Shown here piece after piece: positions 1-64,000 of a stretch of 64,000 nt of DNA (positions are counted from its first letter, which is position 1; each line of letters opens with the position of its first letter). The position numbers and the translations under genes were made by a program. The stretch spans positions 1 to 64,000 of the forward strand of contig CACZCX010000008.1 of the NCBI GenBank assembly GCA_902779875.1, in the 5' to 3' direction. The stretch is from an uncultured Bacteroidales bacterium. Its GTDB lineage: Bacteria; Bacteroidota; Bacteroidia; Bacteroidales; Bacteroidaceae. The notes under the pieces were generated by a model that saw nothing but the letters and a program-made list of their open reading frames with translations, did no database searches and was not told where the DNA came from.

Positions 1-254
1 AGACCGGCCAGAGCGAAATGCTGATAGCCTACATTGTACATACCGAACAGCAGTGCGGGGCAGAGAGCGATGACAACCATGATCATCATACGCTTGCTGT
101 CGAACGAGTCGTGAATGTTCACACCGTTTTTAGAGGTTGTGTTCGGAACATAAAGGAAGGTCTCGAAACCTTCAAAAACCGAACGGAAAGCATGCAGCTT
201 GCCACCCTCCTCGAAGTTCGGCTTTATCTTGTCTATGTAATTTCTTAAACTCAT
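1..254 (-). CDS. nqrB: NqrB, Na+-translocating NADH:quinone reductase subunit B (partial)
   Basis: The reverse strand reads from an ATG at 252-254 and runs off the left edge, so only about 84 N-terminal residues are visible. They begin MSLRNYIDKIKPNFEEGGKL, followed by a cytoplasmic stretch with HAFRSVFEGFETFLY and then the first membrane segment (MMIMVVIALCPALLFGMYNVG). This matches the NqrB N-terminus, a membrane subunit that carries covalently bound FMN and takes part in Na+ translocation. It starts 15 bp after the nqrA stop, the usual nqrABCDEF order, so the two are presumably co-transcribed. The FMN-binding threonine lies outside the window. Confidence 0.93.
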   Translation of the reverse strand, partial: MSLRNYIDKIKPNFEEGGKLHAFRSVFEGFETFLYVPNTTSKNGVNIHDSFDSKRMMIMVVIALCPALLFGMYNVGYQHFALAG

Positions 255-269
255 AACTCTCTTAAGGAT

Positions 270-1619
270 TTAGGCCATTTCGGCACGCAGGTTATTGAGG
301 CCCTCGCGTACAATACGCTGAAGCTCCAGTTTTGAAGAATCAACAAACTCGCACAGAGCAAAATCCTCAGGAGCCACCTCGTATATACCGTATGCCTCCA
401 TCTTGTCGATATTGCCGGTGATTATAGCCTTGATAAGGAACTCGGGATAGATATCCATGGGGAACACCTTATCATACTCATTTGACATGATCATGTGACG
501 CTCACCACCCTTGATACGGGCATCGATGCTGAAACGCTTCTTGCATGTAAGCCATGAGAAGAATGTACGGCTTACGCTGTACTGCTTGAAGCGGGGAGCG
601 ATCCAACCCATGAACTCGTTCACGTCATCACCCTCGGGGATAACGGTGACCATGTTGCTGAATGCGCCCAGGAAATCATCCTTGGTGCACTTGATGCCGG
701 TCAGTACGTTACCGTTGATTATACGGATGTGCTCGTTGCGGTTCAGACGGCCGTCAACGATCTGTGAGATCTTGGCACCCAGGATAACCTTGAGATACTG
801 GGGCTTGTTGATCTCCTCACCTGCCACTGCAATTACGCGGGTCATATCGACCACGCCCTTGTTGAACAGGCGACCGATGAATATGACTGCCTCGGGATCG
901 ATGGTCCAAACCACCTCACCCTTGTTGACGGGCTTGATGTGGTTGATCTGAACACCTACGTTACCTGCGGGATGTGCGCCCTTGAAAGCGTAAAGGTCCA
1001 CGTTCTTGGCATCGGTAAGAATCTCACTCTTCTGCTCGGTGCTGATGCTGAGGGTTGTAGGAGCGATCTTGGCTATTGCGCTCAGACCGGTACGGAAGTC
1101 CACCTCATTGCCCTGGAGGACAAACTCAAAATCAGGAGCCAGCGGTTTTGAATCAAAAGCTGAGACAAAGATGCCGCGGGGAGAATCAGCGGGACTTGCG
1201 ATAACGTCATAGGGGCGCTGACGGAAGAAACTGAAAAGACCGGACTCCAGGAGTGCGGCCTTTACCTCCTCACCTGAGAGCGACTGAACGCTCTTGGTTC
1301 CGAACTCGACATACTTCTGCTCTGCATCGGGCTTAACCACAATGCTCATGACCTTACGGCGGGCACCGCGATTCACTGCGAGAACCTCACCACTTACAGG
1401 CGAAACGAATTTCACCTCGGGGTGGTTCTTGTCAATGAACAGAGCCTCACCGGCCTTCACGGTCTGCTGTTCCTTGACGACGGGCTTGGGAGTAACTCCG
1501 GTAAAGTCATCGGGGCACAGTGCATATGCCTCGGCAAGACCAACCTCTGTCAACTCCTTTGCGGGAGCGCCCAGCAACTTGATGTCCAGACCTTTTCGTA
1601 AACGAATGATTTCTGCCAT
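270..1619 (-). CDS. nqrA: NqrA, Na+-translocating NADH:quinone reductase subunit A
   Basis: A 449-residue protein beginning MAEIIRLRKGLDIKLLGAPA, the typical NqrA opening, with full family length. NqrA is the peripheral cytoplasmic subunit of the Na+-pumping NADH:ubiquinone/menaquinone oxidoreductase and helps form the quinone site; the complex builds the sodium gradient in anaerobic Bacteroidales respiration. It is the first gene of a minus-strand operon continuing into nqrB 15 bp downstream. A TAACTTTG -7 box lies about 50 bp upstream (1668-1675 on the reverse strand). No abnormality is seen. Confidence 0.96.
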   Translation of the reverse strand: MAEIIRLRKGLDIKLLGAPAKELTEVGLAEAYALCPDDFTGVTPKPVVKEQQTVKAGEALFIDKNHPEVKFVSPVSGEVLAVNRGARRKVMSIVVKPDAEQKYVEFGTKSVQSLSGEEVKAALLESGLFSFFRQRPYDVIASPADSPRGIFVSAFDSKPLAPDFEFVLQGNEVDFRTGLSAIAKIAPTTLSISTEQKSEILTDAKNVDLYAFKGAHPAGNVGVQINHIKPVNKGEVVWTIDPEAVIFIGRLFNKGVVDMTRVIAVAGEEINKPQYLKVILGAKISQIVDGRLNRNEHIRIINGNVLTGIKCTKDDFLGAFSNMVTVIPEGDDVNEFMGWIAPRFKQYSVSRTFFSWLTCKKRFSIDARIKGGERHMIMSNEYDKVFPMDIYPEFLIKAIITGNIDKMEAYGIYEVAPEDFALCEFVDSSKLELQRIVREGLNNLRAEMA

Positions 1620-1667
1620 TTTGTTGTTAGTTGATATTTAGTTTGATATATTTCAAAAATGCGGGCG

Positions 1668-1675
1668 CAAAGTTA
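1668..1675 (-). promoter_or_regulatory. Bacteroidetes -7 promoter element for nqrA
   Basis: The reverse strand reads TAACTTTG, a perfect TAnnTTTG -7 box, about 48 bp upstream of the nqrA ATG. No clear TTTG -33 element is found at 19-21 bp, so the upstream half is weak. Confidence 0.55.
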
Positions 1676-1860
1676 CTAATAAAAGAGCGTAATACTTACT
1701 TAATTAATCACAAAAAGCAGCCGTAGTTTTCAACAATCACCATTTTTTCCCATTTCACCGACGGAATGAGGCAAAAACGACTCTAAGCGCTGTCAGATAG
1801 TAACATATGTTCAAAAAATTGTGGAAAACTTTCAACATCTCCTCTTTAAAATAGTTTTAT
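1676..1860. other. Intergenic region between divergent nqrA and tamB-like gene
   Basis: AT-rich divergent control region. It holds the nqrA -7 box at its left edge and the tamB-like -7 box just past its right edge. I see no RNA gene, terminator or strong repeat in between. Confidence 0.5.
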
Positions 1861-1867
1861 TTGATTA

Positions 1868-1875
1868 TATTTTTG
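1868..1875 (+). promoter_or_regulatory. -7 promoter element almost abutting the tamB-like start codon
   Basis: TATTTTTG (TAnnTTTG) ends only 6 nt before the ATG at 1882. Transcription would begin at or within a few bases of the start codon, giving a leaderless or near-leaderless mRNA. This also argues against the in-frame TTG at 1861 being the start. The -33 element is not convincing. Confidence 0.45.
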
Positions 1876-1881
1876 TGGGTG

Positions 1882-4800
1882 ATGAGAACCGGAAAGGCGC
1901 TACATATCACCCTGGTCGTCATGATCGCACTGTTCCTGATAGGCCACTTCCTGCTGAATAACAAGAAAATACAGCAGGATGCAGCGTTGCATGTAGTCCG
2001 CATAGCCCAATCCGCCCTCAAGACCGATGTATCCGCAGGCCGGGTACAGCTCACCTACCCGTTCGGAATGTCGATTGAGGACCTCACCGTCTACGACCTC
2101 AGGCATGACACCCTGGCCCACGCCGCTTCGGTATCACTCCGCCTCAAGCCGTTCCAGCTTCTGCGCCGCAAGGTCAGCATAACCAGCGTCCGCGTAAACA
2201 CCCCCTCGATAAGGCTTTACACCGACAGTCTGGGAGCAGAACCCAACTATGCATTCCTGACAGCGCTCATGGGCGGCGGAGACAAGCCCATGACACTGAG
2301 AGCGAACTCCGTCCTGGTAAGGAACGGCTCACTCAGATATGACCTGAGGAGCGCCGCCCAGACCGACAGTCTGTTCAACCCCGACCACATAGGAATCAGC
2401 GGTTTCACCGCCAACATATCGCTCAAGGCTCTCTCCAAGGACTCCGTTAACCTGATTGTCCGCAAGCTTGTCCTGACAGAACAGTCCGGATTCCGTCTCA
2501 CCAAGACCAGAGGTACCGTCACCATAGGCAGGGAGTTCACACAGCTCTCCGGCCTCACCATAGCCACACCCGGCAGCCAGTTCACAGCCAACCGTCTGAC
2601 AGCCCAGGTCGGCATGGCCAGCGGCATACACGGCCTTCCGGCAGTGAACATGGACGTCAAGGCTACCGTGACAGGCAGTGACTTCAAGGCTCTGGTTCCC
2701 CGGACTGCCTATATGACCGATCCCATCGACATAGCCGTCAAAGGGTTGACCGAAGGCAACAAGATCACTCTCAACGCCCTCTATATCAATGCTCCCCGCA
2801 ACCTGCTCGACATGGGCATGAGCGGCACCGTCCTTGTGGACACCGCCATGAATGTGACCGGATGCCGGTTCGCCGAGGTCCACGGTTCATTCAGCGATGA
2901 GCTTCCGCAGTGGATAGAGCAGCAGTTCGCCGGGTTCCCTGTTACCGTTCCCGCTCAATGCATGTCACTCGGCATGGGAACATTCAAGGGCTCTCTTGAC
3001 TCTCATGACGGCATACTGGAATCCAGCGCTGAGATCAAGAGCCGCATCGGTACGCTTCTGGCAGTTCTCAACGGTCAGGACAACATGTATGACGCCAGCC
3101 TGGAGGCCATTGGAGTTGACCTCGGAACGGTTACCGGAAACCGTTCACTTGGCAAGTGCAGCCTCACCGCAGAGGCACAGATTCGCAAAGATGGCCGCAG
3201 CTATTCGGGTGATTTCAACAGCCTCATTTCAAGCCTCACATATAATAAATATAACTACCGCGATATAGCCGCAAGCGGCAGATTCGATCCCAAACTGATA
3301 CTCACCGACCTCAGATTTGCCGATAAAAACGGAGCTTTGGCTCTCAATGCAGGAGTCGGATTGGGTGACTCGCCGTCCTATAAGCTGAACCTCAAGGCTG
3401 ACTCTCTCGACCTAGCCGCCTACAATCTGGTTGGTAAGGAAAGCATGTCACTCTCAGCTCAGGTGACCGCAGACCTCACGGGCAGGTACACCGATGACAT
3501 GACCGGCCGGATATCGGTCGACAGTCTCCGCTACGCCGACAGCCAGGGTGACTGGACCATGGAGAACCTGACCGTTGTTATCGGTGAATTCAGTGATTTT
3601 GTCAAGATCATCACCGTCACCAGCGACTTCATGAACATGTCGGTAGCAGGAAATTACAGGATCTCCGGCCTACCCGGCTCGCTGGCCAAGGCATGCGGTG
3701 ACGTACTGCCTACCATAGGCATCATGGTCGGTGACAAGCTGGGTGCACGCAACTACAGCCGCAGCTCCAACAGTTTAGCCATCGAGGCCAACGTCAATAA
3801 CATAGACTTCATGCAGAAGGTATTCCACAGCCCGGTCGCCATAACCAAACCGGCTGAGATGCGGCTTTCCCTGATTGACGCTGACAGCACCTGTACGGGA
3901 TACATTTCAGTTCCGCAGCTGATGGTTCAGGACCAACTGCTCACGGATGGACTCATTACCATAAACTCCGACAAGGGCACCTGCCGCACCGGAATAACCG
4001 GACTCTACGGAGACCTGGCCGATGACCCCACCAGTTTCAACATATCGCTCCTGGCGTTCATGGACATTGTACGCAGCGACTGTGCTTGGCATAACAGGTC
4101 GGGCCAGATGCAGGGAAAGCTCCACTGCATATCGCAGTTCTTCAAGTATGACAGGCGCAACGGTCTCAAGTCGCTGACCTTCCTTGACTCCACCGACATA
4201 ACCCTGAACGGCATTCCGTGGCATCTATCCATCTCCAGGATAAGCACTGACATGCGCAAGCTGGAGATAACCGACTTCACTGCCAGCAACCGTAACCAGA
4301 GTCTCCATGCAGACGGTGTCATATCATCTGATTCCACCGACATATTCCGTATATCCATGACCAACATAGACCTTGGCAACACCCTGACAGCCTTCCACGT
4401 AAACGATTACGCGAACCTCAAGGGCATCGCCACGGGTTATATGACCATAGCGGGACTATTGGACAGACCTGCCTTCTACGGTTCGCTCCAGGTGAATTAT
4501 TTCGAGTTCATGAAATCCTATCACGGCACGCTCACCGCAGACTGCCGATGGAATCAGGAACTCAGACAGGTCGAGCTCACCGGAACCATGGTCAACGGAG
4601 ACCTGGAACATACCGGACTCTCCGGCATATACATACCTCGTGAAAAGTGGCTCGATGCCACCATTGAGGCCGGACAGACCGACCTCTATTTCCTGAACAA
4701 ATGGACCTCATCGGCCTTTAAGGAGATCAGTGGCCGTGCAGCCGAGGGCAACCTTCGTATATTCGGTACACTTCCCCATCTGGATATGGAGGGACAGGCC

Positions 4801-6234
4801 ATCATAGAGGATGCTTACTTTGACCAGGCCGCCGTCAACACCACCTTCATAGTAAGGCGCGACACCCTCTGGTTCGAGCCTGGCAAGATGATATTCAAGG
4901 ATGTAGAGTTCTATGACAAGCATGGCCATGACGGACTGCTCACCTGCATTCTGGGTCATGACAAGTTCTCGCACTGGACCGTCGACATGAGTGCCGATGT
5001 AGCCGATATGCTCGTCTACTACCAGCCGGTGACCGAGAGGAGCCCCATATATGCATCGGTCTATGCCGAGGGTTCCATGACCCTTAAACTGGGCCATGAC
5101 AAGAAGGGTCTGGCCGTCACTGTCGATGCCCGAACCGCCCCCGGAACCAGGATCGGATACAAGCCCACATCGGGTACCGTAGCTGATTACAACTTCCTGA
5201 CCATCGTGGACCGCAACACCATAAAGCTCGATGAAGAGGCGGTAAAGACCATCATTCCAGCCAAGACCAAGAGCGGCAATTACAGCCTGGATTTCGATAT
5301 TGAGTGCAGTGAGGATGCCCTCATCGAGATGAACATGGAGTCCCTGAACGGTTTCTTCCGCGGCAACGGCAACATATCGCTCAAGTACGAGCCCAAGGAC
5401 GGTCCCATACTGAACGGAATCTACAACCTGAGTTACGGCCAATGCGCCCTTTCCATCGAGGATCTCATACGCAAGAACTTCACCCTGATGGAGGGCAGCT
5501 ATGTCAGGTTCAACGGCGCCCCCATGGATACGGAGCTAAGCCTTCATACCTATCACAACGTCAACTCCGCCTCCATCTATGACCTGGATCCGAGCGCATC
5601 GTCCAACAACAAGGTGCATGTACGCTGCCTTATGGACATAACCGGAAACGTGACCGACCCGCGCATATCGGTTGATATAGACATGCCCAACGGAACGCCT
5701 GAGGAGAAGGCTGTCCTAGCCACCGCCACAGCCACCGAGGAGCAGCGTAACAACCAGTTCATGTACCTGCTCGCCATAGGACGTTTCTACACCTATGACG
5801 TAGCGGCCATGAATGACGGCATGACCCCCAGCGCCATGGAATCAATCGTGAACTCAACGGTCAGCGGCCAGATCAACAACGTGCTCTCACAGGTTCTGGA
5901 CAACGAGAAGGTATCGATCTCCAGTAACGTAAGCGCCAGCAGTTACCTCTCAAATGACGCCACCAACCTCAACAACAAGGAACTGGAAGGTATCCTTGAG
6001 GCTCATCTGCTCAACAACCGGTTGCTTTTGAACGGCAATTTCGGATACAGGGAGAACACCCTGAACAACACATCGAACTTTATAGGTGACTTTGAATTCA
6101 AATACCTGCTCATACCCGACAAACAGGGCAAGGGCATAAGCATAAAAGGATATAACAAAGCCAATGACAAATACTTCTCTAAGACCACCCTTACTACCCA
6201 GGGTGTAGGTCTGGTATTTGAAAAGGACTTCTGA
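1882..6234 (+). CDS. TamB/DUF490-like translocation and assembly module protein
   Basis: A protein of about 1450 residues with one N-terminal membrane anchor (TLVVMIALFLIGHFLL) followed by a very long, repetitive beta-rich periplasmic region. The C-terminal ~350 residues carry DUF490-like features: a Ser/Asn-rich amyloid-like helix region around SNVSASSYLSNDATNLNN and a terminal beta segment ending GVGLVFEKDF. TamB-type proteins bridge the inner and outer membranes and are implicated in outer-membrane protein insertion and phospholipid transport. The ATG at 1882 is preferred over the upstream in-frame TTG at 1861 because the latter overlaps the -7 promoter box. It stands alone, divergent from nqrA, and no TamA/BamA-like gene is adjacent. 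Family assignment is firm; the exact role is inferred. Confidence 0.85.
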   Translation: MRTGKALHITLVVMIALFLIGHFLLNNKKIQQDAALHVVRIAQSALKTDVSAGRVQLTYPFGMSIEDLTVYDLRHDTLAHAASVSLRLKPFQLLRRKVSITSVRVNTPSIRLYTDSLGAEPNYAFLTALMGGGDKPMTLRANSVLVRNGSLRYDLRSAAQTDSLFNPDHIGISGFTANISLKALSKDSVNLIVRKLVLTEQSGFRLTKTRGTVTIGREFTQLSGLTIATPGSQFTANRLTAQVGMASGIHGLPAVNMDVKATVTGSDFKALVPRTAYMTDPIDIAVKGLTEGNKITLNALYINAPRNLLDMGMSGTVLVDTAMNVTGCRFAEVHGSFSDELPQWIEQQFAGFPVTVPAQCMSLGMGTFKGSLDSHDGILESSAEIKSRIGTLLAVLNGQDNMYDASLEAIGVDLGTVTGNRSLGKCSLTAEAQIRKDGRSYSGDFNSLISSLTYNKYNYRDIAASGRFDPKLILTDLRFADKNGALALNAGVGLGDSPSYKLNLKADSLDLAAYNLVGKESMSLSAQVTADLTGRYTDDMTGRISVDSLRYADSQGDWTMENLTVVIGEFSDFVKIITVTSDFMNMSVAGNYRISGLPGSLAKACGDVLPTIGIMVGDKLGARNYSRSSNSLAIEANVNNIDFMQKVFHSPVAITKPAEMRLSLIDADSTCTGYISVPQLMVQDQLLTDGLITINSDKGTCRTGITGLYGDLADDPTSFNISLLAFMDIVRSDCAWHNRSGQMQGKLHCISQFFKYDRRNGLKSLTFLDSTDITLNGIPWHLSISRISTDMRKLEITDFTASNRNQSLHADGVISSDSTDIFRISMTNIDLGNTLTAFHVNDYANLKGIATGYMTIAGLLDRPAFYGSLQVNYFEFMKSYHGTLTADCRWNQELRQVELTGTMVNGDLEHTGLSGIYIPREKWLDATIEAGQTDLYFLNKWTSSAFKEISGRAAEGNLRIFGTLPHLDMEGQAIIEDAYFDQAAVNTTFIVRRDTLWFEPGKMIFKDVEFYDKHGHDGLLTCILGHDKFSHWTVDMSADVADMLVYYQPVTERSPIYASVYAEGSMTLKLGHDKKGLAVTVDARTAPGTRIGYKPTSGTVADYNFLTIVDRNTIKLDEEAVKTIIPAKTKSGNYSLDFDIECSEDALIEMNMESLNGFFRGNGNISLKYEPKDGPILNGIYNLSYGQCALSIEDLIRKNFTLMEGSYVRFNGAPMDTELSLHTYHNVNSASIYDLDPSASSNNKVHVRCLMDITGNVTDPRISVDIDMPNGTPEEKAVLATATATEEQRNNQFMYLLAIGRFYTYDVAAMNDGMTPSAMESIVNSTVSGQINNVLSQVLDNEKVSISSNVSASSYLSNDATNLNNKELEGILEAHLLNNRLLLNGNFGYRENTLNNTSNFIGDFEFKYLLIPDKQGKGISIKGYNKANDKYFSKTTLTTQGVGLVFEKDF

Positions 6235-6291
6235 TATATACCGTGTAGAGACACCAACCTTACTTAAGCCATGAATTCACTATTTTATGGT

Positions 6292-6323
6292 ATTGTAGCC
6301 CCATTATTATGGCAATACCTTTG
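6292..6323 (+). promoter_or_regulatory. Promoter of the TonB receptor-lipoprotein pair
   Basis: A TACCTTTG -7 box (6316-6323) is preceded by ATTG (6292-6295), one base off TTTG, with a 20 bp spacer. Predicted transcription start is near 6328, which leaves a leader of about 25 nt before the ATG at 6353 and excludes the in-frame TTG at 6332 as a useful start. Confidence 0.7.
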
Positions 6324-6352
6324 CGGCCGATTTGAAAAAGACACGCAGAATC

Positions 6353-8725
6353 ATGAACACATTAAATCTACGCCGCAGTTTAGCAACAGTCCTTCTCCTT
6401 GTAGCCTATTCATCCGGAACAATGGCCGGAAATGAGAACGCTAACAAAGAAATTGACATTATCGGAACAGTTTTTGACGCCAACGACAACTCTCCCCTGG
6501 CTGGCGCCACAATTTACATAGAGGAGCTTCAGGACGGTGTAATCACCGATACCGAGGGTGTATTCAGAATAAAGAATATACCTGACGGCACGTATACCCT
6601 CAAGGCTCAGTTCATAGGATACCGTCCATCGGAAAAGACGGTAAGGACCGATAAGGGCAGCCGCTCCAATGACATCGGTCTTGCCCCTGAGGCTCTCTCG
6701 CTCTCTGAAGTCATAATAAGTGAGAAAAGCCAGGCACGTCTGTTACGCGAACAGGCCATGCCGGTCAGCGTGATCAGCATGCAGCAGCTCCAAGGCACCG
6801 TAAGTGACGTACAGAGCATACTGGCCAAGACGGTCGGCGTGACCGTAAGGGCCACGGGCGGTCTGGGCAGTGCCTCACGTCTGTCAGTACGCGGACTGGA
6901 GGGCAAACGCATAGGATTCTTCATTGACGAGACCCCTATGAATGACCAGTCCGACTTTGTGGACCTGAACGATATCCCGGTCGATATGATTGACCGCATA
7001 GAGATATACAAGGGTGTTGTCCCCGCCAAGTTCGGCGGATCGGCCATGGGTGGCGCCGTGAACATAGTCATCAAGGAGTATCCCGAACGTTATGCCGATG
7101 TAAGCTACCTGCGTGAGTCATATAACACCAACCGTTTCCAGACAGTACTCAAAAAGAATGACCGCAAGCTCGGAATGGTATACGGAATAGGCGGCGGTTA
7201 CACTTATGCCGCCAACGATTACACGATGGAATCGCCATATATCAAGGGACTCAAGATACGCCGTGACCATGACGCCTACCGGAAGGTAATGATGGGCGGA
7301 AGCATAAAGGCCTACAAATGGTGGTTCGACGAGGTCGAGCTGGAGCCTGTATACGTAAACACCTTCCATGAGATCCAGGGTATAGAGACCGATATCCGAC
7401 ACGCCCACAGCAAGTCGCAGGGTTACCTGCTGAACCTCAAGCTGGTCAAGGACGATTTCCTTGTAGAGGGACTTGACTTTGACATGTCAACCGCCCTGGC
7501 CTACACACAGTACAACATGATTGACACAGCCAGGAGCTATTATGACTGGAACGGACAGGCGCATGCCACCCCCTCAGTCTACGGAGGCGAGATAATCGGT
7601 AACAGGTATGCCACAGACTCCGACAACCGCAAGTTCTCCCTTATAAACAAGCTCTACATTGAGTACCTGATCAACAAGCGTCACTCGCTTGTGTTCAACT
7701 CGCTCATACAGACCGCCGACGGCCGTCCCAGCGACGAGCTCAAGATAAAGAGCCTGGGCAAGCAGGTTGACTTTGACTCCCGTATGCGCAGCTGGGTGGT
7801 CGGGCTCACCTATGACCTCCGTTCACTCGACCAGCGGTTCCTGAGTTCACTCACCGGCCGTTACTACTGGTACGGCATGGACACCCAGTATGAGAACCTC
7901 TATGTGACCGTCCCGGTCGAGGACATATCGCTGCGCAAGAAAAGCGCCGGATTCAGCGAGGCTATGCGTTACCGTATCACCCCGGGTCTTATGGCCAAGC
8001 TCTCAGGCGGCTATGACGTACGTATCCCCGCCGAGAACGAGCTGCTGGGTGACGGCTCCACGATAGCTCCCTCAGAGCAGCTCATGCCCGAGCGCAACCT
8101 CAGTTTCAACGCAGGTCTGCTCTACGACCTGACCGGCCTGCATCCCTCAAACCTCCAGGTTGAGGTAAACGGTTACTACATGCATGTCGATGACATGATA
8201 CGCTTTGTAAAAGGTATACTCGGAGCGCAGTACCAGAACTTTGGTGAGATGCGCACCATCGGAGTGGAGGCTGAGGTCAAGGCCGATATGCTGTCATGGC
8301 TCTACGGTTACGCCAACGTGACCTATCAGGACCTGCGTGACACCCGCGACCATGAGGCCGGCAAGGACCTGCCCAACCCCACCAAGGGCAAGCGCATGCC
8401 TAACATCCCCTACTTCATGGCCAACGGCGGACTGGAGTTTCATAAGGAGAACCTGTTCGGCGGCAAGGGTCAGAACACCCGTTTCTTTGCCGATGCCTCA
8501 TTCGTTGAGGAGTACTTCTACGACTTTGAGCTCACCAAGAACGAGAAGCGCCGTATTCCCCGCAGTTTCACCGTCGATCTGGGCTTTGAGCACAGTTTCT
8601 TTGACCAGCGCCTGTACATATCGGGCAAGATAAAGAACGTGGCCGATGCCAAGGTGATATCGGAATACAACTGCCCGCTTCCGGGCCGTACCTTAGGAGT
8701 AAAGCTCCGTTACATACTCAGATAA
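6353..8725 (+). CDS. TonB-dependent outer-membrane receptor (FepA/XusA-like class)
   Basis: A 790-residue receptor. Visible parts in order: a signal peptide (MNTLNLRRSLATVLLLVAYSSG); a carboxypeptidase-regulatory-like beta-sandwich (residues ~35-110, with GTVFDANDNSPLAGATIYI); a plug domain (~120-240, with VSVISMQQLQGT and GSASRLSVRGLEGKR); and a C-terminal barrel ending in aromatic-rich LGVKLRYILR. It is shorter than SusC-type receptors and has no SusD partner, which suggests a siderophore, heme or cobalamin type ligand rather than glycans. A small lipoprotein gene follows by 30 bp and is probably co-transcribed. That pairing resembles the XusA-XusB xenosiderophore system of Bacteroides, but the substrate cannot be read from sequence. 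Confidence 0.88.
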   Translation: MNTLNLRRSLATVLLLVAYSSGTMAGNENANKEIDIIGTVFDANDNSPLAGATIYIEELQDGVITDTEGVFRIKNIPDGTYTLKAQFIGYRPSEKTVRTDKGSRSNDIGLAPEALSLSEVIISEKSQARLLREQAMPVSVISMQQLQGTVSDVQSILAKTVGVTVRATGGLGSASRLSVRGLEGKRIGFFIDETPMNDQSDFVDLNDIPVDMIDRIEIYKGVVPAKFGGSAMGGAVNIVIKEYPERYADVSYLRESYNTNRFQTVLKKNDRKLGMVYGIGGGYTYAANDYTMESPYIKGLKIRRDHDAYRKVMMGGSIKAYKWWFDEVELEPVYVNTFHEIQGIETDIRHAHSKSQGYLLNLKLVKDDFLVEGLDFDMSTALAYTQYNMIDTARSYYDWNGQAHATPSVYGGEIIGNRYATDSDNRKFSLINKLYIEYLINKRHSLVFNSLIQTADGRPSDELKIKSLGKQVDFDSRMRSWVVGLTYDLRSLDQRFLSSLTGRYYWYGMDTQYENLYVTVPVEDISLRKKSAGFSEAMRYRITPGLMAKLSGGYDVRIPAENELLGDGSTIAPSEQLMPERNLSFNAGLLYDLTGLHPSNLQVEVNGYYMHVDDMIRFVKGILGAQYQNFGEMRTIGVEAEVKADMLSWLYGYANVTYQDLRDTRDHEAGKDLPNPTKGKRMPNIPYFMANGGLEFHKENLFGGKGQNTRFFADASFVEEYFYDFELTKNEKRRIPRSFTVDLGFEHSFFDQRLYISGKIKNVADAKVISEYNCPLPGRTLGVKLRYILR

Positions 8726-8755
8726 CTCTTAACAAACTAACAACACATAATTACA

Positions 8756-9973
8756 ATGAAAAAAACACTATTATTCAGCGCAGCCGCCCTCTCCGGCATG
8801 ACACTTATCCTGGCTGCCTGTGACAAGGAAGAGACAGATTCAAACAATCTCCCCGGAGGTAAGGGTCACATCCTTATCGAGTCAACCATCAAGAACGATG
8901 ACGGCGCCAGCGGTGCTTCATATCTGGTACAGGTTGAGGACTTCGGCAAGGAGATAAAGCTTGACAACGCACTTCAGGTCGGTTTCTCATCGACCATATC
9001 GACATACGGTAATGACGTATACGTATTCCCCAGCGAGATGATCCGAAGCAATCAGGAGATTGTACGCTACGTGCGTTCAGAGGAGGGATTAACCCGGGTT
9101 GCCGCCATGCAGATCACTCCCGGTTCTAGCCCCTACTCACTCATAAAGGCCAGCGACAGCAAGGGATTCATTCCTCTCTACGGACTGGGCAAGGTCATTG
9201 TAGTAGATCCCATGACACTGGAGCCTCTGAATGAGATTGACCTGGCTCAGTTCGCCCACTCGGACCAGAGCGCCGACCCTGCTATGGGTATAATCCGTGA
9301 CGGCAAGCTGTTTCTCACCCTTGACCAGGTAGGACCCACCTGGATGCCTTTTGAGGATTACCGTCAGGTTGACGTAGTAGTGATTGACGTGAACGCTTGC
9401 AAGGTTGACAAGATGATTTCAGAGACCACGACAGGACTCAGCTTCCCCACCCGTCCCTTCCTGCCCGGCATGATATTCATGAATGAGTCAAATGACATCT
9501 ATATTGCCTGCTGCGGTAACTTTGGTTATGACAAGACATATGTAAAGAACGGATTCGTTTGCATACCTGCCGGAAGCACCGAGTTCGACACTTCACGTTC
9601 ATGGGACCTGAGCGGTACCGTAATTGAGGGGACTGACGGCTATAAGCCCGCCTCTATCTACAACTCTCTCTATATAGGTAACGGCAAGGTAGCTGCTTTC
9701 GTAGCCTGCACCGAACTCAATGGTGACAACCCCTACACCTCACACAACTCAATTGCAGTCGTGATTGACCTCAACAACAAGACCGTCAAGAGAATCCAGG
9801 GTATACCCGACACTGATCCCCACAGCGGTTCAATCTGCGAGTTCAACGGAAAGTTCTACTTCTCCGCCTACGGTGTGAATGCATCGGGCGTATTCTCATA
9901 TGACCCTGCAACCGGTGCCGTAGAGCATGTATTGGAGTGCAACACTGATATATCTTATCTGCATATCTTCTGA
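8756..9973 (+). CDS. Beta-propeller-like surface lipoprotein (XusB/DUF4374-like)
   Basis: A 405-residue protein with a lipoprotein signal (MKKTLLFSAAALSGMTLILAAC), acidic residues right after the Cys (DKEETD) as in surface-exported Bacteroidetes lipoproteins, and repeating blade-like segments (for example GKVIVVDPMTLEPLNEIDL and GVFSYDPATGAVEHVLE). These are consistent with a beta-propeller. It follows the TonB-dependent receptor by 30 bp and precedes a terminator, so it is the second and last gene of a two-gene unit. By analogy with XusB it may capture a ligand at the cell surface for the receptor. The family assignment is from memory of the fold and context and is moderate. Confidence 0.65.
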   Translation: MKKTLLFSAAALSGMTLILAACDKEETDSNNLPGGKGHILIESTIKNDDGASGASYLVQVEDFGKEIKLDNALQVGFSSTISTYGNDVYVFPSEMIRSNQEIVRYVRSEEGLTRVAAMQITPGSSPYSLIKASDSKGFIPLYGLGKVIVVDPMTLEPLNEIDLAQFAHSDQSADPAMGIIRDGKLFLTLDQVGPTWMPFEDYRQVDVVVIDVNACKVDKMISETTTGLSFPTRPFLPGMIFMNESNDIYIACCGNFGYDKTYVKNGFVCIPAGSTEFDTSRSWDLSGTVIEGTDGYKPASIYNSLYIGNGKVAAFVACTELNGDNPYTSHNSIAVVIDLNNKTVKRIQGIPDTDPHSGSICEFNGKFYFSAYGVNASGVFSYDPATGAVEHVLECNTDISYLHIF

Positions 9974-9988
9974 TTAATAGACGAACAG

Positions 9989-10027
9989 AAAAAAGAAGAG
10001 GGTCCGCGACGGATCCTCTTCTTTTTT
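9989..10027. terminator. Bidirectional intrinsic terminator
   Basis: A hairpin with arms AAGAAGAGG and CCTCTTCTT extended by a GTCCG/CGGAT pairing and loop CGA, with A-tract and T-tract on either side. It lies between convergent genes (surface lipoprotein and proS) and can serve both. Confidence 0.85.
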
Positions 10028-10046
10028 ATAGTCGTAAGGATTATTC

Positions 10047-11528
10047 TTAGTAAGAGCGTGCAAACAGTACGCGACGTGCTGCGGGCTTGCCGCTGTAGAC
10101 ATCGGTACCTGGCTCCTCCTTCATGCCGAAAGGCAGACAGCGGATGGTTGCCTTTGTCTCCTCCTTAATCTTGGCCTCGGTCTCGGCGGTGCCGTCCCAG
10201 TGAGCCAGTACAAAGTAACCCTGCTCAATCTTCTCCTTGAACTCATCGTATGAGTTGACCTCAACCATACGTGCGTCACGCCATGCCTTAGCCTTCTCAA
10301 AGATAGCCTTCTGCATATCGTCAAGCATGTTCGGGATAAGCTCCTCAAGACCCTCGAACGGAACGGTCTCCTTCTCCAGGGTATCACGGCGCATGATCTC
10401 ACATGTGCCGGCCTCAAGGTCACGCATACCCAGGGCAACGCGTACGGGAACACCCTTGACCTCATAATCGGCGAACTTGAATCCGGGACGCTTGTTATCG
10501 GCATCGTCATACTTCACGCTGATGCCCTTCTTGCGGAGAGCCTCAACCAGAGTGTCAACCTTGGCGCTTATCTGTGCCAGGTCATCGGCATTCTTATAGA
10601 TAGGAACGATTACGACCTGTATGGGAGCGAGTTTAGGAGGCAGCACAAGACCGTTATCATCGGAGTGAGCCATGATGAGGGCACCCATCAGACGTGTCGA
10701 TACGCCCCATGACGTAGCCCATACATACTCCAGCTTATTCTCCTTGTTGATGAACTGTACATCAAAGGCCTTGGCAAAGTTCTGACCCAGGAAGTGTGAA
10801 GTACCGCACTGCAGAGCCTTACCGTCCTGAGTCATTGACTCTATGGTGTAGGTATCAAGGGCACCTGCAAAACGCTCGGTCTCGGACTTGACGCCACGGA
10901 CAACCGGAACAGCCATGTAGCCCTCTACAAAGTCAGCGTAAACCTGCTGCATGCGGCGTGCCTCCTGCTCTGCCTCCTCACGGGTGGCGTGTGCGGTGTG
11001 ACCCTCCTGCCACAGGAACTCTGCGGTACGCAGGAACAGACGCGGACGCATCTCCCAGCGCATTACGTTAGCCCACTGGTTGCAGAGGATAGGCAGGTCA
11101 CGGTATGACTTGATCCAGTTCTTATATGTAGCCCAGATGATGGTCTCGGATGTCGGGCGGACTATCAGTTCCTCCTCGAGCTTGGCTGCGGGATCCACGA
11201 TAACGCCGCTGCCGTCCTCAGCGTTCTTGAGGCGGTAGTGAGTAACTACGGCGCACTCCTTGGCAAAACCCTCCACGTGCTCGGCCTCGCGGCTCAGATA
11301 TGACTTTGGTATGAGCAACGGGAAATATGCGTTCACATGACCGGTCTCCTTGAACTTGTCGTCAAGGGTACGCTGTATCTTCTCCCAAATTGCATAACCG
11401 TAAGGCTTGATGACCATGCAGCCACGTACAGGTGCCTGCTCGGCGAGGTCAGCCTTAACTACCAGTTCATTATACCACTGCGAGTAGTTCTCGCTCCTTT
11501 TGGTAAGATCTTTCAGTTCTTTTGCCAT
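10047..11528 (-). CDS. proS: Prolyl-tRNA synthetase (ProS, eukaryote/archaeal-like type)
   Basis: A 493-residue class II aminoacyl-tRNA synthetase that charges tRNA-Pro. It starts [20 protein letters not shown], as in Bacteroides ProRS, and lacks the editing insertion of the long bacterial form. Motif 2 (around [21 protein letters not shown]) and the anticodon-binding domain (from ~residue 290) are visible, ending in the family-typical Arg-Ser-Tyr tail (FARSY). The start is placed at the ATG at 11526-11528. An in-frame TTG eight codons upstream lies inside the -7 promoter box and is rejected. It is monocistronic. Confidence 0.95.
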
Positions 11529-11549
11529 ATCCAAAGATTTTTCGGAATG

Positions 11550-11557
11550 CAAAGGTA
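11550..11557 (-). promoter_or_regulatory. -7 promoter element of proS
   Basis: The reverse strand reads TACCTTTG, a perfect TAnnTTTG box, 21 nt upstream of the proS ATG. The -33 element is unclear. Confidence 0.6.
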
Positions 11558-11580
11558 CTCTTTTTTTTTATATGTAAAAG

Positions 11581-11635
11581 GGGACGGTTCCTGATGTTGC
11601 GGTTTTGAAAAAACTGCAACATCAGGAACCGTCCC
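11581..11635. repeat. Long perfect-stem palindrome carrying GGGACGGTTCC (REP-like, possible terminator)
   Basis: Left arm 11581-11606 pairs with right arm 11610-11635 over 26 bp (one G-T wobble) with a 3-nt loop. The outer core GGGACGGTTCC occurs again at 46876-46886. It sits between the lipocalin-like lipoprotein stop and the proS promoter, and the reverse strand continues with CCCCTTTT. It may therefore terminate the lipoprotein transcript, but the stem is far longer than an ordinary terminator. Confidence 0.75.
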
Positions 11636-11649
11636 TTCTGTATAAGTTT

Positions 11650-12480
11650 TTACTGTTTGATCAGCTTGACTAATGACTCGGCGCCCTCCGGGCTTATGTA
11701 GAATGTGTTGTCCTTCTTGTAAGCCGCAATTCTGGTGCTTTGGGGCTCATACTCTGTCTCGTGCCAGTTTTCAGCCTCAAGATCGTCCGAGAGAGTCTCA
11801 TATGCCGTTCCGCCACTTGCAAGGTGGTGTGAGGAATAGTAAAGATGAGTAGGTGTAAGGGTCAGATAACCGTTTGAATAGCTCCATGTACCTACCTCCT
11901 TGGTTGCAGCAGGCGCCTGTGAATATGACAGTCTCTGCCAGATCGTATACCTGTTACCGCTAACTTCAAGTCTGGCCATCATAGTCTGTCCGTTACGGCA
12001 AATCCACCTGCCATCCATGTCGGAACCGCCAAGCTTTATCTTGGCAGCGGTGCATACAAGCATTATCTCATTTTCCACATATCCGTAGAACTCGTCATTC
12101 AGCTTACCTATGCAGATTCCGTTCTCAAGCAAGGATACGTTAAAGGTGCGTGAGTTGTAACCGTCAAGATCTATCTCTTCCCATTTTCCTACATTGATTC
12201 TCTTATTTTCACCCCAGCCGGTCTCGCAGCTCCATCTCTTACTCAGACGGCACCTTACCACGCTGTTCTCAAAGGTATAGGTTCCCTCATCCTTGAATCC
12301 TATGGTCTCAAACTTGTAACTGCCGTTACTCTTGAATGTTATGGTAAACGGATGACGAGAATCATCCCACTGCCATGTACCTTCAATTCCGGTAACGTTA
12401 CCATCTTCATCATTCTCTTTGTCACAAGACATAAATGCAAACGGCATCAAAGCCATAGCGAGAAGCAATAAATTCTTCAT
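11650..12480 (-). CDS. Lipocalin-like lipoprotein, two tandem domains
   Basis: A 276-residue protein with a lipobox signal (MKNLLLLAMALMPFAFMSC) and acidic post-Cys residues (DKENDED), suggesting surface or outer-membrane anchoring. Two related beta-rich units can be read: residues ~33-140 (GTWQWDDSRHPFTITFKSNG, GTYTFENSVVRC) and ~155-230 (GRWICRNGQTMMARLEVSGN, GTWSYSNGYLTLT). The GxW-start and strand spacing resemble lipocalin-like domains common in Bacteroidales lipoproteins. No function can be assigned. It is transcribed alone from a TATATTTG box at 12541-12548. Confidence 0.7.
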   Translation of the reverse strand: MKNLLLLAMALMPFAFMSCDKENDEDGNVTGIEGTWQWDDSRHPFTITFKSNGSYKFETIGFKDEGTYTFENSVVRCRLSKRWSCETGWGENKRINVGKWEEIDLDGYNSRTFNVSLLENGICIGKLNDEFYGYVENEIMLVCTAAKIKLGGSDMDGRWICRNGQTMMARLEVSGNRYTIWQRLSYSQAPAATKEVGTWSYSNGYLTLTPTHLYYSSHHLASGGTAYETLSDDLEAENWHETEYEPQSTRIAAYKKDNTFYISPEGAESLVKLIKQ

Positions 12481-12540
12481 ATCGTCAATAATTGGTTGTT
12501 AGTGAATACTCAATCAGGCAGCCACTTAGGCTATCGGCGG

Positions 12541-12548
12541 CAAATATA
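12541..12548 (-). promoter_or_regulatory. -7 promoter element of the lipocalin-like lipoprotein
   Basis: The reverse strand reads TATATTTG (TAnnTTTG) 60 nt upstream of the start codon. The -33 half is not obvious. Confidence 0.5.
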
Positions 12549-12641
12549 ACATTTTTTAAGCATTTGTAGCTAATTTGACAAAAATACATTGTCGGTATAG
12601 TACAATAAGAGCCCCTTTAACTACGTTAATACCTCAGGAAA

Positions 12642-13877
12642 ATGAGACTCTGCGACCGTATAAAAAGACTGACTTCAGCACTGGCCATACTGTGGCCGGT
12701 GGTTACGTATGCCCAGTGGTTCGGGACAGAGTCCGGGCAGATAGGCACTCTGCGTGCCATGGTGAGCGGAGAATGGCAAAGTCTACCCGTGGCCGATATG
12801 GACCAGACAATAGAGTTCTCTTTCGATGAGATGTCGCACGAGTACCACCGTTTCACCTACCGCATACAGCATTGCGACGCCCGATGGAACCCCTCGGACA
12901 TACTGGAATCGGAGTTTCTGGACGGATTCAACGACCAGCCTATAGAGGAGTGGGAAAACTCTCTGCTAACCACCTTTGACTACACCCATTACCGCCTTAC
13001 CATACCCAACAGCGAGGTCCGCCTCAAGTTGTCTGGCAATTACCGCCTCTCCATCTGCGAGGACGGCCGCGAGGTGGCCTATTTCAGGTTCTGCCTGTCT
13101 GAGAACGCCAACCGGCTCACAGCATCGGTAAGCGGCAATACAGACATAGACTCACACGGCTCCCACCAGCAGGTAAACATGTCGGTCAACTACGCCGGTC
13201 TCTCGGTGATAAACCCTGAGCGGGAGCTCTATACCGTGGTAATGCAGAACGGACGCACCGACAACGCGGTCCATAACCCCACCCCCACCTATGACGCCGG
13301 TAACCGCCTCACATACGAGCACAGCCGTGAGCTCATATTCCCCGCTGGCAACGAGTTCCGCCGCTTTGAGGTGGTCAACATGTACGAGTACTACATGAAT
13401 GTGGACCGCATCAGTTTCCACGACCCGTTCTACCACGCTACGCTCTCCGAGGACCTGCCGCGTCACGCCTATCAGTTTGATTACGACCATAACGGATATT
13501 ATCTGGTCCGATACAACCAGGCTTCAGACCACGATACCGAGGCAGATTACCTGTTCGTGCATTTCAGTCTCAAGACTCCCCGACTGGATGACGGCCGCCT
13601 TTACGTTTCGGGCCATTTCAGCGGAGGAAATCTCAATTCCCGATATGAGATGGAGTATAACCCAGACTCAAAAGCCTACGAGTGCACCCTGCTGCTCAAG
13701 CAAGGCGCATACGACTATGAGTACCTCTGGGTTCCCGAGGGTGAGTCCAAAGGTCAGACCAAACTGATTGAGGGTGACTGGTACGAGACAAAGAATGAAT
13801 ACCTGATCCTGCTCTACTTCAGGGAACGGGGCTCACGCTACGACCGTCTTATATCGGTTTTAGAAATTGAGAACTAA
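12642..13877 (+). CDS. DUF5103 family protein
   Basis: A 411-residue protein with an N-terminal signal peptide (MRLCDRIKRLTSALAILWPVVTYA by position), followed by a region with WFGTESGQIGTLRAMVSGEW and the conserved HRFTYRIQHCDARW block of the DUF5103 family, found widely in Bacteroidota and predicted to be periplasmic or surface-exposed. Its function is unknown. The C-terminal half (AYDYEYLW, then NEYLILLYFRERGSRYDRLI) matches the conserved end of the family. It converges with rarA across a short block of heptamer repeats. No adjacent gene hints at a role. Confidence 0.8.
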   Translation: MRLCDRIKRLTSALAILWPVVTYAQWFGTESGQIGTLRAMVSGEWQSLPVADMDQTIEFSFDEMSHEYHRFTYRIQHCDARWNPSDILESEFLDGFNDQPIEEWENSLLTTFDYTHYRLTIPNSEVRLKLSGNYRLSICEDGREVAYFRFCLSENANRLTASVSGNTDIDSHGSHQQVNMSVNYAGLSVINPERELYTVVMQNGRTDNAVHNPTPTYDAGNRLTYEHSRELIFPAGNEFRRFEVVNMYEYYMNVDRISFHDPFYHATLSEDLPRHAYQFDYDHNGYYLVRYNQASDHDTEADYLFVHFSLKTPRLDDGRLYVSGHFSGGNLNSRYEMEYNPDSKAYECTLLLKQGAYDYEYLWVPEGESKGQTKLIEGDWYETKNEYLILLYFRERGSRYDRLISVLEIEN

Positions 13878-13878
13878 C

Positions 13879-13919
13879 AATTTTCAATTCTCAATTCTCA
13901 ATTCTCAATTTTCAATTTA
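13879..13919. repeat. CAATTCT/CAATTTT heptamer repeat block
   Basis: Five to six tandem copies of a 7-nt unit (CAATTCT or CAATTTT) fill the gap between the convergent DUF5103 and rarA genes. The same unit recurs around 25094-25133 and 25190-25222, again between convergent genes. Confidence 0.8.
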
Positions 13920-15182
13920 CCTCTTTCCCCAGAGAGCTTCCATACGCTCTTGAATCTTAGCCTCCTGAGCGTTGTCCTGCGCCTCCCAGAACCGGGTTCC
14001 CTTAATTTCATCAGGCAGATACTGCTGATTTACGAAATGTCCTGCAAAATCATGGGCATAACGGTAATCCTCACCGTACCCCAGGTCTTTCATAAGGGAG
14101 GTCGGCGCGTTGCGCAGATGTAACGGCACAGGCAGGTTACCGGTCTCGGCCACCTTGGCCAGTGCATTGCCTATACCCAAATAGGCAGAGTTGCTCTTGG
14201 GGCTGGTTGCCAGATATACTGTAGCCTCGGCCAGAGGAATACGTCCCTCGGGCCAGCCTATCTTCATGACGGCGTCAAACGCAGCATTTGCTATAAGAAG
14301 CGCATTTGGATTGGCCAGACCCACATCCTCCGATGCCGATATGACCAGACGGCGTGCAATGAAAGCCGGGTCCTCACCGGCCTGGACCATGCGAGCCAGC
14401 CAGTAAAGGGCTGCGTCAGGGTCGCTGCCGCGTATGGATTTTATGAAAGCCGATATGATATCATAGTGCATCTCCCCGTCCTTGTCATAAGCCAGGGGAT
14501 TCTGCTGCAGACGCTCATTCACGATTTCATCGGTGACTACCACCTTATCGGAGCTGTCGGCCTCCACTACCAGTTCAAGTATGTTGAGCAGCTTGCGTGC
14601 GTCGCCTCCCGAGAATCTCAGGAGTGCCGTGGTCTCACGCAGTTCTATGTCGAGTTCCTTTAGAATGACATCGTTCTTTATGGCGCGGTCCAGAAGTTTG
14701 AGCAGGTCATCCTTTTCAAGTGAATTGAGCACATATACCTGCATGCGTGAGAGCAGCGGACGTATGACCTCGAATGACGGATTCTCCGTAGTGGCACCTA
14801 TAAGCGTTATGTCACCCCGCTCCACCGCACCCAGCAGAGAGTCCTGCTGCGCCTTGTTGAAACGGTGTATCTCATCGATAAAAAGAATGGGACTGCCCTT
14901 GGTGCGGAACAGAGGATTGGTACGGGCACGGTCTATCACCTCACGAACCTCCTTTACACCGGCGGTTACGGCACTCAGCGTGCTGAACGGCAGGTCCAGC
15001 CTGGTAGCCACTATCTGCGCCAGAGTGGTCTTGCCTGTTCCCGGAGGGCCCCACAGGATGAATGACGACAGACGTCCCGAGTCGATCATACGACGCAGGA
15101 CCGCACCGGGGCCAACCAGATGGGTCTGACCCACATAATCATCCAGAGACCTAGGTCTCATCCTTTCCGCCAGCGGTTGCAT
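13917..15182 (-). CDS. rarA: RarA/MgsA replication-associated recombination AAA+ ATPase
   Basis: A 421-residue AAA+ protein of the clamp-loader clade, starting MQPLAERMRPRSLDDYVGQ as the family does. It has Walker A GPPGTGKTT (residue ~47), Walker B FIDEIHR (~100), sensor and arginine-finger regions, and the C-terminal tetramerisation domain (MVQAGEDPAFIARRL onward). RarA acts at stalled replication forks and single-strand gaps. The gene ends just inside the heptamer repeat block and begins 9 bp after the stop of the glycosyltransferase gene on the same strand, so the two may be co-transcribed. Length and motifs are normal. Confidence 0.94.
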   Translation of the reverse strand: MQPLAERMRPRSLDDYVGQTHLVGPGAVLRRMIDSGRLSSFILWGPPGTGKTTLAQIVATRLDLPFSTLSAVTAGVKEVREVIDRARTNPLFRTKGSPILFIDEIHRFNKAQQDSLLGAVERGDITLIGATTENPSFEVIRPLLSRMQVYVLNSLEKDDLLKLLDRAIKNDVILKELDIELRETTALLRFSGGDARKLLNILELVVEADSSDKVVVTDEIVNERLQQNPLAYDKDGEMHYDIISAFIKSIRGSDPDAALYWLARMVQAGEDPAFIARRLVISASEDVGLANPNALLIANAAFDAVMKIGWPEGRIPLAEATVYLATSPKSNSAYLGIGNALAKVAETGNLPVPLHLRNAPTSLMKDLGYGEDYRYAHDFAGHFVNQQYLPDEIKGTRFWEAQDNAQEAKIQERMEALWGKR

Positions 15183-15191
15183 TCTTACAGC

Positions 15192-16076
15192 TTACAAAAG
15201 ACAGATATAACTGAGCTTATAGAGCGAGAATATTCTCAGTGAGGGGGAATCGCTCAGAAGATTCCTCTCCATACTCTTCTGGAAGAAGGTCCATACGATC
15301 CTGAAAAACCATCTCATCCTGAGCCCCAGGACCCGGTTGTAATGAGACAGCAGCAGAGAACTGTCACTGATCTCCTCCTTATGGTCAAAGGCGTTGAGCA
15401 CAGCCTGGCGGGTCTTGTTCAGGAATTGCTCGTTGTTCTCCAGACCCAGATGGGCCAACGGGTTGTCTATATGGACGATACTTACATTATGCTCCTTGAG
15501 TTCATGGCCGAACTGCACATCCTCATATCCGTAACGCACGTATGACTCATCGAACCTTATATCCATGAAATCCTTCTTGTCAATCAGGAACGAGAACGAT
15601 GTGAACCTGGCATACGGATTCCTGCTCCTGAATTCGGCCGAACGCTCTGCAGCGGCTTTCTTCTCATACAGGTAACGGAGCTCCGAACCCTTGAATGGCA
15701 GCTCGTCGGGATGGATCACTCCTCCGCATACCACCGATGCCGTTGACGACGCCTCCATATAATTCTTAAGGAACAGCTTGTCCTTGACGGCCGAGTCACA
15801 GTCTATGAAAAGCAGCTTGTCATAACGTGACTCATCGGCCATGAGGTTACGGATCGATGCACGGCCGATATTGTGTTTAAGTCCGATGAAACGGCAGTTT
15901 TCGTGACTCTCGGCTATGATACGGTTCCTGTCCAGGATCTCTTTGTCAGTGGAACAGTCGTCCGCAACGATGATCTCGTACGGAATTCCCAGCACCAGGC
16001 CTTGGAAATGCAGATCCTTGATCAGCTGGGTACAGTCCCAATTATAAACAGGTATAAGGATTGAAAGTGATTCCAT
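15192..16076 (-). CDS. Family 2 glycosyltransferase
   Basis: A 294-residue GT2 (GT-A fold) enzyme. The N-terminus MESLSILIPVYNWDCTQLI gives the first beta strand and nucleotide-binding loop. IIVADDCSTDKE supplies the early Asp pair, and LLFIDCDSAVKD is the DxD metal-binding motif (~residue 95). RYGYEDVQFGHEL provides the ED acceptor/catalytic motif (~residue 192). It probably transfers a sugar to a surface glycan or glycolipid; the acceptor is unknown. The start chosen is the ATG at 16074-16076; the upstream in-frame start would place extra non-family residues in front. No other polysaccharide genes are adjacent. Confidence 0.85.
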   Translation of the reverse strand: MESLSILIPVYNWDCTQLIKDLHFQGLVLGIPYEIIVADDCSTDKEILDRNRIIAESHENCRFIGLKHNIGRASIRNLMADESRYDKLLFIDCDSAVKDKLFLKNYMEASSTASVVCGGVIHPDELPFKGSELRYLYEKKAAAERSAEFRSRNPYARFTSFSFLIDKKDFMDIRFDESYVRYGYEDVQFGHELKEHNVSIVHIDNPLAHLGLENNEQFLNKTRQAVLNAFDHKEEISDSSLLLSHYNRVLGLRMRWFFRIVWTFFQKSMERNLLSDSPSLRIFSLYKLSYICLL

Positions 16077-16130
16077 ATTGCAAAGAAACAATTTAATTCT
16101 TGAAAATGTCCATTTACCCGGCAAAAAAAC

Positions 16131-16163
16131 AGGGGAAGCACCGGCTCAAACCGATGCTTCCCC
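16131..16163 (-). terminator. Intrinsic terminator after the CE1 esterase gene
   Basis: Arms GGGGAAGCA and TGCTTCCCC with an inner CCGG/CCGA partial pairing. On the reverse strand the stem is followed by CTGTTTTTTTG, a good U-tract. It lies between the esterase stop and the glycosyltransferase start. Confidence 0.8.
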
Positions 16164-16197
16164 ACCCATGAATATTCTAGTCCTCAATATCTTGGGT

Positions 16198-17340
16198 TTA
16201 TTTCTTGAACAGAAGCTGTGCGAACGTGTTCAGATAGAGTCTCCAGTTAGCCCATACATGGCCGCCGTCTGACTTGTAGAAGGTGTGCTCAAGACCGCAC
16301 TCCGTGAGAGTCTGGTCAAGTGTAACCGCACCGTCCCAGAGAAAATCGGTTGTTCCGCATGCCAGGAAATAGAGCTTTACTCCGGTCTTCTTGAGGGCGG
16401 TTATCTGCTCAGCGGTAGCGCTGCCGGCTGCAGAGAGCGGACATATCCAGTCAAACATGGCGGGATAGAGGTTCGTAGCGGTGATGGTGTGGCCGCCACC
16501 CATGGAGAGTCCTGCTATGGCACGTGACTCAGGCTTGGCAATCACACGGTACTCTTTCTCAATGAACGGAACGATCTCCTCGCAGAGGCTCTTTACATAT
16601 GCGTTCTGCAGGGCCGGATCGCGGAAATTCATGGTGCTGGTAGGAAGTCCGAGTGTCTGGGCTGCCTGCTGGTTGGGGTTACCGTTAGGCATCACGACTA
16701 TCATGGGCTCTGCCAGTCCCTTCTCGATCAGGTTATCCAGGATCTGTGCCGTGCGGCCCATCGATGTCCAGGCCTCCTCGTCACCGCCTGCGCCGTGAAG
16801 CAGATAGAGAACCGGGTATTTCTTCTTGGTGTTCTTCTCGTAGCCGTAAGGGGTATAGACGGTGAGACGGCGGTTCATGTCCAGTATCTTGCTGTCATAC
16901 CACTTGTACGATACTGTTCCGCGCTGGTTTGCCTCGGAATAGTTCTCGGTACGCTCGCCGGGAACAAGCAGCATGTTCAGGTAACGAGTGCCGTCACGCT
17001 GTACCATGTAGTTCTGAGGGTCGTTTACCGATACGCCGTCAACGACAAAGTTGTAGGTGTATATCTCAGGTGAAGGGGTATCGACAGTAATCTCCCATAC
17101 GCCGTTGGGACCCTTCTGCATGGGAATGCCGCTGCCGTAAGGGTTCTCCATCCAGCTGCCTACCAGATTTACCACAGTGGCATAGTTGGCGTTGAGACGG
17201 AATGTAACCTTGTCTCCCTTGAGCTCCGGTGAAACCACCTGCTGCTGTCTGCCTCCGAAATTGAAGTTTGCAAGTTCCTGTGCCGATACAGAGACGCACA
17301 TTGAGGCCACGATAGCGGCCATTGTAAAGAATTTCCTCAT
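16198..17340 (-). CDS. Secreted CE1-type esterase (feruloyl/acetyl esterase-like)
   Basis: A 380-residue protein. A Sec signal peptide (MRKFFTMAAIVASMCVSVSA) is followed by an N-terminal immunoglobulin-like/CBM48-type module (residues ~35-125, with VNLVGSWMENPYG and YTYNFVVDG). Then comes an alpha/beta-hydrolase of the esterase D/CE1 class: YPVLYLLHGAGGDEEAW forms the oxyanion region, GLSMGGGHT carries the nucleophile Ser (~residue 280), TTDF likely holds the acid Asp, and DGGHVWANW the catalytic His (~359). Such enzymes remove feruloyl or acetyl groups from xylan side chains. It is monocistronic and ends in a strong terminator. The substrate is inferred from family only, though the xylose genes at 25-31 kb fit a hemicellulose diet. 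Confidence 0.85.
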   Translation of the reverse strand: MRKFFTMAAIVASMCVSVSAQELANFNFGGRQQQVVSPELKGDKVTFRLNANYATVVNLVGSWMENPYGSGIPMQKGPNGVWEITVDTPSPEIYTYNFVVDGVSVNDPQNYMVQRDGTRYLNMLLVPGERTENYSEANQRGTVSYKWYDSKILDMNRRLTVYTPYGYEKNTKKKYPVLYLLHGAGGDEEAWTSMGRTAQILDNLIEKGLAEPMIVVMPNGNPNQQAAQTLGLPTSTMNFRDPALQNAYVKSLCEEIVPFIEKEYRVIAKPESRAIAGLSMGGGHTITATNLYPAMFDWICPLSAAGSATAEQITALKKTGVKLYFLACGTTDFLWDGAVTLDQTLTECGLEHTFYKSDGGHVWANWRLYLNTFAQLLFKK

Positions 17341-17381
17341 AATACTTAATTGGTTAATCGTGATTCAGTTAGTTTGTTCAG

Positions 17382-17389
17382 CAAATGTA
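17382..17389 (-). promoter_or_regulatory. -7 promoter element of the CE1 esterase
   Basis: The reverse strand reads TACATTTG (TAnnTTTG), leaving about 41 nt of leader before the esterase ATG. No clear -33 element is seen. Confidence 0.5.
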
Positions 17390-17440
17390 GTCTATTTTGG
17401 ACACCATGCCCCATGCCAAGCACTAAAAAAACAAAAAATG

Positions 17441-18166
17441 TCACATGACCTGACTCCCGTAGAGGGCAAAGTCACCGCGTGCCGGGTCATCGGGCCATAT
17501 CTGTGCCATCTGAGCGGTTATTTCAATGCTTGTCTTGAGGTCGGCGCTGCTGCGCGATGTAAGGCCGAGCGCCCTGGCTGTGGCGTAGACGTGGGTATCG
17601 ACAGGGACAAGCAGCTGAGACGGGCTTATGCGACTCCATATTCCGAAATCCACAGGACTGCCCTTGCGCACCATCCAGCGCAGGAACATGTAGAGTCTCT
17701 TATTGGCCGATGTGCTGCCCGCCACGGGGATGCCGTTCACCCCCCGGAAGGCCTCACACAGCCTTCGTACCCCCTGTTCCAGGGGCTCGCCGGGGACGAA
17801 CAGGAACTCCAGGCTCTCCATCCGGGCGTACAGTCCGCTCAGGCGCTCGCAGAGCATCCTCAGGTCATTCCACTTGTAGAACCTGTAGAGGCACCGGTCA
17901 CCCTCCTCCAGACTGCGCCATGCACCCTCCGTCACATAGCGATAAGGGCCGCCCGCAGCATCCATCATGCCATGCAGACGCTCCAGCACGCCCAGGAACA
18001 CCTTACGGCTGCCGTATGCCATCCAGGCCGATACAAACGCCGACACCTCTATGTCACACGCCTTGCCGTAGCGGTGCGGGAACTGTACAGGATCACCCTC
18101 GATGAAACGGCTGCATTCACACCTTTGGGCCGAGCATATGAGCTCCTCTTTTGTCTTGGGATTCAT
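17441..18166 (-). CDS. TIGR02757 (DUF2400) family protein
   Basis: A 241-residue protein with the family features: DPVQFPHRY and IEVSAFVSAWMAYGSRKVFLG near the start, and a C-terminal segment with PVDTHVYATARALGLTSR and DPARGDFALYG. The latter resembles the helix-hairpin-helix/DNA-glycosylase fold core, where VPVDTHV mimics the HhH-GPD region of endonuclease III relatives. The molecular function is not established. A TATTTTTG -7 box ends 7 nt before the ATG, so the mRNA may be near-leaderless. It diverges from glnS. Confidence 0.85.
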   Translation of the reverse strand: MNPKTKEELICSAQRCECSRFIEGDPVQFPHRYGKACDIEVSAFVSAWMAYGSRKVFLGVLERLHGMMDAAGGPYRYVTEGAWRSLEEGDRCLYRFYKWNDLRMLCERLSGLYARMESLEFLFVPGEPLEQGVRRLCEAFRGVNGIPVAGSTSANKRLYMFLRWMVRKGSPVDFGIWSRISPSQLLVPVDTHVYATARALGLTSRSSADLKTSIEITAQMAQIWPDDPARGDFALYGSQVM

Positions 18167-18173
18167 AATAATG

Positions 18174-18181
18174 CAAAAATA
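18174..18181 (-). promoter_or_regulatory. -7 promoter element abutting the TIGR02757 start codon
   Basis: The reverse strand reads TATTTTTG, ending 7 nt before the ATG at 18164-18166, so predicted transcription starts within about 3 nt of the start codon. No convincing -33. Confidence 0.45.
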
Positions 18182-18216
18182 GTGATTTAGGACGTATGAG
18201 TTAGCTCCAAAAAAGG

Positions 18217-18224
18217 TAACTTTG
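18217..18224 (+). promoter_or_regulatory. -7 promoter element of glnS
   Basis: TAACTTTG, 24 nt upstream of the glnS ATG. It matches TAnnTTTG exactly; the -33 is weak. Confidence 0.6.
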
Positions 18225-18248
18225 CACTCTCAAAAATAAAATTATAAT

Positions 18249-19991
18249 ATGGCAGAGACAAACACAGCTGAAAACAGTGAGAAGAAAAGCCTGAACTTCA
18301 TTGAAGAGATGGTTGAGAAAGACCTTGCAGAGGGCAAGAACGGAGGCAGAGTCCAGACCCGCTTCCCGCCGGAACCCAACGGTTATCTGCATATAGGTCA
18401 CGCCAAGGCCATCTGCCTGGATTTCGGTATGGCCGAGAAGCACGGCGGCATATGCAACCTGCGCTTTGACGACACCAACCCTACCAAGGAGGACACGGAA
18501 TACGTAGACGCCATCAAGGAGGACATAGAGTGGCTCGGTTTCCACTGGGAGAACGAGTTCTATGCATCGGACTATTTCCAGCAGCTGTGGGATTTTGCCG
18601 TTGAACTCATTAAGGAGGGCAAGGCTTACATTGACGAGCAGGACCAGGAGACCATCCTTTCACAGAAGGGAACCCCCACCCAGCCCGGCATTGAGAGCCC
18701 CTACCGCAACCGTCCTGTCCAGGAGAGCCTGGACCTGTTCTACAAGATGAACAGCGGCGAGCTCGAGGAGGGCTCCATGGTGCTGCGTGCCAAGATTGAC
18801 ATGGCGCACAACAACATGCTTTTCCGTGATCCCATCATATACCGCATAGTCAAGACCCCTCACCACCGCACAGGCACCAAGTGGAAGGCATACCCCATGT
18901 ATGACTTCGCTCACGGCCAGAGTGACTATTTTGAGGGTGTGACCCACTCTCTCTGCACCCTGGAGTTCGTGCCTCACCGTCCTCTCTATGACCTGTTCAT
19001 AGACTGGCTCAAGAAGGGACAGGACCTTGACGACAACCGTCCCCGCCAGACTGAGTTCAACAAGCTCAACCTGAACTACACCCTCCTGAGCAAGCGTAAC
19101 CTGCTGGCTCTGGTGCAGAACGGCATGGTATCAGGCTGGGATGATCCCCGCATGCCGACTATCTGCGGTTACCGCCGCCGCGGTTACACCCCCGAGTCCA
19201 TCCGCATGTTCGTGGACCGCATAGGATACACCAAGTTCGATGCCCTCAACGACATGGCCCTCATGGAGTCGGCCGTACGTGAGGACCTGAACCGCCGCGC
19301 CACACGTGTATCGGCCGTCATCAACCCCGTCAAGCTCATCGTGACCAACTATCCCGAGGGCAAGACCGAGGAGCTTGAGGCCATCAACAACCCGGAGGAA
19401 CCCGAGGCCGGCAGCCACAAGGTCACATTCAGCCGCGAGCTCTGGATTGAGCGCGATGACTTCATGGAGGATGCTCCCGCTAAGTATTTCCGCCTGTCAC
19501 AGGGCCGCGAGGTACGACTCAAGAGCGCCTATATAGTACTCTGCACCGGCTGCAAGAAGGCTGCCGACGGCACCATCGAGGAGGTTTACTGCGAGTACGT
19601 ACCCAACACCAAGACCGGTGAGTCCGACTGCAACCGCAAGTGCAAGGGCACCATACACTGGGTCAGCGCAGCCCACGCCATCAAGGCCGAGGTTCGCCTG
19701 TACGACCGTCTGTGGAAGGTTGAGAACCCGCGTGACGAGCTTGCCCGCCTGCGTGAGGAGGGCATGGATCCCGTTGAAGCCCTCAAGCAGATGAAGAACC
19801 CCGATTCACTCGAGATACGTGAGAACTGCTACGTGGAGCAGTATCTGGCCGATACCAAGCCGCTTGACCACTTCCAGTTCCAGCGCATCGGTTATTTCTG
19901 CACCGACAAGGACTCAACCCCCGAGCACCTCATATTCAACCGCACCGTATCGCTCAAGGATACCTGGAGCAAGGTCAAGGATAAAGCCTGA
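18249..19991 (+). CDS. glnS: Glutaminyl-tRNA synthetase
   Basis: A 580-residue class I synthetase for tRNA-Gln. The HIGH-type motif lies in PPEPNGYLHIGHAKAI (~residue 35-50), RFDDTNPTKE follows, and the KMSKS-equivalent is LLSKRNL (~residue 275). The C-terminal beta-barrel anticodon-binding domains (from ~335) are complete. A four-residue Cys pattern (CTGCKK and CNRKCKG, ~430-470) sits in the C-terminal region, as in Bacteroidetes members. The stop overlaps the start of the next gene by one base (TGATG), implying translational coupling with the TPR protein. Confidence 0.96.
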   Translation: MAETNTAENSEKKSLNFIEEMVEKDLAEGKNGGRVQTRFPPEPNGYLHIGHAKAICLDFGMAEKHGGICNLRFDDTNPTKEDTEYVDAIKEDIEWLGFHWENEFYASDYFQQLWDFAVELIKEGKAYIDEQDQETILSQKGTPTQPGIESPYRNRPVQESLDLFYKMNSGELEEGSMVLRAKIDMAHNNMLFRDPIIYRIVKTPHHRTGTKWKAYPMYDFAHGQSDYFEGVTHSLCTLEFVPHRPLYDLFIDWLKKGQDLDDNRPRQTEFNKLNLNYTLLSKRNLLALVQNGMVSGWDDPRMPTICGYRRRGYTPESIRMFVDRIGYTKFDALNDMALMESAVREDLNRRATRVSAVINPVKLIVTNYPEGKTEELEAINNPEEPEAGSHKVTFSRELWIERDDFMEDAPAKYFRLSQGREVRLKSAYIVLCTGCKKAADGTIEEVYCEYVPNTKTGESDCNRKCKGTIHWVSAAHAIKAEVRLYDRLWKVENPRDELARLREEGMDPVEALKQMKNPDSLEIRENCYVEQYLADTKPLDHFQFQRIGYFCTDKDSTPEHLIFNRTVSLKDTWSKVKDKA

Positions 19992-21097
19992 TGATGAAGG
20001 ACGACTCGGCATCCTACTATGACAGTCAGGAGTTCTCTGAGCTGCTGGAGATGTATGAGAACATGCTCTCTGACGGCAGTTCGGTCTATTTTGACAGCAT
20101 GGACATAGCCAACCTTGCCGAGTACTACTCCATGAACGGTGACCTGGACAAGTCCGATGCCGTCATCGAGTACGGTCTGCGCCTTCACCCCTCCGACTCC
20201 GACATACTCATATCCAAGGCCGGCAACCTGCTGCGCCGCGGACAGAAGGAGGAGGCCAGTGTCATAGCCGAATCCATCCAGGATACCGACAACCAGGAAC
20301 TGCTCTATCTCAAAGGCATAATAGAACTTGCTTTTGACAGGACCGATACGGCCGACGCCTACTTTACCCAGGCCGTGGAGATGAGTGATGACGACCCCGG
20401 CATGCTCAATGACATCATAGTCAAATACATGGACAACCGCAACTATGACCTCTGCCAGAAATGGCTCGACATGGCTCTGCTGCTGTCACCCGAGTCCCGC
20501 AACTTCATAGAGCTGCAGGCCGACCTGTTCTTTGACACAGGCCAGTCCGATACCGCCATCGAGTGGTACAACCACCTGCTTGACGAGTTCGCCTATGACA
20601 CCTACTACTGGGAACAGCTGGGACGCATATACTACGAGAAGAATGACTTTGCCCAGGCCCGTGAATGCTTTGAGTTCATCGAGGCCATAGACCCCGAAAA
20701 CAAATCGGCCCGTATGATGAAGGCCAGTTGCATATTCTGCCTGGAGGACTGGGACGAGGCCTATAAGATATACAAGGCTCTCCTTGAGGAGGACCCGTCA
20801 TCATACACCCTGCTCTATTACTGCGGCCGCTGCCTCTACGAGACCGGCCGGTATGAGGAGGCATATGACAAGTTCCTCGATACCCTGGCCATGCTCATGC
20901 TTGACCCCGACGTACCGCAGGAGATGTTCGTGGAGCTCTACGCCTATCTGGCCAACAGCGCTTTCCGCACCAACCGCTCCGAGCAGGCCCGCCGTTTCCT
21001 CTATGAGGGACTGGCCCTTGACCCCGATGACGAGGAGCTCCGCCAGATAGCAAGCGAGATACTGCCTAAGGATGAAAACGACCTTTTAACCAAATAA
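19991..21097 (+). CDS. Tetratricopeptide-repeat protein
   Basis: A 368-residue acidic protein made almost entirely of TPR-like helical pairs, for example AVEMSDDDPGMLNDIIVKYM, AIEWYNHLLDEFAYDTYYWE and GRCLYETGRYEEAYDKFLD. There is no signal peptide or membrane segment, so it is probably cytosolic. The start ATG overlaps the glnS stop (TGATG), and a second Met follows immediately. It sits second in a glnS-TPR-DedA unit. TPR proteins mediate protein contacts; no partner is evident here. Confidence 0.8.
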   Translation: MMKDDSASYYDSQEFSELLEMYENMLSDGSSVYFDSMDIANLAEYYSMNGDLDKSDAVIEYGLRLHPSDSDILISKAGNLLRRGQKEEASVIAESIQDTDNQELLYLKGIIELAFDRTDTADAYFTQAVEMSDDDPGMLNDIIVKYMDNRNYDLCQKWLDMALLLSPESRNFIELQADLFFDTGQSDTAIEWYNHLLDEFAYDTYYWEQLGRIYYEKNDFAQARECFEFIEAIDPENKSARMMKASCIFCLEDWDEAYKIYKALLEEDPSSYTLLYYCGRCLYETGRYEEAYDKFLDTLAMLMLDPDVPQEMFVELYAYLANSAFRTNRSEQARRFLYEGLALDPDDEELRQIASEILPKDENDLLTK

Positions 21098-21105
21098 TAC
21101 AGACA

Positions 21106-21735
21106 ATGGGAGCATTACTGCAATGGTGTCTTGACCACCTCAACTACTGGACCATCACACTGCTCATGACCATAGAGAGTTCATTCATACCTTTTCCCTC
21201 GGAGGTAGTGGTACCGCCGGCCGCATATCATGCAGCCTCAAACGGTGAGATGAACATAGTGCTCATTGTCCTGTTCGCTACACTCGGTGCCATCATCGGC
21301 GCCCTCATAAACTATTTCATCTCACTCTGGATAGGCAAACCGCTGGTTTACAGGTTCGCTGACAGCAAGCTTGGCCACATGCTCCTATTGAGCGGTGAAA
21401 AGGTCAATAAAGCCGAGGATTACTTTAACGAGCACGGTGCGGTATCCACATTCGTAGGCCGTCTCATACCCGCCATCCGCCAGCTCATCTCCATACCCGC
21501 AGGCCTGAGCAAGATGAACCTGGGCCGTTTCGTAGCCTTCACGGCACTGGGCGCAGGCATCTGGAACACGGTCCTTGCCATGCTCGGTTTCGTGCTTGAA
21601 AAGAGTGTTCCCGAGGATAAGCTCATAGAGACGGTCACACACTACAGCCACGAGATAGGCTACTCCATCGCAGCCATAGTGGTTGTGGTCCTTGCAGTTG
21701 TAATAATCAGTAACCGCCGCAAGAAAAAAGCCTGA
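21106..21735 (+). CDS. DedA family membrane protein
   Basis: A 209-residue polytopic membrane protein with the DedA/SNARE-associated (VTT) domain. Visible features are the re-entrant-loop motif ESSFIPFPSEVVVPPAAY (~residue 25-42), the FVGRLIPAIRQLISIPAGLS block with the conserved Arg and Gly-Leu-Ser (~108-130), and a C-terminal transmembrane helix rich in Val and Ile ending in RRKKKA. DedA proteins are linked to proton-dependent membrane homeostasis and to undecaprenyl-phosphate or phospholipid flipping. It is 8 bp behind the TPR gene, presumably the last gene of the glnS unit. Confidence 0.9.
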   Translation: MGALLQWCLDHLNYWTITLLMTIESSFIPFPSEVVVPPAAYHAASNGEMNIVLIVLFATLGAIIGALINYFISLWIGKPLVYRFADSKLGHMLLLSGEKVNKAEDYFNEHGAVSTFVGRLIPAIRQLISIPAGLSKMNLGRFVAFTALGAGIWNTVLAMLGFVLEKSVPEDKLIETVTHYSHEIGYSIAAIVVVVLAVVIISNRRKKKA

Positions 21736-21747
21736 TTCACCGGGCTT

Positions 21748-23304
21748 TTACTCCTTGAAATAAAGCTGGAAGGTATCGGCCGATATCCTTGACTTGAGTC
21801 GTGACTTTATGCTACGCATATTGGAGCGTGAAGTGCACATTATATCCGAGATAATATCCTGGTCAAAACCGAGCAGCGTGCAGAATATCAGGTTTATCTC
21901 CTGCTGGCTCAGTTTGCCGGCCTCCTCTCTCAGATTGGCTATCAGGGCCGCAAAGTAAAGGTTTATATCATGAACCACCACATCCCTCTCCTCCTGACGG
22001 AACGAGCGGTGCTGCATGGCCACGTCATTCACGAGATTGAATGCGATACCGGTACGGAAGGCTTCACAGGCCTCGCTCAGGCGGTTACCCTCCGATGATG
22101 CCTTCTCCTCCATCTGTTTATGGATCAGGTCATCATATTTCTGCAGATAATAGGCCTCACGCCTACGGTCACGCTGTATTATCACAATGACAATTACAGC
22201 TATCACTATTACCAGCAGCGATATACCTGTGAGTACTATCCTGGATACCTTAGAATGGTAACGCTGGTTCTGAATCTCATCGTTATGCTCCAGTCTTATC
22301 TGTGTAATCTCCGACTGGCTCAACTGCTTGGCACGCTCCTCCTGATACTGTTTGTTCAGCAGTTCCGCATTCCACGCAGCCTGATACTGCTTGAGGTGTG
22401 TAGCCACCCACTCCAGACCCTTTATGGCCAGAATCTTTATGGAGAGGTCATCGGTCAGACGGTGAGCCTTTTCCAGATACGCGAACGCCGAATCGTTCTT
22501 ATGCACGTAGTAGAGTCCTATGCCCTTGAGAGCATAACCGGGCACCCTCTCCTTCTCGGTGGTACATCCTGCCAGATAGATATCGACCAGTTCAAGTACT
22601 CTCTCAGCCTCATCAATTCCTTTGGTGGCGTTCTCCACATGAGCCAGCTGCAGATAGCAGGCATTGTGAAGGACCGGATCCAGGAATGCATCGGACAGGA
22701 GTTCCTCAAATATGTACTGTGCTGTGTTGTAATCCTTCTTCTCATAGTATGCCAGTCCCATGTTGTAGAAGGCACGGGCTGCCTTTCTCTGCTCCGGAAT
22801 ACGCAGATATAGCCTGCGGCAGGTATTGAAAGTCTCTATGGCATCGTCATACAGGGCCCTGTTATTATAATGTATACCCAGCAGGTAAAGATTGTCGGCA
22901 TATGCCGTTGAAAGAGTATCGGTAAAGAGTTCCTTGGCCTTAAGCAGCGCGTAGATGGCCTCAGGGTCCTTTTTCATGCTTGAGTAGGCGCATCCCAGGG
23001 AGTACCAGCTCATGGCGGGATAGTAACCCTTCTTGTCATGCCTCCAGTATGATGTGGCTATCTTGGGAATCGAATCACTCTCTATCTCCTTTCCCATCAC
23101 ATAGTCAACCTGTGTGCGCAGAATGGAATACAAAGCCAGAGACTTGCCGTTAAGTTCTTGGGTTTCAATACTATCCAAACTCCTCTCGGCGAGAGCGGGG
23201 TCCTTCTCAAGTGTTTTCTCGATTGACTTGAGACTGTTCAACTGGCTACGGTTACAGCCGGCAAGGACCAGAACAGCTGCTATAAAGGCAATACTCTTTT
23301 TCAT
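21748..23304 (-). CDS. TPR lipoprotein with transmembrane segment and C-terminal HTH-like domain
   Basis: A 518-residue protein. The N-terminus has a lipobox (MKKSIAFIAAVLVLAGC). About 300 residues of TPR-like helices follow (such as AFYNMGLAYYEKKDYNTAQ), then one strong transmembrane helix (~356-376, ISLLVIVIAVIVIVII), a basic/coiled-coil linker (RDRRREAYYLQKYDDLI) and a C-terminal helical domain. In that domain, LSQQEINLIFCTLLGFD then ISDIMCTSRSNMRSIKSRLK resembles the LuxR-type recognition region. This looks like a Bacteroidales one-piece regulator with periplasmic TPRs and a cytoplasmic DNA-binding-like tail. The regulated genes are unknown. A TACTTTTG box lies 7 nt before the ATG. Confidence 0.72.
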   Translation of the reverse strand: MKKSIAFIAAVLVLAGCNRSQLNSLKSIEKTLEKDPALAERSLDSIETQELNGKSLALYSILRTQVDYVMGKEIESDSIPKIATSYWRHDKKGYYPAMSWYSLGCAYSSMKKDPEAIYALLKAKELFTDTLSTAYADNLYLLGIHYNNRALYDDAIETFNTCRRLYLRIPEQRKAARAFYNMGLAYYEKKDYNTAQYIFEELLSDAFLDPVLHNACYLQLAHVENATKGIDEAERVLELVDIYLAGCTTEKERVPGYALKGIGLYYVHKNDSAFAYLEKAHRLTDDLSIKILAIKGLEWVATHLKQYQAAWNAELLNKQYQEERAKQLSQSEITQIRLEHNDEIQNQRYHSKVSRIVLTGISLLVIVIAVIVIVIIQRDRRREAYYLQKYDDLIHKQMEEKASSEGNRLSEACEAFRTGIAFNLVNDVAMQHRSFRQEERDVVVHDINLYFAALIANLREEAGKLSQQEINLIFCTLLGFDQDIISDIMCTSRSNMRSIKSRLKSRISADTFQLYFKE

Positions 23305-23311
23305 AAGCTCC

Positions 23312-23319
23312 CAAAAGTA
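23312..23319 (-). promoter_or_regulatory. -7 promoter element abutting the TPR-regulator start codon
   Basis: The reverse strand reads TACTTTTG, ending 7 nt before the ATG at 23302-23304. This implies a near-leaderless transcript. The upstream element is weak. Confidence 0.42.
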
Positions 23320-23372
23320 ACAAATTGTCGGGAATATTAATTATTTTTACGGCACATAAAAACGTCTCAATC

Positions 23373-24296
23373 ATGACTTTTCTTCAAACTACTACCGTTG
23401 ACCCCGAAACGGTCATCAATGTGAACGATTCACTCAAAGCTGCTACCAGCAACCTCATAGCCCAGGTCAAGGATGATCCCAACACATTCCTGCAGGATCT
23501 GCTTCAGAGCGCCATTGACTTTGGTCTCAAGCTCCTGGCAGCCATAGTCATCTATCTGGTAGGTGCCTGGATCATAAAAAGGATCAAGAACGGGCTCGGT
23601 AAGGTATTCGCCAAGCGAAACACCGAGGGCACGCTTGCATCGTTCATAACATCGCTCGTATCCATAACCCTGACAGTTCTGCTCATAGTCATAACCATAG
23701 GCACCCTGGGTATCAACACCACCTCGCTCGCCGCCCTTCTGGCCGCCGGAGGTATGGCCATAGGTATGGCGCTCAGCGGAACCGTATCGAATTTTGCCGG
23801 AGGTCTTATGCTGCTGGTATTCAAGCCCTTCAAGGCAGGTGACTTTATCTGCGCCCAAGGTTACAGCGGCACGGTAAAGGAGGTTACGATAGTAAACACC
23901 AAGATAATCACAACCGATAACCGTGTGATAGTGATCCCCAACGGCACCCTGTCAAACGGCAACATAGACAACTACTCCGCCCTCTCGCTGCGACGCGTGG
24001 ATATTGAGGTAGGTGTGGAATACGGTACCGATGCCGACAAGTGCATGGAGCTGCTCCGCGAGATCGTAAAGGATGACAAGCGTATCCTTGACAGCAAGCA
24101 CCGCGGTGCCCAGGACCCCTTTGTGGCCCTCCTCTCCATGAATGACAGCAACGTATCATTCGTGGTTCGCGTATGGGTCAAGTCAGCCGACTACTGGCCC
24201 GTAAAATTCGAGCTCAACAAGAACATCTACGACACCCTCCCCAAGAAGGGAATCGACTTTGCATTCCCTCACATGGACGTAACCATCCGCAGCTGA
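23373..24296 (+). CDS. MscS-family small-conductance mechanosensitive channel
   Basis: A 307-residue membrane protein of E. coli MscS size. Transmembrane helices occur around residues 50-75, 95-115 and 120-150. The pore helix carries the Gly/Ala-packed pattern AALLAAGGMAIGMALSGTVSNFAGG (read in parts), and a cytosolic beta/alphabeta vestibule follows (FKAGDFICAQGYSGTVKEV, IPNGTLSNGNIDNYS). It releases solutes upon hypo-osmotic shock. The ATG at 23373 is preferred; an upstream in-frame TTG would add residues lacking family similarity. The next gene, an SDR, begins one base after its stop, so they form an operon. Confidence 0.9.
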   Translation: MTFLQTTTVDPETVINVNDSLKAATSNLIAQVKDDPNTFLQDLLQSAIDFGLKLLAAIVIYLVGAWIIKRIKNGLGKVFAKRNTEGTLASFITSLVSITLTVLLIVITIGTLGINTTSLAALLAAGGMAIGMALSGTVSNFAGGLMLLVFKPFKAGDFICAQGYSGTVKEVTIVNTKIITTDNRVIVIPNGTLSNGNIDNYSALSLRRVDIEVGVEYGTDADKCMELLREIVKDDKRILDSKHRGAQDPFVALLSMNDSNVSFVVRVWVKSADYWPVKFELNKNIYDTLPKKGIDFAFPHMDVTIRS

Positions 24297-24297
24297 T

Positions 24298-25092
24298 ATG
24301 GTCATACTCATTACCGGCATAACCTCAGGACTGGGAAAGGCCATGGCCTGCCAGCTCTCCGCCCATGGTCACAAGGTGTACGGTACCTGCCGCAGAGATA
24401 CGGAGCAGATACCCGGCGTGACCTATCTCAAGGCCGATGTCCGCGACCGGGAGTCCCTACGTAACGTGGTCGACAGCGTCATGCAGTCCGAGGGCCGTAT
24501 TGACACCCTTATAAGCAATGCCGGAATGGGCATAGGCGGACCGCTTGAGTTCACCGCCATGGAGGATGCAGAGCGCCAGATGGATATTAACTTCATGGGA
24601 ATGGTAAGACTGGTAAGCCTTGTCGTGCCCATCATGAGGGAGCAGCGTCACGGACATATAATATGCATAAGCTCCATAGGCGGTCTTATGGGACTTCCCT
24701 ACCAGGGTATGTACTCAGCCAGCAAGTTCGCCATTGAGGGCTACTGCGAGGCTCTTCGCCTAGAGGTTCGCCAATTCGGAATAAACGTAACCGTCATCAA
24801 TCCCGGTGACTTCTTTACCGGATTCACCGCCCAGCGCAGTAAGGTTGAATACGATGAGGCACTGCAGGCCTACCCCGGCTATGCCGCCTCAATGAAAGAT
24901 ATAGAGAGCGACGAACGCTCGGGTCTGCAGCCGGAGCAGCTTGCCAGACGGATCTGCCGCATTGTAGCCAAGCGCCATCCCCGTAACCGCTACATCATAG
25001 CCACGCTTGTCCAAAGGTCATCGGTAGCGCTCAAGTCCATACTTCCGCCCAAGTGGTTTGACTCCATCCTAGGCTCCTACTACAAGTTGTAA
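24298..25092 (+). CDS. Short-chain dehydrogenase/reductase (SDR)
   Basis: A 264-residue classical SDR. The NAD(P)-binding glycine motif is TGITSGLG (~residues 6-13). NAG appears in ISNAGMGIGG (~77-86), the catalytic Ser in CISSIGG (~122-128) and the YxxxK pair in YSASK (~139-143). The Arg residues in TCRRDTE after beta-2 suggest NADP(H) preference. The substrate is unknown. It is separated from the MscS gene by one nucleotide. Confidence 0.88.
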   Translation: MVILITGITSGLGKAMACQLSAHGHKVYGTCRRDTEQIPGVTYLKADVRDRESLRNVVDSVMQSEGRIDTLISNAGMGIGGPLEFTAMEDAERQMDINFMGMVRLVSLVVPIMREQRHGHIICISSIGGLMGLPYQGMYSASKFAIEGYCEALRLEVRQFGINVTVINPGDFFTGFTAQRSKVEYDEALQAYPGYAASMKDIESDERSGLQPEQLARRICRIVAKRHPRNRYIIATLVQRSSVALKSILPPKWFDSILGSYYKL

Positions 25093-25093
25093 G

Positions 25094-25133
25094 AAATTGA
25101 AAATTGAAAATTGAAAATTGAGAATTGAGAATT
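25094..25133. repeat. AATTGAA/AATTGAG heptamer repeats, left block
   Basis: Five to six tandem 7-nt units (ATTGAAA or ATTGAGA) directly after the SDR stop. They are the reverse complement of the units at 25190-25222, so the two blocks flank the terminator as an inverted pair. Confidence 0.8.
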
Positions 25134-25149
25134 AATACCTACGCACCTG

Positions 25150-25190
25150 CGTAAAAAAAAGACCTTGCGGTTTCCCGCAAGGTCTTTATT
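25150..25190. terminator. Bidirectional intrinsic terminator between SDR and xylA
   Basis: Stem AAGACCTTGCGG / CCGCAAGGTCTT with loop TTTC, an A-tract on the left and TTTATTATT on the right. It can terminate both convergent transcripts. Confidence 0.9.
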
Positions 25191-25222
25191 ATTCTCAATT
25201 CTCAATTTTCAATTCTAAATTG
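25190..25222. repeat. CAATTCT/CAATTTT heptamer repeats, right block
   Basis: Four tandem units in opposite orientation to the 25094-25133 block, ending just before the xylA stop. Confidence 0.75.
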
Positions 25223-25225
25223 GAA

Positions 25226-26536
25226 TTAAGCGTACATAGCAACGATTGCCTCGTACAGCTCCTGCTTGCCGCTGGTCTGCTTGGGCTCGTTAACCTTCTT
25301 ACCGTACTCGTAAGCCTCCTCGAGAGTCATCTTGCCCTCCTCGAACTTCTTACCGAGACCGCTGTCGAATGAAGCGTAACGCTCAGCCTTCATCTTCTTG
25401 TAGGGTGACTCCTCAAGCAGCTTGGCAGCTGACTCGAGAGCGCGAGCCATAGCATCCATACCGCTGATGTGAGCGATAGCGATATCCTCGAGGTCTGTTG
25501 AGTTACGACGGGTCTTAGCGTCGAAGTTGGTACCACCGGTGCCCAGACCACCGCCACGGATGATCTCCATCCAAGCCTGTGTGAGCTCGTAGTTGTCGAT
25601 GGGGAACTGGTCAGTATCCCAACCGTTCTGAGCATCACCGCGGTTAGCATCGATTGAACCGAGCATACCTGCGTCAACAGCGCAAGCCAGCTCGTGCTCG
25701 AATGTGTGACCGGCCAGAGTAGCGTGGTTAACCTCGATATTAACCTTGAAGTCCTTATCAAGACCGTGAGCCTTGAGGAAACCGATTACAGTCTCGGTGT
25801 CAACATCATACTGGTGCTTTGAAGGCTCGCACGGTTTGGGCTCGATGAGGAATGTACCCTTGAATCCCTTGCCGCGTGCATAGTCGCGAGCCATGGTCAG
25901 CATGGTAGCCATGTGCTCCTTCTCGCGCTTCTGGTCTGTGTTGAGAAGGCTCATGTAACCCTCACGACCGCCCCAGAATACATAGTTCTCAGCGCCGAGC
26001 TCGATACCAGCGTCGATAGCGTTCTTGATCTGAACGATAGCGCGAGCTACAACGTCAAAGTCAGGGTTGGTAGAAGCACCATTCATGTAACGCTTGTTAC
26101 CGAATACGTTAGCGGTTGACCAAAGCAGCTTGGCGCCGGTCTCTTTCTGCTTCTCCTTGATGTAGGCAACGATAGCCTTCATGTTCTTCTCATACTCCTC
26201 AACGCTTGAACCCTCAGAGATCAGGTCAACATCGTGGAAGCAGAAATAAGGAATACCCAGCTTCTGCATGAACTCGAAACCGGCATCAACCTTATTCTTA
26301 GCGGTCTGCAGAGGATCAGCGTCCATCCAGGGGAAGGTCTTTGTACCACCTCCGAACTGGTCAGCACCCTCAGCGCACAGTGTGTGCCACCATGCCATAG
26401 CGAAGCGCAGCCACTCCTTCATGGTCTTGCCCATGATAACCTTGTTCTCATCATAGTAATGGAAAGCCATAGGATTCTTGCTGTCCTTACCCTCGAATTT
26501 GATCTTCTTCAAACCGGGAAAATACTCTTTTGCCAT
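25226..26536 (-). CDS. xylA: Xylose isomerase
   Basis: A 436-residue class II xylose isomerase converting D-xylose to D-xylulose. Signature pieces are visible: [12 protein letters not shown] with the catalytic His and Asp (~100), [15 protein letters not shown] (~185-200), [15 protein letters not shown] with metal ligand Glu and conserved Lys (~230-245), [18 protein letters not shown] (~265-285), and [19 protein letters not shown] (~290-310) with the second metal-site acids. It lies downstream of xylB and GH31 on the same strand but has its own promoter (26609-26639), and ends at a bidirectional terminator. Length is normal. Confidence 0.97.
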
Positions 26537-26608
26537 AATTAGTTTTTAGTTATTTATTAATAAAACAATGATTTAACTTACAACCTGTGTTTCATCGCAT
26601 ATGGAAGG

Positions 26609-26639
26609 CAAAGTTACATTTATAATTGGAATAATCAAC
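26609..26639 (-). promoter_or_regulatory. Promoter of xylA
   Basis: The reverse strand has a TAACTTTG -7 box (26609-26616) and GTTG, one base off TTTG, 19 bp upstream (26636-26639). It lies in the 152-bp gap after xylB and gives a leader of about 70 nt. Confidence 0.65.
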
Positions 26640-26688
26640 ATCCGTGATACCTAATTTTTAAACGTAACCACCCTCTTATGCAGTCTTT

Positions 26689-28188
26689 TTAGAACTCTGT
26701 CAGGTACATGTTCAGGATGCGTTTCCAACGTGCGTAAGCCTCCTCGTACTGAGGAATCAGCTTGGTGTTCGGCTCAATCACGCTCATCTTCTCCAGAGTA
26801 GCGAATGCCTCATCGTGATCCTTGTATACACCTGCACCCATACCGGCACCCTTGGCGGCACCTACTGAACCGTCTGTGTCATACAGTTCGATGGTAGCAC
26901 CGGTGATACCGGCCAGTGTCTCGCGGAATACGGGGTTGAGGAACATGTTGGCGTTTCCTGCATGGATCTTTGATATCTCCATACCCATCTCAACCATTAC
27001 ATCCATACCGTACTTGAATGAGAATACGATACCCTCCTGTACGGCGCGTGCCATATGGTTGCGGTTGTGTATGTTGAAGTTGAATCCGTGGATGCTGCAG
27101 CCTACGTTACGGTTACCCAGAACACGCTCGGCGCCGTTACCGAAAGGCAGCACGCTTACGCCGTCCGAACCTACGGGTACAGCCTGTGCGATCTTGTTCA
27201 TATCACCGTATGACAGACCCTCAAGCATGATGTTACGACGTGTCCAAGCGTTCAGGATACCGGTACCGTTAATGCAGAGCAGCACACCCAGACGGGTCTG
27301 CTTGGCGGTATGGTTCACGTGAGCGAAGTTGTTCACTCTTGACTGCGGGTCAAAGTTCACGGAACCGTTAACACCGTATACTACACCCGATGTACCTGCA
27401 GTAGCTGCAATCTCACCGGGATTGAATACGTTCAGTGAAAGGGCGTTGTTGGGCTGGTCACCTGCACGGTAAGTTACAGGTATGCCGGCCTCCAGGCCAA
27501 GCTCCTTGGCTGCAGCCAGCGATACGCGGCCCTGCTCTGAGAATGTAGGTCTGATCTCGGGAATCAGAGACTTGCTTATGCCGTAGTAATCCAGGAGGAA
27601 CTCGGCTATGTCATTCTCCTTGAAGTTCCACATCATACCCTCGGACAGACCTGATACGGTAGTACATGTGGTACCTGTAAGACGCATTGCGATATAGTCG
27701 CCGGGGAGCATGATCTTGTCAATCTGTGCATAGAGTTCAGGCTCGTTCTCCTTTACCCATGCCAGCTTGGCGGCGGTGAAGTTACCCGGTGAATTCAGCA
27801 GGTTCGTAAGGCACTGGCCCTTACCTATCTCACGAAAAGCCTTCTCACCGTAAGGTACGGCACGTGAGTCACACCAGATGATGGCAGGACGCAGAGCCTT
27901 GCCGTTTTTGTCAACGCAAACCAGGCCGTGCATCTGATATGAGATACCTATAGCCTCGATGTCGCTGCCCTTGGCGCCTGACATCTCCTTTACCTTGGCG
28001 GTAACGTTCTTAAGGTACTTCCACCAGTCTTCGGGTTCCTGCTCAGCCCAACCGGGGTTGAGGGCCTTGATGGGAGCCTCTGAATCCGGATAGAAAGCCG
28101 ATGCCACACTCTTGCCAGTCTCGATAGACACAAGGCTAGCCTTAACTGACGAGCTGCCTATGTCGTAACCTAACAGATATTTTTTCAT
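26689..28188 (-). CDS. xylB: Xylulokinase (FGGY family)
   Basis: A 499-residue FGGY carbohydrate kinase phosphorylating D-xylulose to xylulose 5-phosphate. The N-terminal ATPase motif is LLGYDIGSSSVKASLVS (~residues 4-20), and an MHGL motif (YQMHGLVCVDKNG, ~98-110) contacts the substrate. AGTSGVVYG (~255-263) and the C-terminal GGAMGAG-like stretch GSVGAAKGAGMGAGV complete the fold. It follows the GH31 gene by 21 bp on the same strand and precedes xylA, so the three genes link xylose release to the pentose phosphate pathway. Confidence 0.94.
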   Translation of the reverse strand: MKKYLLGYDIGSSSVKASLVSIETGKSVASAFYPDSEAPIKALNPGWAEQEPEDWWKYLKNVTAKVKEMSGAKGSDIEAIGISYQMHGLVCVDKNGKALRPAIIWCDSRAVPYGEKAFREIGKGQCLTNLLNSPGNFTAAKLAWVKENEPELYAQIDKIMLPGDYIAMRLTGTTCTTVSGLSEGMMWNFKENDIAEFLLDYYGISKSLIPEIRPTFSEQGRVSLAAAKELGLEAGIPVTYRAGDQPNNALSLNVFNPGEIAATAGTSGVVYGVNGSVNFDPQSRVNNFAHVNHTAKQTRLGVLLCINGTGILNAWTRRNIMLEGLSYGDMNKIAQAVPVGSDGVSVLPFGNGAERVLGNRNVGCSIHGFNFNIHNRNHMARAVQEGIVFSFKYGMDVMVEMGMEISKIHAGNANMFLNPVFRETLAGITGATIELYDTDGSVGAAKGAGMGAGVYKDHDEAFATLEKMSVIEPNTKLIPQYEEAYARWKRILNMYLTEF

Positions 28189-28209
28189 TTTGTTTTATGT
28201 TGTTATTGT

Positions 28210-31059
28210 TCAGAATTTCAAAACCGTTGAATATTGACAGCTGGTTCCCTTGTAATCCAAGGTGAAAGTCATCACCCTCTCGGGCATGTGCAGGCGGACA
28301 TTGAACCTGCGTTCAGGTATCAGGCCGTCAAACTGACCTCCCTGACGCTCGCCGAAGATAACCACGCTGACGTCATCATTCTCCTCATAGGAGATGGGAA
28401 TTATCGAATAGGCGCCATTCTCATATGCATTGGTGGTGCCGTCATCCTCGTAAAGCAGGAACTCGCCGTTGTCACCGGTGTAGATATCGACGGTGAGCTG
28501 CTTAGCCGAATGTTCGCCCACGTAGTTCACGTCATTACCCTTGACCAGGATGGATCCGGAGGGAACGAACAGCGGAATACGCTCGTAAGGGGCATCGGCC
28601 GTAATGGTCTCACCACCCGGGTACGCACGGTTGGTATAGTAATCAAACCAGAGTCTGTGCTCGGGCAGATAGACCTCCCTTGACCTTGCCTCGTATTCAT
28701 AAACGGGACATACCATCAGTGACGGACCGAACATGAACTGGTCGGATACGTTACGTGCAAGCGAGTCCTCAGTGAAGTCCATTACAAGACCACGCATTAT
28801 GACCCTGCTCTGCAACCATGCCTGTCCTGCAAGCGAATAGATATAGGGCATGAGCTCATAACGCATGCGGTTATAGTAGACGATTGATTTGTATGCCGGA
28901 TGATTGGCCGGGGCTATATTCCACGGCTCACGCAGCGGGAACTGGCCGTGAGCACGGTACAGCGGGCAGAATGTGCCGAACTGGAACCAACGTGCCTGCA
29001 GCTCGCGCCACTCCTTGAGGTCCGATGTCTCCACGTGTGTACGGTCATAGAAACGTTGTGCGTTGGCGTAACGGTTCTCCACGCAGAAACCGCCTATATC
29101 CATGGTCCAGTAGGGATTGCCGCAGAGCGAGTAGTTCAGACCCGCGGTAATCTGGGAGCGCATATCCTCCCAACGGGTGCCTATGTCACCGCTCCATGAA
29201 GCGGTCGAATAACGCTGAAGTCCGGCAAATCCAGAACGGGTAAGCTGGAACACGCGTTTATTGGGAGCCTCGGTCATAAGGCCCTCATAGATAGCCTGGG
29301 CGTTCATGAGCGAGTAAGCCATGAGATATTCTGTCGATGAACCCAGCGCCGTAGGTCCGCACAGTGCCTTCCAGTAGTCCATGGGCACGCAGTCGCGGAT
29401 ATTGGGCTCACTGGCATCCATCCACCAGGCATCGATTCCAAAGCAGTAAAGATGTTCCTTGAGCTGGTTCCAGAACAGTTTGCGGGCGCCCTCCGAATAG
29501 GCGTCATAGAATGAGCCGATATAACCGGGACCTACCCAGTCACGTATGCTGTCCTTGACTGCACGGGTATACATCCAACCCTGTGCGTCAAACTCCTTGT
29601 AGTGTTCCGTCGATGCATAGAACTTGGGCCATACGGAAATCATAAGATGGGCGTTCATGGAGTGAATACGGTCCATCATGACCCGGGGATCGGGATAGCG
29701 GGTCTCATCAAAATCATGTGAACCCCATGAATCCTGTTTCCAGTAGTTCCAGTCCTGTACTATATTGTCAAGGCCGATGCCACGGCGGCGGAATTCCCTT
29801 ACCGTCTGCTCAACCTCCTTCTGATTGTCATAGTGCTCACGGCTCTGCCAGTAACCCATAGCCCACTCGGGCAGCATGTTGGGGCCTCCCACCAGAGAGT
29901 GCAGGCCGCTTATCACTCCGTCCATGTCATCACCCCAGATGAAATAGTAGTCCGACTGCGGCACCATCTCGTTCCACAGGGTAATGTCATCGGCCTCCTC
30001 CTTGCTCACGGGAGCATAGGCACGCAGGCCGCAGTATGAAGTGGTTCCGTCCGGACGCCACTCTATGCGAAGGTCATAACGCTGACCCTTCTTCATGTCA
30101 AAACTGAACTTGTAGGAGTTGGGGTTCCACGCGGTACGCCAACGCTCCTTTACGACCTCCTCTTCACCCAGGAATACCCTTATGTATCCGGCGTAATAGA
30201 GGATGAAATTGTAGGTACCTGATTCAAGAGCCTCAAGTGAGCCCTCGTACAGCACGCTCTGGCCCAGACGCGGCAGGTTCTTTACCGTCTCGGAGTCCAC
30301 AAAGTAGATGGAATCCTCCTCACGGACTACCGTACGGCCTCTCATGCCGCCTGAATAAGTACCTGTAAGACAGCCCTGCTTTCCGTCCTTGTCATAGAGC
30401 TTGAACAGTCTGTTAAGCTGACTGTAAGGCTCAGGATTTCCGAACCTTCCCTGTGAATATGAGTCCCACAGTATGCCGTATCCCTTTGATGAGATTACGA
30501 ACGGGATACTGATCTTGGTGTTATACTGATAAAGTTCCTCGTTCTGTCCCTTGTAGTTCCACTGGTCGGACTGATGCTGACCGAGACCGTATATGCCCTC
30601 GTCATTGGAGGTATCGAAACGGTTGATAGTGGAGAATCCGTGCGTGCCGTCAACCATGATGGGGCTGAACGATGCAGGATTCTTCTCATTGGTGATGGGG
30701 TTGGCGCATGCATCGGCAAAACGGACCTTTCCGTCGGTCTTGTTCACGTATGCGCGTAGGGATGTGGTGCTTACCTCAATCTCGCCATCCAGGTCGCGGG
30801 CTACGAAATCCGCTCCGGAGTTGGCTCCAGGCAGTATTATAAGGCTGTTTCTGTCATGGAAAGTCTTGTCCGGACTTGCGGTCACCCTTATGACCCTGTC
30901 GGACATAACTGTAAGGCGAACCCTCTTGGGACCGTCCCCTACAGGTCTGCTTACATTCACTATGACACCGTCCGGGAGAGTCTTGTAAGCCCCTTCCTTA
31001 CAGGATGCAAATGCAAGCAGTGTGAATAAAGGTAGTAAACGAAGCGATCGGATATTCAT
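28210..31059 (-). CDS. GH31 family lipoprotein, likely alpha-xylosidase with PA14 insert
   Basis: A 949-residue protein. It starts with a lipoprotein-type signal (MNIRSLRLLPLFTLLAFASC) then a GH31 N-terminal beta-sandwich. A PA14-like insert (~residues 225-330, around ESGTYNFILYYAGYIRVFLG) interrupts that region, as in characterised xyloglucan alpha-xylosidases. The TIM barrel has nucleophile Asp in DAWWMDASEPNI (~545) and acid/base Asp in SWSGDIGTRW (~622). C-terminal beta domains follow. The likely reaction is release of xylose from xyloglucan-type oligosaccharides outside the cytoplasm. The neighbouring xylB and xylA support xylose as product. The ATG at 31059 is preferred over the upstream TTG. 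Confidence 0.88.
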   Translation of the reverse strand: MNIRSLRLLPLFTLLAFASCKEGAYKTLPDGVIVNVSRPVGDGPKRVRLTVMSDRVIRVTASPDKTFHDRNSLIILPGANSGADFVARDLDGEIEVSTTSLRAYVNKTDGKVRFADACANPITNEKNPASFSPIMVDGTHGFSTINRFDTSNDEGIYGLGQHQSDQWNYKGQNEELYQYNTKISIPFVISSKGYGILWDSYSQGRFGNPEPYSQLNRLFKLYDKDGKQGCLTGTYSGGMRGRTVVREEDSIYFVDSETVKNLPRLGQSVLYEGSLEALESGTYNFILYYAGYIRVFLGEEEVVKERWRTAWNPNSYKFSFDMKKGQRYDLRIEWRPDGTTSYCGLRAYAPVSKEEADDITLWNEMVPQSDYYFIWGDDMDGVISGLHSLVGGPNMLPEWAMGYWQSREHYDNQKEVEQTVREFRRRGIGLDNIVQDWNYWKQDSWGSHDFDETRYPDPRVMMDRIHSMNAHLMISVWPKFYASTEHYKEFDAQGWMYTRAVKDSIRDWVGPGYIGSFYDAYSEGARKLFWNQLKEHLYCFGIDAWWMDASEPNIRDCVPMDYWKALCGPTALGSSTEYLMAYSLMNAQAIYEGLMTEAPNKRVFQLTRSGFAGLQRYSTASWSGDIGTRWEDMRSQITAGLNYSLCGNPYWTMDIGGFCVENRYANAQRFYDRTHVETSDLKEWRELQARWFQFGTFCPLYRAHGQFPLREPWNIAPANHPAYKSIVYYNRMRYELMPYIYSLAGQAWLQSRVIMRGLVMDFTEDSLARNVSDQFMFGPSLMVCPVYEYEARSREVYLPEHRLWFDYYTNRAYPGGETITADAPYERIPLFVPSGSILVKGNDVNYVGEHSAKQLTVDIYTGDNGEFLLYEDDGTTNAYENGAYSIIPISYEENDDVSVVIFGERQGGQFDGLIPERRFNVRLHMPERVMTFTLDYKGTSCQYSTVLKF

Positions 31060-31061
31060 AC

Positions 31062-31086
31062 ACAAGCTAATAAGCTTACAAACTTA
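31062..31086 (-). promoter_or_regulatory. -7 element and small inverted repeat upstream of GH31
   Basis: The reverse strand reads TAAGTTTG (31079-31086). Between it and the GH31 ATG lies AAGCTAATAAGCTT, an imperfect palindrome that could be an operator or a short leader hairpin. The -33 is weak. Confidence 0.4.
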
Positions 31087-31121
31087 ATGTTTTTTCGGGA
31101 TAGCACCACAATTAATTAAAA

Positions 31122-31157
31122 AATAATAGGGAAAACAGTACGTCCTCCCTATTATTC
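31122..31157 (-). terminator. Intrinsic terminator after fbaA
   Basis: Arms AATAATAGGG and CCCTATTATT around a 15-nt loop. On the reverse strand the stem runs into ATTTTTTAATT. It lies between the fbaA stop and the GH31 promoter. Confidence 0.75.
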
Positions 31158-31181
31158 ATGTATGTGTGTTTATGGTTGTTC

Positions 31182-32189
31182 TTACTTCTGGAGAAGCTTG
31201 TTGTCAGAACCGAGTACCTCAACGATCTTGTGGATGTACATCTTCTTCATGTTCTCACGAGCGGGCTTGAGATACTGACGGGGATCAAAGTGGCTGGGGT
31301 TCTCAGCAAGATACTTGCGGATAGCGGCAGTCATGGCCAGACGTGAGTCTGAGTCAATGTTGATCTTGCATACAGCGCTCTTTGAAGCCTCACGGAGCTG
31401 CTCCTCGGGTATACCTACTGCATCGGGCAGCTTGCCGCCGAATGCGTTGATGGTGTCAACCTCGTCCTGAGGAACTGAAGATGAACCGTGGAGTACGATG
31501 GGGAATCCGGGGAGTTTCTTCTCGATCTCGTGCAGTACGTCGAATGCAAGAGGAGGAGGAACGAGCTTACCGGTCTTGGGATCGCGTGTGCACTGCTCGG
31601 GCTTGAACTTGTAAGCACCGTGTGAAGTACCTATTGAGATAGCGAGTGAATCGCAACCTGTACGGGTAGCGAAATCGATTACCTCCTCAGGCTTGGTGTA
31701 GTGAGAAACCTCACTTGCGACCTCGTCCTCAACGCCGGCCAGAACACCCAGCTCAGCCTCAACGGTAACGTCATACTTGTGAGCGTACTCAACAACCTTC
31801 TTGGTAAGAGCGATGTTGTCCTCGTAGGGAAGAGCTGAACCATCGATCATAACTGATGAGAAGCCCATGTCGATGCAATCCTTGCAGAGCTCGAAGCTGT
31901 CACCGTGGTCGAGGTGAAGAACGATCTCAGGATGTGCGCAACCAAGCTCCTTGGCATACTCTACGGCACCCTGTGCCATGTAACGCAGGATAGTGGCGTT
32001 AGCGTAGTTACGTGCGCCCTTTGAAACCTGCATGATAACCGGTGACTTGGTCTCGACTGCAGCCTGTACGATGGCCTGCATCTGCTCCATTGTGTTGAAA
32101 TTGAATGCCGGGATAGCATATCCGCCCTTAACGGCTGCGGCAAACATTGCGCGGGTGTTTACAAGACCCAATTCTTTGTAGCTTACCAT
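31182..32189 (-). CDS. fbaA: Class II fructose-1,6-bisphosphate aldolase
   Basis: A 335-residue zinc-dependent aldolase of glycolysis/gluconeogenesis. It begins MVSYKELGLVNTRAMFAAAV. Zinc and active-site blocks are visible: PEIVLHLDHGDSFELCKDCID (~residues 75-95) with the catalytic Asp and a zinc His, VEAELGVLAGVEDE (~135-150), ISIGTSHGAYKF (~180-190) and VLHGSSSVP (~230-240) with further zinc His and phosphate-binding residues. It is monocistronic, with its own terminator. A TAATTTTG -7 box lies at 32239-32246 on the reverse strand. Confidence 0.96.
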   Translation of the reverse strand: MVSYKELGLVNTRAMFAAAVKGGYAIPAFNFNTMEQMQAIVQAAVETKSPVIMQVSKGARNYANATILRYMAQGAVEYAKELGCAHPEIVLHLDHGDSFELCKDCIDMGFSSVMIDGSALPYEDNIALTKKVVEYAHKYDVTVEAELGVLAGVEDEVASEVSHYTKPEEVIDFATRTGCDSLAISIGTSHGAYKFKPEQCTRDPKTGKLVPPPLAFDVLHEIEKKLPGFPIVLHGSSSVPQDEVDTINAFGGKLPDAVGIPEEQLREASKSAVCKINIDSDSRLAMTAAIRKYLAENPSHFDPRQYLKPARENMKKMYIHKIVEVLGSDNKLLQK

Positions 32190-32238
32190 TTCGATAATAT
32201 TTTTGTGATTAATAAACTCTCGTTTTCTAAACCGGACA

Positions 32239-32246
32239 CAAAATTA
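32239..32246 (-). promoter_or_regulatory. -7 promoter element of fbaA
   Basis: The reverse strand reads TAATTTTG, giving about 45 nt of leader. The upstream TTTG is not found at the standard spacing. The rest of the 32190-32360 divergent gap shows no gene. Confidence 0.5.
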
Positions 32247-32361
32247 CATTCTTTAATTACCAATTAAAAATGTATTAGGCATAAAGTTATCAACTTTCAC
32301 AAAGTTTAAATAGATGTTACCCCCGATTGCAATCTCCAGTTGCAAAAACTGGCCATAACAT

Positions 32362-32392
32362 TTTGCCGTTACAACAAATAATCATACCTTTG
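32362..32392 (+). promoter_or_regulatory. Canonical promoter of rpmE2
   Basis: TTTG (32362-32365), a 19-bp spacer and TACCTTTG (32385-32392): a full match to the Bacteroidetes -33/-7 consensus. The predicted start is near 32398, giving a leader of about 75 nt. Confidence 0.85.
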
Positions 32393-32416
32393 CGCGCTGA
32401 AACCCCCATAAAAGAG

Positions 32417-32440
32417 AGCCGGCCTATATTCCGGTTGGCT
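32417..32440 (+). promoter_or_regulatory. Hairpin in the rpmE2 5' leader
   Basis: AGCCGGCC pairs with GGTTGGCT (two G-U pairs) around an 8-nt loop inside the predicted leader. It could be an autoregulatory ribosomal-protein leader element; this is inference from position and structure only. Confidence 0.4.
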
Positions 32441-32472
32441 GTAGATGGAGAAATTTAAAAACAAAATAAGTT

Positions 32473-32730
32473 ATGAAAAAAGGTATTCATCCTGAAAATT
32501 ATCGTCCTGTAGTATTCAAGGACATGTCAAACGGTGACTGCTTCCTGTCTCGTTCTACTTGCGCAACCAAGGAGACAATCGAGTTCGAGGGTCAGACCTA
32601 TCCCGTAATCAAGCTTGAAATTTCAAGCACCTCTCATCCGTTCTTCACCGGCAAGTCAAAGCTGGTCGATACTGCCGGACGCGTAGACAAGTTCATGAGC
32701 CGCTACGCAAAGAGCAGAGGTGGCAAGTAA
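32473..32730 (+). CDS. rpmE2: Ribosomal protein bL31, type B (zinc-free)
   Basis: An 85-residue type-B L31: [20 protein letters not shown] at the start and [20 protein letters not shown] near the end. It has the longer form with the central insertion and lacks the CxxC zinc ligands of type A; the two Cys residues present (GDCF and STCA) do not form the motif. It binds the large subunit near the central protuberance and bridges to the small subunit. It is monocistronic, with a canonical promoter and strong terminator. Confidence 0.96.
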
Positions 32731-32745
32731 TAAATCCCCTAAACT

Positions 32746-32779
32746 CAAAAAAGCCGGTGCTCACGCATCGGCTTTTTTT
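32746..32779 (+). terminator. Intrinsic terminator of rpmE2
   Basis: AAAAAAGCCGGTGC / GCATCGGCTTTTTTT around loop TCAC, with a T-run. Confidence 0.88.
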
Positions 32780-32889
32780 GTGTGTAATAACATCTTCAAC
32801 CTGTCATTATAATAACTATTATATTCATGGCTTAGGTCGCTTCTCAGACAATGCAAATCTAAGCCCATGTTTCAGCTAAAACAAGCGGC

Positions 32890-32912
32890 AGGTGTTGCAA
32901 TAGCGTTGCAAC
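32890..32912 (-). terminator. Possible terminator after the DUF3256 operon
   Basis: The inverted repeat GTTGCAA / TTGCAAC with a 5-nt loop lies just past the DUF3256 stop on the reverse strand, followed there by a weak T-rich stretch. The rest of 32780-32927 holds nothing recognisable. Confidence 0.35.
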
Positions 32913-32927
32913 TCAATGAAATGGCGG

Positions 32928-33563
32928 TTATTTACGTTTGAAACATTTACCGTTCCAAACATAGCGAATCGGGGCTACACGTATCCAGGAGCGGTATTTA
33001 TCGGCATCAACCCCAATGTAATCCAGTGAAGTGTATCGGAATTCCAGTCCGCCGTCGACCGATGTCACAGACTGCAGTCTGAGCAGCGAACGTTTCATGA
33101 AAACATCAAGCGTATCATTCTTAAGCGCCTCACGTGTAAGATAATCCCTGAACTCCGGCAGCTTTATCACGCTCTCCGTGCGGACCGGGCTCCAGTCCTC
33201 GTTGTAGAAATAGAGCCTTGAATCCTCATAGCGTGCCGTCACGGTCTTAATGATGCAAATAAGGTTTCTGCCGTTATTCTTGTACGGGAAGAGGATCATC
33301 TCCATGCGGCCGGATCCCGAGGTCCTTATGGAGAGATAATTATCCGTAAAGGCCGTCATTACGCTCTCGCCTCCCAGCTTGTTCCTGACCTGAGCCTTCA
33401 TGCCCGCATCCATGAAATCCATAAAGTCCAGGCGCTCGCTCGCGGTAAGGGTCGGCAGTATGGAGTCCGGCATATGGACGAACAGCGAACGCAGGTCCTC
33501 CGCCCTCAGGGGGTTCAGTACCGAAAGAGTCAGGGCAACGGCGGTCAGTATTCTCTTAATCAT
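32928..33563 (-). CDS. DUF3256 family protein
   Basis: A 211-residue protein with a signal peptide (MIKRILTAVALTLSVLNPLRA), then EDLRSLFVHMPDSILPTLTASER, the conserved opening of the Bacteroidales-specific DUF3256 family. It is predicted periplasmic, with unknown function. Its ATG overlaps the truA stop by 4 nt, making it the last gene of the bifunctional nuclease-rsmE-truA operon. The association with two RNA-modifying enzymes looks like operon economy rather than shared function. Confidence 0.82.
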   Translation of the reverse strand: MIKRILTAVALTLSVLNPLRAEDLRSLFVHMPDSILPTLTASERLDFMDFMDAGMKAQVRNKLGGESVMTAFTDNYLSIRTSGSGRMEMILFPYKNNGRNLICIIKTVTARYEDSRLYFYNEDWSPVRTESVIKLPEFRDYLTREALKNDTLDVFMKRSLLRLQSVTSVDGGLEFRYTSLDYIGVDADKYRSWIRVAPIRYVWNGKCFKRK

Positions 33564-34309
33564 AGCTCAAACAGATTATCCGGGTAAACTATCTTATGCA
33601 GGAACAGTCCCTGAGCAGGCGCGGAATCACCCGCACTGCAACGGTCCCTGCTCTCAATTATCCTGGCAAACTCATCGACCGTCAGTTTGTGACGGCCCAC
33701 CTCCATGAGCGTACCTACAATGGCACGAACCATGTTACGAAGGAACCTGTCGGCCGTGATGGTGAACACCCAACGCGAATCGGGAAGTTCCGACCACTCC
33801 GCCTCAGTCACATGACAGTCATTGGTCTTGGTATCGGTATGAAGTTTGCTGAAACTGGTAAAATCAACGGTAACAAGCAGTATCCGGGCAGCCTGGTTCA
33901 TGAGTCCGAAATCAGGTTCGTTCGGCAGGAACCACGAGTATCCGCGTTCAAAAGCGCTCTTACGGAGTGTCACGTAATACTTATAGGTACGGGCCTTGGC
34001 GTCAAACCTGGCATGTGCGGTCGGTATCACAGGCACGATACTGTGAACGGCAATATCAGGAGGCAGGATCCCGTTCAGTTTACCCGTCATCCAGCCGCAG
34101 TCCTGCGGTGTCTCCAGGTCAAAATGGGCTATCATCTGACTGGCATGCACGCCGGCATCGGTACGTCCGGCTCCCGTCACGGAGATATTCTCCCTGAGGA
34201 ACAGATGGAGAGCCTCCTCCAGTGTCTGCTGCACCGAAGGTGAATGGGGCTGTATCTGCCATCCGCTGTAGGCAGTGCCGTCAAATTCCAGATCTATAAA
34301 GTACCTCAC
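33560..34309 (-). CDS. truA: tRNA pseudouridine(38-40) synthase TruA
   Basis: A 249-residue pseudouridine synthase acting on positions 38-40 of the tRNA anticodon stem. The catalytic Asp sits in GAGRTDAGVHA (~residues 47-57). RYFIDLEFDGTAYSGWQIQP opens the protein as in the family, and RFLRNMVRAIVGTLMEVG closes the active site. It overlaps rsmE upstream and DUF3256 downstream by 4 nt each, so all three are translationally coupled. Confidence 0.95.
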   Translation of the reverse strand: MRYFIDLEFDGTAYSGWQIQPHSPSVQQTLEEALHLFLRENISVTGAGRTDAGVHASQMIAHFDLETPQDCGWMTGKLNGILPPDIAVHSIVPVIPTAHARFDAKARTYKYYVTLRKSAFERGYSWFLPNEPDFGLMNQAARILLVTVDFTSFSKLHTDTKTNDCHVTEAEWSELPDSRWVFTITADRFLRNMVRAIVGTLMEVGRHKLTVDEFARIIESRDRCSAGDSAPAQGLFLHKIVYPDNLFEL

Positions 34310-35013
34310 TCCCTACTCTGTCCTGCCAGGTTCATAATATGGACCGCCACCAGTGCCGCCGTCTCGGTACGCAGCCTTGAAGGTCCGAGTGATATGGGTT
34401 TGAATCCCGCCTTGAGCGCCATCTCTATCTCCGCAGGGCTGAAATCACCCTCCGGGCCGATAAGCACGAGCGAATCATGTCCCGCCCTGACCGCGTCCTG
34501 AAGCAGCACCTTGCTGCCGGGCTCGCAGTGGGCGATGAACTTGTCGCCCTCAAAACCGCGCTCCACAAAGTTCCTGAACGGCGTCATGCCGTTAAGCACC
34601 GGTAGCGTAGCCTTCTGGGACTGCTTCATGGCCGATACGGCAATCTTCTCTATGCGCTCCATCTTTATCACGTCACGCTCCGAATGGTCGGTCTTTATGA
34701 AAGATATCTCATCAACGCCTATCTCAACTGCCTTCTCCACGAACCACTCGTTGCGATCCATGAGCTTGGTGGGAGCCACCGCTATATGCAGATGTCCGCT
34801 CCAGAGTGGCTTCTGAGGCTCCTTGTTCTCAATGTGAACCATGCACCTCTTGCCCGATACCGCACTTATGACCGCATCATAGAAACAGCCTTTGCCGTCG
34901 GTCAGTCGCAGACGGTCGCCCTCCTTCATACGCAGCACACGTATGCAGTGTCCTGCCTCCTCGTCGGGAAGCTGAAGGTCAGTCTGTATATCGGGGGTGT
35001 AGAAAAGCCACAT
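34306..35013 (-). CDS. rsmE: 16S rRNA m3U1498 methyltransferase RsmE
   Basis: A 235-residue SPOUT-class methyltransferase. An N-terminal PUA-like domain (residues ~1-70, with HCIRVLRMKEGDRLRLTDG) precedes the trefoil-knot SAM site: AVSAMKQSQKATLPVL, then LVLIGPEGDFSPAEIEMALKAGF and LGPSRLRTETAAL (~185-225). It methylates U1498 of 16S rRNA. It lies 6 bp behind the bifunctional nuclease gene and overlaps truA. Confidence 0.95.
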   Translation of the reverse strand: MWLFYTPDIQTDLQLPDEEAGHCIRVLRMKEGDRLRLTDGKGCFYDAVISAVSGKRCMVHIENKEPQKPLWSGHLHIAVAPTKLMDRNEWFVEKAVEIGVDEISFIKTDHSERDVIKMERIEKIAVSAMKQSQKATLPVLNGMTPFRNFVERGFEGDKFIAHCEPGSKVLLQDAVRAGHDSLVLIGPEGDFSPAEIEMALKAGFKPISLGPSRLRTETAALVAVHIMNLAGQSRE

Positions 35014-35019
35014 ATAGAT

Positions 35020-35619
35020 TCAGATAAGGTCCTTGTCACTCTCGTCAGCCTGTCCGCGGCTGTTGATCTCGTCACGCAGACGGGCGGCGAATTCATAGTT
35101 CTCCGTTGCGATAGCCTGCTCCATAGCCTCCTTGAGCACCTTGGTGCTTGCGGTCGCTATAGGCAGCGAGTAGGCTCCGTCAGGCTGCAGGCGTATGCAG
35201 TTGCGTTCCAGCAGGTCCTCCTCTATGTAGATGGGGACATTGCTACGGACTGCAAGAGCCAGAGCATCGGACGTACGGCACTCTATGAACGATGTGTTCC
35301 CGTCACGTTCCATGAAAAGGTGTGAATAGAATATCCCGCGGCTAATCTTGAATATCTCAACCTCCGTCAGCTGTCCGTCAAACTGTTTGAGGGTGTTCAG
35401 ATAGAGGTCATAGATGCCGGGGTGAGGTATCTTATGGCGGAAAAGACTTACTATTATGGCCTGAGCCTCAAGCGGGCCCACGAGCACCGGAAGACAGCGC
35501 AGGCTGCTCTCGTCGCCCTCTGCCACTTTCTCCTTCAGGAGTGCCACGAGAGCCAGGTCAGACGGTGTGCGGTTCAGTATCTCCCCCACAATAAGCTCAA
35601 TTTTCCTCTTTCCTTCCAT
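35020..35619 (-). CDS. Bifunctional nuclease family protein (DUF151 plus UvrB/UvrC-like motif)
   Basis: A 199-residue protein starting MEGKRKIELIVGEILNRTPS. The DUF151/BFN core spans residues ~1-140 (LRCLPVLVGPLEAQAIIVSL and SDALALAVRSNVPIYIEEDLL), and a C-terminal UVR motif (LKEAMEQAIATENYEFAARLRDEI, ~165-190) follows. BFN domains have reported nuclease activity in plant homologues; the bacterial role is not settled. The ATG at 35619 is chosen because an upstream in-frame ATG lies before the TATCTTTG -7 box. First gene of the rsmE-truA-DUF3256 operon. Confidence 0.85.
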   Translation of the reverse strand: MEGKRKIELIVGEILNRTPSDLALVALLKEKVAEGDESSLRCLPVLVGPLEAQAIIVSLFRHKIPHPGIYDLYLNTLKQFDGQLTEVEIFKISRGIFYSHLFMERDGNTSFIECRTSDALALAVRSNVPIYIEEDLLERNCIRLQPDGAYSLPIATASTKVLKEAMEQAIATENYEFAARLRDEINSRGQADESDKDLI

Positions 35620-35626
35620 ACCACCG

Positions 35627-35634
35627 CAAAGATA
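35627..35634 (-). promoter_or_regulatory. -7 promoter element abutting the bifunctional nuclease start codon
   Basis: The reverse strand reads TATCTTTG, ending 7 nt before the ATG at 35617-35619. This predicts a leaderless or 1-3 nt leader mRNA for a four-gene operon. Confidence 0.5.
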
Positions 35635-35654
35635 ACACATTAAAGGTAATAATT

Positions 35655-35727
35655 ACTCGGTTTCTGCTTTTCTTGGCCAATGCCAAGAAAAGCAGAAACC
35701 GAGTTGTCATCACGACAACTCGGTTTC
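35655..35727. repeat. Three-arm inverted repeat forming two mutually exclusive hairpins
   Basis: Arms 35655-35677 and 35682-35704 form a 23-bp perfect stem with a 4-nt loop. Arms 35695-35708 and 35714-35727 form a 14-bp perfect stem with a 5-nt loop. The segment 35695-35704 (GAAACCGAGT) is shared, so only one hairpin can exist at a time. It lies between the rRNA methyltransferase stop and the bifunctional nuclease promoter, and could terminate the former. No strong T-run follows either stem. Confidence 0.85.
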
Positions 35728-35759
35728 AAATTAAATCTAATACCATGAAAAACACATTA

Positions 35760-35767
35760 CAAAGATA
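35760..35767 (-). promoter_or_regulatory. Possible -7 element firing into the three-arm repeat
   Basis: The reverse strand reads TATCTTTG. A transcript from here would start near 35755 and run straight into the 35727-35655 hairpins, so a short non-coding RNA is conceivable. There is no convincing -33 element. Confidence 0.3.
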
Positions 35768-35831
35768 TGCTTTTAAATTATATTCAACTCTTATTCACAT
35801 AAAAAATCTCTACATTTAACATTATTTCACA

Positions 35832-37013
35832 CTACTCTACCGAGAGCACAAGCCCCTTAAGATACTCCCCTTCGGGGTGGAAAATGTTAATCGGGTGATC
35901 GGCAGGCTGATGGAGCTGATAAAGAATCTTCACACTGCGGCCGGCCTGGGCGGCAGCTGTGAACACCGCAGTACGGAACTGCTCCTTGTTGACCACCTGA
36001 GAGCATGAGAATGTGAACAGGATACCTCCAGGCTGGATTTTCTCCATTGCCTTCTGGTTGAGGCGGCGGTATCCTATAAGAGCATGTTTGAGTGCGTCCT
36101 TGTGTTTGGCGAATGCGGGAGGGTCCAATATAATAAGGTCATATATGGAATCCATGCGGTCCAGGAACTTGAAAGCGTCCTCCGCAAAAGCCGCATGACG
36201 TGTATCGCCGGGGAAATTATCCTCCACTCCGCCCGATGTCAGTTCAATGGCGCGTGCCGAACTGTCGACCGAATGTACCAGCTTGGCTCCGCCTCTCAGG
36301 GCTGCCAGTGAGAATCCGCCGGTATAGCAGAACATGTTCAGTACGGAACGTCCCTTGGAGTATCTCTCCAGCAGGGCGCGGTTCTCGCGCTGGTCTATGA
36401 ACAGGCCGGTTTTCTGACCGGCTATCCAGTCCACGGGCATCTTCATGCCGTATTCCAGCGGGGTGTCATCGGAGGGACCTCCCATTATATATCCGTTGCC
36501 GCGGTCTATATCGGCCTTGAACGGAAGTGTTGTCTCTGATTTGTAGTATATGCCGTTGAGACGGTCACCCATGACCTTCTTGAGAGCCTCGGCTATATCC
36601 ATGCGGTTGCAGTGCATACCTACGGAATGAGCCTGGACCACAGCCGTGTGGCCGTATACATCGATCACCAGGCCGGGAAGGTTGTCTCCCTCGCCATGCA
36701 CCAGACGGTATATGTTATGGTCCTTACGGTCAGTGAGTCCGAGTGAACGGCGCAGCTCGAAAGCTACCGTAAGGCGCTTGAGCCAGAAAGCCGCGTCAAT
36801 AGGTTCCTGTGTAAAAGAGAGTACGCGGACCGCGATGCTGCCCACCTGTATATGTCCCACGGCAATCCACTTGCCCTCATGGGTATATACGTCAACGACA
36901 TCGCCCTCCTCGGGAGCTCCTTCTATCTCAGCTATGGCTCCTGAGAAAATCCATGGATGGAAACGGAGCAAAGACTCCTCCTTACCCCTCTTCAATATTA
37001 CTCTCTTCTGCAT
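35832..37013 (-). CDS. Class I SAM-dependent rRNA cytosine methyltransferase (RlmI-like)
   Basis: A 393-residue protein of the RlmI/YccW family, which makes m5C in 23S rRNA. The N-terminal PUA domain spans ~1-75 (VILKRGKEESLLRFHPWIFSG), and a central EEHEE-like domain follows. The Rossmann methyltransferase has VLNMFCYTGGFSLAALRGGA (~225-245), VDSSARAIEL (~250) and the catalytic LIILDPPAFAKHK (~297) with the conserved Pro-Pro and downstream FTFSCSQVV Cys (~340). Its start overlaps the preceding exonuclease gene by about 32 nt. Last gene of the DUF5063-exonuclease-methyltransferase operon. Confidence 0.9.
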   Translation of the reverse strand: MQKRVILKRGKEESLLRFHPWIFSGAIAEIEGAPEEGDVVDVYTHEGKWIAVGHIQVGSIAVRVLSFTQEPIDAAFWLKRLTVAFELRRSLGLTDRKDHNIYRLVHGEGDNLPGLVIDVYGHTAVVQAHSVGMHCNRMDIAEALKKVMGDRLNGIYYKSETTLPFKADIDRGNGYIMGGPSDDTPLEYGMKMPVDWIAGQKTGLFIDQRENRALLERYSKGRSVLNMFCYTGGFSLAALRGGAKLVHSVDSSARAIELTSGGVEDNFPGDTRHAAFAEDAFKFLDRMDSIYDLIILDPPAFAKHKDALKHALIGYRRLNQKAMEKIQPGGILFTFSCSQVVNKEQFRTAVFTAAAQAGRSVKILYQLHQPADHPINIFHPEGEYLKGLVLSVE

Positions 37014-37623
37014 ATTTCTTTATTATTCTGTACTCGCCTGATGCTTTGAGTTCCGAAAGATAGTCATAAATCCTGAGACAGGCCCATGCGTCGATGGCGG
37101 CATACTGCCTCTGGCTTTCGGTAAGGGTCTCGGTCTCCCAGTTGCTGAGCTGCTGGTTCTTGGAGATACGCTCATGGAACAACAGGCAGTAGAGTCTCTG
37201 CAGCCCCTTCTCCCCAATGCCCATTTCACCGCACAAATCCTGGAGTTCCACGAATCCCGCGGGAGTGAATTTGCGGCGGCTCGCCATCTGATGGAAATCA
37301 TCCTTCACGGAGAGTCCCACCTTTATTATCTTGGGATCGGACAGGAACGCCGTAACGCAGTCCGGGATACCTATCTTGTTGAGTCTGAACAGATAGCCGA
37401 ACTTGTCAGTAGCAAGTTGCAGCAGGGCTATCTTGTGAGCCACGCCTCTCGTGAACGAGGGTCTGGTCTCCGTGTCAAAGCCCACAATCTTCTCCCTGGA
37501 AAGTATCGCGATAGCCTTCTCGGCCTTCTCCTCGGTATCAATCTCCTCGATTATCCCGTCAAACACCACCCTGGGTTTGTCGGCAAGTTCCGACTTGTCT
37601 ATTTTATCCGGCAGTTCAATCAT
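36982..37623 (-). CDS. 3'-5' exonuclease, RNase D-like DEDD domain
   Basis: A 213-residue single-domain DEDDy exonuclease. Exo I is VGFDTETRPSF (~residues 45-56), Exo II is KVGLSVKDDFHQM (~105-118) and Exo III is RQYAAIDAWACLRIY (~175-190), where Tyr and Asp fit the DEDDy pattern. It lacks the HRDC domain of RNase D, so the exact substrate is unknown. The start ATG at 37623 overlaps the DUF5063 stop (ATGATTGA), favouring coupling. Its 3' end overlaps the methyltransferase gene by about 32 nt. Confidence 0.87.
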   Translation of the reverse strand: MIELPDKIDKSELADKPRVVFDGIIEEIDTEEKAEKAIAILSREKIVGFDTETRPSFTRGVAHKIALLQLATDKFGYLFRLNKIGIPDCVTAFLSDPKIIKVGLSVKDDFHQMASRRKFTPAGFVELQDLCGEMGIGEKGLQRLYCLLFHERISKNQQLSNWETETLTESQRQYAAIDAWACLRIYDYLSELKASGEYRIIKKYAEESNIEEG

Positions 37624-38167
37624 AAAATGCGGTTTCATCGCTTGAAAGGTCATCCATATCAGCGCTCTCATAACGTACGTTGTGGACGGCGCGCAGGGTG
37701 TTGGTCAGGGTCTGTCCCCAGTAGGTACGGAACCCTTCGGCGCAAACCGCCACCGCCTCGGTCATGACCTCGTCAAGTCCGCTGCGGTAAGACTGCACAA
37801 AGTTCCTCAGAGCCTGGTATATATCGGCCAGATCCTCGGATATGCATTTGCGTACGGGTGTATCGCTGTACTTCATGTCCTCCACAAATACCTCAAGATA
37901 ATCATCGTTTTCACCGAGCAAACGCTGCAGTTGCATTCGAAGCTCCTCATAGTCCTGCTCCGTCACGAACTCCTCCAGATAGAGTCCCTCGGGCTCCACC
38001 CTGGGAAGCATGGAGGCCTTCAGATAGACCAGTGGAAGGAGTTTGGAGAGCACATCCACAACCTTGGCGGGCTCCTTGTCATAGAGCTGCTCCAGATATG
38101 CGCAGTACTCGGCTGCCACGGTCACGAATTCAACCGTATTCTTGTCAAAAGCCGCTGATGATTCCAT
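37616..38167 (-). CDS. DUF5063 family protein
   Basis: A 183-residue all-alpha acidic protein beginning MESSAAFDKNTVEFVTVAAEYC, with a conserved block EQDYEELRMQLQRLLGENDDYLEVF (read in parts) and a C-terminal segment ALRNFVQSYRSGLDEVMTEA. It matches the Bacteroidota DUF5063 family, of unknown function. The ATG at 38167 is chosen; upstream in-frame residues are basic and not family-like. It is coupled to the downstream exonuclease gene and diverges from ftsK. A TAATTTCG sequence at 38196-38203 is a possible, imperfect -7 box. Confidence 0.8.
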   Translation of the reverse strand: MESSAAFDKNTVEFVTVAAEYCAYLEQLYDKEPAKVVDVLSKLLPLVYLKASMLPRVEPEGLYLEEFVTEQDYEELRMQLQRLLGENDDYLEVFVEDMKYSDTPVRKCISEDLADIYQALRNFVQSYRSGLDEVMTEAVAVCAEGFRTYWGQTLTNTLRAVHNVRYESADMDDLSSDETAFYD

Positions 38168-38247
38168 TTTAGAATCTGTTTTTGTTTTCGGCTGCGAAAT
38201 TAACCCTTTTTCCGCGATAAGCCGCCCGTTTTGTCTTTTTATTCTAT

Positions 38248-38255
38248 TATCTTTG
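38248..38255 (+). promoter_or_regulatory. -7 promoter element of ftsK
   Basis: TATCTTTG, 25 nt upstream of the ftsK ATG. The nearest TTTG is 14 bp upstream, shorter than usual, so the -33 is doubtful. Confidence 0.5.
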
Positions 38256-38280
38256 TATCTCATAATAGCATTACTCTGAT

Positions 38281-40737
38281 ATGGGACTTAAAAAGAACGA
38301 CAATAAACCCCGCACCGGCACGCAGAAGCCGGAATTCAAGTTCAATCTCAGCACCGTTTCAAACGCACTGCGCAATGACACCTTCCTCTTTGTGAGCGGA
38401 GCAGTCATCACCATCATAGCCATATTTTTCATCATAGCATACATCTCGTTCCTGTTCAACGGAGGTACCGACCAGAGTGCCATAGCCAACGGCGTGGCTC
38501 AGGAGATAGAGAACAGCACGGGACTGCTCGGCGCGCGCGTATCGGACAATTTCGTGAACAGATGGTTCGGAATCCCCTCCATCCTGATTCCCGTATTCCT
38601 GACCGTATGCGGCCTCAACATGATGCGCATAACCCACTTCCGCGTATTCCGCTGGTTCGTAAGCTGCGCGTTCCTCATGGTCTGGTGCTCGTCATTCCTC
38701 CAGCTCGTACTCTCATCGGTCATGAGCAGCTCGTTCATAGTTCCTGGCGGCAGCCACGGCGTGAACCTGAACAGTTTCTTTGTCACCTACGTAGGCATTC
38801 CGGGCCTTATCCTCATACAGATTGTCACCATGCTCATCTACTGCGTCTACCTGACACGCCGTACCATCCAGGTGATACGTGACGGAGCCGAGGGCATAAA
38901 GCGCGGCGTACGCCATATGGAAAAGGCCGATGAAACCGGGACCGATGAAACCCCGGCCGATGACATACAGAATCCGGCCGATGACGACGGCTTCACATAC
39001 AGGCCCGAGCCGTTCGAGCCCGAACCCGAGCCGGAGCCGGAACCGGAGCCTGTAAAAGACCCCGTTCAGGAGGATATCGATGACGAGATACCCGAGGGCA
39101 GACCCCGCAAGGCAGCCGCGGAACCCGCCGCCGATGCGCCCAAGGATGAATCGGCCATCGAGATGACCATCTCCACAGGCACTCAGGAGCAGAAAGCCGA
39201 GGGTAACATACAGGAGCCATACGACCCCCGTCTGGACCTGTCACACTACAAGTTCCCCACCCTGGACCTGCTCAAGCACTATGACAACGACTCTCCCGCC
39301 ATTGACAAGGACGAGCAGGAGGCCAACAAGCACCGCATCATCAAGGTCCTTCAGGACTTCGGCATAGAGATCGACACCATCAACGCCACCGTAGGCCCCA
39401 CCATCACCCTCTACGAGATAACCCCCGCCGCAGGTGTGCGCATATCGAAAATACGTAACCTGGAGGCCGACATAGCATTGAGCCTGGCCGCCCTGGGCAT
39501 ACGTATCATCGCGCCTATACCCGGCAAGGGCACCATCGGAATCGAGGTACCTAATGCCAAGCCCGTCATGGTATCCATGGAGTCCATTCTGAACAGCCGC
39601 AAGTTCGCGGAGAGCAAGATGGAGCTTCCTGTAGCCCTGGGCCGCACCATCACCAATGAGGTGTTCATGTTTGACCTGGCCAAGATGCCTCACCTGCTGG
39701 TAGCCGGCGCCACCGGTCAGGGTAAGTCAGTAGGTCTGAACGCCGTGATCACCTCACTGCTCTACAAGAAACACCCGGCAGAGCTCAAGCTCGTCATGGT
39801 TGACCCCAAGATGGTTGAGTTCAGCATCTACGCCCCCATAATAAGGCACTTCCTTGCCAAGATGCCCGATGTCGATGACTCCGAGGCCATCATAACCGAT
39901 ACCACCAAGGTCATCCACACCCTCAAGTCACTCTGCATAGAGATGGACAGCCGTTACGAGCTGCTCAAGAACGCCAACGTACGTTCTGTGATTGAGTACA
40001 ACAACCTGTTCAAGGACCGCAAGCTCAACCCCGAGAAGGGCCACCGCTACCTGCCCTACATAGTAGTCGTGATCGATGAGTTCGGCGACCTTATCATGAC
40101 CGCCGGTAAGGACATAGAGATGCCTATTGCACGAATCGCCCAGAAGGCGCGCGCCGTAGGTATGCATATGATCATAGCCACACAGCGTCCTACCACCAAC
40201 ATCATAACCGGTACCATCAAGGCCAACTTCCCGGCCCGTATGGCCTTCCGCGTGAGCTCCATGATAGACTCCCGCACCATCCTGGACCGTCCCGGCGCCA
40301 ACCAGCTTATAGGACGCGGCGACCTGCTGTTCCTGTCGGGCAGCGACCCTGTGCGTGTACAGTGCGCGTTCGTGGATACCCCCGAGGTCAACGCCATCTG
40401 CCAGTACATAAGCCGTCAGCAGGGCTACACCGAGGCCTACCCGCTGCCTGAGTATGTCGATGAAAACGAGGGCGGAGCCATTGAAGGAGGCGTAGATATG
40501 GGCAAGTTCGACCCCATGTTCGCCGAGGCCGCACGTCTGGTGGTTGTCAACCAGTCAGGTTCCACATCACTCATACAGCGCAAGTTCTCCATCGGATACA
40601 ACCGCGCCGGCCGTCTCATGGACCAGCTCGAGGCCACCGGTATCGTAGGCAGGGCCGACGGCAGCAAGCCCCGTCCCGTCCTTGTGGCCGATGAGGTTCA
40701 GCTTGACCGCATACTTGAAACCTATAACCTGCTCTGA
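38281..40737 (+). CDS. ftsK: FtsK/SpoIIIE DNA translocase
   Basis: An 818-residue cell-division DNA pump. Four N-terminal membrane helices lie within residues ~38-200. A short acidic linker with an alternating Pro-Glu run (FEPEPEPEPEPEP, ~242-256) follows, much shorter than the E. coli linker. The RecA-like motor has Walker A AGATGQGKSVGLN (~473-485) and Walker B VVVIDEFGDL (~597-606). A C-terminal gamma winged helix (LIQRKFSIGYNRAGRLMDQLE, ~765-785) would recognise KOPS-like polarity sequences. It couples chromosome dimer resolution to septation. Followed by a lolA-like gene with a 1-nt gap. Confidence 0.95.
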   Translation: MGLKKNDNKPRTGTQKPEFKFNLSTVSNALRNDTFLFVSGAVITIIAIFFIIAYISFLFNGGTDQSAIANGVAQEIENSTGLLGARVSDNFVNRWFGIPSILIPVFLTVCGLNMMRITHFRVFRWFVSCAFLMVWCSSFLQLVLSSVMSSSFIVPGGSHGVNLNSFFVTYVGIPGLILIQIVTMLIYCVYLTRRTIQVIRDGAEGIKRGVRHMEKADETGTDETPADDIQNPADDDGFTYRPEPFEPEPEPEPEPEPVKDPVQEDIDDEIPEGRPRKAAAEPAADAPKDESAIEMTISTGTQEQKAEGNIQEPYDPRLDLSHYKFPTLDLLKHYDNDSPAIDKDEQEANKHRIIKVLQDFGIEIDTINATVGPTITLYEITPAAGVRISKIRNLEADIALSLAALGIRIIAPIPGKGTIGIEVPNAKPVMVSMESILNSRKFAESKMELPVALGRTITNEVFMFDLAKMPHLLVAGATGQGKSVGLNAVITSLLYKKHPAELKLVMVDPKMVEFSIYAPIIRHFLAKMPDVDDSEAIITDTTKVIHTLKSLCIEMDSRYELLKNANVRSVIEYNNLFKDRKLNPEKGHRYLPYIVVVIDEFGDLIMTAGKDIEMPIARIAQKARAVGMHMIIATQRPTTNIITGTIKANFPARMAFRVSSMIDSRTILDRPGANQLIGRGDLLFLSGSDPVRVQCAFVDTPEVNAICQYISRQQGYTEAYPLPEYVDENEGGAIEGGVDMGKFDPMFAEAARLVVVNQSGSTSLIQRKFSIGYNRAGRLMDQLEATGIVGRADGSKPRPVLVADEVQLDRILETYNLL

Positions 40738-40738
40738 G

Positions 40739-41368
40739 ATGAAAAGACTTTTCACCCTCATACTCACCCTCTTCACGGTATTCACAGTCTCCGCGCAGAG
40801 CGCTGACCAGCTGCTCAGGAAAACCGTCTCCAAACTCCAGAAAGACGGCGGCATAACCATGACTATCGACGCCCGCGTAAAGATTGACGGCGGGACCGAT
40901 GCGTTCGACCTGCTGCTCAAGCTCTCCGGCACCAGTTTCTACGCCAGTCAGGATGAGACCACCATGTGGTTCGACGGCAAGACCATGTGGCGCGGCAATG
41001 ATTTCGGCGATGGAATCGAGGAGATATACATAACCGAGCCCACTCCTGAGGAGAAAGCCCGTTATGATGTCATCGGACTGCTTGGCAAGCATCAGGGATT
41101 CAGCGTGAGCTCGGGCGGCGCCGACACTTTCATACTCACCGCCTCCAATCAGGAGCGCAGCGTGGAGGGCATCCGCAAGGTCACCGTCCAGGTAGACCCC
41201 AACACATACGTACCCAAGTCCCTGCAGATTGAGTTCTCGGAGGAGCTTGGTGACGTATCGGCCTCACTTAAGGTTACCGGCTACAAGCCCGGACAGGATT
41301 TTGACAAGAGCACCTTTACCTGCCCCGTCAAGGAGTACAAGGATGCCGAAATCATTGATTTGAGATAA
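40739..41368 (+). CDS. LolA-like outer-membrane lipoprotein carrier protein
   Basis: A 209-residue protein with a signal peptide (MKRLFTLILTLFTVFTVSA), then QSADQLLRKTVSKLQKDGGI and a beta-rich half-barrel with FYASQDETTMWFDGKTMWRG, typical of the LolA/LolB fold in Bacteroidetes. LolA shuttles lipoproteins across the periplasm. The ATG sits one base after the ftsK stop, so the two genes are co-transcribed; ftsK-lolA adjacency is common in several phyla. The upstream in-frame start inside ftsK is rejected. Confidence 0.85.
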   Translation: MKRLFTLILTLFTVFTVSAQSADQLLRKTVSKLQKDGGITMTIDARVKIDGGTDAFDLLLKLSGTSFYASQDETTMWFDGKTMWRGNDFGDGIEEIYITEPTPEEKARYDVIGLLGKHQGFSVSSGGADTFILTASNQERSVEGIRKVTVQVDPNTYVPKSLQIEFSEELGDVSASLKVTGYKPGQDFDKSTFTCPVKEYKDAEIIDLR

Positions 41369-41381
41369 CACGAAACGACAT

Positions 41382-42311
41382 ATGGAAAGAGTAAAATGCC
41401 TCATTATCGGATCCGGGCCCGCCGGATTCACCGCAGCGATCTATGCTTCACGTGCCAACCTTGCACCAGTACTCTATGAGGGACCGCAGTCAGGCGGCCA
41501 GCTCATAACCACCACGGTAGTCGAGAATTTCCCCGGATACCCCGAGGGTGTGAGCGGCTATGACATGATGGAGGATATGCGCGCCCAGGCAGCCCGGTTC
41601 GGTGCCACCATACGCATGGGAATCATCACCGCCGTGGATTTCAGCCAGGCCCCCTACACCGTCACCGTTGATGACGGTACACAGCTTCAGGCCGACACCG
41701 TGATCATATCGACCGGCGCCACCGCCAAATATCTGGGACTTGAGGATGAAAAGAAATATGCCGGCCGCGGAGTAAGCGCTTGCGCCACCTGTGACGGATT
41801 TTTCTACCGTAAGAAAGTAGTCGCAGTGGTCGGCGGCGGTGACACCGCCTGCGAGGAGGCCGCCTACCTCTCCACCCTGGCCAGCAAGGTATACCTGATA
41901 GTACGCAAGAACTACCTGCGCGCCAGTGACATAATGCAGAAACGGGTACTTGAAAACCCCAAGATAGAGGTTCTGTTCGGTCATAACGCCGAGGGACTGA
42001 CCGGTGAGAGCAAGGTTCAGGGCGTCAAGCTCGTCAAGGACCTGGGACTCCCCTCCGAGGAGCACTACGAGCGCGAGATTGACGGTTTCTTCCTTGCCAT
42101 CGGACATAAGCCCAACTCAGATGTATTCAAGCCCTGGATTGAGACCGATGAAAACGGTTATATCAAGACCGATGGAGCCCGCCCGCTCACCAACGTACCC
42201 GGTGTATTTGCCGCAGGTGATGTAGCTGATCCCAATTACCGTCAGGCCATCTGTGCCGCAGCCAGCGGCTGCAAGGCAGCCATGGAGGCCGAAAGATACC
42301 TCAACAAGTAG
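41382..42311 (+). CDS. trxB: Thioredoxin reductase
   Basis: A 309-residue FAD/NADPH flavoprotein. The FAD-binding GSGPAGFTAAIYA (~residues 9-21) opens the fold. The redox-active CATC is in SACATCDGFF (~residue 134-137). The NADPH-binding VVGGGDTACEEA follows (~150-160), and the FAD-closing GVFAAGDVADPNYRQA comes near the end. It reduces thioredoxin using NADPH. It lies 13 bp behind the lolA-like gene in the ftsK operon. Confidence 0.95.
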   Translation: MERVKCLIIGSGPAGFTAAIYASRANLAPVLYEGPQSGGQLITTTVVENFPGYPEGVSGYDMMEDMRAQAARFGATIRMGIITAVDFSQAPYTVTVDDGTQLQADTVIISTGATAKYLGLEDEKKYAGRGVSACATCDGFFYRKKVVAVVGGGDTACEEAAYLSTLASKVYLIVRKNYLRASDIMQKRVLENPKIEVLFGHNAEGLTGESKVQGVKLVKDLGLPSEEHYEREIDGFFLAIGHKPNSDVFKPWIETDENGYIKTDGARPLTNVPGVFAAGDVADPNYRQAICAAASGCKAAMEAERYLNK

Positions 42312-42342
42312 TTGTTTGGTTACGTTGTAAGCAAAAATGTAT

Positions 42343-42350
42343 TACCTTTG
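42343..42350 (+). promoter_or_regulatory. -7 promoter element of metF
   Basis: TACCTTTG; predicted start near 42355, leaving a leader of about 74 nt before the metF ATG. The -33 half is ambiguous. Confidence 0.6.
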
Positions 42351-42385
42351 CACCCGACCAGAAAAAAGCAATTTGTTAAACCCAC

Positions 42386-42423
42386 GGACCGGTACCCCCA
42401 ACCTGTCCATTATCTATGACAGG
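42386..42423 (+). promoter_or_regulatory. Possible two-state leader hairpin upstream of metF
   Basis: GGACCGGT (42386-42393) can pair with ACCTGTCC (42401-42408), one mismatch. Alternatively CCTGTC (42402-42407) can pair with GACAGG (42418-42423), the latter part of the AGGAAAG purine stretch before the metF ATG. The shared arm makes the two structures exclusive, so one state would mask the ribosome-binding region. It does not match any SAM or cobalamin riboswitch I know. Confidence 0.4.
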
Positions 42424-42428
42424 AAAGA

Positions 42429-43313
42429 ATGAAGATTTCAGAGATTCTGGCCAAGAAGAAGACCTTATCGTTCGAGATTTTCCCTCCCAAAAGAGAGGAA
42501 GACACATTTACCCTTATTGATACCACTATCAAGAAGCTGGCAAGCTACGCTCCCGATTATATGAGCGTCACCTACGGAGCACTGGGCAACACCCTCTCCA
42601 ACAGCGCCATGATAGCCAAGACAATCAAGGAGAACACGAACGCCCTCCCTCTGGCACACCTCACCTGCGTGGCATCCACCCGTGACAAGGTTGACAGCGT
42701 ATGCTCCGAGCTTAAAAGCTATGGTGTAGAAAACATACTCACTCTGCGCGGTGACATACCCAAGGACACTACAACACCCATATTCTCCGATTTCAAGCAT
42801 GCCAGTGATCTGGCTACATACATTAAGGACAAATGGAACGGCAGTTTTGGTCTGGCCGGCGCATGCTACCCCGAGAAACATCCTGAGGCCGACAGTCTGG
42901 CATCAGACATAGAATTCATGAAGTTCAAGCAGGATTGCGGCATGGAGTTCTTTGACAGCCAGCTGTTCTTTGACAACGAGGTGTTCTACCACTTCCTGCT
43001 CAAGGCCCGCAAGGCAGGCATTACCGCACCCATCATACCGGGCATCATGCCTGTTACCAGCTATGCACAGATTGACCGCATGATACAGGTATCAGGCTGC
43101 AAGGTGCCCAACAGACTGCTCAACCAGTTTGACCGCTACAAGGACGACAAGGCTGCCATCGAGGAGATAGGACTCATATTCACAAGCTATCAGATCCTTG
43201 ACCTCATGGCCAATGACGTTGACGGAATCCACATCTACTCCATGAACAAGAGCGGATTCATAAGCAAGCTTATGGACAACATAGGCTATGTCGCATCGGA
43301 TTTCTTCAAATAA
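42429..43313 (+). CDS. metF: 5,10-methylenetetrahydrofolate reductase
   Basis: A 294-residue TIM-barrel flavoenzyme reducing methylene-THF to methyl-THF for methionine synthesis. LSFEIFPPKREED (~residues 13-25) carries the catalytic Glu, MSVTYGALG (~45-53) and HLTCVASTRDKV (~77-88) line the FAD site, LTLRGDIPKD (~105-114) is the conserved RGD-type FAD contact and GIMPVTSY (~200) closes the barrel. It is followed by metH after an 18-bp gap, an operon that feeds its product directly to methionine synthase. Confidence 0.95.
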   Translation: MKISEILAKKKTLSFEIFPPKREEDTFTLIDTTIKKLASYAPDYMSVTYGALGNTLSNSAMIAKTIKENTNALPLAHLTCVASTRDKVDSVCSELKSYGVENILTLRGDIPKDTTTPIFSDFKHASDLATYIKDKWNGSFGLAGACYPEKHPEADSLASDIEFMKFKQDCGMEFFDSQLFFDNEVFYHFLLKARKAGITAPIIPGIMPVTSYAQIDRMIQVSGCKVPNRLLNQFDRYKDDKAAIEEIGLIFTSYQILDLMANDVDGIHIYSMNKSGFISKLMDNIGYVASDFFK

Positions 43314-43331
43314 GAACTGTAAAACGGTATC

Positions 43332-45683
43332 ATGAAAATAGACAAGATCCAGATATTTGACGGAGCTCAGGGTACTGTCCTGGCCGATGCCCATCCCAAG
43401 GACGGCGACGACGGCAAGCCCAAGCATAACGGTGTGGCCGTACTCAACCTCACCAACCCTGCCCGTGTGCAGAAGATGCACACCGACTACCTTGAGGCCG
43501 GCGCCCAATACATAACCTGCAACTCATTCGAACTCAACCCCGTCAAGTGGCAGTCCCCCGAATATACATGGCAGGAGATAGCCGATGCAGCCATTGAGAA
43601 TGCACGCACCGCTGTCGGTAACCGCGCCATGGTCATGTTCGATGTCTCCACATCGGGCCAGCTCATGGAGCCCGTAGGTCCGTTCACCTTTGAGCAGGCC
43701 TATGACAACTTCCGTCAGGTAGCCCTGTACACACACGAGCGCGTGGACGGCTATCTTCTGGAGACTTTCAGTGACCTCTACGAGCTTCGCGCCGCCATAC
43801 TGGCCATACGTGACGTATGTGACAAGCCCATATTCGCCACCATGACCTTCGATGACCAGGCACGTACCCTCACCGGCTCGACCCCTGAGATAGTGTCACT
43901 CACCCTCTCGTCACTCGGTGTCGATGTGCTGGGCGTGAACTGCTCCACCAATCCCGCCGGCGTAATTGATGTGGTACGTCGCATGAAACCCTATGCGAAC
44001 TGCCCCATCCTGGCACAGCCTAACAAGGGTCTGCCCGAGATGCGTGACGGTGAGGTGGTCTACAACTGGACCGATGAGCAGTTTGCCGCTGCCGCCAAGG
44101 ACCTGATTGAGGCCGGTGCCTCCATACTGGGTGGCTGCTGCGGTTCATCACCCTCAACCATCAAGGCCATCTCCAAATACAAGGGACTTCCCGCCCCAGA
44201 GATTTCCAAGCCCGACGGCACCTACATATGCTCATCGACCGTAATGCTCAAGCTCGACAAGGGCCTCATATGCGGTGAGCGACTCAACCCCACCGGCAAG
44301 AAAAAGCTCAAGGCCGCTCTCGCCGAGGGTAACTTTGAATACCTGCAGCACGAGGCGCTGGCACAGAAAGATGCCGGAGCCGATTTCCTGGACCTGAACT
44401 GCGGCGTACCCAACTCTGACGAGAAGTCCCTTCTCTGCCAGGCTGTACGCAAGGTACAGGAGGTGTGCGACCTGCCCCTGCAGCTCGACTCCTCCAACCC
44501 CGATGCCATACAGGCCGCCATACGTCTCTACAACGGTGTGCCCATGATCAACTCCGTGAACGGAGGTGAGGAATCCATGTCACGCCTGCTGCCTATCATA
44601 GCCCGCTACCAGTGCCCCTCCGTAACACTGCCTCTTGATGAGCGCGGAGTTCCCGAGACCACTGAATCACGTATAGAAATTGCCCAAGGCATTATCAAAC
44701 GTGCCGAGAGTATGGGCATCGACCGTCGCCTGTTGGTGTTTGACGGACTGGTCATGGCCATCTCATCAAACCAGCAGTACGCCAGGATAACCATCAACAC
44801 ACTCACGGAACTCAAGAAACTGGGTGTGCTCACTACGGTCGGTCTGTCAAACGTATCGTTCGGTCTGCCTGACCGCGGCACGCTCAACCGCAACTTCCTG
44901 GCCATGGCGTTGATGGGCGGACTTGACATGCCCATCATGAACCCGCTTGACCACGATACGGTTGCAACAGTACGTGCCAGCATGGCACTTACCGGCAATG
45001 ACCCCGGCTGTGCAGGATTCATTTATTTCAACACCCAGGCACAGGATGAGCAGGTGGCTGACAATCTGTTCAACGCGGTATCGCAAGGTCTTAAGGACAG
45101 GGTTAAGGAGTGTCTGGAACGTGAGATGCCCGAGTTGGGCAAGGACCGTATCATAAATGAGGTCCTCATACCCGCGCTGGGTGATGTAGGCGCCAAATTC
45201 GCACGCAACGAGGTATTCATGCCTCAGCTGATAAGGTCAGCCGAAGCCGCCAAACAGGCTTTCGCCATCATATCCGAGCAGTTCAGCGCCAAGGGAGATG
45301 ACGAGCCTTCAAAGGGACACATGATAATCGCCACCGTCAAGGGCGATGTCCACGATATAGGAAAGAATATTGTCAAGGTAGTGGTCCAGAGCCATGGATT
45401 TACCGTGACAGACCTTGGCAAGGATGTACCCAAAGAGGCTGTCCTTGAGGCCGCCCAAAACGAGAATCCCAATGCCGTAGGTCTGAGCGCGCTCATGACC
45501 ACCACCGTAGATTCGATGAAGGAGACCATCGAGTTTCTGAGAGCTAACGGCATCACCTGCCCCATCGTTGTGGGCGGTGCCGTCATGACCCCTGATATTG
45601 CCAGCGCCATAGGCGCCACCTACTACTCTAAGGATGCGTTGGAGACAGCACATCTCATGCAAGATATCTGTGGTGTGAAATAA
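43332..45683 (+). CDS. metH: Cobalamin-dependent methionine synthase lacking the reactivation domain
   Basis: A 783-residue MetH. Visible parts in order: a homocysteine-binding barrel (residues ~1-290) with zinc ligand Cys residues in GVNCST (~201) and GGCCGSS (~266); a pterin-binding barrel (~310-570, with GERLNPTGKKKLK and DLNCGVPNSDE); a cap domain (~575-655); and a B12 Rossmann domain with the DxHxxG motif DVHDIGKNIVKVV (~671) binding cobalamin base-off. The protein stops about where the B12 domain ends, so the C-terminal SAM-binding reactivation domain of the ~1200-residue form is absent. It follows metF and overlaps the MFS start (TAATG). Confidence 0.92.
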   Translation: MKIDKIQIFDGAQGTVLADAHPKDGDDGKPKHNGVAVLNLTNPARVQKMHTDYLEAGAQYITCNSFELNPVKWQSPEYTWQEIADAAIENARTAVGNRAMVMFDVSTSGQLMEPVGPFTFEQAYDNFRQVALYTHERVDGYLLETFSDLYELRAAILAIRDVCDKPIFATMTFDDQARTLTGSTPEIVSLTLSSLGVDVLGVNCSTNPAGVIDVVRRMKPYANCPILAQPNKGLPEMRDGEVVYNWTDEQFAAAAKDLIEAGASILGGCCGSSPSTIKAISKYKGLPAPEISKPDGTYICSSTVMLKLDKGLICGERLNPTGKKKLKAALAEGNFEYLQHEALAQKDAGADFLDLNCGVPNSDEKSLLCQAVRKVQEVCDLPLQLDSSNPDAIQAAIRLYNGVPMINSVNGGEESMSRLLPIIARYQCPSVTLPLDERGVPETTESRIEIAQGIIKRAESMGIDRRLLVFDGLVMAISSNQQYARITINTLTELKKLGVLTTVGLSNVSFGLPDRGTLNRNFLAMALMGGLDMPIMNPLDHDTVATVRASMALTGNDPGCAGFIYFNTQAQDEQVADNLFNAVSQGLKDRVKECLEREMPELGKDRIINEVLIPALGDVGAKFARNEVFMPQLIRSAEAAKQAFAIISEQFSAKGDDEPSKGHMIIATVKGDVHDIGKNIVKVVVQSHGFTVTDLGKDVPKEAVLEAAQNENPNAVGLSALMTTTVDSMKETIEFLRANGITCPIVVGGAVMTPDIASAIGATYYSKDALETAHLMQDICGVK

Positions 45684-46861
45684 TGAGGGAAAAACTCTGG
45701 AACGCGAACTACGTAAAGATATGGACCGTGAATTTTCTGGTCCATTTCTCTTTTATGCTCATCGTTCCGCTTCTGCCCCTCTACCTCAACGAGACATTCG
45801 GCGCCACCAAGGACACCATAGGAATGGTGCTCACCGGATATGCCCTGATGGCACTCACCATAAGGCCGTTCAGCGGATTCCTGGTTGACAGTTTTCCCCG
45901 AAAGACGGTCCTGGTCATATGCGGAGCGCTCTTTTTCAGCATATTCATAGGTTATCTGGCAGCAGGTTCGCTGGCTGCCTTCGCCATATTCCGCACCCTG
46001 CACGGCGCACCTTTCGGTGCCACCACCGTAGCAGCCAGCACCGTAGCCATCGATGTAGTGCCATCGTCCCGCCGCGGTGAGGCCATCGGTTACTACGGAC
46101 TTAGCAACAACCTGGCCATGGCCCTGGGACCGGCTCTTGCCATCGTATTGCTTGAGGCATTCAGCGGCAACTACAAGGCCCTGTTCTGCGTCTCACTGGC
46201 TGCATCGTTCATAGGACTCCTGCTGGAGATATCCATCAGGACACCCAACCGTGATTTCACGCCTAAGAAAAGCGTACTCTCGCTTGACCGGTTCTTCCTG
46301 CTTGACGGATGGCGTGAAGCCATCGGCATAGCATGTTTCGCCTTCAGCTACGGAGTGCTCTCCACCTATGTGGCCATCTACGGCAAGGAGGAGCTTGGAA
46401 TCACCGGTGGAACGGGACTTTTCTTTGGTCTCTGTGCCGTAGGTCTGATACTGTCCAGACTCACCGGGGCACGCGCGCTGCGTCAGAACAAGGTATCACG
46501 CAACGCCTCCATGGGCATGTGCGTATCGGTATTCGGCTATCTCATGTTCGCCGCCCTGCACAACCCCATAGGGTACTATGGCGCAGCATTGGTCATCGGA
46601 CTCGGAAACGGCCACATGTACCCTGCTTTCCAGACCATGTTCATCAACCTGGCCGAGAACTCGCAGCGTGGTACCGCCAACTCGTCGATCCTTACCTCCT
46701 GGGATGCCGGTGTGGGACTGGGAGTACTCCTGGGCGGACTGTTCAGCGAATACTGGGGCTATCACAGCGCCTTCTGGACTGCCGTCCTGGTCAACGTATT
46801 CGGTATCCTGTTCTACTTCACCTCCATCCGCAGCCACTTTGAATCGCACAAACTCAGATAA
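45683..46861 (+). CDS. MFS transporter
   Basis: A 392-residue, probably 12-helix major facilitator. The loop between helices 2 and 3 reads GFLVDSFPRKTVL (~residues 72-84), the conserved GxxxDRxGRR/K-type motif. VPSSRRGEAIGYYGLSNNLAMALGP is the helix 4/5 region of sugar or drug efflux MFS. The ATG overlaps the metH stop (TAATG), so it is co-transcribed with metF-metH. A role in export or uptake of a methionine-related compound is possible from context but unproven. It ends at a strong terminator. Confidence 0.85.
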   Translation: MREKLWNANYVKIWTVNFLVHFSFMLIVPLLPLYLNETFGATKDTIGMVLTGYALMALTIRPFSGFLVDSFPRKTVLVICGALFFSIFIGYLAAGSLAAFAIFRTLHGAPFGATTVAASTVAIDVVPSSRRGEAIGYYGLSNNLAMALGPALAIVLLEAFSGNYKALFCVSLAASFIGLLLEISIRTPNRDFTPKKSVLSLDRFFLLDGWREAIGIACFAFSYGVLSTYVAIYGKEELGITGGTGLFFGLCAVGLILSRLTGARALRQNKVSRNASMGMCVSVFGYLMFAALHNPIGYYGAALVIGLGNGHMYPAFQTMFINLAENSQRGTANSSILTSWDAGVGLGVLLGGLFSEYWGYHSAFWTAVLVNVFGILFYFTSIRSHFESHKLR

Positions 46862-46903
46862 AAAAGGGCACAGAAGGGACGGTTCCCTCTGTGCCCTTTT
46901 TAT
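46861..46903 (+). terminator. Intrinsic terminator carrying GGGACGGTTCC
   Basis: AAAAAGGGCACAGA-GGGA pairs with TCCC-TCTGTGCCCTTTTT with one bulged base. The loop region contains GGGACGGTTCC (46876-46886), the same 11-mer as in the long palindrome at 11581. Terminates the metF-metH-MFS transcript. Confidence 0.85.
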
Positions 46904-46917
46904 CAATATGCAGTTAT

Positions 46918-47148
46918 TCAGTGCTTCCTGATAAATCCAGGAAGACCTAAAGTTCCATAACCGTCTCTGTCACTGGCGAGAACGAATGTTGCCTCGCTGA
47001 ACCTGTTCTTTTCTTCATTGAAGCTCTGCGATGTCCATTCATCAAGACTGGTCATGTCATACCACTCATACCCGGCATAGGGCTCAAGAGTCTTAGGATC
47101 CAAGCCCGGAGCAAACCATGAACGGTGATCAGGAGGCAGAGGTATCAT
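46918..47148 (-). pseudogene. Small orphan ORF, possible gene remnant
   Basis: An open frame of 76 residues from the ATG at 47146-47148: MIPLPPDHRSWFAPGLDPKT at the start and a tail with SDRDGYGTLGLPGFIRKH. Composition is protein-like (Trp, Pro, Asp rich), but I recognise no family. No promoter or ribosome-binding site is evident. It abuts a palindrome-rich region at its 5' side. It may be the C-terminal fragment of a gene whose front was lost, or a genuine small protein. Confidence 0.35.
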
Positions 47149-47264
47149 CGGCCGATGCAACACTTTTGCAACGCTTTTTTGTTGCCGGAGCACCTCTGCA
47201 GCCCTACATTTGCATCGAAACGCTAAAAACCGAACGATATACAATAAACCAAATCTTCCTCGTT
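47149..47264. other. Non-coding stretch before the REP-like cluster
   Basis: Contains the short repeats TTTGCAACG and TTGTTGCC and a TACATTTG -7-like box on the + strand (47205-47212) with no gene behind it. Nothing else is supportable. Confidence 0.35.
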
Positions 47265-47434
47265 TGCCAGAGTGTCCCACACCTACCCCTGCGAGAACCT
47301 ATTCTCGCCGGGGTGAGTGCGGGACACTGGCTTATTTTGCTGGGGTGTCCCGCGCCCATCGGCCCTACAAGCGTTGTGAGAGGGGTGCGCGTGGGACACT
47401 TTGGCAAGAAAGTGAAGGAAAGGGGTCTGACCCC
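47265..47434. repeat. REP-like palindrome cluster (two tandem hairpins plus GGGGTCTGACCCC)
   Basis: First unit (47267-47332): GCCAG-GTGTCCC pairs with GGGACAC-TGGC, with an inner GCGAGAA / TTCTCGC stem. Second unit (47342-47405): GTGTCCCGCGC pairs with GCGCGTGGGACAC. Then GGGGTCTGACCCC (47422-47434), a perfect odd palindrome. The shared GTGTCCC/GGGACAC ends suggest related elements in tandem. It lies just upstream of the rplU promoter. No transposase lies in the window. Confidence 0.75.
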
Positions 47435-47462
47435 AATCCGCCGAAAAAAAGCAAAAAATTAT

Positions 47463-47493
47463 TTTGCTGTGACAGTATAAAATAGTACCTTTG
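47463..47493 (+). promoter_or_regulatory. Canonical promoter of rplU-rpmA
   Basis: TTTG (47463-47466), a 19-bp spacer and TACCTTTG (47486-47493). Transcription is expected near 47498, giving a leader of about 82 nt. Confidence 0.85.
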
Positions 47494-47506
47494 CGCCCGA
47501 TTAGTG

Positions 47507-47555
47507 CCGTGGAGGTTGGAGAAGTGTCGGCCACAGTGGGCGGACCACCTTACGG
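47507..47555 (+). promoter_or_regulatory. Structured 5' leader of rplU
   Basis: CCGTGGAGGT pairs with ACCACC..ACGG (about 9 pairs, one mismatch and a 2-nt bulge), enclosing a GC-rich region that can form GGCCAC/GTGGGC-type pairing. It is a candidate ribosomal-protein leader for L21 feedback control, inferred from position and pairing. Confidence 0.4.
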
Positions 47556-47579
47556 AGAAACGAATAAAAGCAAGTTTTA

Positions 47580-47897
47580 ATGTACGTTATTGCTGAAATT
47601 CAGGGACAGCAGTTCAAGATTGAAGAGGGAATGAAGCTGTTCGTGCACCACATTCAGGACGTTGAGGCTGGTGCAAGCATTGAGTTCGAGAAGATCCTTC
47701 TCGCCGACAAGGACGGTAAGGTCACTGTAGGTGCTCCTACCATCAAGGGCGCAAAGGTAGTATGTGAGGTCAAGAGCGCACTCGTTAAGGGTGACAAGGT
47801 TCTTGTATTCCACAAGAGAAGAAGAAAAGGTTACCGTAAGCTCAACGGTCACCGCCAGCAGTTCACAGAGCTTCTGGTAAAGGAAGTAGTAGCATAA
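47580..47897 (+). CDS. rplU: Ribosomal protein bL21
   Basis: A 105-residue L21: [20 protein letters not shown] at the N-terminus, and the C-terminal signature [20 protein letters not shown] that contacts 23S rRNA. Full family length. It has a canonical promoter, then the rpmA gene 21 bp downstream; L21-L27 is a near-universal pair. Confidence 0.97.
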
Positions 47898-47918
47898 CCC
47901 TAAAAACATTAGAAAGAT

Positions 47919-48119
47919 ATGGCACATAAAAAAGGTGTAGGTAGTTCTAAGAACGGCCGTGAGTCTGCCAGCAAGCGTCTGGGCGTTAAGATTTGGGGTG
48001 GACAGTATGCAAAAGCAGGTAACATCGCACTGGTTGACGGAACCGTAGAGTTCAAGAAGGGCCGCAAGGACAGAAGTTATGTATCAGTTATCCCCGTTGA
48101 GGAGAAAGCTGAGGCCTGA
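47919..48119 (+). CDS. rpmA: Ribosomal protein bL27 with 24-residue internal in-frame deletion
   Basis: A 66-residue L27; the usual length in this order is about 86-89. The N-terminus [20 protein letters not shown] and the C-terminus [18 protein letters not shown] are normal. After AGNI (residue 36, ending at 48026) the sequence jumps directly to ALVDGTV. Missing is the block that in relatives reads roughly IVRQRGT..HPG.N.G.GKDHTLF, part of the conserved beta-barrel core. The frame is kept. L27 lies near the peptidyl-transferase centre through its N-terminal tail. Either a real internal deletion or a sequence/assembly error; the latter is quite possible given the broken gapA. Confidence 0.93.
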
Positions 48120-48134
48120 TAAACCAAACAACTT

Positions 48135-48168
48135 AAAAGAGGCTCACTTATTCCGTGGGCCTTTTTTA
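48135..48168 (+). terminator. Intrinsic terminator of rplU-rpmA
   Basis: AAAAGAGGCTCAC / GTGGGCCTTTTTT stem, loop TTATTCC. Nearly the same stem is used after serS (49504-49538). Confidence 0.85.
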
Positions 48169-48186
48169 TTTAAAGATTAAAATCCG

Positions 48187-49506
48187 ATGCTCACACTCAA
48201 ACAGATCACAGAACAGACCGATACAGTCATTGCAGGTCTTAAGAAGAAGCATTTCAAGAATGCAGAGGAGGCTATTGCCCAGGCCATCGAGTTGAACGAC
48301 AACAGAAAGAAGGCCCAGGCACAGTTGGATAACAATCTTGCCGAGGGCAAGACACTTGCCGCCAAGATCGGACAGGCCATGAAGGCTGGCAACAAGGAGG
48401 AGGCCGAGCAGGCCAAGGCCCGTGTTGCTGAGCTCAAGGTTGCAGCTGCCGAGCTTGAGGCCAAGAAGGAGCAGGCTGAGAATGATCTGACCGCACTGCT
48501 CTGCACAATTCCCAACATACCCTACCCTGAGGTTCCCGAGGGCACCTGCGCCGAGGACAACTGGGTAGTCAAGTCAAACCTCAAGGAGTGTGTGATAGGA
48601 CAGGATACCGTAGGCAACTGGACCTGCAACCCCCAGAATGGTGAGGCTAAGGTTCCCCACTGGGAGCTCGCCAAGAAGTACAACCTGATTGACTTTGACC
48701 TGGGTGTCAAGATTACAGGCGCCGGATTCCCCGTATATATTGGAAAAGGTGCTCAGCTGCAGCGCGCACTCATCAACTTCTTCCTGGCCGAGGCCAACAA
48801 GGCCGGCTACACGGAGATCATGCCTCCCACCGTCGTTAACCAGGCATCGGGTTACGGTACAGGCCAGCTCCCTGACAAGGAAGGACAGATGTACCACTGC
48901 GAGGTCGATGACCTTTACCTCATCCCCACCGCCGAGGTTCCCGTAACCAACATCTACCGTGACGTAATCCTGGACGAGAAGCAGCTCCCCATCAAGAACT
49001 GCGCTTACACACAGTGTTTCCGTCGTGAGGCCGGTTCATACGGCAAGGATGTACGCGGTCTGAACCGTCTGCATGAATTCTCCAAGATTGAGATAGTACG
49101 TATCGATACACCCGAGCACTCTGCCGAAAGCCACAAGGAGATGCTTGCCCACGTAGAGGGCCTGCTCCAGAAGCTGGAACTCCCCTACCGCATACTGCGT
49201 CTGTGCGGCGGCGACCAGAGCTTTACATCGGCTATCTGTTATGACTTTGAGGTTTACTCCGAAGCACAGGGCCGCTGGCTTGAGGTTTCATCGGTATCGA
49301 ACTTTGACACATACCAGGCCAACCGCCTCAAGTGCCGTTACCGCAAGACCGGCGAGAAGAAAGCCGAGCTCTGCCACACGCTGAACGGTTCTGCTCTGGC
49401 ACTGCCCCGAATAGTGGCGGCCATCCTGGAAAATAACCAGACCGATAAGGGAATAAGGATTCCCAAGGCGCTGGTTCCTTACACGGGATTTGAAATGATT
49501 GATTAA
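48187..49506 (+). CDS. serS: Seryl-tRNA synthetase
   Basis: A 439-residue class II synthetase. The N-terminal coiled-coil arm (~residues 30-110, rich in Glu/Lys/Ala) binds the long variable arm of tRNA-Ser. The catalytic domain shows GAQLQRALINFFL, motif 2 in TQCFRREAGSYGKDVRGLNR (~275-295) and motif 3 in LNGSALALPRIVAAILENNQ (~400-420). Family length, monocistronic between two similar terminators. Confidence 0.96.
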   Translation: MLTLKQITEQTDTVIAGLKKKHFKNAEEAIAQAIELNDNRKKAQAQLDNNLAEGKTLAAKIGQAMKAGNKEEAEQAKARVAELKVAAAELEAKKEQAENDLTALLCTIPNIPYPEVPEGTCAEDNWVVKSNLKECVIGQDTVGNWTCNPQNGEAKVPHWELAKKYNLIDFDLGVKITGAGFPVYIGKGAQLQRALINFFLAEANKAGYTEIMPPTVVNQASGYGTGQLPDKEGQMYHCEVDDLYLIPTAEVPVTNIYRDVILDEKQLPIKNCAYTQCFRREAGSYGKDVRGLNRLHEFSKIEIVRIDTPEHSAESHKEMLAHVEGLLQKLELPYRILRLCGGDQSFTSAICYDFEVYSEAQGRWLEVSSVSNFDTYQANRLKCRYRKTGEKKAELCHTLNGSALALPRIVAAILENNQTDKGIRIPKALVPYTGFEMID

Positions 49507-49538
49507 AAAAGAGGCTCACTTGACAGTGGGCCTTTTTT
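49504..49538 (+). terminator. Intrinsic terminator of serS
   Basis: AAAAAAGAGGCTCAC / GTGGGCCTTTTTTT with loop TTGACA. The same stem sequence as the rpmA terminator. Confidence 0.85.
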
Positions 49539-49542
49539 TACA

Positions 49543-49550
49543 TATCTTTG
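49543..49550 (+). promoter_or_regulatory. -7 promoter element of the BspA-like gene
   Basis: TATCTTTG immediately follows the serS terminator and leaves a leader of about 20 nt before the ATG at 49575. CTTG 20 bp upstream is a weak -33. Confidence 0.55.
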
Positions 49551-49574
49551 AGGCGACCAACATTTCAAGTCATT

Positions 49575-51254
49575 ATGAAAAAAGCTTTACTCGCATTACT
49601 ATGTACAATCCTGACCATCACAGCCAAAGGCCAGGTTGTCAATGGCATATGTTATTACAAGTTAGATGACTCACATGTGTCAGTGGTAGTTGACCAGAAG
49701 TGGGACAGTCAGAGTTCCACCATGATAAGGCATGACTACAAGGGCCAATTATCCATTCCCCCATCGGTCGTAATTGACAACAAGACATATACCGTAACCA
49801 AGGTTGACCTTTACGGTTGCTCGGAACTTACAGGCATAAGTTTGCCTAACACCCTTGAAGAGATTGCCGAGGCCGGATTCTCAGACTGTTCAAGCCTGAC
49901 CCGCGTCACTCTCCCCTCATCGCTTAAGAAAATCGGCCGCTTTGCATTCCAGTCCTGTGACAACCTGCAGGAGTTGACCATCCCGGCCTCCGTTCAGGAG
50001 ATAGGAATGAATGCGTTCTGCACTTTCAGCGACAACTTCAAGAAGCTTACCATAACCGATCTGGCCGCATGGTGCGATATTGAGATGGAAGGTATCCTCC
50101 TTACCGACGGCACAGTTTATCTCAATGACAAGCCGCTCACCGACCTTGTCATCCCTGAGGGCGTAAAGACAATCAAGCCTTACGTATTCTGCGGATTCAA
50201 AGGCATAACATCCGTACATATTCCCGCATGCGTTGACTCCATCGGCTATAACGCATTCATGGGCTGCACATCAATCACCAAGGTATCGGGCGATGACATT
50301 GCGTCATGGTGCGGAATACACTTCGGCCCCACTACGATTCTCAACACCGGGAATCCGCTGAATCTCTCCAATCCCGTATTCTATTCGGAAAACCTTTACA
50401 TAGGAGGCAGTTCCATAACCGAGCTCACCATTCCCGAGGGTGTCGATTCAATAGGCAGTTGCGCTTTCATCAATCTCAAGAGCCTCACCAAGGTCTCACT
50501 GCCGTCCACTCTCAAGTATGTAGGGCCCAATGCATTCCAGGATTGCATAAATCTTATGATAGCCGATGTAACCTCTATCCGGGACTATTGCGGGATTGAG
50601 TTCGCATCGCTTGACAGCAATCCTTTCCAGGATTATATAACATACCGCGCATTCACCTGGCTGCTTGTAAACGGGAATTACGTTCATGAAGGAAACAGGG
50701 TTCTCTCTATCCCTGACGGCATAACCGAGGTCAAGGCCAACGCTTTTGCCAATGCCGATCCTACTGAGACCGTAATAATCCCCGCATCGGTCACCAAGAT
50801 AGGCACGAACGCTTTCCGCAACTCCGTGACCAACAGGTTCCACACCCTCTGCATCAAAGGTCATATTGAGGATATGGGCGAACTTGCATTCGGCAGCTGT
50901 CCTTTTATAAACACCATCTACATGGAGGACCTGAACCCCTCTGCCATACCGGCCAACACCTTTACCAACTACTATATTCCTCCTACGAACCTGACACTTG
51001 GCGCTGACTACAACTACAAGAACACCAAGCTCATGGTACCCGCCGGCACCAAATCCATCTATGAAAGTACCGATGGATGGAATCTGTTCGAGAATATAGA
51101 GGAGTATGACGTCGCCGCCGTTAACGGCATTGGACTCTCAAATGCTGCGACAACGGAGTTCACCCTTGACGGACGCCCTGCCGGCCCCGATTACAAGGGC
51201 ATAATACTTGTCAGGATGCCCGATGGCACCGTCCGCAAAGAACTTAGGAAATAA
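49575..51254 (+). CDS. BspA-like leucine-rich-repeat surface/secreted protein
   Basis: A 559-residue protein: a signal peptide (MKKALLALLCTILTITAKG), then BspA/TpLRR-type leucine-rich repeats such as LTGISLPNTLEEIAEAGFSDC, TRVTLPSSLKKIGRFAFQSC and ITSVHIPACVDSIGYNAFMGC. The units vary in length, with short non-repeat breaks. The C-terminal segment FTLDGRPAGPDYKGIILVRM, then GTVRKELRK, resembles short C-terminal tails seen on many Bacteroidales secreted proteins. BspA-like proteins often mediate binding to host or other surfaces; no ligand is known here. The ATG at 49575 is chosen, excluding the upstream in-frame start that lies at the -7 box. Confidence 0.85.
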   Translation: MKKALLALLCTILTITAKGQVVNGICYYKLDDSHVSVVVDQKWDSQSSTMIRHDYKGQLSIPPSVVIDNKTYTVTKVDLYGCSELTGISLPNTLEEIAEAGFSDCSSLTRVTLPSSLKKIGRFAFQSCDNLQELTIPASVQEIGMNAFCTFSDNFKKLTITDLAAWCDIEMEGILLTDGTVYLNDKPLTDLVIPEGVKTIKPYVFCGFKGITSVHIPACVDSIGYNAFMGCTSITKVSGDDIASWCGIHFGPTTILNTGNPLNLSNPVFYSENLYIGGSSITELTIPEGVDSIGSCAFINLKSLTKVSLPSTLKYVGPNAFQDCINLMIADVTSIRDYCGIEFASLDSNPFQDYITYRAFTWLLVNGNYVHEGNRVLSIPDGITEVKANAFANADPTETVIIPASVTKIGTNAFRNSVTNRFHTLCIKGHIEDMGELAFGSCPFINTIYMEDLNPSAIPANTFTNYYIPPTNLTLGADYNYKNTKLMVPAGTKSIYESTDGWNLFENIEEYDVAAVNGIGLSNAATTEFTLDGRPAGPDYKGIILVRMPDGTVRKELRK

Positions 51255-51258
51255 CTGA

Positions 51259-52050
51259 TCAGAGTGCAGCGCGCAGGCGTACAAGCTTGGTAAGCAGACC
51301 CTCGAGCAGATCAAGCGGAAGCATGTTGGCTCCGTCGCTCTTGGCCTGCGCAGGATTCTCATGTGTCTCCATAAAGAGGCCGTCAGCCCCTACTGCCACG
51401 GCAGCCTTGGAGATTGTCTCTATAAGCTCAGGCTGACCTCCAGTCACACCGCTTGTCTGGTTGGGACGCTGCAGGGAGTGTGTGCAGTCCACCACGACGG
51501 GATATCCGAATTTCTGCATCTCAGGGATGCCGCGGAAATCAACCACCAGGTCCTGATAACCGAATGTGGTGCCGCGCTCGGTGAGCATGATATTGCGGTT
51601 GCCTGCATCGGCCACCTTCTGGGCGGCGAACTGCATGGCATCGGGAGCAAGGAACTGTCCTTTCTTTATGTTCACGGTCTTGCCGGTACGGGCCGCAGCT
51701 ACCAGAAGGTCGGTCTGACGGCACAGGAAAGCCGGAATCTGCAGTATGTCAACATACTCGGCAGCCATCACGGCATCCTCCTCGCGGTGAATGTCGGTAA
51801 CTACCGGAACACCGAACTCCTTTTTGACCTTGGCAAGCACTTTTAATGCCTTTTCATCGCCGATTCCGGTGAATGAATCTATACGTGAACGGTTGGCCTT
51901 CTTGAACGAGCCTTTGAATGCATAGGGAATGCCCAGACGTGACGTGATATCCACACACTTCTCTGCAATGCGCATAGCCATCTCCTCGCCTTCAATCACG
52001 CAAGGACCTGCCAGCAGGAAGAAATTCTTGGAGTTTTCAAAAAGTGCCAT
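51259..52050 (-). CDS. kdsA: 3-deoxy-D-manno-octulosonate 8-phosphate synthase (KdsA)
   Basis: A 263-residue TIM-barrel aldolase-like enzyme condensing arabinose 5-phosphate and PEP to Kdo8P for lipid A/LPS core. Key blocks: FFLLAGPCVIEGEEMAMRIA (~10-30), FKGSFKKANRSRIDSFTGIG (~45-65), VTDIHREEDA (~85-95), LTERGTTFGYQDLVVDFRGI (~155-175) and DCTHSLQRPN (~190-200). The absence of an obvious metal Cys in the LAGPCV region cannot be judged further. It is 4 bp behind the lipid kinase gene in the miaA-kinase-kdsA operon. Confidence 0.95.
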   Translation of the reverse strand: MALFENSKNFFLLAGPCVIEGEEMAMRIAEKCVDITSRLGIPYAFKGSFKKANRSRIDSFTGIGDEKALKVLAKVKKEFGVPVVTDIHREEDAVMAAEYVDILQIPAFLCRQTDLLVAAARTGKTVNIKKGQFLAPDAMQFAAQKVADAGNRNIMLTERGTTFGYQDLVVDFRGIPEMQKFGYPVVVDCTHSLQRPNQTSGVTGGQPELIETISKAAVAVGADGLFMETHENPAQAKSDGANMLPLDLLEGLLTKLVRLRAAL

Positions 52051-52054
52051 TTTA

Positions 52055-52975
52055 TCAGGGAATTATAAAGTTTATTACAGCCGGCTCAAGTGATACCTTG
52101 AGGGGGAACGTATGTGACAGGGTACGGCCGTCAATGCATGTGAGAGTGCCGTCAGCCTGCATTATCTCTATCTGTTTGGTCCTGTAGGGACGAACCTGCT
52201 CGTGGTTCAGGAACTGGTTATGCAGGATCATGTAGAGACCGCGTATAGTCTGCCAGAACTTGGGTCTGTAAACCACTGACAGGTCCAGCCATCCGTTGTA
52301 GGGTACGGCGCTCGGGGTCATACCGTAACCGCGGGAGTTACCTATACATATGGTCATGATCTTGTCATTGATCTCCTCGCTGTTGACCTTGATGCGCATC
52401 TTGTACTGCTTGCGCTCCTTGAACAGGCTGAATATGGCAACCAGGTAAGCGGGATTCTTCTTACCGAACCGCTTGCATATATCCGACAGACGAATAGCCT
52501 GGGCGCCCAGACCTACGTTAACCGACATAAGGAAATAACGTACCTTCTCGCTGCCGTCCTCCTGGAATGAGCAGTATCCCACATCAATCTTCTTGGTCCT
52601 GTGCTCTATGATGGCATGTATGGCTTTCTTGTAGTTGTCAACCTCCAGACCCCAGAAACTTGCAAAGTCATTGCCGATACCGTTCGGCACGATACCCAGG
52701 GTGAGGTTCTGACGTATCTCACGGGGAGAGAACATGATGGCGTTGATGGCATCGTTCAGGGCCTCGTCACCTCCCACCACTACGATGGTCTGATGGCCGC
52801 TGTCAATAAGCATGCGGGTGATGCGTTCTATAGAGCCCTCGCCCTCCGACTGCACCACGTCATACTTAACCTTGCGGAACTCCAGGTACTCTCTTATCTG
52901 CTCCCATCTCTTGAGGGTGTTGCTAACACCGGCACGGGGTACGTAGACTATTCCCCATCTGTCTTCATCCATCAT
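52055..52975 (-). CDS. Diacylglycerol kinase-like lipid kinase
   Basis: A 306-residue member of the DAGK/YegS catalytic family. The ATP-binding motif is VVVGGDEALNDAINAIM (~residues 70-87), where the family consensus is GGDGTxN; E-A replaces the usual G-T, as in other Bacteroidales members. NGIGNDFASFWG (~110-121) contacts the nucleotide, and GNSRGYGMTPSAVPYNGWLD (~210-232) belongs to the C-terminal domain. It probably phosphorylates a lipid. Its start overlaps the miaA stop by 4 nt; kdsA follows, which suggests envelope lipid context. Confidence 0.85.
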   Translation of the reverse strand: MMDEDRWGIVYVPRAGVSNTLKRWEQIREYLEFRKVKYDVVQSEGEGSIERITRMLIDSGHQTIVVVGGDEALNDAINAIMFSPREIRQNLTLGIVPNGIGNDFASFWGLEVDNYKKAIHAIIEHRTKKIDVGYCSFQEDGSEKVRYFLMSVNVGLGAQAIRLSDICKRFGKKNPAYLVAIFSLFKERKQYKMRIKVNSEEINDKIMTICIGNSRGYGMTPSAVPYNGWLDLSVVYRPKFWQTIRGLYMILHNQFLNHEQVRPYRTKQIEIMQADGTLTCIDGRTLSHTFPLKVSLEPAVINFIIP

Positions 52976-53898
52976 ACAGATTCTTTCTCCATTAGTTCAA
53001 CAATGCGGTTCACCTTATCGTCCATGGACCATTCAAAAGGAATCCACTCAATATGTATGCCACGGCGTTCCATACCGCGGAACCAGGTCATCTGACGTTT
53101 GGCGAACTGATGTATGGCCACCTCCAGCTCCTGCAGCAGGTATTTATACTCCAGCTGTCCCGTAACATAGAGAGTGACATACTTATACTCCAGCCCGTAG
53201 TAAATAAGGTCTTCGGCCGATATGCCCTTGTCAAGCAGGCCTTTGATCTCATCGATCATACCCTCCTGCAATCGTTTCTCAAGGCGGCTGCTTATAAGCT
53301 CGCGCCTCATGTCACGGCTTATGTCAATACCTATGTTCAGGCTCTTCAGACCGGGGAAGGCACCCGCCTCAACGGGAGTGTTACGGTAGCACTCCTCAAT
53401 CTCTATGGCACGTATAGCGCGCTTGGTAGTATCGACATCGGTCGTATTGTGGAGTGTCTTGTAGCCTTTGAGAATCTCGGTGAGTTCCGAAAGCGTCTTT
53501 CCCTCAAGCGACTTACGCAGTGCAGGATTCTCCGGAACCGGTATGAGCCTGTAACCGCGAAGCACCGACTCCAGATAGAGGCCCGTTCCGCCGCACATGA
53601 TCGGCACGGCTCCACGCTCCACCACCCCACGGTATGCCTTGAGGAAGTCACCCTGAAACTCGTAGACATTGTATTTGCTGCCGGGCTCAGCGATATCAAT
53701 AAGGTGGTACGGAATACTATGACCGTTAATCTCATAATCAGCCAGGTCCTTGCCTGTGCCGATATCCATGCCGCGGTAGACCTGACGGCTGTCGGCGCTC
53801 AGTATCTCGCCGCCCACACGGTCAGCCAGCGCCACAGCCAGACGAGTCTTGCCGCAGGCCGTGGGACCGAGCACTGTTATAAGGTCATATTTAGCCAT
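52972..53898 (-). CDS. miaA: tRNA dimethylallyltransferase MiaA
   Basis: A 308-residue enzyme adding the dimethylallyl group to A37 of tRNAs that read codons beginning with U. The P-loop is VLGPTACGKTRLAVAL (~residues 10-25), and ILSADSRQVYRGMDIGTGK (~33-52) is the signature block with the catalytic Asp and Arg/Gln contacts. MCGGTGLYLESVL (~100-112) and the C-terminal RQMTWFRGM complete the family. First gene of a miaA-lipid kinase-kdsA operon. A TAACTTCG sequence lies 7 nt before the ATG. Confidence 0.95.
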   Translation of the reverse strand: MAKYDLITVLGPTACGKTRLAVALADRVGGEILSADSRQVYRGMDIGTGKDLADYEINGHSIPYHLIDIAEPGSKYNVYEFQGDFLKAYRGVVERGAVPIMCGGTGLYLESVLRGYRLIPVPENPALRKSLEGKTLSELTEILKGYKTLHNTTDVDTTKRAIRAIEIEECYRNTPVEAGAFPGLKSLNIGIDISRDMRRELISSRLEKRLQEGMIDEIKGLLDKGISAEDLIYYGLEYKYVTLYVTGQLEYKYLLQELEVAIHQFAKRQMTWFRGMERRGIHIEWIPFEWSMDDKVNRIVELMEKESV

Positions 53899-53905
53899 AC
53901 AAGTG

Positions 53906-53913
53906 CGAAGTTA
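53906..53913 (-). promoter_or_regulatory. Imperfect -7 element abutting the miaA start codon
   Basis: The reverse strand reads TAACTTCG, one mismatch to TAnnTTTG, ending 7 nt before the ATG. It overlaps the U-tract of the upstream terminator. Confidence 0.35.
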
Positions 53914-53919
53914 AAAAAA

Positions 53920-53943
53920 AATCCCCGCATTGCTGCGAGGATT
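53920..53943 (-). terminator. Intrinsic terminator after the macroglobulin-like gene
   Basis: AATCCCCGC / GCGAGGATT stem with an ATTGCT loop, followed on the reverse strand by nine Ts. Identical 24-nt hairpin sequence to 57955-57978. Confidence 0.85.
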
Positions 53944-53957
53944 CTGACTTTATGCTA

Positions 53958-56900
53958 TCACCAATTCTGATTCAGAATGTAAGGAATTCCCGATGAGGTA
54001 ATACCCGAAGCGTTAATCGAGAACTTACGGGTAAAGCCGTTGTTGTAGAACTCCACACGGGCACGGCCCTCATTGTCAGTTATCACATTGGGATCCCAAT
54101 ATAACGTACGGCGCGAGTCGACAGTACCCGATACAGGACCTTCAGGATACTTGGGTGAATAGAAACTGACAGGTATTGAGTAGCCCTGAACCTTTGTAAC
54201 CCTACGTCCCATGTCACGGATCTCGCCATAGAACAGGAGATTCTTGTCTTCCTTAATCTGAATATCAATCAGATAATACCTGTCCCAACTCAATTCAACC
54301 TCTTGGAACCATTCCGTATCCAGGTGTTTCATATGATAGTCATTTAGCAGCGGAGTCAGTTTGGTAAGTTCATGCAGAGTCATAGGCTCGTCATAAACAA
54401 TGATGCTCTTGACATCAATCATATCTATCTGCATGGGATTGTCAAACGGCTTCTTGTCGAGCAGTTTCTTCTGGTTATGCACATAAAACAACGGCTTTAC
54501 CCCGCTCTCAATGTGTATGTCATCGCCATTTCCCCCTTCGATTGACCCGTCAGCGAATCTTATGCCACGTTCCAGGAAATACCCCTCGACATTAGTGGTA
54601 TATTCTCCCATATCCAGTTCATCCTCTGCATCCGCCTCCGCATTGAAAGATGTAAAGGTATCATAATCAATGAACTGACGTTTTCCGGATTCAGCCTCGA
54701 TATCAACAGCGTCAAGGACAATCCCCTGATCCATGTTAATCAACAGAGGCTGGTCATCATCCAAAGGAACAGACTGATTGACCATACGGAGCTTATTATG
54801 GTCAAGGTCCGTTTCCTGCTTCAGGAAAGCCCTGGCCGATGGTCTCTCCGACCGTTCCAGTCTGATACGTTTATTCCTCTCATACCTGGTCTGTCCGTTC
54901 CGTTTTGTCGAGGTCAGGTTGAATGAGAACTTGCCTTCACCATAAAAATCAGACAGATTGAATCCGAAATAGCCGGTCGAATCGGTACGATACTTGAATT
55001 TATCTATGCTCCAGAACTGTCTGTTGTCGGGCACAAGTACAGCAAAGATGTCTATATCGGCCACGGGCTCACGTTTGCGGTATGACAGTATCCATCCGTT
55101 CATGGTCAGGCCATCCTCGATACGGTGTCTCTCCTCAAACTCCGTAAGGCCGGTCATAGTCTGCCATTCGTAGCGTTCCCAGCCTTGAACCAAGGTCAGA
55201 AGGTTGAGGGCCTCGCGGTGCTCATCGTCATTTGCCTCAAGATACCAGGCCGGATCATGGATGTACCCCTTAAGGTCCGATGACAGCAGCAGGTTGGTCT
55301 GCAGGTTTTCCGTACGTCCGCCTCCGTAGTCAGCGGCATCCCGGACAGACAGGCAGAAACGGTCACGCAGCGGATTGCCATCCCTGTCATTAAGGGTGAA
55401 CTCAAGAACCTCCCTGCTGAAAGCCTGACGCGACATACTGTCGGTGTTAACCGTAATTGCAGGACTCACGAATTCATCGTTGTTATGGAAAATGCTGCGT
55501 GATGAGAGAATCATACCATTCCTGTCATACAAGGTCATCCTGCAGACACCTAATGGCCAGGTCGAACAGTCAATATTCAACCTGGATTCCATACTGTCCT
55601 TTATCTCCTCAAAGTGGATAATATCGCCACGACAGGTCACAGCCAAAGCCACAGGTTCACCCTTACGGTCCAGAGTCCTCCGGATATTCACCTGTAACAA
55701 CGAATCCGAACGCACATCGGATATCATTGAGTATCCGCTCCTTACAGGCCTGGGTAAACTGGAACGGCCGGTCTTGCCATCCTTTGCAATGAACCGGGCT
55801 GTCACTGTCCCCTTGGGAGTGATTATGAATGAACCCATACCATCATGAACCGTAAGGACAGAATCCTCCAGACCCGGCATGACCATAGTTCCTTCCATTC
55901 CGAAAGCATCGGCGCCGGTAGCCTTGAATGCCACCCTGCACGGCAGTCCGTTAATAAGGTCGCCGCCCTCGGGGTAGAATGTTACGTTTACATTGCTGTT
56001 CTGTCCTTTCTGTGCATCGGATTTATCACGTACATCCTCTATAAGGGGATTGTCCTGATAGCTTACCACGTGCGATTTGTCATACTCTCCTACATATTTG
56101 GGCTGGGTATATACGGGTATAACCCGTGAGAATATGGCCTCCGGGCTGAAGTCAAGCATATTCTGGGTATAGGCGCGTATCTCATAGAAACCGCTGGGAT
56201 ATGCCATAATGCCTCGTTTCTCACGTGACTGCGCCGTACCTTCATCCAACAGTGAAACGGAGCCGTTTGCCTGACCGTTAACAATTTCAAGTTTCTGCTG
56301 CCGCAGCAACTGCCCGGTAGGTGCCAGGAAATCCACATAGAGTACTCCGCTTGGAGCATGCTCCAATGTTGTCGCATGAGTGACAAAAGCCTTATACCAG
56401 ATATTCTCACCCTGGAAATAGGCCGTGTTGTCAAACTCCAGATAGACTTTCTCCTGCGGATAAAGGTCGTTGAACTGTCGGATATTGCCGGCAAACTTCA
56501 TGAGCTCTTTCGTATAGTCCGATGAATCCTTTACTGCCAGCTCATATTTGACTCTATCTTTTATGTTTATCGTTTCATCTACGAAAGGTGTGTAGTCATC
56601 GGGCAAACAGGCTCCGACTTTCTTTTCTCCTATTACTCCCCCAAACTGAATGTTATTGTCAAAGGAAATACCCTCTTTAAGGAATGTACAGGTATCCTCC
56701 CAGAGAGTCATTCCTGACTTGGAGAATGTATCATATTCCATTTTCGTTGACAATCCCCCTATAAAATGCTCTTCTTCCTCAAGGTATATCACTCCTCTGT
56801 TCTCTTTCAGATTCAGCGGTGAACCGTCACGTTGATGATAGTACCTTATGGTAAGTGGCGTACCCTTTAAGCCATAAATCTGCATCATGTTTTCCCCCAG

Positions 56901-57836
56901 GAAAGCCGATTGTTCCTTTATAACCACAGGAAAAGCCATCGGCATTATTACAGAATCTCCATCGACTACTGCTTTTATAAACTTGGTCATGGATAAAGAG
57001 TATCCGTTTTCCTCCAACCGGTCCTCATAGAAAGACCTCAGGAAATGCTGGCTGGAATTGTAATATGCCTGCCGGCGGTTCTCTTCAATCCTCTCCGCCT
57101 GACGTTTCTTTAAGTTCTCATAGGGTTTATAATAGAAATAGCCCAGTACATTACACTGTGTACTGATATCCACATCGAATTCACCAGCTGCACTGTAATT
57201 GTGGCTTCTGACATTTTCAGCTGTAAATCGGACCAGATCCACATAAAGTTCATATCCCAATAACGGCATATCGATTATAATGGGTTCACTGGCCCATGCC
57301 GTGAATATTGTCCTTATTTCATCTGCTTTTGCCATATTGGGCCTGTAGGCGGAATCCACCACTTCCCCTGTATAATTATCTACAATCACAGTTTTCATTA
57401 CAGATTCGGACCTGTCAAACATGATGGCCTGTTCATTCCTTATGACAGCATTCCGTCCCCATCGGTCATCACCCAGAAACATACGCTTGAAATAGCTCAG
57501 GTCTTTTTTCTTGACCTTGCCCGATATCACCACCTCGGGCAGTTCGTCGTTAGTCTCAAGAGTTACCTTCATTTTACCTGGAGCACTCATAAGGTCACGG
57601 GCCTGAGTCTTGTATCCCACGAAACTGAATACTATCGTGGACGGGAAAGATATGTTCTTGAGTTCAAAACGGCCGTCATTACCGGTAACGGTTCCTTTAG
57701 TCGTACCATTGATGTAAACCGTCGCATAAGGAAGAGGTTCTCCGGTTTTACTGTCAACGACATATCCTGAAACTGTGTTCTGTCCGAACAGAATGGCTGG
57801 AAGAAAAGAGAGCAAAGCAAACAACAGTCTTTTCAT
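53958..57836 (-). CDS. Large MG2/carboxypeptidase-regulatory-like outer-surface or periplasmic protein
   Basis: A 1292-residue protein. Visible parts: a signal peptide (MKRLLFALLSFLPAILFG); a carboxypeptidase-like regulatory sandwich (~22-100, with VSGYVVDSKTGEPLPYATVYI); a long middle region; an alpha-2-macroglobulin-like MG2 segment (~465-570, EKVYLEFDNTAYFQGENIWYKAF); further beta domains; and a C-terminal immunoglobulin-like tail (RVEFYNNGFTRKFSINASG). It lacks a TonB-receptor barrel signature such as a C-terminal aromatic and lacks a thioester motif that I can see. Bacteroidales carry several such proteins of unknown role. It is monocistronic, bounded by two identical terminator hairpins. 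Confidence 0.7.
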   Translation of the reverse strand: MKRLLFALLSFLPAILFGQNTVSGYVVDSKTGEPLPYATVYINGTTKGTVTGNDGRFELKNISFPSTIVFSFVGYKTQARDLMSAPGKMKVTLETNDELPEVVISGKVKKKDLSYFKRMFLGDDRWGRNAVIRNEQAIMFDRSESVMKTVIVDNYTGEVVDSAYRPNMAKADEIRTIFTAWASEPIIIDMPLLGYELYVDLVRFTAENVRSHNYSAAGEFDVDISTQCNVLGYFYYKPYENLKKRQAERIEENRRQAYYNSSQHFLRSFYEDRLEENGYSLSMTKFIKAVVDGDSVIMPMAFPVVIKEQSAFLGENMMQIYGLKGTPLTIRYYHQRDGSPLNLKENRGVIYLEEEEHFIGGLSTKMEYDTFSKSGMTLWEDTCTFLKEGISFDNNIQFGGVIGEKKVGACLPDDYTPFVDETINIKDRVKYELAVKDSSDYTKELMKFAGNIRQFNDLYPQEKVYLEFDNTAYFQGENIWYKAFVTHATTLEHAPSGVLYVDFLAPTGQLLRQQKLEIVNGQANGSVSLLDEGTAQSREKRGIMAYPSGFYEIRAYTQNMLDFSPEAIFSRVIPVYTQPKYVGEYDKSHVVSYQDNPLIEDVRDKSDAQKGQNSNVNVTFYPEGGDLINGLPCRVAFKATGADAFGMEGTMVMPGLEDSVLTVHDGMGSFIITPKGTVTARFIAKDGKTGRSSLPRPVRSGYSMISDVRSDSLLQVNIRRTLDRKGEPVALAVTCRGDIIHFEEIKDSMESRLNIDCSTWPLGVCRMTLYDRNGMILSSRSIFHNNDEFVSPAITVNTDSMSRQAFSREVLEFTLNDRDGNPLRDRFCLSVRDAADYGGGRTENLQTNLLLSSDLKGYIHDPAWYLEANDDEHREALNLLTLVQGWERYEWQTMTGLTEFEERHRIEDGLTMNGWILSYRKREPVADIDIFAVLVPDNRQFWSIDKFKYRTDSTGYFGFNLSDFYGEGKFSFNLTSTKRNGQTRYERNKRIRLERSERPSARAFLKQETDLDHNKLRMVNQSVPLDDDQPLLINMDQGIVLDAVDIEAESGKRQFIDYDTFTSFNAEADAEDELDMGEYTTNVEGYFLERGIRFADGSIEGGNGDDIHIESGVKPLFYVHNQKKLLDKKPFDNPMQIDMIDVKSIIVYDEPMTLHELTKLTPLLNDYHMKHLDTEWFQEVELSWDRYYLIDIQIKEDKNLLFYGEIRDMGRRVTKVQGYSIPVSFYSPKYPEGPVSGTVDSRRTLYWDPNVITDNEGRARVEFYNNGFTRKFSINASGITSSGIPYILNQNW

Positions 57837-57842
57837 AATCAT

Positions 57843-57954
57843 TATTGGTCAAGGAAGGATAATAAAAGGTTCTAAAGGCAAAAATGGACATAAATGTTAA
57901 GTTTTCAAATAACAGCTACAAAAAAATGGCATAAGACCGTATAGAAATAAAAAA
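57843..57954. other. Gap upstream of the macroglobulin-like gene
   Basis: AT-rich leader/promoter region. No perfect TAnnTTTG box is seen on the reverse strand, and no gene. Confidence 0.3.
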
Positions 57955-57978
57955 AATCCCCGCATTGCTGCGAGGATT
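57955..57978 (-). terminator. Intrinsic terminator downstream of gapA
   Basis: The same AATCCCCGC..GCGAGGATT hairpin as 53920-53943, followed on the reverse strand by a run of eight or more Ts. Terminates the gapA transcript. Confidence 0.82.
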
Positions 57979-58002
57979 CTTTTATTTAAGGTATAATCAC
58001 TT

Positions 58003-58075
58003 AAGGCCTACGGCCTTGAGTAAAAGCTTCGCCTCGGTATAAACAAGTAAACTTGCTTCTACTCTCGGCTTGCAT
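58003..58075. repeat. Intergenic palindromic repeat 3' of gapA
   Basis: AAGGCCTACGGCCTT (58003-58017) is a 6-bp inverted repeat. It is followed by CTCGGTATAAACAAG and then TAAACTTGCTTCTACTCTCGGC, in which CAAG/CTTG forms a small palindrome between two CTCGG copies. It resembles, from memory, short dispersed intergenic sequences in Prevotella and Bacteroides; not verified. Confidence 0.45.
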
Positions 58076-58076
58076 T

Positions 58077-59038
<962 letters not shown>

Positions 59039-59095
59039 TGTGTTTGTTTTAGGTTGTTTAATATATTGCGATTCTCTTTCTCTCTAAAAACGGCG

Positions 59096-59129
59096 CAAAA
59101 TTAAGAATTTCTTTTTACTTTCGCGCAAA
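59096..59129 (-). promoter_or_regulatory. Promoter of gapA
   Basis: The reverse strand has TAATTTTG (59096-59103), and a second identical TAATTTTG (59126-59133) whose TTTG could act as -33 with a 22-bp spacer. Leader of about 50 nt. Confidence 0.5.
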
Positions 59130-59181
59130 ATTACGAAAGTAATAAGGATAAAAAAGTTTAAGATAAAATAGGTATAAGAAT

Positions 59182-59835
59182 ATGGGCTTTTTAAAGAACA
59201 TTTTCTCAAAGAAGAAAGAAGAGGTGGAAAACGTCGGTGGAATGGAGGACTTTATGACTCTCATCCGCGTTTATCTGCAGGCCGAAATAGCAGGAAACCT
59301 GGGTATTACCAATATCAACATGCTTCCTGACCTGGCCACTTTCAAGAGAGGTCTCAAGATACAGACCCAGGGCAACAAGCTCGGCGTAGCCGAGAAGGCC
59401 CGCTGCAAGAAGATGATGGGTCAGATGTACGGCATATCCGACGGATTCTTCAAGGAAATCGATGCATGCATACGCAAGAACTGCCGTACAGTGAACTCAC
59501 TGCAGGCATTCATGTTCCAGTTCCAGGGTTTCAGCTCTGACCTGATGATGCAGGTCGGCACCATACTCAAGTGGAAGTTCCGCGTTCCCAGCTTTATGCG
59601 TAGCGCCCTCCGCACCATGACCGAGGATGCCGTCCACAAGATCATGACCAGCAACTCATGGAAGGACGAGGCCAGCTACAAGACGGTATTCAGCATACGT
59701 CAGTACCAGCAGCACCTGGGATTCAGCGAGAACTGGATGAGCGAATATGCATTCAACACCCTGCTCCTGGCCAAGAAGGAGCCCCGCAGGAAAGAGGATC
59801 TCGAGGCCGCCAGGGAAATGCTTAAGAACAGATAA
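59182..59835 (+). CDS. Conserved hypothetical protein, Bacteroidales
   Basis: A 217-residue, basic, alpha-helical protein (MGFLKNIFSKKKEEVENVGG at the start). No signal peptide or membrane segment is visible. MEDFMTLIRVYLQAEIAGNLGI and CRTVNSLQAFMFQFQGFSSDL look like well-conserved helices. I recall similar proteins in Bacteroides but no function. It diverges from gapA and is followed by the coiled-coil-zapA unit, which has its own promoter. Function unknown. Confidence 0.7.
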   Translation: MGFLKNIFSKKKEEVENVGGMEDFMTLIRVYLQAEIAGNLGITNINMLPDLATFKRGLKIQTQGNKLGVAEKARCKKMMGQMYGISDGFFKEIDACIRKNCRTVNSLQAFMFQFQGFSSDLMMQVGTILKWKFRVPSFMRSALRTMTEDAVHKIMTSNSWKDEASYKTVFSIRQYQQHLGFSENWMSEYAFNTLLLAKKEPRRKEDLEAAREMLKNR

Positions 59836-59853
59836 AAAAAATGGAGCCTGCAC

Positions 59854-59886
59854 TTTGGCTGGTTATCATTTTTTAAGTTATATTTG
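59854..59886 (+). promoter_or_regulatory. Promoter of the coiled-coil/zapA genes
   Basis: TTTG (59854-59857), a 21-bp spacer and TATATTTG (59879-59886): a near-perfect Bacteroidetes promoter. Leader of about 30 nt. Confidence 0.75.
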
Positions 59887-59921
59887 TACTTCGAATAGAT
59901 ACAGTAGCATAGTCATTAGCC

Positions 59922-60215
59922 ATGACTGAAGACGATTCCAGACTGATTGAGCAGTTCGAAGGTAAGATCCGTAAACTTGCGGACCTTTATGAAACCGTCA
60001 AATGCACCAATTCCGAGCTCCGCAGCCAACTTGAGGCCAAGGATCAGGAAATCCGGCAGTTGAAGGATGAACTGGACGCCATGAAGGAATCCTACCAGTA
60101 TCTTAAACAGTCTAAAGTACTTGAGGTTTCGGGTCACGACATTGATGACACCAAACGTCGGGTACAAGGATTGGTGCGCGAGATAGACCATTGCATTAAA
60201 CTACTCACAGTCTGA
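59922..60215 (+). CDS. Small coiled-coil protein, ZapB-like by context
   Basis: A 97-residue acidic coiled-coil protein (residues ~5-65, with heptads in LIEQFEGKIRKLADLYETVK and LRSQLEAKDQEIRQLKDELD), ending in a short conserved helix REIDHCIKLLTV. It lies directly before zapA, its stop overlapping the zapA start. The size, coiled coil and zapA linkage suggest a Z-ring-associated protein of the ZapB type, by inference; no direct sequence identity can be claimed. Confidence 0.7.
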   Translation: MTEDDSRLIEQFEGKIRKLADLYETVKCTNSELRSQLEAKDQEIRQLKDELDAMKESYQYLKQSKVLEVSGHDIDDTKRRVQGLVREIDHCIKLLTV

Positions 60216-60544
60216 TGATTATGGAAGAAAAGGCAATGGATGATTTGTTTGAAATTAAACTGATGGTAGGCGGAACATACTACCCTCTGACCATCCCCAG
60301 AAAGGATGAGAGGCTGTATCGTGAAGCTGCCAGACGTATCAACGATAAGCTCAACAGGTACCGCACCCGTTACCCGCAGTTGAGCGAGGAGAAATACTAC
60401 GTGATGGCCGCCGTGCACATTGCAATGGTGAACGTCATGCTGGAGGACTTCAATGATACGGCTCCGTATAAAGAAAAGATCAGGCAGCTGGACAGGGAGC
60501 TCGACTCCATCCTGGATGCCGGAATAGAGACCGGAGCAGAGTAA
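60215..60544 (+). CDS. zapA: Cell division protein ZapA
   Basis: A 109-residue protein. [31 protein letters not shown] is the characteristic ZapA N-terminal domain (read in parts), followed by a C-terminal helix for tetramerisation ([18 protein letters not shown]). ZapA bundles FtsZ filaments at midcell. The ATG at 60215 overlaps the previous stop; an ATG two codons later is also possible. Confidence 0.9.
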
Positions 60545-60567
60545 TTCCCCACAAATCTAGCAGTTTA

Positions 60568-60626
60568 CGCGCACTTTCCTGTCAGAGAGATGGTCTCCCA
60601 ATCTCTTCGGTAGCAGGGCAGTGCGT
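60568..60626 (+). ncRNA. Candidate structured RNA between zapA and rny (6S-Flavo-like?)
   Basis: A conspicuous fold: CGCAC (60572 area) pairs with GTGCG, an internal loop follows, CCTG pairs with CAGG, a second internal loop, then AGAGAT pairs with ATCTCT around GGTCTCCCA. The segment is 59 nt, GC-rich and flanked by AT-rich sequence. A 6S RNA lies next to zapA in many proteobacteria and a short 6S-type RNA exists in Bacteroidetes, so this is one hypothesis; a leader regulating rny is another. No promoter of its own is evident. Confidence 0.4.
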
Positions 60627-60657
60627 ATTATATATACATATAAAAGGGAGGACAGTT

Positions 60658-62187
60658 ATGGAATACTTATTTCTAACCATTGGACTGGTTGTAGGAGCAG
60701 TTGTAGCCTACATCCTTTCGAACAGCAAATTGAATAAGAAAGTACAGCTTCGTCTTGAGGAGGCTGAGAAACAGGCAGAGACAATCAAGCGTGACAAGCT
60801 GCTTGAAGTAAAGGAGAAGTTCCTCAACAAGAAGGCTGAACTTGAGAAAGAGGTCCAGATACGCGACCAGAAACTCCAGCAGAATGAGAATCGCCTGCAC
60901 CAGAAAGAGATGCAGCTTAACCAGCGCCAGGGAGACCTGCAGCGCAAGCATCAGGAGGCCGATGCCGTTCGTGAGAACCTCGAGGCCCAGATGTCAGTGA
61001 TTGAAGACAAGAAAGAGGAGCTCGAGCGTCTGCAGATGCAGGAGCGTGAGAAACTTGAAGTCATAAGCGGCCTGTCAGCCGAGGAGGCCAAGAACCGACT
61101 CGTCGAATCACTCAAGGAGGAGGCCAAGACCGAGGCTGCTTCATATATCAACGAGATTATGGATGACGCCAAGATGACCGCCAGCAAGGAGGCCAAGAAG
61201 ATTGTCATCCAGACCATACAGAGAATCGGCACCGAGACCGCCATCGAGAACTCGGTAACCGTATTCCACATTGAGAATGACGAGATGAAGGGCCGTATCA
61301 TCGGTCGTGAAGGCCGTAACATCCGTGCCATCGAGGCCGCCTGCGGCGTTGAGATCGTGGTCGATGACACCCCCGAGGCCATCGTGATATCAGCCTTTGA
61401 CCCCGTTCGCCGTGAGATTGCCCGTCTGGCCCTGCATCAGCTGGTTGCCGACGGCCGTATCCACCCCGCCCGCATCGAGGAGGTTGTAGCCAAGGTACAG
61501 AAGCAGGTTGAGGATGAGATAATCGAGACCGGTAAGCGCACCACCATCGACCTGGGCATACACGGTCTGCATCCTGAGCTCATACGCCTTATCGGTAAGA
61601 TGAAATACCGTTCATCATACGGCCAGAACCTGCTGCAGCATGCACGTGAGACCGCCAACCTGTGCGCCGTGATGGCTGCAGAGCTGGGACTCAACCCCAA
61701 GAAGGCCAAGCGTGCCGGTCTGTTGCATGATATAGGTAAGGTGCCCGATGAGGAGACAGAGATGGCACACGCCGAGTACGGTATGCATCTGGCCGAGAAG
61801 TACAAGGAGAAGCCCGATATCTGCAACGCCATCGGTGCTCACCACGAGGAGATTGAGATGACGAGCCTTATAGCTCCCATCGTACAGATATGTGACGCCA
61901 TCTCAGGTGCACGTCCCGGTGCCCGCCGTGAGATCGTAGAGGCATACATCAAGCGCCTGAACGACCTTGAGAAGATTGCCCTCTCCTATCCCGGCGTAAC
62001 CAAGACCTACGCTATCCAGGCCGGTCGCGAACTCCGCGTCATTGTAGGTGCCGATAAGATCGACGACAAGCAGACCGAGCAGCTCTCAGCCGAGATAGCT
62101 CAGAAGATCCAGAACGAGATGACATATCCCGGTCAGGTCAAGATCACTGTAATACGTGAGACACGTGCCGTAAACTACGCACGATAA
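60658..62187 (+). CDS. rny: Ribonuclease Y
   Basis: A 509-residue membrane-anchored endoribonuclease that starts mRNA decay. N-terminal transmembrane segment [20 protein letters not shown], a long Glu/Lys coiled coil (~25-190), a KH domain (~200-265, [20 protein letters not shown]) and an HD metal-phosphohydrolase domain with [14 protein letters not shown] (~355) and GAHHEEIEM. Full length and standard architecture. GGGAGGACAG upstream provides a purine-rich ribosome-binding stretch. Follows zapA after 113 bp holding the structured RNA. Confidence 0.96.
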
Positions 62188-62209
62188 GGATAACAAAACA
62201 GGCAAACGC

Positions 62210-64000
62210 ATGAACTGCAGGAGTTTGTATAAACTGCTGCTACTTGCAACAGCAGTATTGTCCCAGACAACGGTTAAAGCCGGCTCAACCCCAGAGTCGG
62301 CTTTGGTCGTTAATGAAATAATGCCGGCCAATATAGACATGTTCATTGACCCGTCATTCAACTACGGAAGCTGGATAGAGCTCTATAATCCTTCGGACAA
62401 GGATATAGACCTATGCGGCTGGTACATAAGCAATGACCCGCTCAACAGGACTCAGTGTCCGCTCGGACCGCGTCACCGCATTGTCCCGGCCAAAGGATTC
62501 CTGACCCTCTGGTTCGGCAACCTGGACACATACTGCCCGCTTCAGGTGGAGTTCAAGCTCGAGAACAACTACAAGGACCACAGCAAACGCTCCACCCTCC
62601 TGCTCACCGACAGCCTGGGCAACTTACAGATAGAGAAGGAATATCCTTTCGTTCCCGCCCGCATATCATACGCCCGCAAGACCGACGGCTCTGAACAGTG
62701 GGGCTATACCGGGACACCCACCCCGGGCACATCGAACAACAGTTGTGAGTACTCGTCACTCCAGCTGGAGGCCCCGCAGGTGAGTGAGGACTCCAGGATA
62801 TTTACCGGTACCCTCTATTTCTCGGTCGATATACCTGAGGGAGCAACCCTCTACTATACCAAGGACGGTTCCCTGCCCACACCTGACAACCCCCAAGTCA
62901 AGGTGAGCAGCGGATCGCACTCATCGGAGTCAACCAAGGTCTACAGGTTCCGTCTGTACAAGCCCGGCATGCTGCCCAGCCCGGTGGTGACCCGCTCCTA
63001 CATCTGCACCACCAACCAGTACAGCATACCCGTACTCTCAGTCGTGACCGCGCCCGACAATCTCTACAGCGATGAATACGGCATATGGGTAAAGGGTATC
63101 AACGGCATTGCAGGCAACGGACAGAGTTCACCCTGCAACTGGAACCGTGACTGGGAGCGCCCCGCCAACGTAGAGTTCATAAGCCCTGAGAACGAGATGA
63201 TCATAAACCAGGAGGTAGAGATAAGCAACTCAGGCCGATGGAGCCGCGCCTATGACCCCCACTCCTTCAAGATGGAGGCCAAGAGCAAATACGGCTATGA
63301 CAACTTCTTTCCGTTCACCCCGTTCAAGGACAAGCCCTACAACAAATACAACGAGCTCAAGATACGTAACGGCGGAAACTCCTACAAGGCCCGTTTCAGG
63401 GATGCCGCAGTACAGAAGATCGTACTCCTGTCAGGCATAGACCTGGACTGCCAGGACTACCAGCCGGTACAGCATTATGTAAACGGAACGTACAAGGGAG
63501 TCATAAACCTGCGCGAGCCCAACAACAAGGGTTACGGTTACGCCAATTACGGCATTGACGAGGATGAGATTGACTTCTTTAAGATAGACCACAACTTCGG
63601 CATGAGCGAGCACGGCATGGGTTACGTACAGATGCGAGGCAGTTCCGATGCATGGGATGAGTGGGTCCGTCTGGCCAAGACCGCAGCCGATGACGACTCC
63701 TACAACCGCATATGCGAGATTGTCGATATTCAGGAGTTCGCCACTTACATGGCACTTGAGTTCTTTATCATGAACTCCGACTGGCCCCGCAATAACGTAA
63801 AGGGATTCCGCCGCACGTCCGACGGTAGGTTCCGTTTCATAGTGTTCGACCTTGACAACATACTGGGGAACTCCATGCCCGATGGAAAAAACGCCTTCAC
63901 CAACTTTGACAGCCAGGAGGACCGGTCCATTCTTGTCCCGCTATTCCACAACATGTTGGAAAACAAGACATTCCGCAAACTGTTCACAGACTGTTTCTGC
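62210..64000 (+). CDS. CotH kinase family protein with lamin-tail domain (partial)
   Basis: Reads from the ATG at 62210 through the right edge (597 codons, still open). Visible parts: a signal peptide-like N-terminus (MNCRSLYKLLLLATAVLSQT); a lamin-tail domain (residues ~30-150, VVNEIMPANIDMFIDPSFNYGSWIELYN); a chitobiase/FN3-like repeat with YYTKDGSLPTPDNP (~220-245); and a CotH-like kinase region (~275 onward, IPVLSVVTAPDNLYSDEYGIWVKG; KIRNGGNSYKARFRDAA; RFIVFDLDNILG). CotH kinases are secreted protein kinases of the protein kinase-like fold; Bacteroidales carry many such modular secreted ones. It follows rny by 22 bp. Confidence 0.85.
   Translation, partial: MNCRSLYKLLLLATAVLSQTTVKAGSTPESALVVNEIMPANIDMFIDPSFNYGSWIELYNPSDKDIDLCGWYISNDPLNRTQCPLGPRHRIVPAKGFLTLWFGNLDTYCPLQVEFKLENNYKDHSKRSTLLLTDSLGNLQIEKEYPFVPARISYARKTDGSEQWGYTGTPTPGTSNNSCEYSSLQLEAPQVSEDSRIFTGTLYFSVDIPEGATLYYTKDGSLPTPDNPQVKVSSGSHSSESTKVYRFRLYKPGMLPSPVVTRSYICTTNQYSIPVLSVVTAPDNLYSDEYGIWVKGINGIAGNGQSSPCNWNRDWERPANVEFISPENEMIINQEVEISNSGRWSRAYDPHSFKMEAKSKYGYDNFFPFTPFKDKPYNKYNELKIRNGGNSYKARFRDAAVQKIVLLSGIDLDCQDYQPVQHYVNGTYKGVINLREPNNKGYGYANYGIDEDEIDFFKIDHNFGMSEHGMGYVQMRGSSDAWDEWVRLAKTAADDDSYNRICEIVDIQEFATYMALEFFIMNSDWPRNNVKGFRRTSDGRFRFIVFDLDNILGNSMPDGKNAFTNFDSQEDRSILVPLFHNMLENKTFRKLFTDCFC

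Follow-up and report, generated by a model that had tools for sequence, protein, structure and literature searches.

The rpmA gene of a draft genome from a gut Bacteroidaceae genus encodes, as assembled, a ribosomal protein L27 that lacks 24 internal residues. Does a living lineage make this shortened protein, or has an ordinary gene lost part of its sequence during assembly? The gene (47919..48119, + strand) lies in a stretch of 64,000 nucleotides, referred to here as the window. The source genome, a draft 86.5% complete, comprises 2,136,222 bases on 74 contigs and is very probably metagenome-assembled, to judge from its nearest named relatives, the majority of which have a MAG label or a name in MAG style.

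The open frame of rpmA has 66 codons for amino acids, and AGNI is joined straight to ALVDG. Compared with relatives, the gap amounts to 72 bases, or 24 codons. In an alignment with 19 relatives, the window L27 is normal up to AGNI and from ALVDG on, and one block of 24 columns is absent, filled in L038 by 24 residues. The deletion junction (48026..48027, + strand) reads GCAGGTAACATC|GCACTGG in the DNA. In L005, TC is common to the bases before the block and to the block end, which leaves the exact position of the join ambiguous by two bases. The same two-base overlap is visible when the rpmA of another locus (L002:1497-1760) is compared with the window's own genome by BLAST: query bases 2-109 match window 47919-48026 and query bases 180-264 match window 48025-48109, leaving 110-179 unmatched in that genome. 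The window contains no N bases and the join is seamless, in the middle of a contig of 152,618 bases. Since a random join keeps the reading frame one time in three, the in-frame loss says little by itself. The 24 residues are truly absent from the assembled sequence.

The surroundings of the gene are intact. Upstream, rplU (47580..47897, + strand) encodes ribosomal protein L21 of 105 aa in an open frame; this protein is 95-96% identical to its counterparts in three other genomes that gave a match. Downstream, a terminator-like stem, GGCTCAC..GTGGGCC followed by a T run (48140..48170, + strand), can be read directly from the sequence. The open frame behind it (48187..49506, + strand; 439 aa), which we take to be serS for seryl-tRNA synthetase, is also intact, and its protein is 94% identical to those of genomes G032 and G002 over the first 171 aa. 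The gene order rplU-rpmA-serS is that of bL27 loci in genus relatives, as in these two genomes. Thus, the open frames and the alignment bear out what a sequence-only reading had described: a 66-residue L27 with an AGNI-ALVDG join, canonical terminal parts (the first 36 and last 30 residues match relatives), a preserved frame and undisturbed neighbors.

No RNA family reaches the gathering score in the window, no tRNA gene was found there, and none of its eight tandem repeat rows is closer than 1.8 kb to rpmA. Upstream of rplU, we notice a dispersed repeat of about 140 bases (window ~47262-47408), of which at least nine other partial copies, 69-84% identical, occur in the genome, and an adjoining one of about 30 bases (~47408-47448) with at least nine other copies in the same genome at 89-96% identity; 40 of 48 candidates were scored for these counts. 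By eye, the product of the 568-aa frame at window 49548-51254 resembles a BspA-type leucine-rich repeat surface protein.

Comparison with sister genomes, run as a check on the gene, recovered full-length rpmA in most of the genus. Among 37 genus genomes, the window's included, 29 match all 79 positions of Pfam PF01016, each with one L27 match; five have no match and three a partial one. The partial matches cover positions 1-35 in the window's genome, 43-79 in G002, and 1-34 and 24-79, apart from each other, in G032. A gapless internal deletion of L27 is seen in the window's genome only, among the eight without a full-length match. Of the five genomes without L27, only G019 has an L21 match, a partial one, and in none of the five is the start of SerRS matched; this suggests that a stretch of the assembly is missing, rather than that a single gene was lost. 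Two of the genomes surveyed, G017 and G019 (98% and 100% complete), have no match to L27 or to the N-terminal part of SerRS; these gaps probably reflect the same assembly weakness.

A wider search led to the same picture. We located 80 of 525 named loci by L21, several of which are the same records as the genus genomes; the closest are Bacteroidaceae or Bacteroidales drafts, several with deer, sheep or horse in the title. An L27 of 85-93 residues is encoded at 75 of the 80 and a longer one with the block present at two, while one further locus has the block in a frame that stops at 67 residues at a contig end. The remaining two have no frame, their contigs ending 75-83 bases past rplU. No L27 without the block occurs among the 78 readable loci. 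The two longer proteins (L084 and L111, from two Tannerella MAGs; 157 and 170 aa in total) carry a long C-terminal extension rich in Ala, Val and Glu. In the family sample, L27 is matched in 281 of 301 genomes and in none of the other 20. Full-length status was judged here from the E-values of the genome table, and two of the 281 are worse than 1e-30: that of the window's genome and that of G043, whose match is cut by its contig end. One degenerate 10-residue peptide pattern for the junction gave 0 matches in genome_contigs, a collection from which the own or very near genomes may be missing. Among the literature titles and abstract starts searched, no title concerns a shortened L27.

We then come to the left side of the junction. 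A 213-base tract (47814..48026, + strand), comprising the end of rplU, the spacer and the 5' part of rpmA, is identical to the L023 locus of genome G025, which belongs to another clade, and the right end of this tract is the deletion junction. The window and L023 differ at 26 of 234 positions in 47580-47813, at 0 in the tract, and at 10 in 48027-48119; their serS genes are 86-88% identical. Over the opening 108 bases of rpmA, seven loci of other species (L002, L004, L017, L019, L022, L023, L037) show 100% identity to the window; their serS, where covered, is 84-90% identical over its first 514 bases. An exact match ending at AACAT extends for at least 107 bases in seven of the 31 genus loci compared and for 212 bases in L023. 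Wherever this motif was found and read, the next base is C in some species and T in others.

In order to place the window, we compared clade A (L002, L018-L022, L037) with clade B (L004, L017, L023, L025), using seven and four loci, respectively, or six and three in serS. The window carries the clade A allele at 17 of 19 clade-separating sites in the rplU segment 47580-47813, and is A-like at all nine in 48027-48186. The flanks are not purely A-like, with the A allele at two of three sites upstream of rplU and at six of seven in serS, which weakens the case for a chimera. At both separating sites in 47814-48026 the window carries the B allele; these two are the only ones in the tract, and at one of them, 47918, the base of the window may be no more than the ancestral one. 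All 28 clade A-B pairs differ in the tract, at 4-10 sites, and the window differs there from four clade A genomes at 4-6 sites, inside the range of 1-8 among clade A members. For pairs with serS identity below 88%, an exact run of at least 200 bases occurs in two of 362: window-L023 (213 bases) and L012-L015 (483 bases). This comparison included 30 of 31 sequences, one being dropped as it had no usable serS stretch; L036, in which the start of rpmA is N, had been left out beforehand. Judged from these alleles, a short, foreign-looking tract that ends exactly where 72 bases are gone may be taken as a moderate sign of a chimera. The L012-L015 run shows that long identity between species occurs at this locus in other genomes too, through real exchange or an error of the same kind.

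Other assemblies of the genus fail at or near the same place. In G032, a gap of 17 Ns starts right after ...GCAGGTAACAT, one base from the window junction; behind the Ns, 33 bases of the left flank are repeated and then the gene continues in full. G002 has an N gap from the end of rplU into rpmA, and in G019 a 123-kb contig ends inside rplU. Trouble at L27 affects eight of 37 genomes in the genus, compared with 18 of the 280 family-sample genomes that belong to other genera (Fisher p 0.005, with completeness unmatched between the groups). A contig end lies within 700 bases of L27 in nine of the 32 genus genomes with a match, where rounded numbers and sizes of contigs would predict 2.0. We set this excess aside as an argument, because seven of the nine ends fall toward rplU, and it is on that side that dispersed repeats occur in the window.

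Taken together, we consider local misassembly the most economical account, and we put the probability that the gap is a local assembly error in this draft genome at about nine in ten. The sequence-only reading had left the choice between a remarkable reduced L27 and an error in the assembly; the evidence favors the error, and the reduced protein stands as the less supported of the two. Between the end of rplU and rpmA codon 36, the species of the genus are nearly identical over a length beyond that of a typical k-mer, so the assembly graph would branch just after ...GGTAACAT. An assembler or scaffolder would then have left this shared arm, which looks foreign, and continued at GCACTGG in the right arm that belongs to the genome itself; such a wrong join would have dropped the 72 bases. 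What is directly observed is the absence of the block, the identity of the left arm across species, the N gap one base away in a relative and the full-length genes of relatives. The junction also falls at the end of a stretch common to other genus genomes; we infer that several such species shared the sample, as well as the assembler step itself. In the organism itself, L27 is very probably an ordinary protein of about 90 residues.

Such an error has parallels. At shared stretches, k-mer graphs can take wrong paths (for background, see PMC8172020 and PMC7111523), and the latter study counts Ns put in during scaffolding despite overlapping flanks as one type of local assembly error. The local errors of MAGs described there include both unsupported local joins and Ns of this kind, the latter being what G032 displays at this locus; the window join differs from them in having no Ns and in keeping the reading frame. 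What speaks against misassembly is that the join is seamless, in frame and mid-contig, whereas chimeric sequences in a mock community were always at contig ends, according to the available part of PMC8172020.

The main alternative, a real in-frame deletion, would leave the lineage with a 66-residue L27 in which the N-terminal tail and the two final strands are retained and function is partial or absent. The N-terminal tail of L27 reaches the peptidyl transferase centre, and the barrel anchors the tail. In the window protein, the tail sequence MAHKKG... is present, as in all 20 aligned sequences; the first 36 residues are identical to those of L038, L039 and L041, and the last 30 have one or two differences to each. 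The protein differs from bL27 (PF01016, TIGR00062) in the 24 central residues, which contain RQRG and other nearly invariant positions. The window L27 fails to match the whole PF01016 domain of 79 positions, as the central block is absent; only positions 1-35 are matched, with 56.2 bits against a cut-off of 20.5, and it falls below the equivalog cut-off of NCBIfam TIGR00062 (51 bits against 90.35).

AlphaFold2 gave the window protein a pLDDT of 53.8 and a pTM of 0.24, compared with 67.9 and 0.52 for full-length L038. The predicted strands of L038 are at residues 36-38, 45-47, 51-53, 59-61, 65-71 and 77-83, and the lost residues 37-60 take away two of them wholly and two partly. In the model of the window protein, the last two strands are kept, together with a low-confidence helix turn at 17-20. 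With alignments as shallow as 20 and 18 rows, and a full-length model that is itself no better than fair, the difference between the two proteins is only indicative.

A defective L27 is compatible with viability, since E. coli without rpmA lives. In the accessible text of PMC4647459, such cells grow slowly with little 70S peak, and a preprint, likewise seen in part (PMC12871816), gives plating counts 10,000-fold lower for saturated cultures; loss of the protein, impairing as it is, need not be lethal. The open frame and the two bases shared by the block ends would also suit a real deletion. Against it stand the loss of a conserved block in a protein that models poorly, and the full-length gene in 29 of the 37 genus genomes, the seven others besides the window's having no match or an N gap. 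The block is also found at 78 of the 80 loci (of 525 named), the other two stopping at a contig end before it; the one degenerate junction pattern had 0 matches in genome_contigs, and in a related genome it is the assembly that breaks, one base away. We therefore regard a real deletion as improbable, at long odds against it.

Still less probable is a homologous exchange with a clade B relative, running from 47814 on, whose imprecise right end deleted the 72 bases in a living population. It would account for the 213-base identity with G025 in a genome that elsewhere lies nearer to clade A. Exchange at this locus is possible in itself, because L012 and L015 share an even longer run at a serS identity below 88%, and may be another case. 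These two loci (genomes G021 and G018) have 483 identical bases over rplU-rpmA and serS genes 85.7% identical; both contigs end within 625 bases of rpmA, that of G018 just before the rplU start codon, and the identity may reflect exchange or chimera. For the window, however, a short import would have to coincide with a deletion at its edge that was probably harmful, and the tract edge is one base from the point where another genus assembly fails.

That the assembly caught a minority strain or a pseudogene copy, with a full-length rpmA lying elsewhere in the genome, is the weakest explanation, with hardly any chance of being right: a second copy could be missing from a draft 86.5% complete, but the second full-length rpmA that the sequence-only reading had in mind was looked for in this incomplete draft and not found, the window gene being the sole L27 match and the L002 rpmA giving no BLAST match for the missing block, and each of the 29 full-length genus genomes has a single L27 match.

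A misassembled join thus remains the preferred reading, and an ordinary gene with a sequence error is the likeliest case. For drafts of this kind, our findings advise caution, as what looks like an in-frame deletion from a conserved gene can come from a silent join where different species share a stretch of sequence; the suspect join here passes the open-frame check and even the Pfam cut-off. It is very doubtful that a living gut Bacteroidaceae lineage makes a 66-residue L27, with the tail kept and much of the anchoring barrel gone. If it did, the function of the tail would be separated from the fold, and the deletion would serve as a natural experiment on the part of L27 that the ribosome requires.
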